Of a stretch of DNA of 64,000 bases, positions 1 to 64,000 are shown in pieces (the first letter of the stretch is position 1; each line of letters opens with the position of its first letter). The position numbers were made by a program, and so were the translations under genes. Below the pieces are notes generated by a model. The model was not told the origin of the DNA, searched no databases, and worked only from the letters and a program-made list of their open reading frames with translations. This stretch comes from a candidate division SR1 bacterium (GTDB taxonomy: Bacteria > Patescibacteriota > Gracilibacteria > Absconditabacterales > Absconditicoccaceae). Where the stretch lies: contig JAPLUU010000006.1 of NCBI GenBank assembly GCA_026397515.1, forward strand, positions 1 to 64,000, in the 5' to 3' direction.

Positions 1-105
1 ATTCATAATTTTTTCCATATTATGATCGATTTTCTTCTCTACTTTATCTAAAGTTTCTTCTTCACTGAAATGTCTTTTTTGGTGTTCTTGATGAGTCTGT
101 TCCAT
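1..105 (-). CDS. Partial hypothetical protein, N-terminus only
   Basis: The first 35 codons of a minus-strand gene run off the left edge. The start is an ATG reading MEQTHQEHQKRHF, followed by a highly charged stretch rich in Glu, Lys and His with no hydrophobic segment. No family can be recognised from so short a piece. It lies 126 bp downstream of ackA on the same strand, and that gap shows no clear terminator, so the two could be cotranscribed. Confidence 0.45.
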   Translation of the reverse strand, partial: MEQTHQEHQKRHFSEEETLDKVEKKIDHNMEKIMN

Positions 106-231
106 GGGCAATATATAATAAAAAACTAAAAAGGCGAAAATAAGTAATAATCTTATATGCAATTTATACTCAATTTCAAGCTTTGAAACAATAGGTATAG
201 AAATTACAAAGCCATAAAAAATATAAACAAA

Positions 232-1389
232 TTAGGAATGAAAAATCAATTGTTTGGTTTCTTTTGCTATCATATATTCTTCATTGGTAGGTATGACTAT
301 AACAGTAGTTTTTGAATTTGGAGTAGAAATTATTTTTTCCAAAACAGCGTCATTTTTATTGGTTTCCACATCAAGTGTGATTCACATCCAAGATAGTTTT
401 TCAAGAAGAATAGTTCTCAGTATTGTCCTATGTTCCATGATTCAAGCAGTCAAAATAATTACATCCACTCATCACAAAAGAGCAGTATATGATCAAATAT
501 ATTTTACCAGTGAATTAATATACATATCCAAAGCTAGAGAACATTTTTTATTTCATTGCTCTATTCAAGCGAAAATATCTCTCATATCGTTAGATACTCA
601 AGAGACACCAAGCAATCAACTTTGTTTATTAAGAAGATTACTTACCTCATCAGCTGTCATAGATTCGTGAGTCATAAGATAAGGAATAATAGCAGGGTCA
701 ATATTTCCTGATCTGGTTCACATCATAAGCCCTTCCAATGGAGTAATTCCCATAGATGTTTCAATAACCTTTCCATTTTTAATAGCTGTTATGCTCGCTC
801 AATTTCAAATATGACAGGTAATTACTTTTAAATCATTCACAGATTTTTTTAAATTCGTAATTTGTAATTTATAATTCGTAATTAATTGTTCGTATACGTA
901 TTGATGGGAAATTCCATGGAAACCATATCTTCTGATTTTGTAGGTTTCATAATATTTGGTAGGTAGTGCATACAAATAGTGTGCTGGTTCCATAGTTTGA
1001 TGAAAAGCTGTGTCAAAAACAGCTACCTGTACTACTCCAGGAATCAATTTTTTACATGCAAAAATAGCCTCTAAATTAGCAGGATTGTGTAATGGTGCTA
1101 GATCAGAACATTCTTCTATTCTCGCAATCACTTCATCCGTAATGATAACTGGCTGTTGAAAATATTCCCCTCCATGCACGACTCTATGTCCAATCGCATC
1201 AAATTCCAATTTTCCATCAACAGAAATATCTGGCAAAATACTATGCAAGGCTTCCGTATGTGTTTTGATTTCAGAACCATTTTCTCAGATATGTTCGATG
1301 TTTCATTTTACTATAACAACATTTTTCTCCATATCAAAGAGCTGATATTTCAATGATGAACTTCACGCATTAATGACTAAGATTTTCAT
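232..1389 (-). CDS. ackA: Acetate kinase
   Basis: Acetate kinase interconverts acetyl phosphate plus ADP with acetate plus ATP and is a main substrate-level phosphorylation step in fermenting cells. The 385-aa reading frame opens with [19 protein letters not shown], the family signature, in which the Gly of NAG is [35 protein letters not shown] and the CHIGNGASI / [13 protein letters not shown] blocks follow in the usual order. About fifteen Gly codons are UGA by hand count. The C-terminal motif is TAGIMEHRT where TAGIGENS is usual, a mild divergence that keeps the Glu. Length matches the family (about 390-400 aa). No pta gene is visible. No Shine-Dalgarno sequence precedes the ATG. A standard-code caller would find only a 147-aa piece. 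Confidence 0.97.
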
Positions 1390-1450
1390 ACATATACAAA
1401 AATAAGTAAATATACTATGTATGTATCCTTTTCACGATATTTTTCAATTC

Positions 1451-1480
1451 AAAAAAAACCTTCCCGAAAACCGGAAAGGC
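1451..1480 (-). terminator. Rho-independent terminator after thyA
   Basis: On the minus strand a hairpin CCTTTCCGG-TTTT-CGGGAAGG (small bulge) is followed by eight T residues. It lies 22 bp after the stop of the 329-aa thymidylate synthase. Confidence 0.75.
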
Positions 1481-1502
1481 TATGTTTATTCTGTACATCA
1501 AT

Positions 1503-2492
1503 TTATACAGCTACATCACCCTTTAAAGCAGGATGAGGATAGTATCCAGTCAGAGTAAAATCTGCATAAGTAAAATCAAGAATATTTTTTACTTCAGGAT
1601 TTAAGATAACTTTTGGTAATGGTTTTGGTTCACGAGTAAGTTGTTCTTTTACCTGTTCCATGTGATTCATATAAATATGTACATCACCAAAGGTATGAAT
1701 GAAATCACCGGCAGGTAAACCACATGCTTGTGCAACCATAAGGAGAAGAAGCGAGTCTTGAGCAGTATTAAATGGTACTCCCAAGAAAGTATCACAACTT
1801 CGTTGGTACATTTGTAAATGAAGTTTTCCTCCAAGTACCCGGAATTGATAAAAACAAGGACAGGGAGGCAAAAGTGTTTTGGAATTGTCATGAGGATTCC
1901 ATAGTGTCATGATCATTCGACGATCATCAGGATTGGTCTTAATAGTTTCAATAATCTTTGAAATCTGATCAATACCTACAACAAAGATATCATCAGCATT
2001 CAAACCATCACAAGCTAACCACAATTGACTTTGAAGTTCAGCTGACAAATCTTTAGCTTTTACCTGACCAAAATGACGCATATGATGACCATAAGTAGGA
2101 CCGAGATCTCCCCATTGAACTGCAAAAGCATCATCAGTTTTAATCAAAGTAACAAATTCTTTCATTTTTTCTTTCCATTGAGGACTGTATTTGGGGTATT
2201 CCGATGGCTGATAATTTTTATCAAGCCAATTCTGGAAAGGCCATTCATTCCAAATACGGACACCTTGATCAACTAATGGTTTAATATTAGTTGAACCACT
2301 CAATTTCCAAAGTAATTCAATTGCTACAGATCTAAAATTAACATCTTTGGTAGTAAGCAAAGGAAATTGTTCAGCAACATTACGACAACGATATTGATAC
2401 CCAAATATTGCTTGAGTTTCAACGCCCGTTCGATTTTGACACATAACGCCAAAATTACGGATTTCATGCAAAAGATCAAAATACTGTTTCAT
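1503..2492 (-). CDS. thyA: Thymidylate synthase (first copy, UGA-free)
   Basis: Converts dUMP to dTMP with methylenetetrahydrofolate. The 329-aa protein shows NRTGV (folate and phosphate region), FPLLTTK, the DDRRMIMTLWNPHD block, the active-site loop LPPCPCFYQF, QMYQRSCDTFLGVPFN and the C-terminal GYYPHPALKGDVAV. The Asn of PFN that favours dUMP over dCMP is kept. The residue after the catalytic Cys is Pro (PPCP) where most family members have His (PPCH). All 19 Gly codons are GGN and none is UGA, unlike ackA and the second synthase on either side, which suggests recent acquisition. It follows the second synthase on the same strand, separated by a strong hairpin. Alternative: a dUMP or dCMP hydroxymethylase-like paralogue; the retained Asn argues for dUMP as substrate. 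Confidence 0.92.
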   Translation of the reverse strand: MKQYFDLLHEIRNFGVMCQNRTGVETQAIFGYQYRCRNVAEQFPLLTTKDVNFRSVAIELLWKLSGSTNIKPLVDQGVRIWNEWPFQNWLDKNYQPSEYPKYSPQWKEKMKEFVTLIKTDDAFAVQWGDLGPTYGHHMRHFGQVKAKDLSAELQSQLWLACDGLNADDIFVVGIDQISKIIETIKTNPDDRRMIMTLWNPHDNSKTLLPPCPCFYQFRVLGGKLHLQMYQRSCDTFLGVPFNTAQDSLLLLMVAQACGLPAGDFIHTFGDVHIYMNHMEQVKEQLTREPKPLPKVILNPEVKNILDFTYADFTLTGYYPHPALKGDVAV

Positions 2493-2571
2493 GGATTTTT
2501 TATTTTAGTTATTATTATTATTTTATTTGAACCGATACTATATATAATATTTAAAATAAATCAATAGTTAA

Positions 2572-2605
2572 AAAAATCTCTAAAACAAGTGCTCTAGAGA
2601 TTTTT
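2572..2605. terminator. Perfect 11-bp hairpin between the two thymidylate synthase genes
   Basis: The arms aaaaatctcta and tagagattttt are exact inverted repeats around a 12-nt loop. A-rich and T-rich flanks make this a terminator in either direction. Both neighbours lie on the minus strand, so it should end the second synthase transcript before thyA. Confidence 0.75.
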
Positions 2606-2619
2606 AATGAAAAAATATA

Positions 2620-3474
2620 TTATACAGCGATAGTGAATTCAATCTTTGGATGCGATTCATATCAGATAAGTTCGATATCTGTATATTTCCAATCCCAGAT
2701 AGAAGTGAAATTATTTATTTTAAGTTGTGGCAACATTTTCAATTCACGAGAGATCTGTTCTTGAGCACCATCAAAATGGTTCTCATAAATATGCACATCA
2801 CCAAGCGATCACATAAGAATACCAGGAACCATATTGGATTCCTTCGCAAGAAGAAGAAGCAATAAAGCATAACTTGCGATATTATATGGTAATCATAGCA
2901 TAGTATCTACTGATCTTTGATTTCGTGTAAGGTTCAATACTTTTTCACCTTGATGATTCAAGGTAACAATCACTTGCCAAGAATAATGACATGGCGGTAA
3001 AGCCATCTGATTGAGTTCAGAAGGATTCCATGCATTGACGATCATACGTCTATCGAATGGATTAGTCTTTAATTTATCTACAACTTCTTTCAACTGGTCT
3101 ATATTTCACATCCAATCTCTCCATTGTACACCATAAATACGTCCAAGATCATCTTCTTCCATCATCTTCTGTTTAGTAGCTTCATCATTTCCATAAGGAA
3201 CTTTTTGAGGATTAGCTCGTTCATCCCGAATATGACAATTTCTCTCATGAAATTCTTTTTTAGAATACAATCATTTGATAAAACATTCAAGTTCCGCAGC
3301 GATATTTTTCATTCACATTTTTTTAGTCGTCAACAAGGGAAATCCATCAGCCATATCATGTCTGATAGACCGACACGCAATAGCATGAGTACTTACACCA
3401 GTCCTATTTTCCTTTTTTGGAGCTTTGAGAATCTCTCTGACAAGATTAGCATACTGAAGATCGATGTGTTCCAT
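2620..3474 (-). CDS. Thymidylate synthase family protein (second copy, UGA-containing)
   Basis: A 284-aa ThyA-family protein. It reads NRTGVSTHAI, FPLLTTKKMG, GRIYGVQWRDW, FDRRMIVNAWNP, the canonical active-site PPCH, then NQRSVDTMLGLPYNIASYALL, SLGDVHIYENH and a C-terminus LIGYESHPKIEFTIAV. Several conserved Gly residues are UGA, so it is adapted to the local code. The Asn of PYN is present, which points to dUMP. The residue before the conserved Asp is Val (RSVD) where most synthases have Cys. Two synthases in tandem in a reduced genome is odd. One may be a replacement in progress or may make a modified pyrimidine. Only the central 66 residues are visible under the standard code. Confidence 0.9.
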
Positions 3475-3562
3475 GATATAGCAATAAAAAAAATAAATGA
3501 CAATACAAGGAAGCTACGGAAATAGACAAAAAAAACAACAGGATTTCCAAAAAATGATTCCT

Positions 3563-3663
3563 TTGACTTGAAAGCTGGTAGTGATTTAATATATTAACTA
3601 TTCGAACAGACTTCGAAAATTTTATCGCGAATATAATGAGCTTTCATCGCGAATATAATGAGC
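3563..3663 (+). promoter_or_regulatory. ileS upstream region with tandem repeats each containing TATAAT
   Basis: The 18-bp unit atcgcgaatataatgagc occurs twice (3624-3641 and 3646-3663), four bases apart, just ahead of the ileS start at 3686. Each copy holds a consensus TATAAT -10 element. A TTGACT -35-like hexamer at 3563 followed 17 bp later by TTAATA is a further candidate promoter. I see no T-box tRNA-sensing leader; the leader is too short for one. Confidence 0.45.
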
Positions 3664-3685
3664 ATTTATCATTTAGTCATATAGT

Positions 3686-6600
3686 ATGAATCAGAAAGAA
3701 TTGAACCAAAGTCTTAACGCATATTGGAAAGAACATAAAATTTTCCAAAAATCACTCGATCAGAGATCAGAAAAATTTCAATCTATCACCTATGATGGTC
3801 CTCCCTTTGCTTCAGGGACACCTCATTTTGGACATGGACTGGTAGGATCTATGAAAGATACTATCCTCAGATATAAAACTATGAAAGGATATAAAGTAAA
3901 CAGAGATCGATGACGAGATTGTCATGGTTTACCTGTTGAAAAATTTGTAGAAAAATTACTCGGTATTGATGGAAAAAAAGATATTGAAAATAAAATAGGA
4001 GTAGAAAAATTTGTAGAAGAATGTAGAAAATCAGTAAGTAACACCAGTGACGAATGGAGAATATTTGGTGATCTTATCGGAAGACGAGCAGATATGGATC
4101 ATGCATATTACACAATGAACCTAGATTTTATGGAATCCGTAATGCGAGTATTCCAAAATATGTACACACAAAATTTGGTCTATAAATGATTTAACGTGCA
4201 ATGGATGTGTCCAAGCTGTGCGACAACATTATCAAATTCTGAAGTAAACGAAGGATATAAAGACAGACAAGATCCGGCTATTACGATAAAGTTTCCACTC
4301 CATATAGACAATATAAATAACCAAATGAATGTAGATACAAATAAATATGAAACCACAAAAGATTGATTTATTCAAGTGGTAGATTGCATCATCAAACGTG
4401 ATGGAAAGATTTTTATGAATTATAGTGTAAAAGCACAAAAGTATGTCTGCCCAGGAGGAAAAGTAGATAAAGGAGATACGATGGAATGAACAATCAAAAA
4501 AGAAATATTGGAAGAATTAGGTGTTACGGTTACAAAGATAACAAAACTTTGAAGCATCAAAGAAATTTTACGCGGAACATTACGAAATCTTAATATGTTC
4601 GAGATAGAAATCGAAGGTGAACCAAAAATAATGGAACCAGAAAAATTACCACAAATGATTCGAGCAGAAATCATTGAATCAGATAATGCATTATGATTCG
4701 CCGTAAAAATAGAAAATACTATCATCGATGACGACATGGAAATTATGAGTCAATTTTATGACCTCTATCTATATCAAAAAAGGATTTTTGAAAAGACAAG
4801 CCCAGATGCACAATTTAGTGCATTAGCATGGACGACTACTCCATGGACATTACCAAGTAATATGTTTTTGGCTATAGGAAAACATATCCACTATACGACA
4901 GTATATGATATAGGAGCAAAAGAATATTTCGTTATTGCAGAAAATCTTTTGAAACAATATTATAGAAATACTGAAGAATATATTTTGATCAATACTATCC
5001 AATGAGAAGCTATGGCAGGATTAAAATATGAGCCATTATTTCAACATATCAACAAGAGTAAAATTGATAAAAAATATAAAGAACAGTTTTTCAAAATCAT
5101 AGCAGGAGAATTTGTGAGTACCGAAGATGGAACAGGTATCGTGCATATTGCACCAGCGTTCTGAGTAGAAGATTTTAATGCTGTTGCTCAGTTTTTACCA
5201 AGAGAAGATTCTAAGAATCGATTATTTTTACCAGTAAACGACTATGGTGAATTTACTGATGAAGTACCTGAATGGAGGGGAACCAGAGTATATGACGCCA
5301 ACAAAGATATCATTCAAAGACTCAAAGAAGAAGGAAAACTTATTGGACAAAAATCATACGAACATTCCTATCCACACTGCCGAAGATGTGATACGGCTTT
5401 GATTTCCAAAGCATTGACGAGTTGGTTTATCAAAGAACCATCACTCACACCAATCACGGTACCACATGCAGAAGAAATAGGATTTGTACCCGAGACCGTA
5501 AAAAAAAGATTTATCGATGTTATCAAAACTGCGCCAGATTGGAATCTTGCAAGAAATAGATATCGATGAGCTCCACTACCTATCTGGGAAAATACTAAAA
5601 AACCAGAGGATATTATCGTAGCAGGGACGTTAGATGAAATCTATCAATGAACAAGAACATGATCACAAAATATCACTAAAAACATCATTATCAGACATGG
5701 AGAGACCATATACAATGAAACACATACGCACGATAGTTATAGCAAAACAGAGCTCAACAAAAATGGACTCAAACAAGCAAAAGTAGTAAGTAAATATCTT
5801 GCTTCATTAAAAAAAGAAGACCGAATAATTATCATTACGCCATTGGCAAGATCGCTCCAAACCGTGCTTCCCTTTTTGGAAAAGAAATTTCCTGACAGCA
5901 TGTGAGAGATACAGAAAAAATATCAAGATATCCAAAAGATATATCAGGACCTTCGAAACGAGAAGAAAATCCAATGATATATTCAAGACGCTTCGACACA
6001 AAAACTCTTTGAAATCAACGAAAAACTTTATGTCGACTTCAGGACGACTGATCTTATTTTGCCGGAATTTCAAGATAAACAATTATCACCAGGATGAACG
6101 ACCAAACAACCGACAAATAAAAAACTTACTCCCGAATGAGAATCTATAGACGATGTTATCGCAAGATGTAGAGCATACACACTAGAAGTAAACCAAAAAT
6201 TTGCGACAAAAACTATCATAAGTATCACTCATAGAGATTCTGTTGTTTTGATAGAACAAACATTTAAAGATTTTGATTATCTAACAAAAAAACAAGAATA
6301 CAATCCAAACAACGGACAAATTGTTGTTCGTTATCGAGACAATAATAGAAAAATGGAAATGGATCTTCATAAACCATATGTAGACAGCTATCGATTTAAA
6401 AAATGAACGAAAGAATATCGCAGAATTCCAGAAGTAATGGATTGTTGGTTTGAATCAGGATCAATGCCATTTGGACAAGCTGGATATACCGACACCCATA
6501 GTACGAAACCACTCATCTATCCGGCTGATTTCATTATTGAAGGATTAGATCAAACAAGAGGTTGGTTTAGAGGAATGCATGTATGTGGGAACGCAGTCAT

Positions 6601-7804
6601 GAAAAAAAATTCATTTAATAATGTAATCATCAATGGTCTCGTACTTGCGGAAGACGGAAAAAAAATGTCAAAAAAATTAAATAATTATCCAGATCCAGAA
6701 CAATTATTTGGAAAGTATGGAACAGACGCATATAGATTATACCTCCTCTCTTCACCAGGTGTAAGAGCTGAAGCAGTAAGATTCTCAGAAAAATGAGTAG
6801 AACAAGTCTACAAAGATTTCACGGCTTCTATCATGAATGGATATAAATTTTTCGAAACCTATGCAAACGTAGATAAATGGACAACCGATAACACAGTACT
6901 TTACTTTATGAGACATGCCAAAGCAAATGGACAACTAATGGATCATCCCATAGCAGAAGAAGGAATCCAAGCGATGAAAGATACAAAATTTATTGAACAA
7001 ATATTGAGAATAAATCCAGATATCATTTATACGAGTCCATCAGTAAGAACAGTACAGACTACTGAAGAAGTAGTAAAAATTATGAAAGAATATAGAGGCA
7101 AAAAGGTAAAAATAAAGACAGACGAAAAATTACGATCAGGTGAAACGATGGATACCATAGGAGTATATAAAAAATTAATCAAGAAATGAGCAGGACAAAA
7201 TATTCTGATTATTTCCCACGATGTGAACTTCAATGAACTTCGACCAACACTTTACAACACACAAGCATCACTCAATAAACTCGAAGCAGTTAAGCTTCCT
7301 AGCTATAGTATTGATAACGAATTAGATAAACGAATACTTGCAGAGCTTCATAATTTAGGAATTCAAATCGAACAAGAAATGAATAAATACTTCCTTGATA
7401 CCAGTGCAAAACTAGTTCTAGGATTTATCGAAAAATTAAATAATCGATTTATCAGAAGATCTAGAAGAAGATTTCGAGCATCAGGAATGGATCAAGACAA
7501 ACGTTCAGCATTTAATACGTTATTTGAAGTATTACAGAGCTACATGAAAATATGTGCACCATTCGCACCGTTTGTGAGTGAACACATCTATCTTGAATTA
7601 CAAAAATTCACAACAAAAGGAAAAGTTGAAGGCGATTCAATACATCTCGAACACTTTCCACTCTATTCAGAGAAATATATCGACAAACAGCTTTTGGAAG
7701 AAATCAGTGTTGTCAGAAGAATAATTTCACTTGGACTCTTCATTAGATCGAAAAATAAAATGGCAGTCAAACAGCCCCTTTCAAAAATGCAGATAAGGTT
7801 ATAA
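3686..7804 (+). CDS. ileS: Isoleucyl-tRNA synthetase with embedded Nudix and two histidine-phosphatase domains
   Basis: Charges tRNA-Ile in the cytoplasm. The frame is a single 1372-codon ORF with UGA as Gly. Core landmarks: PHFGHG (HIGH motif, residues 46-51), [11 protein letters not shown], the editing-domain [11 protein letters not shown] (about 381), [13 protein letters not shown] (about 919), KMSKK (993-997) and YVRRSRRRF-like FIRRSRRRF. Three non-synthetase domains interrupt it in frame. Residues about 215-372 form a Nudix domain whose box GKVDKGD...KEILEELGV keeps the catalytic EE but has Asp and Lys at two consensus positions. Residues about 664-891 form a histidine phosphatase (RHG 670-672, LARSLQT, ITHRD with His849). 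Residues about 1069-1205 form a second one (RHA 1076-1078, SVRTVQT, SHD with His1178). Each lies at a loop between conserved synthetase blocks. The protein stops soon after VKQPLSK, so the usual C-terminal extension is missing. Inserts also use UGA, so they are not fresh. Confidence 0.95.
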
Positions 7805-7871
7805 ATTTTTTAAAAAAATAATATTTTTAATATAAATTTTATTCAGCTAAGGAGGACAATTGGATAATACA

Positions 7872-7949
7872 ATGTATAAAAACATTTGCAAACCATATTA
7901 CTTTGTATATAACGAGAACAACCTTTTATACCTTTACATATATATGTAA
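7872..7949 (+). other. Possible 25-aa leader peptide with a strong ribosome binding site
   Basis: An AAGGAGG sequence at 7850-7856, unusual in this window where clear Shine-Dalgarno sites are rare, precedes an ATG 15 bases further on. The short frame is rich in Tyr and Asn, and its TAA overlaps the ATG of the next gene (TAATG), an arrangement typical of translational coupling. No homology can be judged at this size; it may be chance. Confidence 0.2.
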
Positions 7950-8236
7950 TGCCAACAAAAAAACCTATTATAAGTACTGTAGAAACTAAAGCAAAAACTT
8001 TTTCAAAAAATTTCGAAAAAGAAGCAAAGGTTATCAAATCTGAAGGTAAAGAATTTGGAAGTAAAATTGGGACTCGACGAGAAGTATCTACTACAGAAGA
8101 AAAAATCTTCACTATCATCGGTATCATCTTATTAATTGGATGAATATACTATATGAGAGAATTCATTGGTGGAATGCTTTTGATTGTACTTGGTATTCTT
8201 CTCGTTACAGGATTCTTCCTTAAAAGACAAAAATAA
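7949..8236 (+). CDS. Small membrane protein, unknown
   Basis: A 95-aa protein. A charged N-terminal half rich in Lys and Glu (residues 1-50) is followed by two hydrophobic segments, IFTIIGIILLIGG (about 53-65) and GMLLIVLGILLVTGFFL (about 74-90), ending KRQK. It looks like a small two-helix inner-membrane protein with a cytoplasmic basic tail. One Gly is UGA. It lies between ileS and proS and is followed directly by a terminator. I do not recognise a family. Confidence 0.7.
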
Positions 8237-8260
8237 TAAAGTAATATAATGATTTCATTA

Positions 8261-8288
8261 AAAAGTCTGCCTAAGCAGACTTTTTTTA
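8261..8288 (+). terminator. Rho-independent terminator
   Basis: The arms aaaagtctgc and gcagactttt around a CTAA loop continue into a T tract, 25 bp after the small membrane protein. Confidence 0.85.
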
Positions 8289-8376
8289 TAATAAAATAAT
8301 TAAGTAATATACCTTGATAATCCAGCTCGTTTCAATAAAAAAATTACATACGCATTTATCATATATTCATAAGGAA

Positions 8377-9876
8377 ATGACGAAATTAACAACTAGAGCA
8401 CAAGATTACAGTGAATGGTACAATCAGCTCGCATGAGAGTTAGCAGAAACTTCAGCTGTCAGATGATGTATGGTTATCAAACCATATGGATTTGCTATTT
8501 GGGAAAATATCAGAGATATACTCGATAGAATGTTCAAAAATACAGGACATGTAAATGCATACTTCCCGATATTCATCCCAAAATCTTTTTTGAATAAAGA
8601 AGCATCTCATGTAGAACATTTCGCAAAGGAATGTGCTATCGTGACCCATTATAGACTTATGAACGATCCTAATGGAAAAGGAATTGTCGTAGATCCAGAA
8701 GCGAAACTTGAAGAAGAACTTATCGTAAGACCTACATCAGAGACAATTATTTGGAATAGTTATAAAGATTGGATTCATTCCTATCGTGATTTACCATTGC
8801 TCATTAATCAACGAGCTAACGTAGTAAGACGAGAGATGAGGACAAGATTATTTTTGAGAAGCGCAGAATTTTTACGACAAGAAGGACACACCGCTCATGC
8901 AAGTGCAGAAGATGCAGATGCAGAAGCAAGAAAAATGTTGGATGTCTATAATGATTTTTGTACAAACTTCATGGCTATTTCACCTAGACTTGGTACCAAA
9001 CCAGAACATGATAAATTTGCTGGCGCAGTAGCAACCTATGCATTCGAACCAATGATGCAAGATGGGAAAGCATTACAAGCAGGTACGAGTCATAACCTTG
9101 GACAAAATTTTGCTAAAGCTTTTGATGTAAAATTCACCAATGAAAAAAACGAATTAGAGTTTGTTTACGCAACATCACGAGGAGTTTCTACCAGATTGAT
9201 TTGAGGACTTATCATGGCACATTCTGACGATACAGGACTTATCTTACCACCAGCACTAGCACCACTTCACGTCGTTATCGTTCCCATTTTTAAAACACCA
9301 GAAGAACTTCAACAGATCAAAGAATACATTCAGCCACTTATCGAAAGATTCGAGACAACTAAACTCGACTTCAAATCAAAATATTTTCATGACACTATTG
9401 CATTGAAACGAAAAATAGATGAAGATAATAATAAATCTGCAGGACGAAAATTTAATGAATATGAACTCAAAGGGGTACCTATCAGAATTACCGTAGGAGC
9501 AAGAGACATCGCAAGTGGTATGGTAGAAGTATTCAAAAGAGAATCAGGAGAAAAAGAAAGTATCAAGATAGAAGACGTAGATCTTCACATCGATCAATAT
9601 CTCTACAAAGCACAGAATAATTTATTAAAGAAAAATACTGCATTCAGAGAAGAACATACCTACACCGTAGATACGTATGAAGAATTTAAAGAAAAAATTC
9701 AGCAAGGATTTGTCATGGCACATCGAGATGGTACCGTAGAAACCGCAAACAAAATACAAGAAGAAACTGCAGCAACCGTAAGATGTTTACCATTTGATCA
9801 AGGAGACGAGGCTGGAGTTTGTATCTATACAGGTAAACCAAGTACAAAAAGAGTATTATTTGCAAGAAGTTACTAA
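8377..9876 (+). CDS. proS: Prolyl-tRNA synthetase, archaeal/eukaryal type
   Basis: Charges tRNA-Pro. The 499-aa product begins [14 protein letters not shown], with the class II motif-2 region [28 protein letters not shown] and motif 3 near the conserved GVSTRLIGG, where Gly is [16 protein letters not shown]-type anticodon-binding sequence follows, and the C-terminal domain ends in RVLFARSY. The short architecture without the long bacterial editing insertion identifies the archaeal/eukaryal (ProS type 3) form, seen in many bacteria. The start was chosen at the ATG after AAGGAA (8371-8376), which restores the [11 protein letters not shown] block; a standard-code start would be 93 bp later. A histidine phosphatase gene follows after 14 bp. 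Confidence 0.96.
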
Positions 9877-9890
9877 TATATAGTTTTAAT

Positions 9891-10520
9891 ATGAGTAAAA
9901 ATATGACAAACATATACATCGTTAGACACGGACAAAACGAAGACAATGCTAATGGGATTCTCAATGGACATCGTGATTTACCACTCACCCAGCTAGGAAT
10001 CGATCAAGCAAAAGAGGTAGCACAATCAATCAAAGAATCAAACATACATATCGATAAAGCATATAGCTCACCATTACAAAGAGCATATATTACCGGAAAG
10101 ATAATCACTGATAATTTAGGGATAGATGCTCCTGAAAAAATGGATATATTGATTGAACGCGATTTTGGAATTATGACAGGAAAGCCAATGAAAGATATTG
10201 AAATACTCTGTTCACCAAACATAATAAAAGCAGATATTGTTACCTATTTTCTTTCGCCAGAATGAGCAGAGATATTTCCCCAATTGATTGAGAGAGCAAA
10301 AAAAGCTTTAGCATATATAGAAAAAAAGCATAACAACGAAAATATACTCATAGCTACTCATGGTGATTTTGGAAAAATGCTCTATGCTACATATTATAAT
10401 TTGGATCGAAAAGAAGTTTTAGTTAAATTCCATTTCGGTAATTCAGAAGTACTCTTACTTTCACCAGAAAACACAGCAGACCAAGCACATATATTTCACA
10501 CAAAGCAATATAATCATTAA
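9891..10520 (+). CDS. Histidine phosphatase family protein
   Basis: A 209-aa phosphoglycerate-mutase-like phosphatase. The catalytic RHG (RHGQNEDN, residues 11-13), GHRDLPLTQLG, SPLQRAY, the acid region ERDFGIMTG and the second catalytic His in IATHGDFGKML are all present. Such proteins remove phosphate from small metabolites or nucleotides through a phosphohistidine intermediate; the substrate here is unknown. Start at ATG 9891, with another in-frame ATG at 9903. It sits 14 bp after proS, likely cotranscribed, and ends at a strong terminator. Two domains of the same fold lie inside the nearby IleRS. Its last 170 bp plus the terminator are duplicated at 17882-18083. Confidence 0.88.
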
Positions 10521-10523
10521 AAG

Positions 10524-10547
10524 AAAAAAGCCCTTCCGGGCTTTTTT
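10524..10547. terminator. Terminator shared by the phosphatase gene and the convergent SLH gene
   Basis: An AAAAAAGCCC / GGGCTTTTTT hairpin with a TTCC loop works in both orientations. An almost identical copy lies at 18057-18083. Confidence 0.85.
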
Positions 10548-10612
10548 ACAAAGACATAACTATCTTCCAAAGAGTAAAGATCTAAGCATTATCAATAATG
10601 TTTAGAAAAAAA

Positions 10613-11920
10613 TTATTCCTGTGGATTTGCTATTCTATAAAACATAATCATCACGTTTTGTCTTTTTTCAAACATGAAAGGAGTATCTATTTTTTTCATA
10701 ATACCATTTTCTTTAAGAGCGTTAAGATGAGCTTCGTACCATTGGCCAGCTTGTCAGTTATAAGCTTCTCATCGAAGCAGTCTCGAAAGCATAGTACCAA
10801 ATTGTGCTCTAGTTAGAATCACGTCAGGAGAAAATGTAGAATTTGCATTTCACTTGCTATCCAATCACATGATACCAAGCTGGCAAGCAATCTTAGCATA
10901 ACGCTGATATTCAGTAGTCTCATCATTCATATCTAGGAAATTACATTTTTTCTTGGGATCGGGATTTTTTCCTAAGACATTAATAGCAAATTGCGAAATC
11001 ATTTTGGCTATATGTTTTCTAAGTACGAGTCACGAAGGATTTGCTTTCTGTATAGGACATTGCGTCGTGATTCCCATGTTATAAGAGTAACTAAATGCCT
11101 GAGTCACTTCTGCAGAATAAGGAGAATTAGTGACTGGACACGCTGCCTGCAAAGCAGGAGTATCTAGAATTTCTGGTTTATCTACCATGATACCACTAGT
11201 GACTAAACCACTAAATGTAGGAATATCAATTATAGATCACGTTCCTCAACCTCATCATCAACCACCTCAACCTCATCATCAACCACCTCAACCTCATCAT
11301 CAACCACCTCAACCACTATTTCATCAATTATTTCATCAATTATTTCAAGTACCAGATTCTACGATAGTAAGTCATGAACCAAAGAGTGATGCGATACCAC
11401 CACGAGAATCAAATATGTGACCAAATGTCTGTCATCCAGCAAACAACATAGTTTGCAGATATGTAGGCAAATAAGAATTTTCAATAAAATTATAATTTAC
11501 TCATGCAATAATATAATATGGCTGTCATGATAAAGTATGTAGGATACTACCATAGATCGCTTGTGTCGTTCCTCCACAATAAAATATTCATCACTGCAGA
11601 GTAAGATTATTGTACGAAGTATTATATGCTTTGAGTAATGTGAGGCTATCTTGATCCAGTGGCCACAATCTCTGTCATCTAGCCGCATTATAATAATATC
11701 ATCTGATCTGCTGTGTACATGTTTTTGTAATTCCATTGAGAATAAGTGTCTCTGAGACAGGTACGGTATCTCTAAAAAATATAGTCCCACCAAATTGATT
11801 CCCATGATAAATAAAGTGTAATGCAGAGGTTGGTAATCCATCAAGAGAAAAATTACTAGCATAACTGGAGCCAAGAAATAATGATAACACAATAACTAGT
11901 AATAAAATTATTTTTCTCAT
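10613..11920 (-). CDS. Secreted SLH-like protein with a polyglycine linker
   Basis: A 435-aa exported protein. The signal peptide is MRKIILLLVIVLSLFLGSSYA. An N-terminal globular part of about 200 residues ends in Gly/Asn repeats, then 24 consecutive Gly at residues 203-226, of which 13 are UGA codons. After the linker, a Cys-containing region with two S-layer-homology-like repeats follows (YSAEVTQAFSYSYNMGIT..., and STFSPDVILTRAQFGTML...). SLH repeats typically hold proteins to the cell-wall polymer. The gene starts 9 bp after the stop of the giant fibre gene, so the two form an operon, and it ends at the bidirectional terminator. It probably anchors or assembles surface material. The function of the N-terminal part is unknown. 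Confidence 0.82.
11246..11314 (-). repeat. 21-bp tandem repeat encoding polyglycine, about 3.3 copies
   Basis: The period is seven codons. Read on the minus strand, each unit is a mixture of GGT and TGA codons only (pattern GGT GGT TGA TGA TGA GGT). The repeat therefore encodes nothing but Gly in code 25, while under the standard code it would be a cluster of stops. On the plus strand it appears as an artefactual Pro-Gln-His repeat ORF. Confidence 0.9.
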
Positions 11921-11929
11921 ACAAGATTT

Positions 11930-14900
11930 TTATTGGACATAAAGATATCATCATATAATCATGGTAAGTGGATTAGTTACCCATACTGGATTGACCGTTT
12001 TCATTTCTATAAAATCTCAAGGGACAACAGGAATATTCATTGCAGTATTTCTAAAGTTTCTTTCAGCGGTAGCCAAGCTAAGCGTCTGTATAAGATAATC
12101 TGTAGTATCGTTTTTACGAACATACATTGACCATGCCTCAGCAGTTCAGGCAGTACCAGCATACGTAGATATACTAGCAGCAGTAATAGTACCTGTAGTC
12201 GTAATATACACTCTTCTCGTGAGAGCAACAGTATTTGGTGCAGCAGGAATTTGTCCAAAATAATTAGCCACACTATCCGCAGGACTTGCGGTAAGTGCCT
12301 GGACATAAATAGTATAGGCTGCTCAAGCTTGATAACGAGTTCATGCAGAATTCTGTAGATTATCTACCGTAATGGTTCATTGGACTGTTTGATTACCAGA
12401 AAGTAACATATAAAGTCATAAATTTCCAGTAATATATCACATCATTCTATGATCTCATCGTCCATAGGCAGAATCTCGATTTGTTATTTTAGTATTAGTA
12501 ATACTAGCAGCTGGATGAATAGCAAATATAGGATCGCTTTCAATGAAGCTATTTGCAATCAGATCCCAGTCTCCTGTCATAGTTACTCATACCTTACTCT
12601 TGTTAGCTATAAACATATTTCCCGTAATCATATTCAGCCCATTAAAATTACCAGCCTTACGAACGACATAATAATATCAGTTCAATGGGCTACTAGGCAA
12701 AGCACCAGCAGAATAATCCCAGGTTCACTGATATGCCATACCAGAGACAGCAAAGAGTTTACTATCTACTTCTGTCTTTGTATAGTAACTTGTTTTCTGT
12801 GTGGTTCGCGTTGGATCACTTTCTGCAGTCAAGAATCATCTTGCATTTATTTGTGTAGTAGTAGAATAGTTGGCTTTTTCACTAGTTCGGATAGGATCAC
12901 TTTCTCCTGTATAATATCATGCACTTCGAACTCATCCAGCTCTAGTTTGGACCGCGAAGCTAGAACCATTGAGACCCATTCTCCACGATCCATTGGTAGT
13001 AGGATCTCAGAGATAATATCGATTGGTCGATGGAATTTCAGCATCTCCAGCAACATCTAGAGCAGATGTGGGAGGATTGTTATTTCATACAGTCAACCAT
13101 CCATTACTACTAAGTCACATTTTATAAGCCATAGCGCCTCATGCAAGTGAATATCCAAATTGCAACATAGAATTTGGTGGATTTCAGGTAATGGGAAGAT
13201 TTTCCATTATCCACTGAGAGGTATTGGTAGCAGAAGATCATGCATTCCACACATTACCATTGAGCATCAGTCTTGGAGACATTTGGACAGGAACCGCTAA
13301 AGTGGCTGCCTGTGCATTAGTATTGACTAGACCATCTGTGGAAACTGCTGCTATATTTGATCTCGTAGAAGTAATGGTTGATGAACCCACGATCGATGTA
13401 GCAGATACTGCAGCCATAGTAGTAGCACCAACAACAGTGAGAGTAGATCAAATACTAAGTGTTCATCAGATAATAGCTGATGGCCTTATGTTCACATAGT
13501 TAGTGAGTGTAGTCAATCATGCAGTAGTAGTGTTGTAATATGGTAATGGAGTATTACTAGGTGTAAGTGAAGCTCACCAAGCAGCATAAGCACCAGTACC
13601 AGAAACAATACGTACTATCTTAGTGGTATGTGCTGTAGTTAAATTCTGTGTCACCCAAAATCTCTTCCATTGAGTAGTGAGATTCACCACTTTATCAGAT
13701 CATACTTGAGCATTACTTTCTACTCTTATAATAACAGATCATGTAACTGATTGCATCTTTAATCGTACTGCAAATGTCCGATTTCCTACCACAGCATTAG
13801 TAACAGATTGTGCAATATTACTCGTAGCTAGGGTACCAGCTGGGATATTTTCAGCGGTTGCTGTACCCATAGGATCTTGAGCAGAGTTTGCTGTTACTGC
13901 TCATATATTTGTTTTGACCCAAGATGCATTATCAAAGACTTCTGACTGAAGAAGGTAGTTTTGATGCTGTCCAACAGAGAAGAATGGATTTTGAAAGTTA
14001 CCTTCAAGCATGGATGTTCATCCATCTCCAGCACCGACAGACAATCATAATCATAATTGGAAAGCCGTATCTCCATTTATTCTATTATTGACCGTATCTA
14101 TACTCAATACATTTGTTGTTTTATCTGCCTCATTAAACTGGATAGCGGTAGCGCTATCTGTGACAGGATAAAAAGCACCACTATCTGTTAACCTCACATT
14201 ACTATTATCTTGGATAATCTTACCATTAGTTCCATGAAATCTTACTAACGCATTATCGGCTGATGAATCAGGACCCGTAATAAACCCAGAGATAGCAGCA
14301 GCTGTTAAATAACCAGCAGAAGTATGGTCTCCTCGTCCATAAGCAGCATCCCAATTTATTATTTTACCTGTAGTAACATTGGCCGCAGAGCTAGCTAAAT
14401 AAATAGGATCAGACTCAGTATATCAGGTAAGATAATTTTGATTATCTATTTGTGACCTCGTATAATAATTGTGTGCTGCCGCACTCCAGACAGGATCAGT
14501 CTCAGTATAGGAGGTAATATATCCCATATCTCTATGATCTCCTCGCGAATATGCAGCATCCCAATGGGAAACATCTCCAGAAGTAATACCAGCTGCTTCA
14601 CTGATGGCAAAGAGTGGATCAGTTTCTGTCTTGAGATAACCTGCATCAGCATGATTACCTCGACCATAGGCAGCATTCCAATGTCATATAGTCAATGTGC
14701 TTATAGCATGAGCAGGGCTTGCCAAAAATATTGGATCTGTCTCTGGTTGGTCCATTTCTATGAGATTCCAATCACCGGTTTCTGTTGCGCCAGAGACTAC
14801 TCTTTTCGCTATTATTTGATCGGGAGCTTCCATATGTAATCCACTAAATTCTACTCCAGTCTCATTGGTAATGATATACATATCTCCTGTATTTACATCA

Positions 14901-17644
14901 GAAGGCAATACTCAGGTAGAGTAATCCCATCAGCCTTTATAGGTCATAGCACCAACGACACTAGCTATTTTTTCGTTCACCTGTGTGGCAGTATAATAAC
15001 TAGACGCAAGAGTAGTCCAGATAGGGTCGGTTTCACCAGTTAAATATCCAATGAGTGAAACTGCAGTAATATATGGGTTACCAGACCCATCATAGATGGT
15101 ATGACCAGAAGTTACGTTAATATTTCCACTAACCGTCAATGCTTGTGTAGGGGAAGATGTACCGATACCAACACGTCAGTTATTTTTGATAATCATTCTT
15201 TCCAATGGTTCTGTTGTACCATCAAGAGAAGTACTAAATGATATCTTTCCCGGCATATCCAAGACATCGGGCGCCCCATCCACACCAAAAGTAATCCCAG
15301 CGGCCTGTCTAAATGTTCCACCATCATATCAAAATCCATATATTCCTCATAAAATATCCGTATTACTCACAGACAATTTATCACTCACTGTTCATTTAGA
15401 TTTAGCGAATACAATACTCATTTTTTCATCAGCGACTGGATCTGCTAGATAGTGAACCGTCGTATATTGATCATTATCATTAGATACTACCTCCATTTTA
15501 GTATCCGCTATGCCAGGAAGTTTTCCCATCTCATACTTTGTAGTCAATTCAGGGGGTAACAATCAGACTCTACTATTACTATCTATCGTAAACATTGGAC
15601 TTACATCACCAGCACCAGCGTAGAGAGAAAACCTATTGACTCCAAGATTGGTCATCAGTTTTGCTGTTGGAGCATTACCTGCAAGAGAAGATAACGATAG
15701 TTTAATCCAGTATAAATTATGTCCATTAATAGTTCTTTTTTCCCACGTAGGTTTCATAGATTCAATAGTCCAACCAATGTTTCCATCTTGTTTAAATTTA
15801 TCTGTCTTGTCTGTCAATCAAACAGCGTCTCACCATCCTCATCAAGTTTTGGAATATTTTACTTGTAAAGTTCCAGGTGTTCAGGCAGGAGTCTCTATAT
15901 CTATATAAATTGATCTTCGAGGATATTCCTTACCACATAAAAAAGCATCTCCTGGTCAATTAACGAGTACAAAAGGATCTCAAGCAGAAGTATAAGCATT
16001 AGCAGTTTCATCATAATAAGTATCACCATCATATCTTGCTGCATAATCAAAATATTGTGGATAGAGAGTGAAAGCATCTAATGGCGTAGTACTTCATAAA
16101 AGTGTAGGATTATTAATACCGACTCTACCTGCGGCAGAGATAGTTATAACATCCCTTTTGGAGTTTCCATTTGCAAAATATAATTTGTCTCCATCTTCAC
16201 CACTAGCAGTATACATCGCCCATTTATAATCCTCACTAGTAGATCATCCTCAAATTTGAAATCATTTCTCTACAGTATCGGGCCCATCAATAGTAATATA
16301 ATTAGAATAGAAATCATCGGTATTGGCAGACCGCACATACAGAGGATATGTTTCATTAACTCCTCATATGTTGAGATATTTATTGATAAAAACATTACCC
16401 GTATTGGTATTGATAATATCAGATCAATGTTTGGTCCATGAAACATTAGCAGTAGTAATATATCCAGATGGATTAGTAATCGGATAATAATCGCCACTAT
16501 GAGCAAGGAATTCAGGATCCGTTTCCGTATATCAGGTCAAAAAATTAAATGCATTAATCTGAGATTTCGTATAGTATCTATCATCATGCGTATGGTTTGC
16601 AAAGTCCAAACCACTCAGCAAACTATCTACTTGAAACGTAGTATAATAATTTGATTTATCGCTAAGCCAAGTAGGATCAGTTTCTACAAAATTAGTCAAA
16701 TATCACTTTGCATCTATTTCACCTGTAGTATAATAATTATTTTTTTCTGCATTCCACATCGGATCTGTTTCGCTATAATTGGTTAAATACCCTTTCGCAT
16801 TTATCTCGTTAATCGTGTAGTAGTTACTTTTTTCCGTGTTTCGGATCGGATCTGTTTCTGTCTTGAGATACCCAGCAAGAGAATGATCACCTCGCGAATA
16901 TGACGTATCCCAATGAGAAAGCTGAGTAGAACTAATACCTGCAGCGACACTCGCAGCAAAGACCGGATCTACTTCTGGATTATTTACATTTCTGATCACA
17001 TCTCGATCATTCATTGATGTCACACCAGAAAGATTCCTGTTAGCGATAATCATATCTCAAGCATACAAGACAAGTCAATTGAAATCTCACGAGACAGAGA
17101 TCTTATAGAAATCTCCAAGAATAATATCCATGGGCAAGTCTCCCGTAGAATATTCCCAGACTCCTTTGTAAGTCAGACCTCAAGCAAAACCAGCCAGTAG
17201 ATTATCCACGTCCGTTTTAGTATAATAAGCTAATTTATCTATATTCCAAACTGGATCAGTCTCTCCTGTTAGATATCACATAGCTCTATGATCACCTCGC
17301 AAATATGCAGTATTTCGATTATAAATTTGATTACTCGTAATGCCTGCGGCGACACTTGCAGAAAATATTGGATCACTTTCAGACGTGATGAAGGAGTGGC
17401 CTAAACCATTTTTAAGTGGCGCATAGACAACTACATTTCCTCCAGAGTTAATATCCATAATTGGAGTTCCTGTATCATTTCCATCGCTAGTAACGAGGAT
17501 CCTTTGGATCACTTGCAAAGCACTAGAGATACTATCTGGGATCGTAATACTAGCATTGGTAAAAAATCCAACAAGGAAAAAAGAGGGAACAAGTACTAAT
17601 AACAGATATTTTAATGAGGAGATTCTGTTCTTTTTTGATAACAT
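11930..17644 (-). CDS. Giant fibre-like repeat surface protein
   Basis: A 1904-aa protein in one frame with UGA as Gly. It starts with a basic N-terminus and one hydrophobic segment (LLLVLVPSFFLVGFF), a signal anchor or signal peptide. The body carries at least fifteen copies of an ETDPxW/F motif, usually as GYLT..TETDP.W...K.NYYT..Q.D, and several copies of HWDAAYSRGDH..AGYL. These are hallmarks of phage-tail-fibre-like adhesins also found in bacterial surface proteins. The last 120 residues (ALTASPADS..., YAGTAGTAEAWSMYVRKND, GDFIEMKTVNP) resemble a phage-type receptor-binding head. No S74 endosialidase chaperone motif was seen. It is probably trimeric and involved in attachment to a host or surface (inference). 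It is cotranscribed with the SLH-like gene. Confidence 0.85.
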
Positions 17645-17881
17645 AACACAGAGACAATGAATAAAGTCGTTCTCTATAAGTATACTCAGTCATACCTTAT
17701 ATATCAAAAAGGGGCAAAAAAGATGAATATCAAGCCAACCAAAAAAATATAAAACAATTAAAATAGCAGTCAAAGAAATAAATTATGATATAATATAGAA
17801 TAGAATTTACAATGACCTTGCCTATATTCCAAAAAACAAGAATTAACTATTTTTCAGTCCTTCAATATTTTTCAAATAAAA
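17645..17881. other. Intergenic region upstream of the fibre gene
   Basis: AT-rich sequence with no convincing gene. It should hold the promoter of the minus-strand fibre operon. A TATAAT-like sequence (gatataatat) lies near 17789 on the plus strand. A 24-codon frame from about 17811 is not supported by any feature. Confidence 0.3.
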
Positions 17882-18055
17882 CATAGCTACACATGGTGAT
17901 TTTGGAAAAATGTTATATGCTGCATAGTATAATTTAGATCGAAAAGAAGTTTTAGTTAAATTTCATTTCGGCAATTCAGAAGTACTCTTACTTTCACCAG
18001 AAACAACAGCAGACCAAGTACATATATTTCACACGAAGCAATATAATCACTAATA
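17882..18055 (+). pseudogene. Duplicated 3' end of the histidine phosphatase gene
   Basis: From 'catagctac' to the TAA this matches the last 58 codons of the gene at 9891-10520 (IATHGDFGKMLYA...HTKQYNH) with a small number of substitutions. There is no start, and a TAG replaces a Tyr codon, so it cannot be expressed as protein. The copy continues into the same terminator hairpin. Confidence 0.88.
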
Positions 18056-18056
18056 T

Positions 18057-18083
18057 AAAAAAGCCCTTCCGGGCTTTTTTTTG
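18057..18083. terminator. Bidirectional terminator, copy of the one at 10524
   Basis: The AAAAAAGCCC / GGGCTTTTTTTT hairpin with a TTCC loop lies 15 bp after the minus-strand typA stop and can terminate it. It came along with the pseudogene fragment. Confidence 0.8.
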
Positions 18084-18098
18084 AAATAGTTTATAGTC

Positions 18099-19910
18099 TT
18101 ATTTTTTTACTCCATTCTTTTTTCTATCTGAGTCCGTAAGAAATACTTTTCTTAGTCTGATATTTTTTGGTGTAATCTCTACATATTCATCAGTACTGAT
18201 ATATGCCAATGAATCTTCAAGCGTCAATGGAATAATTGGTTCCAATCGCATAGATTCATCATTTCCACTTTCTCTGACATTGGTCTGTTGTTTATTCTTG
18301 GTAAGATTAACTGTCATATCACCTGGTTTTGCACTTTCTCACACAATCATACCTTCATACATAGCTGCTTGTGGTAAAATGAATATTTTTCCTCTTTCTT
18401 GCAACTTCCAGATACTATATTTCATACATTTTCCATTTTCTATACTAATCATAGAACCAGTTGTTCTTTTTGGAATATCTCCTCTATATTCTCCATAGTG
18501 AGAAAATGAACTGTACATGATTCATTCACCCTTGGTCACCAAAACAAAACTTCATCTGAATCAGAGCAATCCTCTTGTCGGTACTTCAAATTCCAAGGTA
18601 CTAATTCCATTTACCGTAAACATATTTGTCATTTGTCATTTTTTCTTTGCGATCATATCTATAACCGTACCAGAAAGTTTTTCATCAACATTGATAACTA
18701 CATGTTCTATTGGTTCCATTTTTTTACCATCTATTTGCTTGAAAATTACTTGTGGTGCAGAAACTTGAAGTTCAAATCCTTCTCTTCTCATCGTTTCGAT
18801 AAGCACAGATAAGTGAAGTTCTCCTCTACCAGAAACCGCAAATCTATTTCCTCATTTTTCAAAATCTATTTCCAAACCTACATTTGTTTGTAATTCTTTG
18901 TGGAGTCTCTCTTGAATATTTTTTGACGTAACGAGTTTTCATTCTTTACCAGCAAACGGCGAGTCATTTACCAAAAAATCCATCGTCAATGTCGGTGCAT
19001 CTACTTTGATTGGTGGGAAGGGTTCACATCATTCTATACCTATAGTTTCCCCTACATATATATTTGGGATACCAGCAATAGTAACGATATCACCACAAAG
19101 TCATGTTTTAGTTTCCACTCTAGAGATTCCAAGTGTTGTAAATATTTTTGTTATTTTTCCTTTTCTTTTGATTCCATCATTATCAAAAACTACAACTTCT
19201 TGTCATTGATTTACTGTTCATTCATATACTCTTCCGATTCCAAGTCTTCCGATAAAATCATCATATCCTAAGTTAGCAACTTGCATGCGAAAAAGTTTGT
19301 CAGAATAATCTGGTGCAGGTTGTACTGCTTTTTCTATCAAATCAAATATAGGGAATATATTTCCATGTTCTTTTGCATCTTCAAAATCCTTCATATCATC
19401 AAACGCATATCCTCCCTTTGCACTACAATAAATAATAGGAAAATCTGCTTGTATATCAGTAGCTCCAAGTACAAAAAACAAATCAAATAACTGGTTGATT
19501 ACCCATACTGGTCTCGCAGTCTCTTTATCGATTTTATTGATAACAACGATAGGATTAAGTCCAAGTTCCAAAGATTTTTTAAGTACGAATTTAGTTTGTG
19601 GCATCGGTCATTCATATGCATCGACAAGAAGCAATACACTATCAACCATTTTCAACACCCTTTCTACTTCACTTCAGAAGTCAGCATGTCATGGAGTATC
19701 AATAATATTGATTACATCTCCCTTATAATTGACGGACGTGTTTTTGGAATAGATGGTGATTCCTCTTTCTCTTTCTTGGTCATTACTGTCCATGATAAGA
19801 TTCTGATCTTCTGCTAATTTCATCGTACCAGACTGAGTAAGTAATTGATCTACTAAACTCGTCTTTCCATGATCTACATGGGCAATGATAGCGATATTTC
19901 TGATTTTCAT
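18099..19910 (-). CDS. typA: Translational GTPase TypA/BipA
   Basis: A 603-aa ribosome-associated GTPase of the EF-G family, involved in ribosome assembly and stress or cold adaptation. G1 is [16 protein letters not shown]2 is ERERGITI, G3 is DTPGHADFG (Gly as UGA), G4 is [10 protein letters not shown], and G5 is near the CSAKGGYA block. Domain II, the EF-G-like C-terminal domains ([42 protein letters not shown]) and the BipA-specific tail ([12 protein letters not shown]...) follow in order. Length is normal. The ORF breaks at several UGA codons under the standard code. It is transcribed alone, towards the pseudogene terminator. Confidence 0.96.
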
Positions 19911-20097
19911 AGGTATAGAGTAAATTTAAAAAAAAGCCTTTTTACAAAGCTTTGCTTAGAAAGCATATTTTGATTACTATATCTATACTCTTTTCCTAGA
20001 AAATTGCAATGTAGTTTTATATTTCAGTCTACAGAATATATACTTGACATTTATATATATATATAAATAAAAGATTGTATAACAAAAATTCAAAAAT

Positions 20098-20499
20098 ATG
20101 AATGCCTACTTATTTGCTGCAAACTGTATGTTCATATTACATATAGCTGTAATCATTTTTTTTCTCTGGGGAATAATATTTATAATATGTGCAAACCAGA
20201 AACAGAAAAAAAAATACAAAAAATTATTAATCATCCATCGTATTATGACAATATTTCTGATACCGGTACAAATTATTTGTTGTGGATGTCCTCTTACAGC
20301 CATAGAGCAACAACTCAGACTATTAGCAGATCCTTCTCAAACAGAAATGTTTATAAATGGTGGTTTTATTGTAACATTATGTAAAAACTATCTACATTTC
20401 CAAATTACGGAAACAATCGTAACATTGGTTACACTGCTATTAATCATGTTGGGCTCTGGATCATTATTTGTATGGAAAAACCCAACGATGCAATATTAA
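20098..20499 (+). CDS. DUF2784-like membrane protein
   Basis: A 133-aa protein with three to four hydrophobic segments and a central CGCPLTAIEQQLR motif that resembles the CPLT-xxE-xxLR signature of DUF2784 proteins (recognised by eye). The function of that family is unknown. The gene contains no UGA codon, although it has only a handful of Gly. It starts after a TTGACA-containing AT-rich region (20044) and is followed at once by a bidirectional terminator. It faces the sortase gene. Confidence 0.65.
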   Translation: MNAYLFAANCMFILHIAVIIFFLWGIIFIICANQKQKKKYKKLLIIHRIMTIFLIPVQIICCGCPLTAIEQQLRLLADPSQTEMFINGGFIVTLCKNYLHFQITETIVTLVTLLLIMLGSGSLFVWKNPTMQY

Positions 20500-20504
20500 A
20501 AAAT

Positions 20505-20536
20505 AACTGTCCGTTTTTTACGGACAGTTTTTTTAT
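20505..20536. terminator. Bidirectional terminator between the DUF2784 and sortase genes
   Basis: The inverted repeat aactgtccg / cggacagtt with T-rich and A-rich flanks serves both convergent genes. Confidence 0.85.
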
Positions 20537-20545
20537 ATATAAAAA

Positions 20546-21376
20546 TTACTTAGTAATGAGCTTAGCCACAACCATAATTCTTTTATTATCTGTACCAAGT
20601 GGATAACATCACATCAAAGTAACATAACTACCACCAGCATTTTGATAGGTCATATATTGTGCAGCGACTTGTTTCGGATTTACGATGAAGAGGTCAATAA
20701 CCTTATATTCGAAGAGTTTACCTTGTCGTAATATCTGGATTAATGTACTATCTTTGAGTTTTGGAAGATCTTTAAAAATAGTTCCATACGGATTTGTTTT
20801 CCAAACTACATAACTGGTATGACCAAATAGCAAGGTATTGCCTTCTTCTCAAGGAGCTGGAGTTGTCGGATATTTTACAATTCATTCTTCAAGTTCTTTA
20901 TCAAAATCTGCTGCTGCAAAATCTACAGGCGCCATATTTTCATTGGTAACAATAGGTACATCAAGTCCCAATGATGGAATAATAATTCTATCAACGGGGG
21001 GAACGGTATTAAATGAAAAATTATAATCCATCAGATGAGATTGAAGAATTTCTTCCGTAGAGGGAGTTAAGGTATTTGCATCAGTAGTCTGTTGATAGTT
21101 TTTGAGTAATCATTGGATTTCTATATCATTTTTTTGTGCAGTATCGACAATACTAGAGATATTACCATCTTCAGAAACGATAGATGTACTGATAGGTGCT
21201 ACAGGATGTATTTCATTTGCAAATAATCCAATAAAATTATAAGCAAATAAGTTGAAATTGGTAAATATAAGAATGATAACAAACACGGCACCGAAAAAAA
21301 TACCGAAAGTTTTCATCTCACGGAAAAATGAACGCTTTTGTGGGTGATCAATATAATGTTCGTGTATTCAATACAT
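20546..21376 (-). CDS. Sortase family transpeptidase
   Basis: Sortases attach exported proteins to the wall or to each other through a Cys transpeptidase. The 276-aa product has a cytoplasmic N-terminus, one transmembrane helix (FGIFFGAVFVIILIFTNF), a linker, and the catalytic domain with RIIIPSLGLDVPIV, LFGHTSY (His), YVTLMGCYPLGTDNKR (Cys and Arg, where the Gly before Cys is UGA) and a final MVVAKLITK. The start at ATG 21376 is preferred over 21316 because it follows an AAGG sequence and gives a normal cytoplasmic tail, reading through one UGA. Substrates are unknown; the exported proteins in this window are candidates, though I see no clear LPXTG-type tail in them. Confidence 0.88.
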
Positions 21377-21542
21377 ACCTTATAACAATGTTAAGTGCTA
21401 AATTCTAAATACTAAGTAATAATTTCAAATTACAATACCATTATATCCCTAAATCTCTGAAACACCAAAAAATCCAGATAAGAATTGCCAGTATAGATTG
21501 ACTTTTATGTAAAAATAAGTATAAAATAGAAAAATAAAAAAA

Positions 21543-22166
21543 ATGGAAAATATAATTGGTGGTATTCTTGTTATTATTACTTTTGCTTGTCTTTATATTC
21601 AAGTTAAAGGAATAGTTAACAAGAAATATGATTCCTCTCTTGCCTCTTGGGTAATATGGACAGTTATCTTTATGTTCCTTTTTATAATTAATTTGGTACA
21701 TGAAGGTTGGAGTACTATAACAGTGTTTTTCGCAATACAAGGCATAGCACATGTTGCAATGACATTTATAACGTATAAATACGTATCCAAAACATTTTCT
21801 AAAGAAGAAATAACATTACTTATTATCTCCGTAGTAGGTTTCTTCTTATGGATTGCATCGTATATTATTGGGTTATTCGTTACTTTAAATCCTCTTATTG
21901 TTGCGTGTATAGGTATTATTGGACAAATTGTAGCTGATGCCAGTGGAGCAATTCCTTACATGAAAATCGCTTATACAAGTCCTGAAAGACAACCATTGTC
22001 GGCTTGGATAATCAATATATTCGTTTATCCAGTTACGGCTTATGGAACTTACATAAATCACGAATCATGGACTACTTATCTATTTCTTGGTTATGCATTC
22101 TTGATGTACGGGGCTCTTCTTCTTGTGTTAATAATGGGAAGAAAACGAATACGATTATCACAATAA
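21543..22166 (+). CDS. Polytopic membrane protein, unknown
   Basis: A 207-aa protein with about six to seven hydrophobic helices, starting MENIIGGILVIITFACLYIQ and ending GRKRIRLSQ. The ASWVIWTVIF and LSAWIINIFVYPV motifs, each in a similar position of the two halves, give it an internally repeated look like PQ-loop or SWEET-type proteins, but I cannot assign it. It contains no UGA codon among roughly fourteen Gly, so it may be a recent arrival. It stands alone with its own terminator. Confidence 0.65.
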   Translation: MENIIGGILVIITFACLYIQVKGIVNKKYDSSLASWVIWTVIFMFLFIINLVHEGWSTITVFFAIQGIAHVAMTFITYKYVSKTFSKEEITLLIISVVGFFLWIASYIIGLFVTLNPLIVACIGIIGQIVADASGAIPYMKIAYTSPERQPLSAWIINIFVYPVTAYGTYINHESWTTYLFLGYAFLMYGALLLVLIMGRKRIRLSQ

Positions 22167-22182
22167 AAACAATATTTTAAAT

Positions 22183-22212
22183 AGTCTTATATTTTTTATA
22201 AGACTTTTTTTA
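22183..22212 (+). terminator. Rho-independent terminator
   Basis: The arms agtcttat / ataagact around a T-rich loop are followed by seven T residues. Confidence 0.8.
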
Positions 22213-22350
22213 TATTTTAATACCAATTATTGAAATCAAAGAAAATTATATAGATAAAAAATGGTAAGGGTGGATCTTTTTCTTTAATCTTGAAAAGAAC
22301 CCAGATTCCTTTACACTGTACTCAAGCATTTACTTAACTAAACAAAGAAG

Positions 22351-24843
22351 TTGCTCAATCTCATAGCCATTTCCTACAAAAACATATGACCATTCCAGGA
22401 CAAACTCTTGAGCGTTTTTTTCAATAGCGGAAAAATGCTTATCAAAGCGCCTATCGGATCAGGGAAAAGCTTTTTATTTTTCGATGGCCCAATCTATGGA
22501 TTATACAAATACAGTTCCAGAAACATTTTAAACACCAAGTCCAAAGAGGGTTTTATCAAGGTTATCTGTGAGGTAAATCAAACCGTCTATCTCATAACCA
22601 GGAATATCAAAAAAGGTAAGTCCAAAGATTCGTGTGAATCAAAATTATATACCTTAGAGTGAACTTTACCGGATTTTAATGAACACAAACCATTGGAAAA
22701 TAACGTAGATATTGAAGATATACTCAGGAAACAGCCGGGATTGAAATTTGATGAGATTACGTTCAAAAACGAAACTGATCTTCAGCAAAACCTTCAAAAT
22801 TTCTTGCCACCGAGAGAAGTTATTATGAACACTATATTCTTGATGCAGGATTCCGACAATATTTTCGAGCTGACACCACTCGATAGACTGACGATACTGA
22901 AAAATGTGTTTAATCTGATGGGGATCGATGAAGCCAAAGAAGTTTTGGCAGATAAAAAAAGAGAAATACGATATAAAATCAAAGCGACGACTGATATCTC
23001 CAAATATGATGAAAAGCTAAAACACAATATACAAAGTTATATTTCGACATTCGATGCTACGAAAGAATTATTGGGTAATGCTATCAATACAGAAAATTAT
23101 CAGCAATTTTTTGATGAACGAAAAATGATAGAAGAAAAAATACAGATAACTGATTTTTCACTCAAAGATTTTCCTACTGATCGAGAAAAAAATCTCCAAA
23201 ACTACATTGAAGATAAAAAATCACAGGAACAAAAACTAAAGCATCAATTAGAAACAATTCAGAAAGATATTACCCAAGAACAGAAGAAACTAAAAGATCA
23301 ACAAGCAGTAGAAAAAGAGCTTTCTATAAGTATTTCAACATTACAAAAAAAGATAGAAAACATCGATGAAAAGAAGATAGAAACATTTAAAAAGCAAAAA
23401 TCAAATATTATTTTACAACAAAATGACAACGAAAATAAGATTCCAAAAAAAGACATCTGGAATTTTATCACACAACAATGAATAGAGACAGATATTGAGA
23501 AAGAAATAGATATTACAGTATTAAATAGTTATTTTTTGATACAAAAATTTATCAACGAAGGTAAAAAATGAAGTGAAGAAATAAAGAATATTCAATTACA
23601 GATAAAAAATGAACAGCTAATAATAAAAAATGAAGCAGAAAAAATCGATACTCAAAAAAAACATCTCGAAGAGAAAATATTCGATCAAGAAAATCAGTTA
23701 AAAAATATTATGAACACATTGAAAGAATTAGAAAAAAATATCGATACCCAAGCAAATTTTGCATGTGAGAAAATACAGGAGCCATGCCCATTTATTAAAA
23801 TCATCAATAAAAAAACATTTGATCAATTAGACCAGCAAAAAAAGTGATTTACGGACCAAAAAGAACAGATCGCAGTGACGATAAAAAATTTACAGACAGA
23901 GATAAAATTATTAAGCAAAACAGAAGTAAAAAAAGACGATAAAAAAATTCAAGAACTAGAAAAACAACAACAAGAATCAGAGAAAAACATAGAAATTATC
24001 AAATCATTTTTAAATAAGATACAGTACAAAGAGATTGAAAGATTTTATACAGAATATACAATCCAAGACAAAGAAATCAAAGAATTAGACAAAAAAATAA
24101 GCGAATGAGAACAAGAAGTCAAACAAAGTGAAGAACGAAAAACGCACCTCCAAAAAGCGATTATTCAGAAAGAATCTAGTGAAAAACAATTAAACGATTG
24201 TATTACCACCATAGCAGAAAAAGAGCAAGAATGGAAAAAATTAGAACAAGAAAAAGAAAAAATAGATAGTAATACAACATTACGCGTAGAAAAAAATTAT
24301 GAAGCAATGAAACAATATTACCACGATATCGATATGCTCGTAAATGAATTCAAAGAGCATCAATTAGAAAGACAGAAATTAGAAGAACAAGAAACAATAT
24401 TGGGAAACCTCTACAATATTTTTTCCAAAGAGCTTTTATTGCTAGTACTCCAAGATCATTTACCTATATTAAACGATATTATAAACAATTATCTTGCTCA
24501 GATAGTAGATTATCAGATCAGTCTGCAATTAAGAAATGAAGCAGATAAAGTAGAACTCGAAGCCAAAATAATCGATTCCAAATGAGAAAGAGATACCAAG
24601 AGTTTGAGTTGAGGACAAAGAATTATTTTGAAACTTGTACGAATGCTAGCAATTTCATCATATATTAACTCCCCTATCCTTTTCTTAGATGAAACTATCA
24701 ATAATCTAGACACGGATACGGTTGGAAAAGTAGCAGATATGCTAGAAGATTTCGTCAAACAGAGAGATATTAAATTCTACACCATCACTCATAGTCAACA
24801 AATTCAACAAATGGACATCCGAGACCAGACAATAGAAATCTAG
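22351..24843 (+). CDS. SbcC/Rad50-like SMC-type ATPase
   Basis: An 830-aa coiled-coil ATPase of the Rad50/SbcC type, which normally works with an SbcD/Mre11 nuclease on DNA ends. Visible parts: KNIGPFQDKLL then Walker A APIGSGKS (about 33-40), FFDGPIYGLYK, two long coiled-coil arms, the ABC signature SLSGGQ (about 751, its first Gly as UGA), Walker B ILFLDETINNLD and the ITHSQQI His switch. The hook region reads FACEKIQEPCPFIKIINKKTF with Cys at 472 and 479, not the usual CxxC zinc hook. The start is taken at TTG 22351 because no ATG precedes Walker A in frame and a stop lies at 22339. No sbcD partner is adjacent. Confidence 0.85.
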
Positions 24844-24922
24844 ATTACAATAATATGAGTTTGTAATTGAAAGACAATTTTCTATAAATTCATCTGCATA
24901 ATTTTTTATACTCTATAATAGT

Positions 24923-25372
24923 ATGAAATACATTACGGTTGTAAGAAAGCTAGAAAAAACACACACTTGTCCTTTCTGTCACGAAAAATCTGAAAATATG
25001 TTACGAGAAGGAAAATATTTTTTTGTGATTCCAGCTCGTGCACCCTATGTAAAACATCATATATTGATTGTTCCAAAAAGACATGCAAATCTCTTGATGA
25101 CACTCACTCATGCCGAACTTCTTGAAATGCATAAATTGGTAGATATACGAACAAAAAAACTTCATAGCAAATACAAAGATGTGAGTCTATTACTCAGAGA
25201 TGGACTAGTAAAAGATCCATTAATTAGTAAATCTATTAATCATCTCCATTTCCATCTTATACCAAATGTAGGAATCCATATTGAGAGCCAAATAAAAGCA
25301 GAAAATCGTTCATGGCTAGATGATACAGCATATACAAAAACAGCACAAGCATATAAAAAGACTTTTTTATAA
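24923..25372 (+). CDS. HIT family hydrolase
   Basis: A 149-aa histidine-triad protein. The N-terminal CPFC pair is a metal-site feature of one HIT branch. FFVIPARAPYVKHHILIVPKRHANLL follows, and the catalytic triad is NHLHFHLIP. HIT enzymes cleave dinucleoside polyphosphates (Ap4A), AMP-amino acid adducts or nucleoside phosphoramidates. It lies 80 bp after the SbcC-like gene and 12 bp before the permease, likely in one transcript. No UGA, but only a few Gly. The substrate is unknown. Confidence 0.85.
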   Translation: MKYITVVRKLEKTHTCPFCHEKSENMLREGKYFFVIPARAPYVKHHILIVPKRHANLLMTLTHAELLEMHKLVDIRTKKLHSKYKDVSLLLRDGLVKDPLISKSINHLHFHLIPNVGIHIESQIKAENRSWLDDTAYTKTAQAYKKTFL

Positions 25373-25384
25373 AATAGAACAAAC

Positions 25385-26569
25385 ATGAAATATAAAAATA
25401 TCATTATTTTTGTAACAGTAACATTTTTGCGAAGCGTATTTGTTTCTATGCTCAAATTTTTTCTTCGATCGTATCTCAAAGATGTACATATATCACTGGA
25501 AGAAATAACAGGATATTTAAGCTTATGATGAATGGCTGCATATCTTATATGATCAGCACTTGCATATACCTTCCGCAAAAAAAATATCACTATTTTTGCA
25601 TGACTTATTGCAATATTATGTCTGGCTATAGGAAACGCACTTGGATATTATCCCTTTCGAATATTTGTTGTATTAGTAAGTGGTATAGGTTTTGCTTATA
25701 GTCTTCGATTGGTCACAAAATCTATTATTCTCAGTATTGAAATACAAAAATCAGGAACTTGAGAAGCAAAAATAAATGGAATAATAAATATTGCTATATT
25801 AATCGGGATATTACTTTGAAGTTATTTATGATTTGTTGTTTTTGCAAAACGAGGCACTAATGGATTTCAAGTTATTATAGGACTTCTCGTGGTATCAAGT
25901 TTACTGACTATGCTTATGGATTATGATACCCATTTTGAAACAAAACCATTTTGACAAACATTAAGACATTCATTGCCTCATATAGGATGAATCATAAAAA
26001 AATATGTACGATTATTATTACCTATTGCTGCTTTACGAGCGATATCTACAGCAATTGGACAAAAAATGTTAGAAATGGGAGTTGATATTTTTCAAAGGAC
26101 ACCAAAAAGTTCGATTAGTATTATCATAGTATCGTTTTTAGGTGCAATTTTAGGACATATTGTATCAGCGTTTTTCCTAAGAAGAAGAAAAACGATAGCA
26201 ATGGTGTTTACTATCATTTTCTGACTTACAACTATTTATTTTCCACATATTATAGGGAAATATGAATATTATATAACCTTAAAATTTTTCTGATTCTTTG
26301 TCGGAGTTTTCTTTGGAATCGCAGTAAATTTATTAGAATGAAGATATTTTTTCCATATAGGAGATGATCACAGAAAAGAATACTGATCAGTCGCTTACGG
26401 TATCATGACAAGTATAATTGTTTTCATAATCATGATTACATCGGATTATTTAAGTAAAAAATTAGGTATGAAGATAAGTTTCTTTTTCTTTGGTATAGTA
26501 CTTTTATTAATGCCATTCTTTATAAGAAAATTTGATGCCTCAGATATTTCTCAAAAACAATTAAAATAA
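25385..26569 (+). CDS. Major facilitator-like membrane transporter
   Basis: A 394-aa protein with about eleven or twelve hydrophobic segments and basic short loops (for example FRKKN between early helices, FFLRRRKTI mid-protein), in the general shape of a major facilitator permease. Many helix Gly are UGA, so the standard code leaves no long ORF. It starts 12 bp after the HIT gene, with ATG MKYKNIIIFVTVTFLRS. The substrate cannot be deduced. Confidence 0.75.
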
Positions 26570-26812
26570 CGTAGTTTATCTAACATACTAGCATTATTAA
26601 GTATACATAATATGGTATTAAAAATCACATCCAAAGGATAAATTACTGTAATTTAGTATATTTTCATAGTTCTGTCAAGTATTATTGGAATACAAAGCCA
26701 GATTTTTTTGGTTATTTAGCTATTTTGGAATATAATAGAGAGAGATGAAATGAGAACTTTACGTATAAGAGCTTTCATGACGTCAAATGTATTTATATCC
26801 TTAATAGTATCG
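26570..26812. other. Intergenic region before the EnvC-like gene
   Basis: AT-rich, without a supported gene. Short frames here are interrupted by TAA or TAG. It probably carries the promoter for the EnvC-like gene. Confidence 0.3.
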
Positions 26813-26867
26813 ATGACAAAGAAATTTTGACTTACATTACTCGTATTGATCAAAGGATGAATAAGCG
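26813..26867 (+). other. Out-of-frame signal peptide segment (apparent frameshift)
   Basis: In the +2 frame the ATG at 26813 reads MTKKFGLTLLVLIKGGI, a plausible signal peptide. The downstream EnvC-like gene begins in another frame with ASVAHDFDVQ, right after a TAA at 26862. Removing one A from 26863-26864 would join them as GGI-ASVAHDFDVQ, with a sensible signal peptidase site. This is either a real frameshift or a base error. Confidence 0.55.
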
Positions 26868-26909
26868 TCTGTTGCGCATGATTTTGATGTACAAAGTGCA
26901 ACACAAAAT

Positions 26910-28691
26910 ATGCAAGATCTCAAAGCAAATCTTGATGGTGTTGTTAAAGAACTTTATGCACTTGATGCAAAAGAAAGAGGTACTGATAATGCTATTTCTG
27001 ACAAATATAGAGCGACAAGAACAGAAATAGTAAATGTCATCCAAACTATCAATCAAACAACAGATACCATAAGTGAACAACTCCAAAAAATAACCACATA
27101 CAAGAAACTTATGCTTCTTACGTATAAAGATATCCAAGCATCAAGATCAGGTATGGTAGATACAAAACAATACATAGAAGACTTTTCTAATTTTATTTAT
27201 AAATTAGACAATAAACTTTATAATGAAGATACGAATAGTATTGATGAAATAAAATTATTAGTAAATTCTGACAATGTTCCCGTAACACTTGCAAATGATC
27301 ATATGATACAATCAATGATGGTTCAACTCAATGACTTAATGAGCAATTTTCAAGACAATGAAACAGCACAACTTGAGACGATTAAAAAGCTTAATGATCT
27401 TAAATCTAGAACAAAAGATACTATAGAACAGTATCAAATTGAGATAGAAAAACTCCAACAGAAAAAGAACTATCTTTTACAATTTATGAAACTATATCAA
27501 AATGATACAACACAAAAACAATTAACTATGAACAACTTCTTTGAGAGTACAAAATGAGTCTATGATAAAACAGTAGAATTAGTAAAAGACATCAAAAAAT
27601 GAGTCTACAAAGTAGATTTTGACATGGAAAAAAAGTTATCATTACTTAACGCAATAGAAGAAGATAATCAAGCATATCCATTGGCATGGCCACTCTACCC
27701 TATCGAAAAGATTCAAACGTATTTTGGTGATGTAGCTTTCCAAAAAGAATATGGAGTACCACATATAGGAATACAAATACAAGCTACGCAGTGAACTCCT
27801 GTATATGCAAGTCGTAATGGTATTGCATATTTCGTAGCTGACAATGATGAAATAGGAATCAATTGGACAATGATAGTACACACAGACTGATATATTACCG
27901 TATATCAATATTTAAATAAAACAGTCATCAAACCGGGAGATATTATAAGAAGAGGTCAACTTATAGGATACAGTTGAGGAGAACCAGGAACAAGAGGTGC
28001 AGGATTTATTTCCAAAGGTGCAAATCTTACTTTTGAAATTTTCAAAGATGGTATCGCAATGGATCCATTCGATATATTAGATGCAAGTATTGTAAAAGAC
28101 CAAAATGCTTTACCTGATGGATATCAAATAAAATATCTTAGAGATAAATATGCAAGACCTATTGATATTACAAATCTTGATTTAATGACAGGAGATTCTT
28201 TAGCCAAAAGAGAAAGTCAGTTTCTCACGAGATACGGTGTAGGAATATACAGACAAGTAGCATTCCGAGAAGATGTAGTCAAAGATACCAATATAGACAA
28301 AGATATGGTAATCTGTATTGCATTTGCAGAGAGTACACTTGGTAAATATCTCAGCACCAATGCAAACATTGGTAATGTAGGAAATAACGATAGATGAGAT
28401 AGAGTTCCATTTACATCAGCATACGGATGAGCAAGAGCTATTCCTGTGACATTAAATAATGCTTTCTTATGATGATATCATACTATCAATCAATTATCTA
28501 GATATGGAAATAAAGATGGAAAAATTTACGCATCTAGTCCAATTAATTGGCAAACAAACGTATTGAAATGTTTGAGTCAGATAAAAGGATATTATATCCC
28601 AGAAGATTTTCCATTTAGAACCGGACTAAATCCAAATATCGACAATCCTACACCAGAAACGATCACCTTTGGTGAAACACTGAGTAAATAA
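26910..28691 (+). CDS. EnvC/NlpD-like protein with degenerate M23 domain and lysozyme-like C-terminus
   Basis: From the first in-frame ATG this is 593 aa; the true N-terminus is probably the out-of-frame signal peptide at 26813. Residues 1-215 are coiled coil. An M23 (LytM) fold follows: YFGDVAFQKEYGVPHIGIQIQATQGTPVYAS, then HTDGYITVYQYLNKTVIKPGDIIRRGQLIGYSGG and LTFEIF. The metal ligands are altered: HxGID is HIGIQ, YAHL is YQYL and LHFE is LTFE, so it should be catalytically dead like EnvC activators. The C-terminal 200 residues (CIAFAESTLGKYLSTNANIGNVG..., SAYGGARAI) look like a lysozyme or transglycosylase fold with a candidate catalytic Glu. A role in peptidoglycan remodelling is likely. 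Confidence 0.78.
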
Positions 28692-28716
28692 ATATTTATA
28701 TAATAATCGTACAGTC

Positions 28717-29997
28717 ATGGGAGAGACATTAGAAGATTTAAAAGATAATGACAAATTTCCCACAAAAAAAAATCCAGAAACAGATGATAAAGATCCTACT
28801 CCAAAAAGTGAAAAACAAACAATGCCAGAAGCGATCAGATTAAGAATCGAAGAAGCGAAAAAAGTTATTAGTGAATATGATGGAAAAACACTATCAGATG
28901 AATTAGATAAAGAAGCAACTATTGGAGATTTAGAAAAATATTTAAATGTACCAAATGATAAAGTAGCATGAGCCATAGCTGATATGATTTTCCAAATACA
29001 AAATAAGAAACGACCACTTATATCATTATTAAACGAAGAAGAACTCCAAAAAAGAAAAAATATAATCGAAGGAACAGAAGGACAAAAATGATTACTTGAA
29101 AATACAAAAAATCGATTGGAAGATAAATTCACCATAGAAGATATGGAAATGTTTGGTATACATATGACAGATAATGAATGATTCGTAACAATGAAGCAGA
29201 AATTAATTTCCATGATGGGTACAACTAAACGAAATATAGAATATTATAGTGCATTATCACAAAATGATATCAGAGAAAAAACATGAAATACATATTACAA
29301 AAAGAGAATATCAGGAGCAAATACATATGACTGAAGTATCACAATAAATGTATGATCAATGAAAAATTATGAAAAAGATGAATCATTTGAAGCAGACTTT
29401 AGAAAAACAATATTTCATGAATTACTTCATACGGTACAAAAAAAAGGATATGATGTACTTTTCAATCCAGAACAATGAATAGCAAAAGAAATTTATGGAG
29501 AAGATAAAGAGGCCAAATGATTTTTTGAAAGTATGTTTAGTGAATGAGGATCGATTTGATTAGCAAACAGCATAAGTGATATAGATAATTTTGACGAATA
29601 TCAGGCTACCTCAGTTATATGATTGAATTATTTATTTTATGGAAAACAAGAAAAAGTAATCCCCTATGGAGAAATATTTTCCAAACTGAGATTTTTTGGA
29701 GAAATAACAGAAAAAGATAAAATACTATTAGTAGATTATCTTAAAAAAGAATTTTCAAAAGAACCCATACAAGGATATCTTGAACTTAAAAAAAAAGAAC
29801 CAACCGCACAAGGTGAAGAATTAAAAGAAATCACAGAAAAAATCTATGATAAATTATTAGTTATGGCATGAGAAAATTCAAAAGAAAATATTTTTTTTAA
29901 TAAGGTATATCCTTGACGAAAAGGTGAAGAAACAATAAAAGAATTCAAAGAATTAGCTATAAAAAAACCAGAAAAAATAGTTATGACAATGCTATAA
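28717..29997 (+). CDS. Putative zincin-like metallopeptidase
   Basis: A 426-aa protein with no signal peptide. The N-terminal 70 residues are very charged (Lys/Asp/Glu). The centre carries FRKTIFHELLHTVQKKG, a HExxH zinc motif, with FFESMFSEGG about 35-40 residues later as a possible third-ligand region. Many Gly are UGA. It follows the EnvC-like gene by 25 bp, so the two are probably cotranscribed. I cannot name a family beyond a zincin-like active site. The C-terminal helical part (ELKKKEPTAQGEELKEITEK) is unassigned. Confidence 0.7.
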
Positions 29998-30095
29998 TAT
30001 ATACTGTACTAACGAAAAGTAAATTACTACGATTCGATTTTTTCATAAAACAAAAAAACCTGAAGTACATCAGATCCTTGTGTATTAATTACATT

Positions 30096-30169
30096 AGCGG
30101 GTGACGAGACTCGAACTCGCAACAGTCTGCTTGGAAGGCAGGCACTCTAGCCAATTGAGTTACACCCGC
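30096..30169 (-). tRNA. tRNA-Gly (UCC)
   Basis: The cloverleaf closes as GCGGGTG/CACCCGC. The anticodon loop CTTCCAA gives UCC, which reads GGA. No CCA is encoded. It cannot read UGA, so a separate Gly tRNA with anticodon UCA must lie elsewhere. Confidence 0.95.
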
Positions 30170-30247
30170 AAAGCTAATGCAATGAATAAATAATAATTAC
30201 GAATAAATAATCAAGTTTTTTTAATTAGTTATCCTGATAGTTTAATC

Positions 30248-30321
30248 TGGGCCTAGTTGGACTCGAACCAACGACCAATCGGTTATGAGCCGATTGCTCT
30301 AACCAACTGAGCTATAGACCC
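30248..30321 (-). tRNA. tRNA with CAU anticodon (Ile2 or elongator Met)
   Basis: The acceptor stem is GGGTCTA/TAGGCCC and the anticodon loop is CTCATAA inside ATCGG/CCGAT. The overall sequence looks more like tRNA-Ile2 (lysidine-modified), but this needs a covariance model. Confidence 0.9.
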
Positions 30322-30352
30322 GTTGTTGGATTGAGACTAAATAATTTTTTTA

Positions 30353-30429
30353 TGGTGGGTGATATAGGACTCGAACCTATGACCCCCTGCTTGTAAGGCA
30401 GATGCTCTAGCCAACTGAGCTAATCACCC
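30353..30429 (-). tRNA. tRNA-Val (UAC)
   Basis: The acceptor stem is GGGTGAT/ATCACCC. The anticodon loop CTTACAA gives UAC. The CCA end is encoded. Confidence 0.95.
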
Positions 30430-30458
30430 ATAATACTTTTGGCGTAATTTTTTTTAAT

Positions 30459-30530
30459 CGGTCCCACGGGGAATCGAACCCCGATTGGAGGATTGAAAGT
30501 CCTCTGTCCTAACCGTTAGACGATGAGACC
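30459..30530 (-). tRNA. tRNA-Glu (UUC)
   Basis: The acceptor stem is GGTCTCA paired with the 3' GTGGGACC side. The anticodon loop CTTTCAA gives UUC. No encoded CCA. Confidence 0.95.
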
Positions 30531-30574
30531 AGATAGATATTCCCAATGGATTATAAGGATATAGTAATATTTAA

Positions 30575-30651
30575 TGGCGGAATGGAAGGGACTCGAACCC
30601 TCGACCTCCTGCGTGACAGGCAGGCGTTCTAACCAGCTGAACTACCACTCC
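30575..30651 (-). tRNA. tRNA-Asp (GUC)
   Basis: The acceptor stem is GGAGTGG/CCATTCC with G73. The anticodon loop CTGTCAC gives GUC. The CCA end is encoded. Confidence 0.95.
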
Positions 30652-30669
30652 ATGTGGTTATTAATTTTA

Positions 30670-30745
30670 TGGAGCCGACTATCGGATTCGAACCGATCAC
30701 CTACCGCTTACAAGGCGGTTGCTCTACCAAATGAGCTAAGTCGGC
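30670..30745 (-). tRNA. tRNA-Thr (UGU)
   Basis: The acceptor stem is GCCGACT/AGTCGGC. The anticodon loop CTTGTAA gives UGU. The CCA end is encoded. Confidence 0.95.
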
Positions 30746-30758
30746 AAATAAGCGTTTG

Positions 30759-31022
30759 CTACGCTGTTTGTTTAGCAAAAGCTTTTGCAACTCTAGATTT
30801 TTTTCTAGCTGCAGTATTTTTTTTAATAACACCTACCTTTGTACATTTATCTATGAATTTGTACACTTTATTAAGGTCTTCTTGTCAAACTTTCTCAGCC
30901 TTACTTATGCTTTTCAAAAACTTTTTGATAGCCATTTTCATTCTAAGTTTAAATTCATTATTCCTTTTCTGGAATACAAGTGATCTTTTAGCGGCTTTTT
31001 TTGCTGATTTTGTAATTGGCAT
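30759..31022 (-). CDS. rpsT: Ribosomal protein S20
   Basis: An 87-aa basic helical protein that binds 16S rRNA in the small subunit. It reads MPITKSAKKAAKRSLVFQKRN, then MKMAIKKFLKS, GVIKKNTAARKKSRVAKAF, the typical S20 pattern and length. The reading frame is open further upstream through the adjacent tRNA-Asn gene, but ATG 31022 gives the family N-terminus. One Gly is UGA. It sits between tRNA-Asn and tRNA-Thr on the same strand and may be cotranscribed with the tRNA block. Confidence 0.95.
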
Positions 31023-31066
31023 CCTAATGTGTGTATAAGGGTATAAAGGATAATATAATATATAAA

Positions 31067-31139
<73 letters not shown>

Positions 31140-31220
31140 ATGTCTGTTTTTTGCAATGTACTAAGCTATACGAATTCAGATAGTGTTTTCAACTTAAAAT
31201 AATATTTTCTTGTATACTAT

Positions 31221-31290
31221 TTACCGGGGACAATTGTCAAAGCTATCTATCTCACGGCATCCGCCTAGGCGGACATGTCTACGCATGTTT
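31221..31290 (-). pseudogene. Decayed partial copy of tRNA-Leu
   Basis: It shares blocks with the intact tRNA-Leu 70 bp away: TTACCGGGGACA (3' acceptor and T-arm end), CTCACGGCA (variable arm) and ACATGTCTAC (D-arm). The anticodon arm is replaced by the palindrome TCCGCCTAGGCGGA, and the 5' acceptor strand is missing. No functional tRNA can fold. Confidence 0.6.
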
Positions 31291-31297
31291 TATTATT

Positions 31298-31378
31298 TAC
31301 CGGGGACAGGGATCGAACCTGCACACCTCACGGCACTTGGTTCTAAGCCAAGCATGTCTACCATTCCATCACCCCGGC
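31298..31378 (-). tRNA. tRNA-Leu (UAG)
   Basis: A class II tRNA with a long variable arm (TGCCGTGAGGTG). The acceptor stem is GCCGGGG/CCCCGGT. The anticodon loop CTTAGAA gives UAG. No encoded CCA. Confidence 0.93.
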
Positions 31379-31389
31379 ATGGGTGTATT

Positions 31390-31462
31390 CTCGGGAGCTA
31401 GGATTCGAACCTAGGACCTCCTGATTCAGAGTCAGACGCTCTACCAGCTAAGCTACTCCCGA
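31390..31462 (-). tRNA. tRNA-Gln (CUG)
   Basis: The acceptor stem is TCGGGAG/CTCCCGA with G73. The anticodon loop CTCTGAA gives CUG, which reads CAG. No encoded CCA. Confidence 0.92.
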
Positions 31463-31495
31463 TCAGTACTATTCTATCGAATCTATATATTCTTT

Positions 31496-31570
31496 TGGTT
31501 GCGGGAGATGGAGTCGAACCACCTGTCTTCGGGTTATGAGCCCAACGAGATACCGTTTCTCTATCCCGCA
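31496..31570 (-). tRNA. Initiator tRNA-fMet (CAU)
   Basis: The anticodon loop CTCATAA is flanked by GGG and CCC, the three G-C pairs of initiators. The end of the acceptor stem reads U1:A72 (not the common C1:A72 mismatch), then A73 and an encoded CCA. Confidence 0.9.
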
Positions 31571-31599
31571 ATGTCATGAATTCAGTCCAGAAAATAACC

Positions 31600-31670
31600 T
31601 TGGGGAACTAGGATTCGAACCTAGACTGACGGAGTCAAAGTCCGCTGTCCTACCGTTAGACGATTCCCCA
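31600..31670 (-). tRNA. tRNA-Gln (UUG)
   Basis: The acceptor stem is TGGGGAA/TTCCCCA. The anticodon loop CTTTGAC gives UUG. No encoded CCA. Confidence 0.93.
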
Positions 31671-31836
31671 ATATTTTTGTAAATATAAAGACAAAATATC
31701 CTGCTTTCACAGGCGTGTGATGTATATACATATTTACTGACACATTTCAAGCGAAAATTTACAATTATGCATTGAATTAACTCATCAAAACGATACATTC
31801 AAAAATGACCCAATTTTATCTTATAGAGAACCATAA

Positions 31837-32814
31837 ATGAGGATTTTAACCTGAGTTAAACCAACAGATAGTCAAATTCATATCTGAAATTACTTCGGTG
31901 CAATAAAACCAATGATGCAATTAGCAGAGAAATTCAAGGATGCTGAGATTTTTCTCTTTCTCGCAAATATGCATGGATTCACATACGTACATGATGGCAA
32001 GGAAATAAAACAGAATAGTCTCAATGTTTTAAAACTTTATGCTGCATGTGGAGTTGATATGAAAAGATTTATTATTTACAATCCAGCTGAAATTCCAGGT
32101 CACGCACAGCTTAATTGGGTACTCACCTGTCTGACACATATGGGATTTATGGAGAGAATGCATTCATACAAAGAAGCTTTAGATAAAGGAAATGCAAAAA
32201 ATATTAGTGTAGGAACATTCTGTTACCCCATTCTTATGGCAGCAGATATTTTATTATACGATACTGATATCGTACCCGTAGGAAAAGATCAGAAACAACA
32301 TGTAGAATATGCTAGAGACATAGCGATTAAATTTAATGCTGCTTATGGTGAGACATTCAAAATACCTGATGTATACACCCAAGAAGACGTATGATTGATT
32401 TTGTGAATTGATGGACGCAAAATGAGCAAATCATATAATAATTATATCTGACTTCTCGATGACGAAAAAACTATTCTCAAAAGGGTAAAACAGATTCCAA
32501 CGAGTACTCAGACCGTCGAGGAACCCAAAAATCCTGATGAATGTAATGTATATAAAATCTGTAAATTATTTTTAACACCAGAAGAAGATGAAATATTAAG
32601 AAAGAGATACCAAGCAGGAGGACTAAGTTATAAAGACGCGAAAGACTATCTCTATGAAAAAATAATCGCATTTGTACAACCTATACAAAAAAAATACGCA
32701 GAAATATCTGATCAAGAAATTATAGATCTCGTAAAGAAAAATACTCAAAAAGTAAACGAGTTAGCACAGAAAAAGATTGAAAACGTATATAAAAAAGTAG
32801 GATTTACTTTATAA
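31837..32814 (+). CDS. trpS: Tryptophanyl-tRNA synthetase
   Basis: Charges tRNA-Trp. The 325-aa class I synthetase reads MRILTGVKPTDSQIHIGNYFGAIKP. The HIGN motif has its Gly as UGA. Then come LANMHGFT, YNPAEIPGHAQLNWVL, CYPILMAADILLYD, VPVGKDQKQHVEYARDIA and GRKMSKSYNNYI (KMSKS). Length fits bacterial TrpRS. The start is ATG 31837, which restores the Rossmann N-terminus; a standard-code caller would begin 75 bp later and end early at the UGA after QEDV. A 61-aa gene follows 11 bp downstream. Confidence 0.96.
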
Positions 32815-32825
32815 AAATAGCACAA

Positions 32826-33011
32826 ATGACCACACCAGAACCGATAGATTTGACGGTAATAGATAATAAAATGATAAAAAAACTTCAAAAAAAACAGGAA
32901 AGATTAGATCGAGTACTAGAAGTAATCCAGAAAAATGGACTCGATAAAGATAAAGAATTCATGGAAGAAATGGATAAACTTATTGATGCACTCATAGAAG
33001 AAAAAGAATAA
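32826..33011 (+). CDS. Small charged protein, unknown
   Basis: A 61-aa protein rich in Lys, Glu and Asp (MTTPEPIDLTVIDNK, then two amphipathic helices). It starts 11 bp after trpS and ends before a terminator, so it is probably the second gene of the trpS transcript. No family is recognised. Confidence 0.6.
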   Translation: MTTPEPIDLTVIDNKMIKKLQKKQERLDRVLEVIQKNGLDKDKEFMEEMDKLIDALIEEKE

Positions 33012-33035
33012 TTCGATTATCCATCCAAATAAAAA

Positions 33036-33064
33036 AAAACTGAATCACTAAGATTCAGTTTTTT
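33036..33064. terminator. Bidirectional terminator
   Basis: An aactgaatc / gattcagtt hairpin has A8 on the left and T6 on the right. It lies between the trpS unit and the convergent 170-aa gene. Confidence 0.85.
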
Positions 33065-33081
33065 ATATATACTAAGAAATA

Positions 33082-33594
33082 TTAAGCTTGAACTGGGGGA
33101 ATAGGTTGTACTGGTTGAACTGGTTCAACAGGAGTTGTAGGAACAACAGGTTGTTGAGGAATCACTTGTTGTATTTTTTCAGTAGCTTGATTGACGGTAT
33201 TTACAGCTTTGCCAGCAACATCACTAGCTTTTGAAACTACTTGATTTGCAGCGCCTCGAACTTTACCGACAAGAGTATCTGCTTTTTTAGCAGCTGATGA
33301 AGTAGGATTTAAAGCTCCAGTAATAGGATCAGGTTGTCACATAATTTTAGCGAAAAACCTTACAATTCCTTTTAAAATATTATCTAAAGCACCTTCTGAA
33401 GGTTGTACTTTAGCTACTGGTGCAGCTTGTGAAACTACAGGAGTACCTGTTGATGCCTGAGTTGGTTCAACAGAAACAGTATTTTGTACAGAGGTCTGAG
33501 CAGGAACTTGATTGTTCGCAACAAATACTCCTGTGGGAATACCTTGAGGAATTCATGCATTTTCTGGAGATGGATTAACTTGATTGGGTTCCAT
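33082..33594 (-). CDS. Low-complexity Pro/Gln/Val-rich protein
   Basis: A 170-aa protein without a signal peptide. A Gln/Asn/Pro-rich N-terminal part is followed by one amphipathic or hydrophobic stretch (ALDNILKGIVRFFAKIMG, about 69-86), then a helical segment with Ala/Lys/Val (AGKAVNTVNQATEKIQQ) and a Pro-Val-Gln tail (PVEPVQPVQPIPPVQA). Two Gly are UGA. No family recognised. Composition suggests a flexible or structural protein. Confidence 0.65.
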
Positions 33595-33694
33595 CGAAAT
33601 AGGTTACAATATAAAACCATAGTTAATTGTATTCTTTTTTTTGAATTTTGCAAATTTTAGCCCCTGTTTTTAGAGGTAAAAGAAGGGAATACCC

Positions 33695-34606
33695 TTGTTT
33701 AAAAAAAAAAAAAAAGGAGACATATCCACCACCAAAACGGAAAGAATTGACACTCGGTTGAGTAAACAATTTTCCTATTCTAGAAGCTTTTTTCATCATA
33801 TCATAGAAAGATGAGGTGTTAAAGTAAACGGTAAAGTAGTAAAAAAATCATATCAGTTGAAACATAATGATGACGTAGAAATAGATGATGTAAGAAGATA
33901 TCTCTCCCCTGTTATCTTAGACGAAGCACCAGATATCAAGATTCCCGTCATGCTTGAAAAAGAAGATTATCTTATCATCAACAAACCCAAATGAGTGCTT
34001 TCTCATCCTAAAACGGTACGAGAAATTCATGAACCATCTGTCGTTTGATTTCTCTATCATACGTACAAAAATCTACCAACTATCTGAAATTTCATCAGAG
34101 CAGGACTCATCCATAGACTCGATAAAAACACGGACGGATTGATGATTATTGCAAAGACAGAAAAATGATTGGAACATTTTAAAAAATTATTTCAATCAAA
34201 ATCAGAAAGCAAACATATCAATGAAAAAGAACAGACAGAATTAAAAAAATTTTATAGAGCGACTTCATATCTCACAGAAGAAGGAAAAAAATTTATAGAC
34301 TGAATTCACGAATTTCCTTTTATGATACAAGAATTGGTAATCGCGAAATTGCCACATACCATGAGCAAAATATGAATAACAAAAATTATAGAAATAGTAA
34401 AAAAAACGGATACAACAATCACCTTGAATCTTGAAATCCTTACAGGAAGAACACATCAAATTAGGTATCACCTCTCACATCACGGACTACCCATCGTTTG
34501 AGATTATCTGTATGGAGATGAACAAGAAACAGAGCCTATGCAATTGACAGCATATAAACTCATATGTAGAGATCCAGAAAATGAAATAGTTACCGTGGAA
34601 ATTTAG
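33695..34606 (+). CDS. RluA-type pseudouridine synthase with S4 domain
   Basis: Isomerises uridine in rRNA or tRNA. About 303 aa. The N-terminal S4 RNA-binding domain reads RLSKQFSYSRSFFHHIIERGGVKVNGK. The catalytic motif is GLIHRLDKNTDGLMIIAK (Asp is the nucleophile), with NKPKGVLSHP before it and TGRTHQIRYHLSHHG, VGDYLYGDE after it. Many of these Gly are UGA. The start is uncertain: no in-frame ATG precedes the S4 domain. TTG 33695, followed by a run of five Lys codons (A15), is the earliest after a stop at 33677. An AAGGAGA sequence after the A tract suggests that a rare start codon further in is also possible. Confidence 0.85.
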
Positions 34607-34622
34607 TTAAAAACATATAAAC

Positions 34623-34651
34623 AAAAAAAACTACCGGAAAAACCGGTAGTT
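34623..34651 (-). terminator. Terminator of the GNAT gene
   Basis: The minus-strand hairpin AACTACCGG-TTTTT-CCGGTAGTT continues into seven T residues. Confidence 0.85.
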
Positions 34652-34661
34652 CATAAATTTA

Positions 34662-35582
34662 TTAGTCTTTAACATTTGACCTGAATCGTTCAATGACTTC
34701 AGGATGAATATCAAGAATATTGACCAATAATCCTGTTTCCTCTGTCTCGCCAAATTCTTCATGTTTGGCTGTACCAAGGATTTTCATGGTAGACGAGAGA
34801 CTCATATACGTATCAACAAGTGGCTGGATATATTCGCCGAATTTGGACAGATAAGCTTCTAAACTTTTTTTCTGATCCTTGAATGTTTGTTGGTTGAAAA
34901 TTGATTGTAAAAGCATTAAATTCCTACGTACATATTTCAATCGCACATCTTTTTTTGGTCGCACTAACTTATCGGGATCAGGAAATTTACGTCGTAAATA
35001 ACTTAACAATAAATTTCTTGCTCGTACATCATATGTAGAATACATGGTAAACTTACCGAAGAAATATTGTATTTCAGGATAAGTACTTACAAGATATTCT
35101 AAACCTGAAAATAAGTTGAACAGAGAGAATATACCGCTTTTATTATCAACTCTAGGTTGATATTTAGGCTGTACAAAGGACCTGCCTAATTCAATCGTCT
35201 TTGATAAATATTCACGAATGAATTTTTCAGAGAAATTGAATAGTTTACCAGTTGGACTCTGAATATTCTGTCCCTGAACCAAATCTTTCATCAATGCATA
35301 ACGATAGCTACCAACAATCTCCTGAATTTTTGGATCCCAAAGGACGATATGTTTGAAGAGATAATCGTATTCATCGATATCTACTTCTTTACCGGTTCCT
35401 CCTCCAGCTGCACGAAAAGTAAGTTCTCGTAATCTTCCAATTTCCAACATAATTTGAGGACAAGCTGTTGCCGAGATTATATATATCTCATTGGACAGCC
35501 TTTTAGTGATCCTGACCGGTTCTTGTTTTGATAATTCACCAAGAATCAATCCCTTGTCGATTGGCTGAATAATTTCTTTCAT
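34662..35582 (-). CDS. GNAT-type acyltransferase (hemolysin/OlsB-like)
   Basis: A 306-aa protein of the acyl-ACP-using GNAT branch. The key block is MLEIGRLRELTFRAAGGGTGKEVDIDEYD, followed by HIVLWDPKIQEIVGSYRYAL, ELGRSFVQPKYQ and a C-terminal helical part. Relatives in Bacteroidota carry the same RAAGGGTGK..DxDEYD pattern and are thought to acylate lipids or amino-acid head groups. No UGA codon occurs although about twenty Gly are present, in contrast to rpsA next door. Acquisition from a standard-code bacterium is a good explanation. It has its own terminator and a 208-bp upstream gap, so it is transcribed alone. Confidence 0.8.
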   Translation of the reverse strand: MKEIIQPIDKGLILGELSKQEPVRITKRLSNEIYIISATACPQIMLEIGRLRELTFRAAGGGTGKEVDIDEYDYLFKHIVLWDPKIQEIVGSYRYALMKDLVQGQNIQSPTGKLFNFSEKFIREYLSKTIELGRSFVQPKYQPRVDNKSGIFSLFNLFSGLEYLVSTYPEIQYFFGKFTMYSTYDVRARNLLLSYLRRKFPDPDKLVRPKKDVRLKYVRRNLMLLQSIFNQQTFKDQKKSLEAYLSKFGEYIQPLVDTYMSLSSTMKILGTAKHEEFGETEETGLLVNILDIHPEVIERFRSNVKD

Positions 35583-35688
35583 ATATATTTTCGTTTTTAA
35601 GGATTATTTTTTATTTTTGTTTTATTAATTGACATTTTAAGAATATAGTATAAAAAATCAAGAAATAAGACGAGAAAATCACAAATCA

Positions 35689-35712
35689 AAAAAACGTAGG
35701 GATTTTCTACGT
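35689..35712 (-). terminator. Second hairpin downstream of rpsA
   Basis: On the minus strand ACGTAG-AAAATCC-CTACGT is followed by six T residues. Together with the hairpin at 35744 it forms a double terminator. Confidence 0.65.
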
Positions 35713-35743
35713 CGAATTTGTCCAGCTTAGCTGGATAAGAAAA

Positions 35744-35775
35744 AATACCGCAGTCCGAAGACATACGGTATCTTT
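35744..35775 (-). terminator. Terminator of rpsA
   Basis: On the minus strand an ATACCG...CGGTAT stem with an inner GTC-TTCG-GAC tetraloop is followed by six T residues, 16 bp after the rpsA stop. Confidence 0.75.
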
Positions 35776-35790
35776 TATAATCAGAAAGAT

Positions 35791-37197
35791 TTATTTCTTA
35801 GTTGTCTTTTTGGCAGCTGATTTGTCTTCTTTTACTGGTTTTTCCTCTTTAACCGCTTTTTTAGCAACTACTTTCTTCTCTTTTTCTATAACCTTATCTT
35901 TTTTATCAGGATTTTTATCAAGCTTATCTGTGATTCTCTTTGCTTTATCCTCAAGTTTTTCTTCAGAAAGTTTCTTAACAATTCCAGCTAATCCCTTACC
36001 TTCAAATTTCTTTTCAACTTTTGTTGATACAACTTCTTCTTTTGCATCATCTGTTGTAGCTTTTGGAGCTACAGCAACTTGGGTTTTAGCAGGAGCCTCT
36101 GGAGCTTTATCATCACCGATACCTTTCATACTCAATCCGATCTTTCTATTTTTTGGATCAAGCAAAATAAGTTTTGTCTTAACTATTTGTCCAAGTTTTA
36201 CGACTTCATTTGGATTTTGGATAGATTTTTGAGAAAGTTCACTCAAATGTACCAATCCATTGATATCTTGGAACACTCTAACGAATACTCCATAAGGAAC
36301 AAATCTCACAACTTCTCCTTCAAGAATATCACCAACTTTGTATTGTTTTGGTAATGCTGTCCATGGATCATCTTTCAATTTTTTACTAGAAAGTGATATC
36401 TTACCATTTTCTAATCCGATAACTTTTACGCTAATCTTATCACCAATAGTTCCAAGTTTCTCGATATTATTAACGTGTCCATACGTAATTTCTGAGATAT
36501 GTACCAATCCTTCAACTGTTCATCCGATAGTCACGAACAATCCATATGAAGAAAGTCCACTCACCACTCAATCATATACTTTTCCAACTTCAAGATCCTT
36601 GAGAATATTTTCTCTTTCTTCCTTGAGTGCTTCTCTTTCTGATAATACTATTCTCTTTTCATCTTCATCGATGTTGATGATTCTTACTTTGAGTTCTTTT
36701 CCGATAAGATCTAATAATTTTTCGAAGATTATTTCTTGATCACCATCCTCTACTCTTGGGTAGTGAATAGGAGCCAATTGAGACAATGGTACAAATCATT
36801 TGATACCATGCATATCTACGAGTAGACCTCCAAGATTTGCTTCGGTAGGGATAACAGTAATCACGTCATCAGCTTCAAATTTTTTCATAATAGATTTCCA
36901 TACATCGTATTGTAATAATTTAGTTATAGATACGATATAGTGACCATCTTCATGTCTGATAGCAGTATTTACGATTTCAAGTTCAATTTCTCTTCCTGGA
37001 TCTAATTCATATCCAGATCTTTCGAGTTCTTTAACTTCCTTTGAAAGGATAACTCCAGTAAATGCATGATTATCACAATCTACTAAAATACCATTTTCGA
37101 TTCTTTTGAGTACAGTTCCTTTGATTTTTTGTCATTCCTTGATAATAGGCATGACTATTTGACCAGAGCGTAATTGCTCTATAATAGTTGCAGTCAT
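35791..37197 (-). CDS. rpsA: Ribosomal protein S1
   Basis: Binds mRNA on the small subunit. The 468-aa protein has four S1 domains: GQKIKGTVLKRIENGILVDCD (about 22), a weaker second one (ITVIPTEANLGGLLVDMHGIKGFVP), VGKVYDGVVSGLSSYGLFVTIGG with EGLVHISEI, and VGDILEGEVVRFVPYGVFV with GLVHLSEL. The last 90 residues are Lys-rich and disordered (VEKEKKVVAKKAVKEEKPVK), which is unusual. Four domains match short S1 forms rather than the six of Escherichia coli. Several Gly are UGA. It lies downstream of rpsO on the same strand. Confidence 0.95.
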
Positions 37198-37225
37198 TAT
37201 AATATAAAACATTAGAGAATAAAAA

Positions 37226-37297
37226 GAGACGTAGGAATTTCTCAAGTATTTAACGAAGAGAAGTTTCCCGTCGAAATTATCCAGCTCGCTGGATAAA
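37226..37297 (-). terminator. Hairpin region between rpsO and rpsA
   Basis: On the minus strand a TTATCCAGC-GA-GCTGGATAA hairpin is followed by a longer imperfect stem GACGGGAAaCTTCTC...GAGAAATTCCTACGTC and then TCTTTTT. It probably terminates or attenuates rpsO before rpsA. A related module lies after rpsA at 35689-35741. Confidence 0.5.
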
Positions 37298-37325
37298 AAA
37301 ATAAGTAATTAAACTAGTGAATATA

Positions 37326-37592
37326 TTACACTTTTACACTTACTGATTTTGATATAGCGTTGTACGTAGACAACTTTTTTGTTTTAAGATACTTAAGAAA
37401 TGCTCTTCTTCTAGCAACTTTTTTAAGCAATGATCTTTTAGCATCAAAATCTTTTTTGTGCAAAGCAAGATGTGCTTGTAATTCTGTAATCTCTTCTGTC
37501 AAAAGTCAGATTTGAACTTCTACATATCCAGTGTCCGTGTCATGAAGTTTGAACGATTCTGGTGTAGCGTCTTTAGTCACTTTTTTTACCAT
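37326..37592 (-). CDS. rpsO: Ribosomal protein S15
   Basis: An 88-aa protein binding 16S rRNA. It shows GYVEVQIGLLTEEITELQAHLALHKKDFDAKRSLLKKVARRRAFLKYLK, the family core, and ends in a divergent KSVSVKV tail. The Gly of QIGLL is UGA, which hides the gene from standard-code callers. Length is normal. Confidence 0.95.
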
Positions 37593-37687
37593 AATACGAT
37601 AATTAAAAAAAAATAAAAAGATGGTTGTGGCGTAAAACAAAATCAACAGTGATAAACCGTATGAGACAATGCCTTACTAATAAGTAT

Positions 37688-37760
37688 TACCCCCGACAGG
37701 AGTCGAACCTGTGTTTACTCCTTAGGAGAGAGTCGTTCTATCCAACTGAACTACGAGAGC
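37688..37760 (-). tRNA. tRNA-Arg (CCU)
   Basis: The acceptor stem GCTCTCG/CGGGGGT has several G-U pairs. The anticodon loop CTCCTAA gives CCU, which reads AGG. No encoded CCA. Confidence 0.9.
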
Positions 37761-37942
37761 AAAACACAATACAGTACACAATTTATCCAGCGTTTAGGCA
37801 GGAAAAAAAGTCCCTATTCGGGCTTAGTGGTAATATATAGTATTTTAGAGGAAAAAATCAAGCACAAAAGATGCATAAAATCTCCCAAAGAGATTTTAAC
37901 GTCGCATGTATCTACAGGAATTTTAAAAAATTTCTATATGAT

Positions 37943-37971
37943 AAAAAAACCCTACTGAAAACAGCAGGGCC
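37943..37971 (-). terminator. Terminator of the HD hydrolase gene
   Basis: On the minus strand CCCTGCTG-TTTT-CAGTAGGG (one mismatch) is followed by seven T residues. Confidence 0.8.
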
Positions 37972-37994
37972 AAATAAAGAAAATGATAAGATTA

Positions 37995-38804
37995 TTATGA
38001 TGACCACAAAGCAACTTGTCGATCTATCAGAGTAGTAAATTCTTCCAAGGAGATATCAGCGTAACGAAGGTCATATGCCAGCCAATAAATAGCATCCGGC
38101 CACAGCAACAAATCCTGTAAAATTTCGGCAGGATCCTTCATGATTTTCTTTGCTCCTTCCGAAAGAAAGAAAGTATGATCTTTCTTGTTCTTGGATACAA
38201 CAAAATCGATAAAAGGTTGTTGTTGTTTACGTATAAATTTTACAGGATCCGGATCAGTGGAATCAGCCCGACGAAACTCATCTATGAGACCAATAGAGGC
38301 AAAGAGATAGACATATTTGCCCTTTCCCATATATCCGATATCAGCATCCTGAATGATATGAGCATGAATACTGTCGATTTCGCCCCTCTTAGTAAATGTA
38401 GTAGCCAAGAGGATTTCAGCAATCATAGGACGATCAGCGGAAGTTAGACCGCAAAGCGCCAAATCTCGATCACTAATTTCATCGAACATAGTAAGTACAG
38501 ATCTCACTTCATCAGAAGGTGTTGCCACACCCGGATGAGGTGCATCATGACACCCAGCAGCCACAAGGATTACTGTTGTCAGTCTTCTGTCTAATCCCTG
38601 TGCTTGTGCAATCTCAATGACGGTTCGCATAACTCCTAAGGTATGCCCATAATTATGATAGGCATTATCACTACAGAGACGCATAATTTTTTTCAGTACA
38701 TCCTGATGGATATTACTATTTTCGAGGATAAATCTAATGTGATCCTCATTTAATTTCCGTTTGAAAACGTTTTCAAGCGGCCAAACTATTGTTGTTGGTT
38801 TCAT
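37995..38804 (-). CDS. HD-domain phosphohydrolase
   Basis: A 269-aa protein. The metal-binding residues are visible as AYHNYGHTLGVM (His), AAGCHDAPHPG (the HD pair) and QDADIGYMGKG (the distal Asp). HD hydrolases of this type act on nucleotides or cyclic nucleotides; the substrate is unknown. Roughly a dozen Gly are all GGN and none is UGA. Codon use looks less AT-biased than its neighbours (for example GCC, CGG), supporting a foreign origin. It is transcribed alone with its own terminator. Confidence 0.82.
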   Translation of the reverse strand: MKPTTIVWPLENVFKRKLNEDHIRFILENSNIHQDVLKKIMRLCSDNAYHNYGHTLGVMRTVIEIAQAQGLDRRLTTVILVAAGCHDAPHPGVATPSDEVRSVLTMFDEISDRDLALCGLTSADRPMIAEILLATTFTKRGEIDSIHAHIIQDADIGYMGKGKYVYLFASIGLIDEFRRADSTDPDPVKFIRKQQQPFIDFVVSKNKKDHTFFLSEGAKKIMKDPAEILQDLLLWPDAIYWLAYDLRYADISLEEFTTLIDRQVALWSS

Positions 38805-38881
38805 AAGGTTATATTTTTATTTTTACATAATATATAGAAATAAAAGAAAAAGTCAAGATTAGTAAAGCAATGAAAACAAGT

Positions 38882-38914
38882 AAAAAAAAGAGACTTAGAC
38901 GAGCTAAATCTCTA
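38882..38914 (-). terminator. Terminator of the membrane gene cluster
   Basis: On the minus strand AGAGATTTAG-CTCGT-CTAAGTCTCT is followed by eight T residues, 25 bp after the 315-aa gene. Confidence 0.75.
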
Positions 38915-38938
38915 CTACTTTAAGTATATAATAGTCTA

Positions 38939-39886
38939 TTAAGCGAATTCGTTAAATACTTGATATACAATCAAGAGGAACAAGAATACCACCAATGCGA
39001 TAATGAAAATATTTATTATAATTGATTTTGCTTTTTTGAATGCGTCTTCTTTTCCTGACGAAGCAATCATAAGATATCCTGCGTAGAATAATGCAAGTAC
39101 AAAGAGCGATCCAAGTATCCATCATAGGACAACAGCGACATTAACAATCATATCAGCTGCTGCAGTTCCAAACGCTGGCGTCTGTGCAATATAAAAAATA
39201 TAATCGATAACTTTGATCATAACCAAAGCAATTACAACATTAATGGCTCATTTTTGAGCTATTTTTACCTTATCTGATTTATCCATAGCAGACATCATTC
39301 TAAATCCTGAAACTACCAACATGATAATAGCAGCAAAGAATGCGAGTACTTTAAAGAATGATAATATTTGGAGAAATAATCAATTCTGGACTCTATCAAC
39401 GAGCTGTCCACTTCATTGGATATCACCGATATTTAAGACCGTTCATAATATCCACGTCACTCAAAATACGAGGAACGCACCATAAAGGATATAAATAACA
39501 CTCGAAAAAGCTTTCTTTGCACCATCAGCTTCTTTAGCATTCATAATGAAACTTATTCACGTAACAACCAAGAAGATAAAGAGAACAATAAATCATAACG
39601 ATCTGATAAGTACCCACAAATTACCTCAAGCCTGGATAAGATTACCATTTGCATCAGTGATAGCAGCCGTACTTGGATAAAACAATCTTCTTACATTATC
39701 CATAAGACTAATATTTCTATCAATACCAAGATTAAATACTGTTTCGACTCTACCATATTGATCAGGAGTTGCATCAGTAAGATAATTAGCAAAATTAGTA
39801 TTAAAAGAAGGTGCAGCAGCATAGCTAAATCCCCCACCAACTAGTAATAATGTAAGTACTAATAATGCTTTTTTGATACTATTCAT
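38939..39886 (-). CDS. Polytopic exported membrane protein, unknown
   Basis: A 315-aa protein with the signal peptide MNSIKKALLVLTLLLVGGGFSYA, a periplasmic segment of about 65 residues, and then about six hydrophobic helices with short loops, ending VYQVFNEFA. The form (signal peptide, small soluble part, many helices) recalls CPR proteins linked to type IV pilin or secretion systems, but I see no diagnostic motif. It is the last gene of a four-gene minus-strand cluster, 59 bp after the pilin-like gene. Confidence 0.65.
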
Positions 39887-39945
39887 GGCTTAATTTTTTA
39901 GATTATAAATTTTTTATTTCTGAACTCTGAATTATACATTCTATA

Positions 39946-40449
39946 TTAGAAACCCGTATCTCCTCCATATCCTCAAAAAATAGAATTAATGAGAGAGACA
40001 GCGAGTTTAATAATAAAATAGAATCCTGTCAAAATAATAACTCCGATAAGAATATTGATAATATTTTTTTTAATTTTAGCTGTTTCTCATTCTTTATGTA
40101 TTACATTGGTAACCATAAGGAAGCCATTATATATCAAGAGAATGACTGCTATAGAAAGTCCTATATACACAGCCCATTGAAGATAGGGATTGATATTATT
40201 TCTCAACCAATCCAAGGTATTAGCTATTTTATAGGGACTTGCATACGCTCACTGTTTATCAGTTGCACTATCAAGTGATGTTTGTTGGATTTGATATCAA
40301 GCAGCATCATTTGCATTACTGACGACAGTATCAAGAATTTGAATAGGATTACCTCAATATTTTCCTCGACTACTATTATCGCTTTGTGCGAAACTCATAA
40401 GTGGAAGTGCAGAACAAAAAATAATAAAAGCTAATATAATTTTTCTCAT
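39946..40449 (-). CDS. Pilin-like (VirB2/TrbC-type) small membrane protein
   Basis: A 167-aa protein with the signal peptide MRKIILALIIFCSALPLMSFA, a hydrophilic part, and then two hydrophobic helices (YLQWAVYIGLSIAVILLIYNGFLMV and IKKNIINILIGVIILTGFYFIIKLAV), ending GGYGGDTGF. Signal peptide plus two helices is the layout of VirB2/TrbC pilins and of related CPR proteins. Sequence identity is too low to be sure. Two Gly near the end are UGA-encoded. It lies between the VWA gene and the 315-aa membrane gene. Confidence 0.55.
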
Positions 40450-40500
40450 GTGATAGACAAAGAAATAAATATGATATAAGTATAGTTAAATCTATTTTTT

Positions 40501-41481
40501 TTACAAATTTTTGTTATTATTTTTTGTTAGGTAAAAAGAAATATAGAATCTAAAGATAAAAAGTCCAAGAAGAGAGAAAGTAAGAATATATACAAGATAA
40601 TCATTAAGTTCCCAGAATATATTTTGTATTTTTTGTTGTTGGTGAGATACTATATTTTGTGAAAGTTCAGAAAAGAAACTATCAAAGGATTTTTCACCCA
40701 ATACTCTATAAAATTTTCCTCACGTTTTGTCAGCAAGTTGTTGCAACAAAGTAAGATTGATATTGGTAGTCACCTCATCATTCCAACTGTCACGACCGAT
40801 AAGATAATTTTCCTGACCTACACCGAGGACAAACAACGGAACTGCAGTTTTTTGATAATAAGAAACAACTTGCATCGGATCAAATCATATATTTGAATCA
40901 CCATCCGTGATCAAAATAACAATTCCAGGCTTATATGTTTCTTGATTGGTAAACTGTTGAAGATTTTCGACACCGAGTAACATAGCATCACCGATAGCTG
41001 TTCACAAAAAATCTTTTACCGGAGGAAAATCTCCGAGATTCATAGAGTGTAATTTAGCAACAATAGCTGAAGATGAAGACGAGAATGGTACATAGACAAA
41101 AGGTTTTCACGAAAATGTAATCAAAGAAATATAGTATCCATCCAGTTGTTGAATCAATGAAATCAAAGATTTTTTTGCTGCGACAAACCTACTTGGTGAT
41201 AAATCATTAGCAGCCATTGATAAAGATACATCAAGAATAATTTGGATAGGAATATTTTTGTCGACAACGACATGTTTATCACTTACTACAGAAACACGCA
41301 AAGGCAAAAGTACAACACAAAGTATAAATATTCATAAAAATATATTATACACCCATCGACTCCTCTGGTTAATATGTTTCAATGGAACAAGAAATTTTGG
41401 TTTTTTATTAAAAAAGAAAAACACACCACAGAGCATGATCAATACCAAACTTATTCGGATTCCATTTGTGGAAAATGACAT
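40501..41481 (-). CDS. VWA-domain membrane protein (BatA-like)
   Basis: A 326-aa protein with an N-terminal pair of hydrophobic segments, then a von Willebrand A domain with the MIDAS motif DVSLSM (about 94), the Thr of FLGTAIGDAML and ITDGDSN, and a C-terminal helix YLVYILTFSLLGLFIFRFYISF. BatA-like proteins have this helix-VWA-helix layout and work with MoxR ATPases; no MoxR gene is seen here. Several Gly are UGA. It starts 17 bp after the 147-aa membrane gene, so the cluster is an operon. Confidence 0.82.
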
Positions 41482-41498
41482 ACACTAGTAGAGAGCAA

Positions 41499-41942
41499 TT
41501 AAATTAATCATTTTTTTTCTATATCTGAGACATGTTTTTGATCAAATGTACTTTCTTTGGTCTCGATAATTTGTTTTTCTTCTTTAGTTTTAGATTCTTG
41601 TATCATGATATCTAATGGATTCTTTTTTTCATAATTGACTTGATATTTTTTCTTCGCATCAAAGAAGTTATTTCTTACAAGTTTACTAAGATATGCCAAA
41701 AGTCATAATTCAGAAACTTTGAAAAACGCTATAACAATAAAGATTATTATGATAATAATAGCCAAAGATATTCATAGTATTTTGGATCATGATTTTGAAA
41801 TTCCATTGAAAGTAGCTAATGCAAGTGCAATTCACAAAGCAAGAATAAAGAGTTGTATTACATTGATACTCAATGGTCCAATACTAAATGTCATACCAGC
41901 AAGCAATCCTCTTTTGATATTTTTTGGATAAACGACTTTCAT
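41499..41942 (-). CDS. Membrane protein with charged tail, unknown
   Basis: A 147-aa protein, the first gene of the cluster. Two hydrophobic segments (SINVIQLFILALGIALALATF and ILGISLAIIIIIIFIVIAFF) are followed by a cytoplasmic Lys/Glu-rich tail ending EKKGLI. The frame passes a UGA three codons before the TAA. No family recognised. Confidence 0.6.
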
Positions 41943-42241
41943 AAAAAATAATAGGTAAAAATGTAAAAATAATAAATATTTATAATAGAATACTGCGAGT
42001 ATAATTTTTATGCTTTAAGCTTCAAGCATAAAGCTCTAGGCATCTTATAGCAAAATACTTTTCATTGTCAAAAAATAATTTTTAAATAAAAAATGAAAAC
42101 ATGTACATAATAAGATTATGTGACATAATATTGATTATAAGATATTTTCAGAATATGGGTAGCTAATTTTTATGTATATGGTTGAAAATACCAGTAAAAT
42201 AATTACATACAGACCACCTTTAATTTTCGTAGAACATAAAA
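41943..42241. other. Divergent intergenic region
   Basis: About 300 bp of AT-rich DNA between the membrane cluster and trxB. No gene is supported. Short repeated 'aagctt/aagcat' motifs near 42010-42040 are the only pattern noticed. It probably holds both promoters. Confidence 0.3.
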
Positions 42242-43186
<945 letters not shown>

Positions 43187-43234
43187 AAAAATCATTGCGA
43201 ACAAAATAATATTTTACTATTTTACTCTAAAAAC

Positions 43235-43573
43235 ATGTCAGTAATTCACATTAAAAACGTTGAAGAATTTAAAAAAGAAGTTATGGAAAGCGGGAAATTA
43301 GCAGTTGTAGATTTCCGAGCAGAACGATGTGGACCATGTAGAATGCTTGGGCCAATTATCGAACAATTAGGAGAAGAACATAAAGATGTTGTCATCGCAA
43401 AAGTAAATGTAGATGAAAATCAAGAATTATCCGCAACATTTCAAGTCTCTTCTATACCGGTAGTTTTCTTTGTAAAAGATGGTAAAGTAATAGATAAAGT
43501 CATCGGAGCAAATCCTCCAACAGTCTACAAAGAAAAAATAGCTGAACATTCCAAGCCAGCAAAAGCAGCATAG
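43235..43573 (+). CDS. trxA: Thioredoxin
   Basis: A 112-aa disulfide reductant. The active site is CGPC in DFRAERCGPCRMLGPI (usually WCGPC; the Trp is replaced by Arg), with the cis-Pro loop SSIPVVFFVKDGK. The Ala/Lys C-terminus (HSKPAKAA) is an extension. It is paired with trxB and followed by a strong terminator. Confidence 0.96.
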   Translation: MSVIHIKNVEEFKKEVMESGKLAVVDFRAERCGPCRMLGPIIEQLGEEHKDVVIAKVNVDENQELSATFQVSSIPVVFFVKDGKVIDKVIGANPPTVYKEKIAEHSKPAKAA

Positions 43574-43595
43574 TAAAAATTTTTAGGTATATAAC

Positions 43596-43627
43596 AAAAA
43601 ATCCGAGTATTCTACTCGGATTTTTTT
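43596..43627. terminator. Bidirectional terminator between trxA and the convergent gene
   Basis: AAAAAATCCGAGTA-TTC-TACTCGGATTTTTTT is a perfect hairpin with A and T flanks. Confidence 0.9.
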
Positions 43628-43645
43628 GTAAAGAAATATATATTT

Positions 43646-45121
43646 TTATTGAATCTGAATATTAGCAGCGAATTGAGACCAAGCGGGATCCATAATCTGG
43701 ATAAGGAAATTGATTCAATTGGCAGATGTTTTTTGGATGATACTATTTCATGCATTATTCAAGGTACCTTTGATAGTACAACTGAATATTCTTATCTTAG
43801 GATTATCTGTCATAGTCGCTTTATCAGAGAATTTGGTAACATTCATTTGAGTTGAACAGCGGACTCCAGGAAGATCAAGACTTTCATCTACATTGAGTGC
43901 TTCATATGCGATATTACTTGATGGAAAAATAATTGAATATCCTCTACTAGAAGAAGTAAATGTCATAGTTTTTTCTAGATTGATAGGGAATTGGGGAACC
44001 GAAGTATCAATGGTTGTTGTAGTAGGTGTCGTAGGTGTGGTATCTGAAGTTGAATTAGTAGTATTAGAAATATAACTAAGTTTTGTACCTCATGCAGCTT
44101 GTGATGGATCAATAAATACTTTACACGTAGCTGAACCATCAGTAGTTGGTCATTGAAGATTGATAATCAAACCATTGAGATCCATACCAAGAGCACTCGT
44201 AGTTACCTGCATAAGTGATGTTGAACCATCAGTACAAAGTGTTTCTATTTTTGATAACAAACTATTTTGTACATAATGTTCATTGGGTAAGATAAGTGCA
44301 TTAGCGACATCTATCACTTCTTGTTCAGAAACATCATTGATAAAATATCCGTAGTAATTACCATTAGTAAAGAACCATGAAGTTACTCATTCCAATTTAT
44401 AAAGTTTATCACCATTTGATGTAGAAATTGTTTTTTCTGCAGTAGATCAGATATTTTGTTGAAGTTGTGAACAATTTTTATTGGGATCTGATTTTTTACA
44501 TACGAAATATGAGATAGAAATAGGTTGATTTGTAACGAGGTTTTGTACTTTCAAAACACCATTATCTCACTGATTAAGAAGAGAATATTTTTGTCCGAAT
44601 TCTGCAGGAAGATAAATACCCGCCTGAGAAATATATATACCACTTCCTGATCATAATAATATTTGACCAGTACTTCACGTACTTGCCAACGATCAAGAGA
44701 CAGCGCTGATTTCGACGATAAATAGAGCATTAAGTTCTTTTTCAACCGTACCTTGTACGTCTACTATACCAGTATATATACTCAAATCCAATGTTCTACT
44801 CTTGAGACCGACAATAGTCGCATCAGCCAATGTGAGAGTATGTGTATAGGAAATCAAATCACCATTTGCTTGAAGCACACCCGACAAAGAAACTGCCTGT
44901 CAGATTTGGAATCCGGTCGTAGATTCCGTAGAAGTAAACCAACTAGTCATACGATCAAAATTTTTGAAAAGAAAAAACGCTATAAAAAATGTACAAACAA
45001 TAACCAAAAATAACGTGAGAAAAGAAAGAGATTTTTTGGGTTGTTGTGCCATGTAATCATTCCCATATCCAGTAAACGAAGGTTTTTTGGAAGCAGGAAT
45101 AGCATTGTTTTTAAAATTCAT
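43646..45121 (-). CDS. Membrane-anchored extracytoplasmic protein, unknown
   Basis: A 491-aa protein with a cytoplasmic N-terminus of about 30 residues, one helix (FLTLFLVIVCTFFIAFFLF) and a long exported part. The exported part has beta-rich, Ser/Thr-rich segments (TGSTGQILLGSGSG), two spaced Cys (FVCKKSDPNKNCSQL), and a Thr/Pro/Ser linker (SDTTPTTPTTTT, about 365-380) before the last domain (QFPINLEKTMTFTSSSRGYSIIFPSS). No family recognised. The ATG at 45121 was chosen; a TTG three codons earlier is in frame. Confidence 0.7.
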
Positions 45122-45280
45122 TGGAGTCAATAAAAACTAAAAAAAATAGTTTATGTAAGAGTATAATTTTTTGGACAATTAGGCAAGGATTTTGAACAAT
45201 TTTTGGCTGTTGATTTGAAAAAACGAGGATTCAGGAGTATAGTTGAGGTAGTTTGGTTTTATACATTCATATATTGACTA

Positions 45281-46183
45281 ATGAATACACAAGTAGCACA
45301 AGCCGCTGAACCTACAGCAATTCAAAACTTTATGAGTAGTGCCATAGTTACCTATGGGCTCAAAATTGTAGGAGCGATAGCAGTCATACTGCTTCTTTTG
45401 TTGATTTCTAAATTTATCGCAGGTATAGTCAGAAGAAATATCGTAAAAAATTGAGATTCTTCAAACAAACATATTGATAAAATCTGAAAACTCATCGGCG
45501 ATATCACGTTTTATATCCTCGTTATCTTTTCTTTCTTTATAGGATTTGAAATGGTCGGATTCAATGTCGGACTTATCGTATGAGGTATTTCATTCTGAGT
45601 ATGATTAGCATTCAAAGAAATCCTTGGAAATATGATTGCCGGTATTATGATTTTATATACCAAAGAATTTAAGTTGGGTGATATCATAGAAGTACAAGCA
45701 GATCAAGCTTATCTCGGAAGAATCGAAGAAATCACTATCAGATATACCGTCATTAGAACTTTAGATCTCAGACAAGTAGTATTACCAAATATGACATTAA
45801 TTTCTGTTCCCATAAAAACTTTCAGTGCAGAACCGATTATCAAACTCACGGCAATTTTCGGTGTGGGATATGATTCTGATACTACCAAAGTAATAGAAAT
45901 AGTTCAAGAAATCGTAAATAGCTTCGAATTTGTAAAAGAAAAAACAACAACAAAGGTATTCGTATCAAACTTTGCAGCAAGCTGGATAGAAATTAAAACA
46001 TATTTTTCATTTGATCCAAATTGTGGTTTACTTGCAGATTTTGCAGTAGGATATATCAATGAAAAAGTAGGAAAAGCATTTAATGAGAATAAGATTAGTA
46101 TGCCATTCAACACATTTACCATCAATTTTGATAAAGGAATAGATACACAAAATCTTGCAAATAATCTTCCTAACAAACAATAA
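45281..46183 (+). CDS. MscS-type mechanosensitive channel (first copy)
   Basis: A 300-aa small-conductance channel that releases solutes under hypo-osmotic shock. An N-terminal helix (VTYGLKIVGAIAVILLLLLISKFIA) and two further helices lead to the pore helix and the conserved GLAFKEILGNMIAGIMIL, then EFKLGDIIEVQ, GRIEEITIRYTVIRTLDLRQVVLPN and the C-terminal alpha/beta domain. Pore Gly residues are UGA (IVGGISFGVGLAF). It starts at ATG 45281 and a paralogue follows 18 bp later. Confidence 0.92.
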
Positions 46184-46201
46184 TATCTATTTATCACAAC
46201 G

Positions 46202-47056
46202 ATGATATACATGACAACAGCAACCATCACTAATTATATTCTCATACGAATCAAAGACAATGGTCTTAGTCTTTTGTGATCCATGGCATTAGCAGTAGGA
46301 ATATTTGTCACATTTTTGATTATAATAAAAATGGTTGTAGCAAAAGTAAAAAAAAGAATTCAAGAAAATTCACTCCAAGAAGACATGTATAGCAAAAGAA
46401 TAGCAGATTTAGCTTGAAGTATGCTCTTTATACTGCTTATGATTTTCAATATTTTAGCGGTATTTGAAGTTATAGGATTTGACACAGCGTTGATCATGTG
46501 AGGTGTTTCGATAAGTATCGGTTTTGCTATGGAAACCACAATAGGAAATATGATTGCTGGCATCATGCTTATGACAAATGAAAAAGTGAAGTTAGGTGAT
46601 TTTGTTCAATTTATGGGAAGTCTCAACATCATGGGTACTATAGAAGAAATCAATGTAAGATATACCGTCATTAGAACATTTGACAAAAGAAGAACCATTA
46701 TACCAAATAGCATTATTGCTGCTACACCAATCAAAACACTCAAAACAGAAACACTTATCAGGGGAAAAGTAAAACTCAGACTTCCTCGTACTATAGATAT
46801 TGACCAAGTTAAATCGCTGTTGATTCAAATTATCAATAGTATTGATGGTGTTTTACATAAGGAATATACGAATATCATTATAAGTGGATTTGATAGTGGT
46901 GGAATAATCGTACAATGATTGTTTTTTGTAAACCCACAAAGCAAGAGAGGTAAAGTAGTTATTAAAAAAGAATTTATGACAAAAGTATCTGAAGAATTCA
47001 AAAAATATGGCATAAAAATGCCAAATGACCATATGACAATTACGGTAGAAAATTAA
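46202..47056 (+). CDS. MscS-type mechanosensitive channel (second copy)
   Basis: A 284-aa paralogue of the preceding gene. MGGVSISIGFAMETTIGNMIAGIMLM is the pore segment, followed by KVKLGDFVQF, GTIEEINVRYTVIRTFDKRRTIIPN. Conservation of the block TIRYTVIRT / NVRYTVIRT points to tandem duplication. It ends 8 bp from the stop of the convergent uvrB fragment. Confidence 0.9.
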
Positions 47057-47064
47057 TTTCGAAT

Positions 47065-47838
47065 TTATTCTCAAGAAATTTCTTTGATTTGATCACGAAT
47101 AACAGCAGCATCCTCAAATTTCCAAGCAGTTATGGCCTCGTCTAACTGTTTTTTTAAATCTTTGAGAATGATCTCTCTTTCCACCTTAGTCATTCTTTTC
47201 AATTTTTTGGTTTTTCCTCTCATGAGTTTATCAAATCCCTGAGAAAGTACTTCGTCCGTTTTTACAACATCTAATCATTTAACATTGGATTCAGCTTTTT
47301 GTGGAGTTATATTGTGTTTTTTATTATATGTATCCTGAATACCACGGCGACGATACGTTTCTCGCAGTGCCTTAACCATCGATTCAGTAAAATTATCTGA
47401 GTACAAAATTACTTCACTAAGTGGATTTCTCGAAGCACGTCAAATAATCTGAATAAGTGATGTTGTTGAACGAAGAAAACCTTCCTTATCAGCATCTAAT
47501 ATTGCCAACAACGTAACCTCAGGAAGATCAATTCCTTCTCTCAAAAGATTTACTCAGACAATGATATCGATTACACCCGTCCTTAACTTCTTGATAATCT
47601 CCCAACGATCGATGGTAGCGATTTCACTATGTAAATAGAAAGCCTTATATCATTTGGAAATCAAAAAACTTGTCACCTCTTCAGAAGATTTTTTGGTCAA
47701 AGTAAGCAACAGAACCTTTCCTTTTTTAGCGATATGTTCATTGAGTTTATTGAGCAAATGTTCCAAAAAAGCCGGCTTTGTACCAGCAAAATTATTTCCT
47801 TGCATAAAATCTTTGAGATTGGCGTATGTAGTAAACAT
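47065..47838 (-). CDS. uvrB: UvrB C-terminal half as a separate ORF
   Basis: A 257-aa protein matching only the second helicase half of excision-repair Uvr[106 protein letters not shown], and the terminal UVR domain [27 protein letters not shown]. The N-terminal half with Walker A and the beta-hairpin is absent. The first 35 residues ([27 protein letters not shown]) are not UvrB-like. The frame is intact and UGA-using, so it may still be expressed. A full uvrB elsewhere is possible. Confidence 0.85.
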
Positions 47839-47983
47839 AGAAGAACAAATAGGTAAATATATCCTCTAATGTACAAAAAAAACAGAAATAAACAAGAGCT
47901 ATACACAGACAAATTAATTGCAAAATAAACAATTTTGCATATACTATATATACAGAAATGATTTTTTTAAATAAAAACAAAAA

Positions 47984-50857
47984 ATGAAGAAATATTTCTG
48001 AATACTATTATCACTGATTTGACTGCTTTGAACGTCGGTATTTGCTACCTACGAAGATTTTTCTAATCAACTACAAACAATGTGAGTGGATGTACAAAAA
48101 ATAGAAACACAAGATAGTATATCACGTTATGAACTTTCAAGATTATTAAATAGTGTAGAATGTAAGGATTGTATACACCCGAATACAGATATGCTAACCA
48201 AATATGTAGAAAATTTTCGGGCAGGATTTACCAAAACACCAGGCAAAGATTTTGCAGATATCACCTTCTGATGAGGAATATCCGATAATATATCTTATTA
48301 TTACTGTGTAGCGTATGTAGGAGACAATACCTATATGAGATGATATCCTAAGGCGACAAGCCCCGTCTGTGGCGGACAATTTTGTGGAATAAAAATGACA
48401 ACGACAGCAGAATTTATCCAAGTAGTGATAAATATCTTAGCAAAATATATGTACAAAGATATTAGTCTTAACCGAAAAGAAGTAAGTACACGAGTAAGTA
48501 AATTAAAAGTAGATAGTTATGAAGCAAAAAACTTCAATAGTGATAACATCAAAATGATTACCGAAAAAAGTAAAAGCTGTGAAAATATATGCGCATTACA
48601 AAACAAAGATGAAGTAAATCTTTATCTAAAATATTGTATGTTTAATATAGGGAAATGTACCATGCAAGAAGTCGGTAAAATAAAACAATGAACTTGGCCA
48701 GTTGCAGAGCTAAATCTGCTCTATAGTCAAAGCATCATCGATATTAGTCAAAATCAACGAGCTGATACGGCAAAAAACATTGATGGAAAATCAGTATTGG
48801 AAACATTATATAAACTCAACGGGAAAGTAAATTGTGCGTTTAATAATGACTATGATTGCGATGGTATAGATAACGCAAAAGATAGTTGTCCAACGACATA
48901 TAATCCCACGCAAAAAGACACGGACAAAGATGGAATTTGAGATGTCTGTGATGATGATATCGACAATGACGGTAGTAAAAATCCAATAGGAATAGTTGAT
49001 GAAGAAGGAAAAATAGATATTTCAAAATGGACCAAAAATATGGATAATTGTTTATTCGTAGTAAATACAGGACAAGAAGATAGTAAAAAAAACGGTATCG
49101 GAGATGCTTGTCAAAATAAAGGGAATCAGATAGGTCTCTATATTAGTATAGATAAAATAGAATGAAGTGCTCCTCTGACAACAACATTCACTGCGATGAG
49201 TAATGGGAATGTAAATGAAGTACAACGAGATTTTGGTGATGGAATACAAGGGAAATGAACACCTATCACGCATACATTTCTTACACCAGGCATGTATAAC
49301 ATACAAGCAATAGCACAAGGAGACAGTAGTGATGCCAAAGCACAAGTCATCGTTATTATATGAGGACAAAATGGAGACGATAAAGCATTACAAACCAGAG
49401 CAAGTATGATAGGAGGAAAGTGAGATACAGAAAGTTTACTTTCGACCTCATTATTAGGAAAATTTGACGAGATTGAATGGGTATTTTCCAAAGAAAATAT
49501 CAGCTCCAAAAAAGCAGCCGGAGAAAGTTTCAAAAAAATATTTAAAGAATCAGGAGAAAATCCAGTATTAGTCAAAGGATATAGCAATGGAGCGTTGGCT
49601 GGAGTAAGCTACTTCACTATAGGAATCAATGAGTGAAAATGAGCAATACTCAAAACCAATACAGCAAGTGCAGAAATTAAAGATAAAATACTTTTTGATA
49701 CCAAGACATATAATATCATACAAGACGATATATTAGGGGTAGATCGAGATTTTGGCGATGGAACAAAACAAAGTAATACCACACTCACACTAGAATACAC
49801 ATATACACAACCAGGTAAAAAAGTAATTACACAAATCATAACACTTACCGATGGGAAGAAATTGACGAATATGCTTACCATGAATATAACAGACAAAACA
49901 TTATTATCATCATACGCGTTACTTATGACACCATCTACACTAATAGCAAACATAGGACAAAAAATAAATTTTTCCACACACATCATGGGTAAAATGATTA
50001 ATACACCAATCACGCAGATAATGGAATTCTCAGACGGCGTAACACAACAAAAACCATGATCAGAAAAAATGCCAAGTTTATTTATTCATTCCTATCAAAA
50101 AAACTGAATACTGACCCCTCAAGACAGTATGTATATCAATCAATGTTCTTATCTTAAAAATCAAGCAACTATTGTTATCAACGGAACAGATGCTTGTCTA
50201 GATGCAAAGATACAATGAAATATGAAAGTCGCATATAAATGCGATCTCGATGGAGATGGAATACCTGATCTTTGTGATACCGATATCGATAATGATGGTA
50301 TACCAAATCTTCTCTGAATAATAAATTTTGAAAATAAAGATTGTTCCTACGAAAGTGATCCAAGTAAATCGAATGCTAACCTCAACCAACAAATATTGGG
50401 ACAACACTATCAATGAGTATGTTCACTCGACAATGCACCATTTAATATAAATCCAGATCAACTTGATCTCAACCAAGATGGAATAGGAGACGCACAAGCT
50501 GCTACACCAATATTGGGTAGCTGAGAAGCTCTTGATACAGATGGTGACGGAATAATTGACAGTCAAGATCTCTGTCCAACTATTCAAGAGACATGGAATG
50601 GAATTGACGATAGTGATGGATGTCCTGAAATAGGTCAAGAACTATGATGTAAACCACAAAGTGGTATAGCTCCTCTCTTAGGGATGACTAACGATACTAT
50701 CATTGTAAAACCAACGGAATGTAATCAATGTCCTTGTCAATTTTGAGATTTTGCAAATGATCTCACTAATAACGATCAAGTAAGAGCAATTTTACAGGAT
50801 AAAGAAAAAACAATCCAGTACAAATTTTCTTTACCATGGATTGTTGATTTTCAGTAA
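47984..50857 (+). CDS. Secreted TSP3/PKD calcium-binding protein
   Basis: A 957-aa exported protein with the signal peptide MKKYFGILLSLIGLLGTSVFA (several Gly as UGA). After an N-terminal region of about 280 residues with paired Cys (ECKDCIHP, PVCGGQFCG), it carries thrombospondin type 3 calcium-binding repeats: DYDCDGIDNAKDSCP and DTDKDGIGDVCDDDIDNDG (about 286-332), DLDGDGIPDLCDTDIDNDG (about 751-775), and DTDGDGIIDSQDLCP (about 850-870). Two PKD-like domains (RDFGDGIQGKG at about 408 and RDFGDGTKQSN at about 587) lie between. A Cys-rich CNQCPCQFGD segment is near the end. It is probably a cell-surface or secreted adhesion protein. The stop is 8 bp from the convergent ferredoxin. Confidence 0.87.
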
Positions 50858-50865
50858 GAATATAA

Positions 50866-51063
50866 TTATGCTGCAACTTTCGTAGGTTCTTCATTAGAAA
50901 TAGCATGTACAGGACACATTTCTATTGCCTGTTGACATGCAATATTTTCTTCTGGAGTCTCTGGTTGTTTAATAACTTTTGAAATTCCTTCTACTTTGAA
51001 TATAGTTTTAGCCATTTCTCCACACACACCACATCCTATGCAGGTATCATTTACGTGTATCAT
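50866..51063 (-). CDS. Single-cluster 4Fe-4S ferredoxin
   Basis: A 65-aa electron carrier. CIGCGVCGEMA supplies three cluster ligands and MCPVHAI the fourth; an additional Cys in ACQQAIEMC could form a disulfide. Length and layout match the monocluster ferredoxins of anaerobes. The partner enzyme is not in the window. A membrane-protein gene lies 24 bp upstream on the same strand. Confidence 0.92.
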   Translation of the reverse strand: MIHVNDTCIGCGVCGEMAKTIFKVEGISKVIKQPETPEENIACQQAIEMCPVHAISNEEPTKVAA

Positions 51064-51087
51064 AATAAGTACTAATAGAGAATAAAA

Positions 51088-51729
51088 TTATGCAGAATGA
51101 TGTTCGTTGATATGATGATGTTCTTTAAGTTCTTCTTCTCAATCTTCTTCATCGAAGAGCCCTTTAAATGATTTTTTATGTTGAATTTCTTTCATAGCAT
51201 CTTCATCTACCACATTTACAATCTTTGTCTTATTAGCATTTTCTTTAGCATGCTTAAGCACAGAAATCAAAGTCAAAATTAATCATAAAAGCAAAAAGAG
51301 TTGGATGATATTATATCAAAAAGTAACTTTTATAGTTTGTGTACTTGTACCTACAACGTTTATAGCATCACCAATACCAAAAAACGCAGTAACGATAATC
51401 CGTAAAAACCCAAAATTAAAGAGTGAATCGTTTTCTTTAAATCCAAAGTATCAGATAACGAAGTTTTTGAATTTGAAACTCATATTTCGACTTAAAAGAA
51501 CAACCATACTTAGAAGAACAATCAATAAGCTTTTAAATAAGTGTCCATTAAACAGCCATACAGAATGTGATATATCATTTACAGGAGAAAATTTAATCAA
51601 TGGTGATACAATAAGCAAAAAAGCAAGTGCCCAAAGATAGAGAACAAATACCTTTTGATGTTTAGTAAACCTTCAGAATTTTTGAGTAAATCTTGAGATT
51701 TTTTCAGAAAGATTAAATTTTTTATGCAT
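51088..51729 (-). CDS. Membrane protein with His-rich tail, unknown
   Basis: A 213-aa protein with about four hydrophobic segments (VFVLYLWALAFLLIVSPLI, SLLIVLLSMVVLLS, LRIIVTAFFGIGDAI, IQLFLLLGLILTLISVL) and a long acidic, His-rich cytoplasmic tail ending EHHHINEHHSA. The tail could bind metal. No family recognised. It precedes the ferredoxin gene. Confidence 0.65.
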
Positions 51730-51823
51730 CTCAAAATAGAAAAATTAAAAATTACAATGTTTGATTGTTTATACTATAATGATTTATCAAACCTTTTCAA
51801 ACAAATTTATGACACATATAGTT

Positions 51824-52267
51824 TTATAAACTATATTGACTATTAGGTACAGAATCTACTGTTGGTGAAGTAGAATCAACATTACTGTCATAAAGTTGAC
51901 CGTTATACTGACTATTTTGTTGACTTTGTTTGATCACATTACCAAGACCGAATAGCCCATTTACCAATTCCCCTGCTCTACCAAAAACATTAACCGGAGT
52001 ATACACATCATATTTTGGAACTTTCATAAGTCTAAGTACTAGGGGTACAAGAAACAATAATAAAACAGTCAAAATAACTCAGATAATCATAAATCTGATA
52101 CTATTTCGTCATTTTTTCTTATTTTCTTCCTTACTATGAGAAAAAACAAACATAATAATTGCACGAATGAATGTATATATGCATCAAACAATAACCAAAA
52201 GAACTACCAAAGCCAAGACGGTCAAGATAACATTTTGGAAATTAGCATTAGAATATATAGCATTCAT
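51824..52267 (-). CDS. Two-helix membrane protein, unknown
   Basis: A 147-aa protein with helices at FQNVILTVLALVVLLVIVGCIYTF and FMIIGVILTVLLLFLVPLVL, separated by a short Lys-rich loop (EENKKKGRNS), then a Gln/Asn/Ser-rich tail of about 65 residues. The layout is compatible with the pilin-like TrbC/VirB2 group but lacks a clear signal peptide. Two UGA codons lie upstream of the part visible under the standard code. Confidence 0.6.
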
Positions 52268-52391
52268 AGTAACCAAGAAAAAAATAAAAAGACATATATT
52301 GAGATACAACTATCACCGTAAGGTAAGGTAATATCGAATATAAAGCGACAATGATAAAAACTATGCAAGTTTTTGAAAACGGTCGACGATA

Positions 52392-52691
52392 TTATTTCTT
52401 TTCTTCTTTTTTAGTCACTCATTTTCTTTCTCTCTGTTCTATAAATTTATTGAAAAATTCATTTTTTGTTTCTTTCAACAAAAGTTTTGCAACTCTTTCT
52501 GATGGTTGTGCTCATTTTGCAATCCACGCAAGAATAGAATCTACATCAGCTTTAAATATATGTCCTACAGGATCATATGATCATAATACTTCTTTATATC
52601 AGTATTTTACTGGTTTAGTATGCTCAGAAAGAACAACTCTATACACAGCTAAATTTTTTCTTCCATGTCTGGAAAGTCTTATAACTAACAT
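52392..52691 (-). CDS. rpsP: Ribosomal protein S16
   Basis: A 99-aa protein. MLVIRLSRHGRKNLAVYRVVLSEHTKPVKYGYKEVLGSYDPVG is the family N-terminus, with DSILAWIAKGAQPSERVAKLL following and a Lys-rich tail. Four Gly are UGA (YGYKE, LGSYD, KGAQP, KGVTK). It lies 45 bp after rpmG on the same strand. Confidence 0.95.
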
Positions 52692-52736
52692 GCGGTGTTT
52701 ATAAAAAAATTAAAAAATTACATGAAATAATGAAAA

Positions 52737-52910
52737 TTATTTCAATTTTTCTCTCGATACATGAGATGTCTTTTTCTTGTCTTGTTTACAGTACTTTGTC
52801 AATTCCAATTTTTGAGTGTTTGTCTTGTTTATACTCGTGTGATAATTGGTTTTTCCACAATCTTTACATTGCATTGCGACAACAATTCTTCATCACTTTT
52901 TCTTTGCCAT
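52737..52910 (-). CDS. rpmG: Ribosomal protein L33
   Basis: A 57-aa large-subunit protein: MAKKKGGRIVVAMQCKDCGKTNYHTSINK, LELTKYCKQDKKKTSHVSREKLK. The CKDC pair and a single C-terminal Cys suggest a zinc-type L33 that has lost one ligand. The two adjacent Gly after KKK are both UGA, so the gene is invisible to standard-code callers. Confidence 0.92.
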
Positions 52911-52972
52911 AAGAGTAAGGTAATAATAAATAAAGCTATTTTGAATGACGGTTGATGACTTTTTTGTGTAAT

Positions 52973-53046
52973 TGGCTCCAGGGAGACTCGAACTCCCGGC
53001 CTCGTCCTTATGAGAGACGCGCTCTAACCGGCTGAGCTACAGAGCC
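52973..53046 (-). tRNA. tRNA with CAU anticodon (probably elongator Met)
   Basis: The acceptor stem is GGCTCTG/TGGAGCC. The anticodon loop CTCATAA lies inside CGTCT/GGACG. It lacks the GGG/CCC of initiators. Elongator Met is favoured by general resemblance; Ile2 is the alternative. Confidence 0.88.
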
Positions 53047-53054
53047 AATACATT

Positions 53055-53141
53055 CGGTGAGGGCGGGATTCGAACCCGCGGTACGATTACTCGTACGACT
53101 CGTTAGCAGTGAGCTGACTTCGACCACTCATCCACCTCACC
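53055..53141 (-). tRNA. tRNA-Ser (GCU)
   Basis: A class II tRNA with a long variable arm (TCGTACGAGTAATCGTACC). The acceptor stem is GGTGAGG/CCTCACC with G73. The anticodon loop CTGCTAA gives GCU. Confidence 0.94.
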
Positions 53142-53270
53142 ATCAGTATTTTCTGTACAACAAAAAAATCGTGTGGTGATTATATATACAATTACTGTTG
53201 AATTTCAAGAACAAAAGCATACATTTCAAAGCATATATAGGCAATTTTTACTCACTAGTGAAAAATAATA

Positions 53271-53870
53271 ATGGCAGATGAAGTAGGAGGGAGTAGTTTA
53301 GATGATATTAATGCTTGATGACAAGTCAGAGAAGATACCAATAAGGTAACGGAAGAAGCAGTGAGAAGAGTCCAGGATGATCAAAAAAAAGCTCAACAAG
53401 TAGGTCAAGACATAAAAAAAGACAAAGCAACTAATGGAAAGTTTGCTACGTTTCTTACATTTTTACTCAAAGACATCAAAAACGATCATCTAATAAAACA
53501 AATATACCATGTGTTTTTCAAAACCAGGCACGAAGAGACAGATCTCGTACATTTAAGAAAAAATATGAATACTATAGTGGTAGTAGGTATGTTTGTACCG
53601 TTTTATCAAGATGAAATCAAGGAACTTTGATTAGAACCTATTTACCAAGATATTTTTACGTTTGGCGAAGAAGTACATTTGACCGGATATATTAATTATA
53701 TTAAAGCATTATTACCAAAACACCACGACAACATCAATATCGATAAACAAGAATTTACAAAATTATTGACCCAGATAACAGAATACTATAACCTCACTGA
53801 GAAACTTTCATCAGAAAAAGCCATAGAATTTGAAAATACCATCAAAAACGAACTTTCTCTCAACGAATAA
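53271..53870 (+). CDS. Unknown cytoplasmic helical protein
   Basis: A 199-aa acidic/Lys-rich protein with no signal peptide or membrane helix. The N-terminus MADEVGGSSLDDINAGGQVRED has two adjacent UGA-encoded Gly. A coiled segment (VTEEAVRRVQDDQKKAQQVGQDIKKDK) leads into a helical domain (FATFLTFLLKDIKNDHLIKQIYHVFF). It precedes the 879-aa gene on the same strand by 133 bp. No family recognised. Confidence 0.65.
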
Positions 53871-54003
53871 TACCTATAGCACAAGATTTGACCACTTTTA
53901 GGGTTTTTGTCAACTCTATTTCTTTGTTTACGGCAAGTTTTTTGGCAATTCTCCTTTTTGTGGATATACTTAAATGTACAAATTTTTATTTGCACTAGGA
54001 TGA

Positions 54004-56643
54004 ATGAGTAATAAGGAACTCCCTATAGAACAGGCAGCCAAGTGAGAAGTGTATGGTGATAAAGTAATCAAAAGCAGCACTGACTTCAACAAAGAACTGA
54101 TAACCAAACATGGTATATCCGATCTTTTTGACAATCAATTAACTACTAAACAAGACAATGAAAAAATTATATTTTTTATCAAGGATGCAATCACAGGTGA
54201 TGTAGATTCCTTTGCAGTAAACGGGGAAGTAGATCTACAGATATTTATCGATGGATTTTACAAGCAGGTCGCTATAAACGAAAAACGAGCTGCGGAAAAG
54301 AAAGCAGTCACTGAAATCTCAAAAATTGGTAAAGAGATTAAGGTTAAGATAATGATTACAGAAACAGCAAAAGAGCTCGCTACACTAGCAGATGAAATAA
54401 AAGCAAATGATGAACTTGAAAAAAAATCAACTGATATAGAAAACGTAAAATACAAGGTTGAAAGATTAATTACCTTTTTCGAACAAGAAAAATCACTAAC
54501 CAAGAGCGAAACCGCAGGACGAATTTTCAATACTAAATATGATAGAAAAGATAAGGAGCTTCGAAAGATTCAAAAAACAGAAATCAATAGACGTCTCAAG
54601 GAATTGAAGAAAATAAAAAAACAGATGGAACGATTGACAGCAAACAAAGGAAAAAAATATACTATAGAACGAGATGACAACAAAGAAGTAAAAGAGGTAA
54701 AAATGGATGACGTAAATGGTCAAGATATGGCTGACACGCTCAAACAATTTAGCGCTAGAATAACAGCACTCGGAAAAGAAGCACCTGATTTCGTTCTCAC
54801 AAGAAATGATATTATACTCGAGAAAGCAGATACGAGTCCATATTATGAATTGATCATCAATAATGTATCAGATGCCAAGAAAATTAGTAAATTACTTAAT
54901 AAAACAAATAAAGAATATGCGCTTTTAGATACATGGGCACTTACAGGAGCAAAAAGACAAGAAATAAGCCAAGATCTCGAAGCCTTGGAAACATATCTCA
55001 ATGGAGTTATAAATTTAAGCATCAAACCATCAGAGACACCATTTATACCTATTCATGCAGTAGAATTCAATGCACTCGCTAAATTAGATCCTACATTGTC
55101 AGCGTTTATGGAAGCGAACAAAGCAGCTGGCAAGACACCAGAAGTACCAAGTGCTACTATAGCAACAGGAATAACTTGAGTAGATGATATAGAAACAGTA
55201 GATAAAACAAAAAAATGAAATGAATATGTAGCAAGTCCTTACAATAGTGCAGGAGAAGCATTTGAAAAATGAGGAATAGGAGGTGTACTCAAATATTGAT
55301 TAGATCAGACAGAAATGAAACCAAATCAGAAACAATTCTGGTGATGAGTAGGAAATATTGCCATGATTGGTGGTATAGCTTTCGTAGGATTCAAAATGTT
55401 AAAAAGTGCATTTAGTTTATTCACCAAAAAAGGAAGAAGTGAAGCTGAATTAGGAAAAAATTTAGCACGATTAGGTATCCCTGCAGCACTTATCATGGGA
55501 TCACAGATGTACAGCGGAGAATGACCATTGAGTATTTTCACATGAGGAAATCTTACAGAAAAGATAAGTGATCTCTTTAATCGATGATCAAAAGACAAAA
55601 CTGCAGCTGCAAAAACAGAAAAAACAGAAACAGCCACAAAATATACTGAATGATTATTATGAGCGACAGCAGTATTCAACGGATTAAACTACGGAGAAAT
55701 GAAAGATATCCTGATACAAGATGGCGATCATATGAAAATTGATCCGGACAAATATGAAACTATAGTAACTACATTCAAAACAGGATCCAAAAAAAACGCT
55801 GCAGGAGCAAAATTTCTTGAATCTATAGGAAAGGATGATGATAAGCATCTAATGGACCTTGCACTCAAAGGTATGGGAATTACACGAGAAAACATTCAAG
55901 ATGATTCAAAAAAAACTGATAAATTTGACGATAAAGCAGTTGATGTTATCACAAATCTTGCAGAAGTCGCAACATACATGGATACAAAAAAATATAATAA
56001 AATGAATTCTGAGACACAATATCTCGTAGAAGACTATATCGCAAACGGTAAGGATGCTGATTATACATTAGAAGAAATCGATGCAAGAGGCGATGTATTT
56101 TACAAAGAAACTACTGTTGTAGACAAAACATGATTAGCAGCTGAAATAAAAATATTAGCTGAGAGTGATACAGAAAGAGAAGAAGAATTATTGTTGGCAA
56201 TCAATACTTTCTACGAAACACTACCAACCGCAGATCCAAAAGTAGATATCACAGGTACACGACCGACAATAACGTTTACAACATATGATGAGACAGTAAC
56301 GCTAAATCTAGAAAATAAATCACTCAAAGATTTTACAACATCAAAATTTAGTAGTTATTATGAACTGTTCAAAGCAGCAAGTCTTACCAATTACATCAAA
56401 AAAGTGTGTAAAGATAAGGAAGCTCAATCTGAAAAACCATTCACCATTTCGACAGCAGGAAGAGATATAGAATTTGATGACGCAAAACTATTTTCTACGA
56501 GTTTTGATACAGAAATAGTGTCAGCATGACCATGATGATCACTCAAAAAAATATCTCCGACACTTGAAACATACAAACAAGAATATTGTGATTATCTCAA
56601 TGCTACAACTCCCAAGTTTTGGAAAGAAAAAGCAACCGTATAA
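54004..56643 (+). CDS. Large unknown protein with coiled coil and central membrane segment
   Basis: An 879-aa protein in one frame with UGA as Gly. Residues 1-380 are charged and largely helical (coiled coil around KAVTEISKIGKEIKVKIMI and ELRKIQKTEINRRLKELKKI). Around residues 448-505 there are two hydrophobic segments (VGNIAMIGGIAFVGFKML and LARLGIPAALIMGSQMY), perhaps a hairpin. The C-terminal 350 residues are soluble, with LLAINTFYETLPTADP and a final Cys pair separated in KKVCKDKE and QEYCDYL. No signal peptide. No family recognised. The start is ATG 54004; an ATG four bases earlier is closed by TAA. Confidence 0.7.
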
Positions 56644-56668
56644 ATATTTCACTTGAATACAAACAAAG

Positions 56669-56697
56669 GACTACTATACAATGAGTAGTCTTTTTTT
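56669..56697 (+). terminator. Rho-independent terminator
   Basis: GGACTACT-ATACAATG-AGTAGTC is followed by seven T residues, after the 879-aa gene. Confidence 0.8.
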
Positions 56698-56712
56698 ATG
56701 TTGTATATACAC

Positions 56713-57699
56713 ATGAAAATACATAGCCGCTTAGCTATTTCTGAAAAACATATCCTCATTGTTGGAAATCGATCCTACAAAAACCTAGGAGATGAGCTCA
56801 TTTTATTGTGAACAGTAAAATTACTAGTAGCAGAAGATAAAAAGATAACGATAGCAGCATATGATCCAGAATGGTTGAAAAAATTCTTCAGTCAGTTTAT
56901 TGATGTGAGTAAAATCACATTCGTTACAGAAATACCAAAATGATTTCGCACCCGAATAAAATACATTCGCCAAGGAAAAATGAAAGAATGGAAATTATAT
57001 AAAAAAGTCGATGCAGTAATTATCGGATGAGGAGAAATTATCACCGAAGAAAATAAAAACTCGTATCGATACCGATTAGTATCACTGCTCCCCTGTTTAA
57101 AAAAACCTCGTTACCTGATGGGGGGAATACAATTACCCAAAAAATTATTCAACAGATTTCTTTTCACGCGTATACTTAAAAGAACAAAACATATCTTTGC
57201 AAGAGATCATGAAACCGTTCACGAAATGAAAATATATGGATTTGATGATGTAGAATTTTTTATGGATACCTCATATTTTGCTTATGATTGGGAGAAAAAA
57301 TATAATGAAACAGAAAGAAAATATATAGTAATCAATCTTAATAAGAATGCAGAAAAATTTCTGCCAGAAATAATTCAGGATGTAAAAAAACTATATAATC
57401 AATGATATGAAATCATGTACATACCAGTCGCCAAATGAAAAAACGATTATTACAACGATATGAAATATGCACATAAGATACAAAGAGAAACAGAAATAAA
57501 AGATCAACGATTTACCATAGTAGATCGAGAAGAAGATTTTGATGGTTTTGTAAAAACAATTGCACAAGCACACATAGTAATCAGCAGCAGACTACATTTA
57601 TTTTTGATAGCAAGTTTCCTGGGGGTAGAAACCAAAGTCTATCCATACCAGAAAAAAATACTGAAAATGCAAAAAACACTTGAAGCGTTAGGCATCTAA
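56713..57699 (+). CDS. Polysaccharide pyruvyl transferase family protein
   Basis: A 328-aa protein related to CsaB/WcaK enzymes that transfer pyruvate from PEP to sugars of cell-wall or exopolysaccharides. Features: VGNRSYKNLGDELILLGTVKLL (N-terminal Gly-Asp-Glu motif), VDAVIIGGGEIITEEN, RYLMGGIQLPKKL, HIFARDHETVHEMKIYG and the C-terminal AQAHIVISSRLHLFLIASFLGVET, with the conserved SRLH. CsaB-type pyruvylation of wall polymer is the classical anchor for SLH domains, which fits the SLH-like protein at 10.6 kb. Start ATG at 56713. Confidence 0.85.
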
Positions 57700-57722
57700 A
57701 TTTTAAATTCTAAATTTTACAA

Positions 57723-58235
57723 GTGGATATTATTTCTCACGGTTTATATGGATGAGCCATCTTCTGAGAAAAGAATAAAAAGCAATTTTGGCTTTCAGCT
57801 GGATTTGGAATCTTACCAGATCTTTTGGCGTTTTGATTGCCAGTTGCAGCATCTATCATAACTATGATTTCATGAGGTAGTGTTGCGTTAAGCAAACCTG
57901 GAATGCCACATTATGAACCAAGTTATGTACATACAATATATAATATAACCCACAGTCTCATTATCCGAGCAATTGCATTTTTAACACTTTGGTTGATATT
58001 CAAAAAACCCGTCAAAGCGAGTTTTGCACGATTATTACATATACTCATAGATATACCGACACATTCACTCGCATTCTTTGCTACACCGTTCTTGTGGCCA
58101 TTGTCTAATTATAAGTTTGATGGTATACCACGAAGCAATAAAATAGTTTTCATACCCAATGTAGTACTATTAGTACTCCTCTATATAGTCTATTTTTATA
58201 GAAAAAGGCAAAAAAAATCTCATAAAAGAATATAA
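57723..58235 (+). CDS. Membrane-bound metal-dependent hydrolase-like protein
   Basis: A 170-aa protein from a GTG start. VDIISHGLYGGAIFG at the N-terminus (Asp and His of the metal site), GFGILPDLLAFGLP and HILIDIPTHSLAFF (Asp and His pair) are typical of small integral membrane proteins of the YdjM/DUF457 kind; three to four hydrophobic helices. The activity is unknown. It lies 23 bp after the pyruvyl transferase and is probably cotranscribed. Confidence 0.7.
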
Positions 58236-58289
58236 CATCATTTTCGTCTATGGCAAAAAAGCCAAAAAATAAAATTTTAATAAAAAAAG

Positions 58290-58317
58290 TTGACAAATAT
58301 ACTTATATGAGTATAAG
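58290..58317 (+). promoter_or_regulatory. Candidate promoter of the 269-aa gene
   Basis: TTGACA (58290) and TATAAG (58312) are separated by 16 bp. The imperfect palindrome TACT-tatatg-AGTA overlaps the -10 side and could be an operator. Confidence 0.5.
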
Positions 58318-58349
58318 TTTTTTTCGAAAACAAAAATATAAACGTAAAC

Positions 58350-59159
58350 ATGAAATATATGAAAGCAAAAAAAAACAGGACCATTTTGGTAAATAAACCA
58401 ATGAATGACATGGTTATAGGCGAAAAAGCATTCTTTGATGGAGACGGTATATATCTTATTCATGGAAAATGTTATGTAGATACCAATTTCAGTGTCTCAC
58501 CCAAAAAAAATGAGATACATACGGTACCAATCGAACGGATCGGACCAGAAAAAGGAGACTTTGAATTAGATTTTTTCACCATAGAAATTTTCTATCCAAA
58601 GTTCATAACACAGCAAATATATAATATGTTACATGATGATGCTGTGATGCTCGTAGAAGATGTAGAAATGGAAGTGTATGATCCATCAAACTACCGAACG
58701 AAGATGTTCCCAAGAATGGATTGGGGAGAATTGATTGAAAATCTCATCGCCAATAATGAAGTATTGGATGTTAAACCAGACGACAAGACTTCAATGGAAG
58801 ACAAACAGGCATTGAGAGAATGTATCAAGAAAAAATTATCTGAATTTGATTTATCGGAGCTTAGAACATACGAAAAAGAGTTTACAGGACCGACGCAAGA
58901 AGAAAAAGCAGAGGGAAGAGTAAATTTCGTAGCAGATGAAAACATTTTGAGATACATTATCAAAAGGATTGTAATCCTCGAAGAGGAACAAGCAGTGACA
59001 CAGGGTAAAAAGGCAGAATTAATTAAAGATAAAGCATTAACAGATATGTCGATGGATGAACTCAATACGGCATTAGCAGAATCAAAAGCAACAGAAGACT
59101 TTGAACGCTCAGCTTTAATCAGAGATGAAATGAAAACCAGACCCAAAGTAATGAATTAA
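58350..59159 (+). CDS. Unknown protein with UVR-like C-terminal motif (UGA-free)
   Basis: A 269-aa acidic soluble protein. The N-terminal 130 residues look mixed alpha/beta (RTILVNKPMNDMVIGEKAFFDGDGIYLIHGKCYVDTNF). The C-terminal part is helical and ends MSMDELNTALAESKATEDFERSALIRDEMKTR, which resembles the UVR motif of UvrB/UvrC and ClpC/McsA-type proteins. About eleven Gly are all GGN. A consensus-like promoter precedes it and a terminator follows, so it is a single-gene unit. Its function is unknown. Confidence 0.65.
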   Translation: MKYMKAKKNRTILVNKPMNDMVIGEKAFFDGDGIYLIHGKCYVDTNFSVSPKKNEIHTVPIERIGPEKGDFELDFFTIEIFYPKFITQQIYNMLHDDAVMLVEDVEMEVYDPSNYRTKMFPRMDWGELIENLIANNEVLDVKPDDKTSMEDKQALRECIKKKLSEFDLSELRTYEKEFTGPTQEEKAEGRVNFVADENILRYIIKRIVILEEEQAVTQGKKAELIKDKALTDMSMDELNTALAESKATEDFERSALIRDEMKTRPKVMN

Positions 59160-59180
59160 TAATTCATGAAATAAAAAGCA

Positions 59181-59212
59181 GAAGAGACAGGTTTTACCTG
59201 TCTCTTTTTTTT
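59181..59212. terminator. Terminator overlapping the end of the convergent glycosyltransferase gene
   Basis: GAAGAGACAGG-TTTT-CCTGTCTC is followed by eight T residues on the plus strand. The last codons of the minus-strand glycosyltransferase lie within it. Confidence 0.8.
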
Positions 59213-60123
59213 GTATATAGCCGATAAAATGTTCATTTCCAAATGGCTCTGATAAGTCTCAATTTTTCCTTATTCTTAGCATAAAGCAGAATTTTGAGTA
59301 TAAGTCGTAGGGGTTGTCCTCGAAAACCGAATAAATAAAATTGCATTTTTTGTATTAGATTTCCATATTTTTTGACGAATAACATTCTATGTTTTGCTTT
59401 TCTATAAGCTGCATGTTCATTACCGACTCGTGCTTCTTCAAGTTTACTTTTATCTCTCTCCATATGACATATATAGAGATCACGAAGAACTATAATAGGA
59501 TATCACGCACGATGAATTCTATAGGAAAAATCCAAGTCTTCATAAACAAAATCTAATTCTTCATCAAAAAGAGTTTCTTTGAATATATGAGCTGGAGCAA
59601 ACAGTGAATTTCATGAATACATTTGGACATAATCCCGTTCCTTAGTTAATTGGAGAGGAATTGGTCTACTCAATCGAAAATCAAAATATTTGAATCCTCG
59701 ATTCTGGACGCGTCCAGTTTTCCTATACATCAACGTAGGAGTCAGAACAAAATCTTTTTTCAGAATATGTGTATATTTTTTCCAGAGATACATATTTTTT
59801 TCTAGATAATCGTCTTCGAACCATTCATCATCATCCATAAGCAATATAAATTCGCCTTTGGCAGTTTTGATTCAATAATTTCTAAGCGTACTAGCATTTC
59901 CACCGATCATTGGCTCATTAGCATCACGCTGAGTACGAAATGATGAATTCAAATTAGTAACATAGTGAATATTACCATGAGCTATAAACTCTCATATATC
60001 AGTCAAATGTCTGTCGACGATAAAAATAACCTCAAAATCTTTGAAAGTCTGGGCTTGCAGACAGGCAATAATATTTTTCATGTTATGATCTCCCCTTGTT
60101 GGGATAACTACACTCAGTTTCAT
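59194..60123 (-). CDS. Family 2 glycosyltransferase
   Basis: A 309-aa GT-A fold enzyme. MKLSVVIPTRGDHNMKNIIACLQAQTFKDFEVIFIVD is the nucleotide-sugar binding start, GGNASTLRNYGIKTAKGEFILLMDDDEWF gives the DxD region, and DEELDFVYEDLDFSYRIHRAGY is the ED acceptor motif. The C-terminus is basic and amphipathic (FRGQPLRLILKILLYAKNKEKLRLIRA), suggesting membrane attachment. It extends through a UGA to end KKRDR inside the terminator hairpin. Probably part of surface polysaccharide synthesis together with the neighbouring ligase and pyruvyl transferase. Confidence 0.88.
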
Positions 60124-60214
60124 AACTATCTTTTAACTTTTATCTTTTATCTTTCAACTTGTTTTTATCGGAAGAACAAATATATTTTTACTATATTTAT
60201 CATTAGCCATATCT

Positions 60215-61516
60215 ATGATAAGATTTTTGAAACTGTTTTTGATATTCGTAGTAATGTACCATATCTTCGTTACCGTAATATGATACGGCGTACTTGGATG
60301 AGTATATCCACAATTACCAGCACTTGGAAGAGACGCGATCTGGTTACTTTTTTTCGCAGTGATGTGTATAATACATTTTAAAACACTCACAACATATCTC
60401 AAAATACGAAAACGACCACGAATCACACTTATCATACTTATACTATTTGGTGTAGGAATATCACTTCTCAAAGGGAAATGAATGTATGACATTTTTGTGG
60501 GGATTAAATATGGGCTCATCTACCTACTTATCTTCCTTTCTTCAACTTTCATCGGACGACTATGGAGTAAAAAAAATACAACAAATTTTCTGAAATTTCT
60601 AAAATATCTTCTGATCACAACACTCATCGCAGGATTTCTTCGACAAGGATTGAAATTTATACGACCGGATCTTTTCTTACATATCGGATATGGACCATTC
60701 AATGATTTCAAATTCTGAGTAAAACCACCAATCTATTATCTCACGTGATATAAAGGTACACCAAGACGGCAAGGGCTATTCTCATGACCAAATAATTATG
60801 GATATTTTTTGATAGCGTTTTTGCCCGTGATACTTTTTTTCTATAGACAAAAATTTACCCGTATCAAAGAATTATTTGTAGCCAATAAAATAACCATTAT
60901 GAATAGTTCTATAATCGTAGTACGAATACTTGCCATATTACTCACCTTATCGAGGACAGCATATATCGGATGAATAGTCAGCATAACAATAATAAATATT
61001 CAGCGAATCAGAAAGCATAAAAAGTTTTCATGGGGAATATGAATAGCACTTTTAGCTGGATTAGTTGGATTAAGTATAATCAAATGAGCGTCAACACTAG
61101 GACATATCCAAGCAAAATTCGGTAGTATACAATATGTCATCAAGAAACCAAGTTGATACGGATTGGGAACATCATGACCAGCAGTCAATTACAATGGGAC
61201 TATTTTACCAGAAAACTATTATATCCAATTAATGCTCGATATTGGTACTTTAGGATTCATTCTACGAACACTGGTTATTTTACAGATTACACGATTAGCA
61301 AAAAAAATACAACAAAGTTTCAAAACAATCACAACAGATATACAGAGTGAAACAATATATCTTATTCGAAAATGATTAAATATCGGACGAGTTTCATTGC
61401 TGATCATGTGACTTTTCCTACACGTCTTCGAAGATAGTATGATAAATTATCTCTTCTTTGTGTCATGGTGAATACTCAGTGGATATCTTTCAACGTATAT
61501 ACAAAAAAGGGACTAA
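60215..61516 (+). CDS. O-antigen ligase/polymerase-like membrane protein
   Basis: A 433-aa protein with about ten to twelve hydrophobic helices. The Wzy_C-type region is visible: RRQGLFSGPNNYGYFLIAFLPV, then LTLSRTAYIGGIVS, and the large periplasmic loop YGLGTSGPAVNYNG...ILPENYYIQLMLDIGTLGFILRTLV. Such enzymes join or polymerise lipid-linked glycans at the outer face of the membrane. Many UGA codons leave only two short ORFs under the standard code. It diverges from the GT2 gene, sharing a 91-bp upstream region. Confidence 0.85.
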
Positions 61517-61535
61517 CGCCCCAATTGCAAACGAT

Positions 61536-61601
61536 TGTCATTCTGAGCGTAGTCGAAGAATCTAGTAATTACTTATATCCTTCATTATATTCAGGATGAC
61601 A
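61536..61601. repeat. REP-like palindromic element
   Basis: The arms tgtcattctga (61536-61546) and tcaggatgaca (61591-61601) are inverted repeats with one mismatch. The left arm continues gcgtagtcgaagaatct, a motif I recognise as a widely scattered intergenic repeat in many bacteria. It lies between convergent genes. Confidence 0.6.
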
Positions 61602-61611
61602 GATGTAATTA

Positions 61612-61965
61612 TTATTTATCATATTCTACTTCAAGAGAAATTTTTTCTGGTATCAATGCTTTTGGTACGATGATTTGTAAGGTATTATCAGGAGTTAATT
61701 TACTATGAATCTTATCGAAATATACCTGAGGAGGAAGATCAATGATTTGGTCTATCGGTCATCGATAGCATTCTTCTTTGAGAGGGATCAGATGATCTTT
61801 TATTTTTGGTTTGATTCTTTCTCCAGAGATCACAAGCCTATAATCTTTTATAGTAAGTTTAAGGGTTTCTTTTTTGACTCATCCCAAAGGGAGTAAAATA
61901 ACAATCTCTTGTGGAGATTCATAGATATCATAAGGAATACGTGGTGTTTCTTGTTCTTGTTTCAT
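61612..61965 (-). CDS. Small heat shock protein (Hsp20 / alpha-crystallin)
   Basis: A 117-aa holding chaperone. The alpha-crystallin domain is visible: YDIYESPQEIVILLPLGGVKKETLKLTIKDYRLVISGERIKP, then YRGPIDQIIDLPPQVYFDKIHSKLTPDNTLQIIVPK, matching the ACD strands, and the C-terminal IPEKISLEV supplies the IxV-like tail. The N-terminal arm is very short. One Gly of PLGG is UGA. It follows the PH-like membrane protein gene on the same strand. Confidence 0.85.
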
Positions 61966-61989
61966 AATGATAGAAAGAAAGAATAAATA

Positions 61990-62568
61990 TTATATTTTTG
62001 GATTTTGATCTGCTTGAATATCTATACCAATTATTTTAATAATCTGATTTTTTCTCTTTTCTGGCCTAGGAATCCAACGAAATCTTATTTCACCATCACG
62101 TTCTGCATCTCATTCGGTAAGGATAACAATATCACCATTATCAAACATACTATAAAACAATCACGCCTTATTGATAGAAATAGACTTAATACTTTGAGCA
62201 GTAATGGTATGGACATTCCTTTTGAAGATACCTCACTGATCATACATCATAATGGAATTAGGTATGACAATGATAAAATCCATTTTATAATCAAAATATT
62301 TACCAACGACAGGGAAAAGAAATACAATATCTATGATAACAATAGCAGTAACAATATATCAAAAATATGTACCATCCAACCAGTTATAAAAGAAAACAAG
62401 TCCCAAAATAGTAAGCAATATTGTACTTAGCAAAGGGAAAATTATTTTATATATTTGATATAATTTACTCCTTCAAAAGCACAAAACATTGTCTACACCA
62501 TAATGATCTTGATATCCTGCAAATGTTTTGTTTCTTAAATTAGTGTCGAAATTTGAAAATATTTTCAT
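61990..62568 (-). CDS. bPH-like two-helix membrane protein
   Basis: A 192-aa protein. A cytoplasmic N-terminus (MKIFSNFDTNLRNKTFAGYQDHYGVDNVLCFGRSK) is followed by two hydrophobic helices (IIFPLLSTILLTILGLVFF and YIVTAIVIIDIVFLFPVVG) and a bacterial PH-like domain (DFIIVIPNSIMMYDQGGIFKRNVHTITAQSIKSISINKAG...). The bPH assignment rests on layout and the strand pattern. Five UGA codons. The C-terminal PRPEKRKNQIIKIIGIDIQADQ is basic then amphipathic. It follows lepB by 27 bp. Confidence 0.65.
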
Positions 62569-62595
62569 ACGGATACACTAATGGGTAAAACATAG

Positions 62596-63183
62596 TTAGA
62601 ACGTAGAAAAATTAGGGAAAAATCTCACATAGACTTTACCGATAATATGATCAAATGGTACTTCATATGTTGAACCTTCATAACAATCTAATCCAAAACA
62701 ACAACGAGAATCCGTAGAAAATCATCTATTATCTCCCATCACAAAAAGTCATCCCGTAGATATAACAAATGTATCGACACCACATCTTGCTTCCGTCTTG
62801 ATTGAAGGATCTAAATATGGTTGTGCTAAAGTATTACATTGTTCTATCTTGTTTTCAGTTTTGCAAATTTCCACACCATCATGAACTATCTTTACTGTTT
62901 CTCCAGGCAATCAAATAACTCTTTTTATGTACGGAATAATCTTACCAGGAGGAACAAAAACTATAACATCACCTCTCTGAAGTTGACTAAATCTTGGAGT
63001 TATTTTATCTACGATAATAAAATCATTTTCTTTAAACGTAGGCGACATACTAGCTCCCACAACAGTATATGGATTAGCAACAAAAAATCTGACGAACAAT
63101 ACAATTCCTCCTACAAATATCAAAAATGAAACCATATCAAACAGGTCCAAAAGAAAATATTTTAATTTAGTTTTAAATGTCAT
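62596..63183 (-). CDS. lepB: Signal peptidase I
   Basis: Cleaves signal peptides of exported proteins. The 195-aa product has one membrane helix (VSFLIFVGGIVLFVRFFV), the catalytic Ser in VVGASMSPTFKENDF, the catalytic Lys in IIPYIKRVIGLPGE, and the GDNRGFSTDSR box with Gly as UGA. An insert with Cys pairs (EICKTENKIEQCNTL, EARCG, RCCFGLDC) lies in the beta domain. ATG 63183 is preferred over the in-frame ATG 42 bp upstream. It likely processes the many exported proteins encoded here. Confidence 0.95.
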
Positions 63184-63353
63184 ATGCGTAAAATATAACT
63201 GGATAAATAAGATGAAAAAAATCATAAAGTATCTTCTGTAATGAATTTTTCACCTCTTTTTTATCCCGAGGGATAAAATAGTCGACTCAAAAATACTGAT
63301 ACTTCTTACGTGCATGGATAAGTATCGACATATGTATACATTTCCGTTGTTTT

Positions 63354-63761
63354 TTAGAATGGAACGTCTTCGTCTTCTGGAATCACAGGATCAGCTACAT
63401 CTGAGACATGATCATCTTCACCTCCTTGTCCTTTGGGATCTAAGAAGATAAAATTATCAACGATAATCTCAGTAGAAAATTTGTCTTTTCATTCACTGTC
63501 TTGTCGTTTTCTCGTTCTCAATCTTCCCTCAATGTAAATTCTCTTGCCTTTATTCAAATACTTTGCCAACACTTCAGCTCCTTTTCCATAAGCTACACAT
63601 CTGTGATACTCTGCATCTTCAAGTACATTTCCTTCCTTGTTTTTAAATTTTCTGTTGGTTGCAACAGTGAAATTTACTACAGAAGTTCAACTACTTTCGA
63701 TGGTTTTTACCTGCAAATTGTTGGTAGCTCTTCAGATAATCATTACTTTATTCAAGTCCAT
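63354..63761 (-). CDS. ssb: Single-stranded DNA-binding protein
   Basis: A 135-aa SSB. The OB fold is MDLNKVMIIGRATNNLQVKTIESSGTSVVNFTVATNRKFKNKEGN, followed by EYHRCVAYGKGAEVLAKYLNKGKRIYIEGRLRTRKRQD and DNFIFLDPK. The short acidic tail ends PEDEDVPF, the partner-binding tip (DDIPF in Escherichia coli). Three UGA-encoded Gly residues are present. Confidence 0.95.
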
Positions 63762-64000
63762 GATTCGATCGAATTATCGTATAAAAAAGCGATGAGAAAC
63801 AATCATCAAATACTATGTAAATAATCAATAGCTAAAATCAATTGAATCTTATCGAAAATAAGAGATTTAGAACGGATTAGATGAAAGAAAAAAACTCCTG
63901 GAAACATCCAAGAGTTAATAGCGTGACATATAAATCATTCTTCCGAGTAATAAAGGTCTTCGTCAAGGTAATAATATACCGCATTACATTCTACTTTATG
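63762..64000. other. Right-edge intergenic region
   Basis: No supported gene. A minus-strand frame is open across this stretch but carries no start and overlaps a hairpin (AACTCTTGG...CCAGGAGTT, 63889-63916, T-rich on the minus strand). That hairpin probably terminates a gene lying mostly outside the window. Confidence 0.35.
63889..63916 (-). terminator. Terminator upstream of ssb
   Basis: The minus-strand hairpin AACTCTTGG-ATGTTT-CCAGGAGTT (one mismatch) is followed by seven T residues. Confidence 0.65.

Follow-up and report, generated by a model that had tools for sequence, protein, structure and literature searches.

SLH surface proteins usually carry three SLH repeats, which bind a polymer of the cell wall. 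The Absconditabacteria and Gracilibacteria use genetic code 25, in which UGA specifies glycine. According to the accessible text of PMC4032931, this reading is backed by proteomics in a BD1-5 bacterium, and the accessible text of PMC8629427 gives the glycine-acceptor rule for tRNA-Gly(UCA) and reports CGA/CGG as tryptophan codons in Absconditabacteria. For tandem repeats in surface proteins of these bacteria, the closest described case is a hypervariable, predicted extracellular protein of a Gracilibacterium with a repeated PTD tripeptide (accessible text of PMC6851277). The window, which is the whole analysed stretch of 64,000 nucleotides, encodes on its minus strand a predicted SLH-type surface protein, in which a flexible glycine spacer very probably separates a secreted N-terminal domain from an SLH-like module, with UGA being frequent in the spacer as an ordinary glycine codon. 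The features of the locus are as follows.

11930-17773, minus strand: large repetitive ORF of up to 1947 aa upstream of the SLH-type gene, probable neighbour at the same locus
10613-11920, minus strand: CDS of 435 aa for the predicted SLH-type surface protein, with an open frame when UGA is read as Gly (code 25)
11858-11920, minus strand: hydrophobic N-terminus, probably a signal peptide, roughly residues 1-21 (translation read by eye)
11375-11836, minus strand: N-terminal domain, about residues 29-182, which several relatives match independently of the SLH-like module
11315-11347, minus strand: G-NN-GG-NN-GG-N-S segment, residues 192-202, preceding the Gly run (codon reading)
11243-11314, minus strand: 24-Gly tract, residues 203-226, with 13 UGA, 10 GGT and 1 GGA, made of a 21-bp tandem repeat
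10631-11149, minus strand: C-terminal SLH-like module, residues 258-430, with many family matches to about query residues 258-430
10799-10918, minus strand: best single SLH repeat, residues 335-374 (Pfam PF00395, 20.2 bits)

From the ATG at 11920 to the stop at 10613, the frame of the SLH-type gene is unbroken under code 25 and contains 32 in-frame TGA codons. An earlier note on this DNA had described 24 successive glycine codons with the composition listed above and derived them from a 21-bp repeat, and codon reading and Tandem Repeats Finder agree on this description. The repeat covers 11244-11314 with 3.4 copies and 100% matches, which far exceeds a chance origin, and its unit consists of seven codons, four TGA and three GGT. 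The perfectly matching in-frame unit also bears out the tandem expansion proposed in the note, and an older glycine run would have grown through in-frame duplication of this unit. With the tandem copies collapsed, ten codons with five TGA are left. Since one seven-codon unit was copied, the high UGA count of the tract is not independent evidence. The preceding G/N repeats with UGA are present as claimed, with five TGA codons at residues 192, 195, 196, 199 and 200 and a 12-bp tandem repeat at 11317-11347. The span of 11243-11345 given in the note for the polyglycine tract is real but mixes the glycine run (11243-11314) with most of the G/N segment. A plus-strand ORF at 11130-11474 with PQPHHQ repeats was rejected as merely the antisense reading of the repeat.

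That the repeat arose in assembly, or that the ORF is no gene, is almost inconceivable. The source assembly is a 1.21-Mb draft genome in 23 contigs, which gives this possibility some room, but the array comprises only about 71 bp and is thus shorter than common short reads. Furthermore, the nearest relative has an equal architecture and frame (L005/L076), and the SLH-like part downstream of the glycine tract, on which the note had made its reading of the tract depend, is intact and in frame in the assembly.

The protein resembles SLH (PF00395) surface proteins in its SLH-like C-terminal module, its hydrophobic N-terminus and the separate domain before the linker. It differs from them in its weak score, which at 20.2 bits lies just below the Pfam cut-off of 20.8 bits, and in that Pfam recognises a single repeat; the module has a length of about 170 residues and thus room for three SLH repeats. 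Of four relatives scanned with the same profile, L005 (25.2 bits) and L069 (22.8 bits) score over the cut-off and L074 (20.0 bits) under it, while L072 is without a match at E 0.01. When the PDB was searched with a profile built from six SLH-like modules, three S-layer protein Sap sequences were retrieved, the best at E 6e-4, and no other protein up to E 1. An NCBIfam scan of the SLH-type protein of the window gave no match. The N-terminal domain is matched separately in relatives, for example over query residues 29-180 and 31-182. The glycine run lies between the two domains, and this order is shared with relatives. The tract looks like a linker, as the note had it. The structure model of the protein is poor (mean pLDDT 39.9 with a six-row alignment), and the flexibility of the linker and the domain boundaries therefore rest on sequence; the rough pattern of the model suggests a beta-rich part with strands before the linker and helices after it. 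The protein is predicted to be exported, and the SLH-like module probably holds it to the wall of the Absconditabacteria (SR1) cell.

The large ORF at 11930-17773 contains repeated ETDP..YYT..I..KGYL motifs, and no match was found for it in a Pfam scan. In L076, the SLH gene has immediately upstream of it a homologue of the C-terminal 160 or so residues of this ORF (170 columns at 40% identity), and the pair of large ORF and SLH gene therefore looks conserved.

The reading of UGA as glycine, on which the earlier note was built, holds for this genome. When the isoleucyl-tRNA synthetase (IleRS) of the window was translated with TGA as X and aligned to the solved IleRS 9wqs_A, the aligned UGA columns, as judged by eye, contained Gly in seven of eight cases, Leu in one and Trp in none; 10 of the 18 UGA codons of the gene lie outside the aligned stretches. 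Among all 39 tRNA matches of the genome, ARAGORN found one with the anticodon UCA (G000:C5:15357-15430), labelled SeC by the program. Its acceptor stem with G1:C72, C2:G71 and G3:C70 and the discriminator U73 fits the rule given in the accessible text of PMC8629427. The UGA codons of the tract would be decoded by this single tRNA-Gly(UCA). UGA at conserved glycine positions and a single tRNA-Gly(UCA) are the features that the genome shares with code 25, and there is no difference from this code in the glycine tract. A difference lies in CGA, which additionally aligns to tryptophan in the window genome. In the IleRS gene (3686-7804, plus strand), CGA aligns to Trp at seven of ten aligned CGA positions (77, 134, 154, 566, 627, 1216 and 1254), as judged by eye against the solved IleRS; the remaining columns contain Phe, Thr and Lys, and none contains Arg. 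This pattern fits the CGA/CGG reassignment in the accessible text of PMC8629427, and table 25 alone therefore misreads the window genome. In the SLH-type protein, the CGA codon at residue 383 would be read as Trp. The IleRS itself, with 1372 aa, contains two kinds of inserted domain between its synthetase parts, a NUDIX domain at residues 252-295 and His_Phos_1 in two stretches, the best at 667-733; such insertions appear unusual.

Glycine spacers are common in the family. A search with the SLH-type protein gave matches in 38 of 59 genomes, the own genome with its 19 matches included. The nearest relative, from a MAG whose label reads candidate division SR1 bacterium (locus G008/L076, L005), is 68% identical over residues 2-433, and at the equivalent position its linker has 14 Gly, encoded by nine UGA, two GGC, two GGT and one GGG. 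Twenty distinct Gly runs of at least seven residues were obtained from loci that were mostly gathered through this search, and a 12-codon pattern of GGA, GGT and TGA, with TGT permitted, matches in 14 of the 59 genomes, again with the own one included. Counted as Gly arrays, without an SLH check of each protein, further arrays have 30 and 20 Gly in G014, 25 Gly in G020 and 17 Gly in G022, the latter two with five-codon units, and the longest tract seen (L144, G011:C10:17300-21500) has 64 Gly, 40 of them encoded by UGA, and derives mostly from an eight-codon unit. G040, a genome of the same class, has arrays of 39 and 15 Gly that are written with GGN codons only, and UGA occurs at none of the 35 and 74 other glycine positions of the respective ORFs. 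These (GGA/GGT)n arrays resemble the window tract as in-frame tandem Gly arrays but are without UGA, which encodes 13 of 24 residues in the window. As such arrays recur in relatives and those of G040 lack UGA, tandem growth of Gly runs is independent of the recoded UGA. The recurrent arrays of this kind and the purely GGN-encoded ones of G040 do not support the suggestion of the note that a linker evolved in an unusual manner here, through tandem expansion with recoded UGA. Among the hits of a GGN search in 117 genomes of the class, inspected by eye, are runs of GGT alone and one of G alone (G102), which may be artefacts. In a literature search, no paper on polyglycine written with UGA was found, which is no proof of absence. 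The window tract is a typical spacer of this family with ordinary codon use.

The perfect 21-bp repeat, the recurrence of arrays in the family and the varying linker length between relatives (24 versus 14 Gly) could also point to a contingency element, in which slippage alters the linker length between cells and thereby tunes surface display. In the accessible text of PMC6851277, the Gracilibacteria repeat protein differs in nucleotide sequence between cells, but variation in its repeat number could not be determined there, and an in-frame 21-bp unit is unable to switch the gene off. Such a role is therefore rather unlikely for the window tract. The Gracilibacterium protein has in common with the window protein that it contains a tandem repeat, is predicted to be extracellular and comes from a related bacterium. 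It differs in its peptide, which is PTD, and according to the accessible text its repeat is without TGA, whereas the window tract encodes Gly with UGA.

The share of UGA in the tract can be compared with that in other glycine codons. The window has 42 ORFs with a length of 150 aa or more, and UGA accounts for 360 of their 1246 Gly codons (29%); in the SLH-type gene it accounts for 13 of 24 in the tract versus 19 of 42 outside Gly runs. The mean UGA share in 20 tracts is 0.446, and the remainder of the same ORFs has 0.408 (p=0.35, Wilcoxon). When the set was enlarged to 35 tracts, one of them a G040 tract without UGA, the shares are 0.452 and 0.387 (p=0.077), and a weak, small excess of UGA in tracts is observed in this set. 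In genomes not used before, of which 10 of 13 searched had matches, the shares are 0.526 in the tract and 0.540 in the rest of the ORF (p=0.80; n=32 tracts with enough other Gly, out of 34 among the matches listed). As the paired shares are alike in two sets, tracts use UGA about as often as other glycine positions do. The stress that the earlier note laid on UGA use as something special is therefore not borne out, apart from the weak excess. These data also bear on the idea that UGA is favoured in polyglycine tracts, for example through its lower G+C content or through avoidance of (GGN)n runs that form G-quadruplexes. That UGA makes up 54% of the tract but 29% of the window's Gly codons speaks for a preference of this kind, as does the slight excess in the 35-tract set, but the paired comparisons within the same ORFs are without difference (p=0.35, p=0.80) and the window tract consists of one copied seven-codon unit, so that it appears quite improbable. 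UGA is very probably frequent in the tract for the reason that this SR1 bacterium uses it as a regular codon for glycine.

Within the tracts, long runs of consecutive UGA codons are depleted. In the 35-tract set, no run of at least four UGA was observed, compared with 13.9 expected from shuffling codons within tracts, the longest run being three; none of 2000 shuffles gave a number as low. With the tandem copies removed, the comparison is 0 versus 5.8. A second sample from genomes not used before comprised at least 34 tracts at no fewer than 32 loci (for example L232-L263), among the matches listed, and had two such runs versus 13.0 expected with the raw tracts and two versus 10.0 with collapsed tracts, with shorter runs being near expectation (59 versus 58.2 for at least two UGA, 26 versus 27.9 for at least three). 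As a control, eight poly-Asp tracts of the family were analysed, in which the identical DNA trinucleotide repeat is read in another frame as GAT. Here, no GAT run of at least four was found, with 5.0 expected raw and 2.4 collapsed. GGT and GGA runs in the tracts were too rare for the run test. A limit of three consecutive codons that is specific to UGA was rejected, since poly-Asp tracts show an equal limit for GAT. The depletion is likely to arise because pure trinucleotide repeats with at least four units are avoided or lost in any frame. It is highly improbable that runs of at least four UGA are selected against for the reason that one tRNA-Gly(UCA) cannot sustain them, with UGA being interleaved with GGN for this purpose; the poly-Asp control is small with its eight tracts, which leaves room for a UGA-specific part of the limit. 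The limit is not absolute either, as in-frame runs of at least four UGA exist outside the tract sets, with one example in the genome that contains the window.

Two observations concern such runs outside the tracts. In L162 of the own genome (G000:C6:4623-4634, minus strand), four consecutive UGA codons encode GGGG within LGGGGHKLAAGF, presumably a DHH-family motif, and L161 is similar. At a contig end, L264 (G027:C44:11400-12270) contains an in-frame series of nine TGA without interruption, and the G027 assembly may have broken at this point on a longer pure repeat.

The earlier note had further proposed that the tract acts as a natural barrier to gene transfer into hosts with the standard code. 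In such a host, translation of the SLH-type gene would stop at its first in-frame UGA, which is codon 74 and lies 129 codons ahead of the Gly run, and in-frame UGA is present in 36 of the 42 window ORFs of at least 150 aa. The tract therefore adds nothing to the barrier already posed by the code of the whole genome. According to the accessible text of PMC10746230, there are predicted phages of such hosts in which the alternative code is not used, so that the barrier would be incomplete in the other direction, too.

The 24-Gly tract is thus real but ordinary. A reassigned stop codon is used here at its ordinary frequency within long homopolymer runs, three in a row included, and such ordinary use is the expected look of a fully established sense codon. 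Gene finders working with the standard code would break the SLH-type gene and most of its neighbours. Otherwise, the window tract is one of many glycine spacers in proteins of the SR1 lineage.

Follow-up and report, generated by a model that had tools for sequence, protein, structure and literature searches.

A probable MAT-like adhesive fibre and its SLH-domain partner in an Absconditabacterales genome

The closest described counterparts of the protein considered here are the prey-binding MAT fibres of the predator Bdellovibrio bacteriovorus; within the literature searched, "mosaic adhesive trimer" is a term of Bdellovibrio papers only. In these fibres, a conserved beta-rich N-terminal domain of ~130 aa, which has no PDB structure, follows the signal peptide, the capping loop has the consensus V-G-G/N-x-x-x-P-x-x-x-L, and TNF-like tips, which bind or may bind sugars, are found on Bd2439 and Bd2734 (PMC10769870). 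Relatives in the Absconditicoccaceae live attached to other bacteria, and genome papers on Absconditabacteria have discussed host attachment in terms of type IV pili, giant surface proteins, and SLH proteins generally. The recoding of CGA and CGG as tryptophan in Absconditabacteria has already been published (PMC8629427).

Here we describe a locus in a window of 64,000 nucleotides, the whole stretch of DNA analysed, from a candidate division SR1 bacterium of this family. Our preferred reading, to which we give a probability of about 0.68, is that the locus encodes a MAT-like, probably homotrimeric adhesive fibre that is held on the cell wall by an SLH-domain partner and binds another cell, most likely a host. 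The features are collected in Table 1. G000 denotes the window's own genome, and G005, G006, and G008 are genomes of the same genus.

Table 1. Positions of the fibre and partner features, of the recurring gene pairs, and of associated genes (window coordinates unless a genome or locus is named).
Feature	Location	Strand	Basis or remark
Fibre gene, 1904 aa	11930..17644	-	open frame, repeats, PHROG phrog_9729; code TGA=Gly, CGA/CGG=Trp
Signal peptide and N-terminal module, residues 1-79	17408..17644	-	alignments, profile search
ETDP / WNxAYxWGDH shaft repeats, block 1, residues 86-400	16445..17389	-	repeat counts, PHROG match
Shaft module, residues 399-705	15530..16450	-	two copies in G005 orthologue
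Segment related to Bdellovibrio MAT fibres, residues 738-863, with VGIGTSSPTQAL	15056..15433	-	phmmer
Shaft repeats, block 2, residues 865-1123	14276..15052	-	repeat counts, PHROG match
Phage head spike fibre domain, residues 1225-1378	13511..13972	-	NCBIfam NF048003
MAT capping-loop consensus, residues 1519-1529	13058..13090	-	exact match, VGNNNPPTSAL
Shaft repeats, block 3, residues 1577-1742	12419..12916	-	repeat counts
C-terminal jelly-roll head, residues 1774-1904	11933..12325	-	probable receptor-binding tip
Partner protein, 435 aa	10613..11920	-	signal peptide, beta-rich N-domain, Gly-rich linker, three-SLH domain
Partner N-domain, residues 20-187	11360..11863	-	candidate docking domain for fibre base; low-confidence fold model
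Partner three-SLH domain, residues 269-434	10619..11116	-	fold comparison
Terminator-like hairpin 3' of partner gene	10524..10547	-	
Direct repeat copy 1	10349..10547		3' end of histidine phosphatase (gpm-like) gene and terminator
Direct repeat copy 2	17882..18080		truncated, broken gpm-like 3' end, upstream of fibre gene
CsaB-like pyruvyl transferase	56698..57699	+	PF04230, TIGR03609
Fibre-partner pair	G000		gap 9 bp
Fibre-partner pair	G005 C16		gap 19 bp
Fibre-partner pair	G006 C4		gap 28 bp
Fibre-partner pair	G006 C7		gap 48 bp
Fibre-partner pair	G008 C62		gap 18 bp
Protein with T9SS sorting domain	L092 2244-3800	-	TIGR04183
Protein with T9SS sorting domain	L093 10429-11955	+	TIGR04183
Protein with T9SS sorting domain	L041 5435-6982	+	TIGR04183
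Protein with T9SS sorting domain	L102 1067-2833	-	TIGR04183

The fibre gene, its code, and its shaft

The initial annotation had listed this open reading frame without its strand. The frame is real, but it lies on the minus strand and requires TGA to be read as glycine: under table 25, it opens with an ATG at 17644 and contains 62 internal TGA codons, while table 11 or the plus strand gives no long frame across the same interval. Its start matches that of an orthologue from the same genus. The gene also contains 16 CGA and 2 CGG codons, many of them at expected tryptophan positions. The second tryptophan of the WNxAYxWGDH repeat is encoded by CGA in 6 of 6 copies in the window's fibre; in G005, one contig has TGG three times and CGA twice at this position and the other has CGA in 11 of 11 copies, and a homologue from a Limnohabitans phage has TGG. 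The genome encodes tRNAs with anticodons TCG, CCG, and TCA. This column comparison, the published code, and the tRNAs indicate that CGA and CGG specify tryptophan, so that what looked like "RGDH" is really WGDH. The repeats first read as HWDAAYSRGDH exist, in six copies of W[ND]xxY.WG[DN]H (shuffle mean 0), but with an incorrect arginine, the true sequence being HWDAAYSWGDH. The estimate of at least fifteen ETDP-type repeats agrees with 14 strict E[ST]DP repeats (shuffle mean 0.01, maximum 1), or 15 when EVDP is counted.

In the proposed architecture, the N-terminal module would be the cell-proximal base. This module of ~75 aa is common to diverse fibres and was found by profile search in 21 of the 49 genomes of the order; the same profile had no match among the other genomes of the class that were tested. 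Phage-tail-fibre repeats and beta-helical modules would then build a long shaft. The PHROG tail fiber family phrog_9729 matches the whole fibre (E 1.7e-83), and part of the repeats in block 2 shows 57-67% identity to the tail fibres of phages of Synechococcus and Limnohabitans, which bears out the long shaft of phage-tail-like repeats proposed earlier. The spike fibre domain is recognised by NF048003 at E 1.4e-14 and 55 bits (cut-off 36).

The shaft also contains the link to Bdellovibrio. Residues 738-863 have as their top PDB sequence matches the MAT fibres Bd1334, Bd2439, and Bd2133 (phmmer; 8oml 1.2e-5, 8ol4 4.9e-5, 8on4 2.1e-4, 8ond 8.1e-4); these matches are short, and the motif they span is widespread among fibres of phage type. 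Besides the exact capping-loop match, a second capping-loop-like motif at residue 825 is a variant one residue longer than the MAT consensus.

Pfam assigned the fibre to no family, even at E 1, and found no YadA C-terminal anchor at E up to 1. An LPXTG-type C-terminal signal with its membrane helix is likewise lacking, and the protein terminates in the folded head (...GGYLYVQ). The signal peptide, the lack of matches to enzyme families, and the adhesive fold of the head fit the exported fibre that had been suggested, as opposed to an enzyme or an intracellular protein.

The C-terminal head and its likely target

The likeness of the terminal domain to phage receptor-binding heads, initially seen in the letters only, is supported by viral homologues and by fold matches of an AlphaFold2 model. 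A search of viral contigs with the head returned 37 loci with best-segment identities of 37-61%. These homologues belong to phage proteins written in the standard code, in which they take a C-terminal or near-C-terminal position, and one locus has portal and major head genes in its neighbourhood, as in a phage structural operon. Cultured phage records contained no match to the head, and its profile gave chance matches only among PDB sequences. In the bacterial genomes searched, it was found at only one Saccharibacteria locus and two SR1 loci. Within the order, it is present in only three genomes, and across these three carrier species it is homologous, not swapped. The model is a confident beta-sandwich (pLDDT 87.7) whose structural comparison is led by a cyanophage short tail fibre (Z 9.7), the phi812 central spike, and PRD1 P5, followed closely by the heads of TNF and C1q; a Caudovirales protein reaches a TM of 0.71, and the top Foldseek row is the exosporium protein ExsF. 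Because jelly-roll Z values of 8-10 are not exclusive, this comparison identifies the fold class and not the ligand.

A TNF/C1q-like jelly-roll head, drawn from a pool shared with the tips of phage tail fibres, could serve as the distal binding tip, and the surface ligand that it would bind on a host or prey bacterium is most likely a glycan. Host attachment appears to be the most likely role of the fibre, since relatives in the family grow attached to other bacteria. Vampirococcus and Strigamonas are described as forming piles, and Absconditicoccaceae pile up on the host, so the fibre might mediate contact among the cells themselves, in sister-cell stacking or coat building, instead of host binding. 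Bacterial coat proteins also combine collagen with C1q-like heads, in keeping with the ExsF match. We consider this use improbable, given that the head family is found mainly in phage proteins and that tips vary among family members, as expected if ligands vary among hosts.

The occurrence of the head in phages would also suit a receptor decoy, in which a surface-displayed phage-type head blocks phage receptors as a form of defence. This seems very unlikely: no phage of this organism with such a head has been identified, and a long shaft suits reach more than masking.

Absconditabacteria might recognise their hosts through a mobile cassette of fibre and anchor that swaps its binding heads with phages, a proposal that we regard as tentative and rather doubtful; the head tree is too poorly resolved to tell whether the donor was phage or bacterium. 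If it is true, the parts that determine which hosts a phage can infect would also determine the host choice of these epibionts.

The SLH partner and the history of the pair

The partner gene lies downstream of the fibre gene on the same strand. Its SLH model matches SpaA-SLH (7sv5_B, VIA) at Z 15.2 over 154 residues, with the next unrelated row at Z 6.5, and the Pfam SLH profile scores 20.1 bits against a cut-off of 20.8. The SLH-like neighbour, 9 bp away in the same direction, is a genuine three-SLH protein. No minus-strand hairpin occurs between the two genes, and promoter-like sites at the locus are no commoner than in shuffled sequence. CsaB-type pyruvyl transferases make the wall polymer that SLH domains bind. 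The CsaB-like protein in the window exceeds the cut-off of PF04230 (E 3e-23) and matches TIGR03609 CsaB at E 8.2e-21 and 74.6 bits, under the equivalog cut-off of 213. SpaA-SLH binds pyruvylated ManNAc, and the partner, probably co-transcribed with the fibre, may grip a pyruvylated wall polymer through its own three-SLH domain.

The other end of the partner may provide the contact with the fibre, its N-domain holding the fibre base. Of the 49 genomes of the order, 32 encode this N-domain, in some cases next to fibres. An avidin-like barrel was considered as its fold and set aside, the matches being weak (Z about 6) and this part of the model of low confidence.

Same-strand pairs of fibre followed by partner occur at five loci in the genus with gaps of 9-48 bp, and the partners at these loci retain the N-domain besides the SLH domain. 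The fibre genes of G005 and one of those of G006 reach contig ends, and their halves are presumed to join. In G007, fibre and partner form a divergent pair. Of the 51 partner N-domains in the order, 6 have an N-module no more than 7 kb away (1.3 expected), and most N-module proteins have no adjoining partner. The link between fibre and partner is thus real but not obligatory: the anchor-and-fibre unit envisaged by the initial annotation recurs, and "complete" was too strong a word for it.

The paired fibres in the genus differ in shafts and tips, including collagen and YadA-head segments. In general, N-module proteins contain collagen, YadA-head repeats, or S74 chaperones, segments that are all found in proteins with three chains, and the window's fibre is probably trimeric as well. 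The window's genome alone encodes five N-module proteins with differing shafts and tips. The MAT fibres follow the same logic, a base that stays constant while shafts and tips vary.

In the window's own genome, N-module fibre genes also stand in tandem, three to four per array (L093 4720-10247 and L096 2338-10111, both on the plus strand), and include segments of collagen and YadA-head type; the arrays are flanked by ftsK-like and polyprenyl-synthase-like genes. Some proteins adjoining N-module fibres have a T9SS type A sorting domain at their C-terminal end (TIGR04183, above cut-off). This signal is familiar from Bacteroidota, and its occurrence in Absconditabacterales is unexpected.

The fibre gene has typA, gpm, proS, ileS, and a sortase gene as neighbours, and no phage genes were seen beside it. 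A prophage remnant or tailocin fibre, which the tail-fibre repeats, spike-fibre domain, and phage-type head might suggest, is disfavoured to the point of being the least probable reading, in view of these housekeeping neighbours, the Sec signal peptide, the bacterial N-module, the SLH partner, and the recurrence of the intact pair in other species.

Three features of its setting indicate that the pair moved or was inserted. In G003 and G009, typA and a gpm-like gene are convergent with a different small gene between them, a slot that fibre and partner fill in G000; the two copies of a 199-nt direct repeat, 92% identical, flank the pair; and the G005 and G006 orthologues are located elsewhere in their genomes.

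Elsewhere in the window, the isoleucyl-tRNA synthetase of 1372 aa (3686-7804, plus strand) contains a NUDIX domain and histidine-phosphatase sequence within the synthetase body according to Pfam, with a second phosphatase-like stretch at residues ~1085-1190 recognised by eye, and that of G006 is equally long (L190 5728-9846). Two divergent thymidylate synthase paralogues are adjacent at 1503-2492 and 2620-3474 (minus strand), and a surface-type protein of 957 aa with PKD and thrombospondin type 3 repeats is encoded at 47984-50857 (plus strand).

Comparison with known systems

The locus is a concrete candidate for recognising and gripping a host, with a putative base, shaft, head, and wall anchor. 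By shaft, capping loop, and tip, the fibre best fits a MAT-like protein and is a candidate member of the MAT superfamily. The presence of such fibres in an unrelated lineage of ultra-small cells would point to trimeric fibres of phage type as a recurrent solution in bacteria-feeding bacteria.

Like the MAT fibres (PMC10769870), the window's fibre combines a signal peptide and conserved N-terminal part with a long shaft that has beta-helical segments and the capping-loop motif; both families have diverse C-terminal tips, including TNF-like and S74 tips (S74 here in relatives), more than one member in a genome, sharing their N-terminus, and a bearer from a predatory or epibiotic group. It differs in its shorter N-terminal module, set apart from that of MAT by description, in the phage ETDP/WGDH repeats and collagen in the shafts of its family, in its dedicated SLH partner gene, and in the recoded genetic code of its bacterium.

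Phage tail fibres and receptor-binding proteins (phrog_9729; the cyanophage A-1(L) short tail fibre, 8ke9; the phi812 central spike, 9eul) share the repeat unit, the spike-fibre domain, and the head fold. Unlike these, the window's fibre is Sec-exported, lies outside any virion gene cluster, and is paired with a wall anchor. YadA-type trimeric adhesins have their head repeats in common with sister fibres of the family, whereas the window's fibre is without a C-terminal membrane anchor and has its head distally at the C-terminus. SLH-anchored proteins such as P. alvei SpaA and B. anthracis Sap resemble the locus in the three-SLH fold and in the CsaB-like enzyme in the genome, but here the SLH domain is carried by a separate partner and not by the fibre itself.
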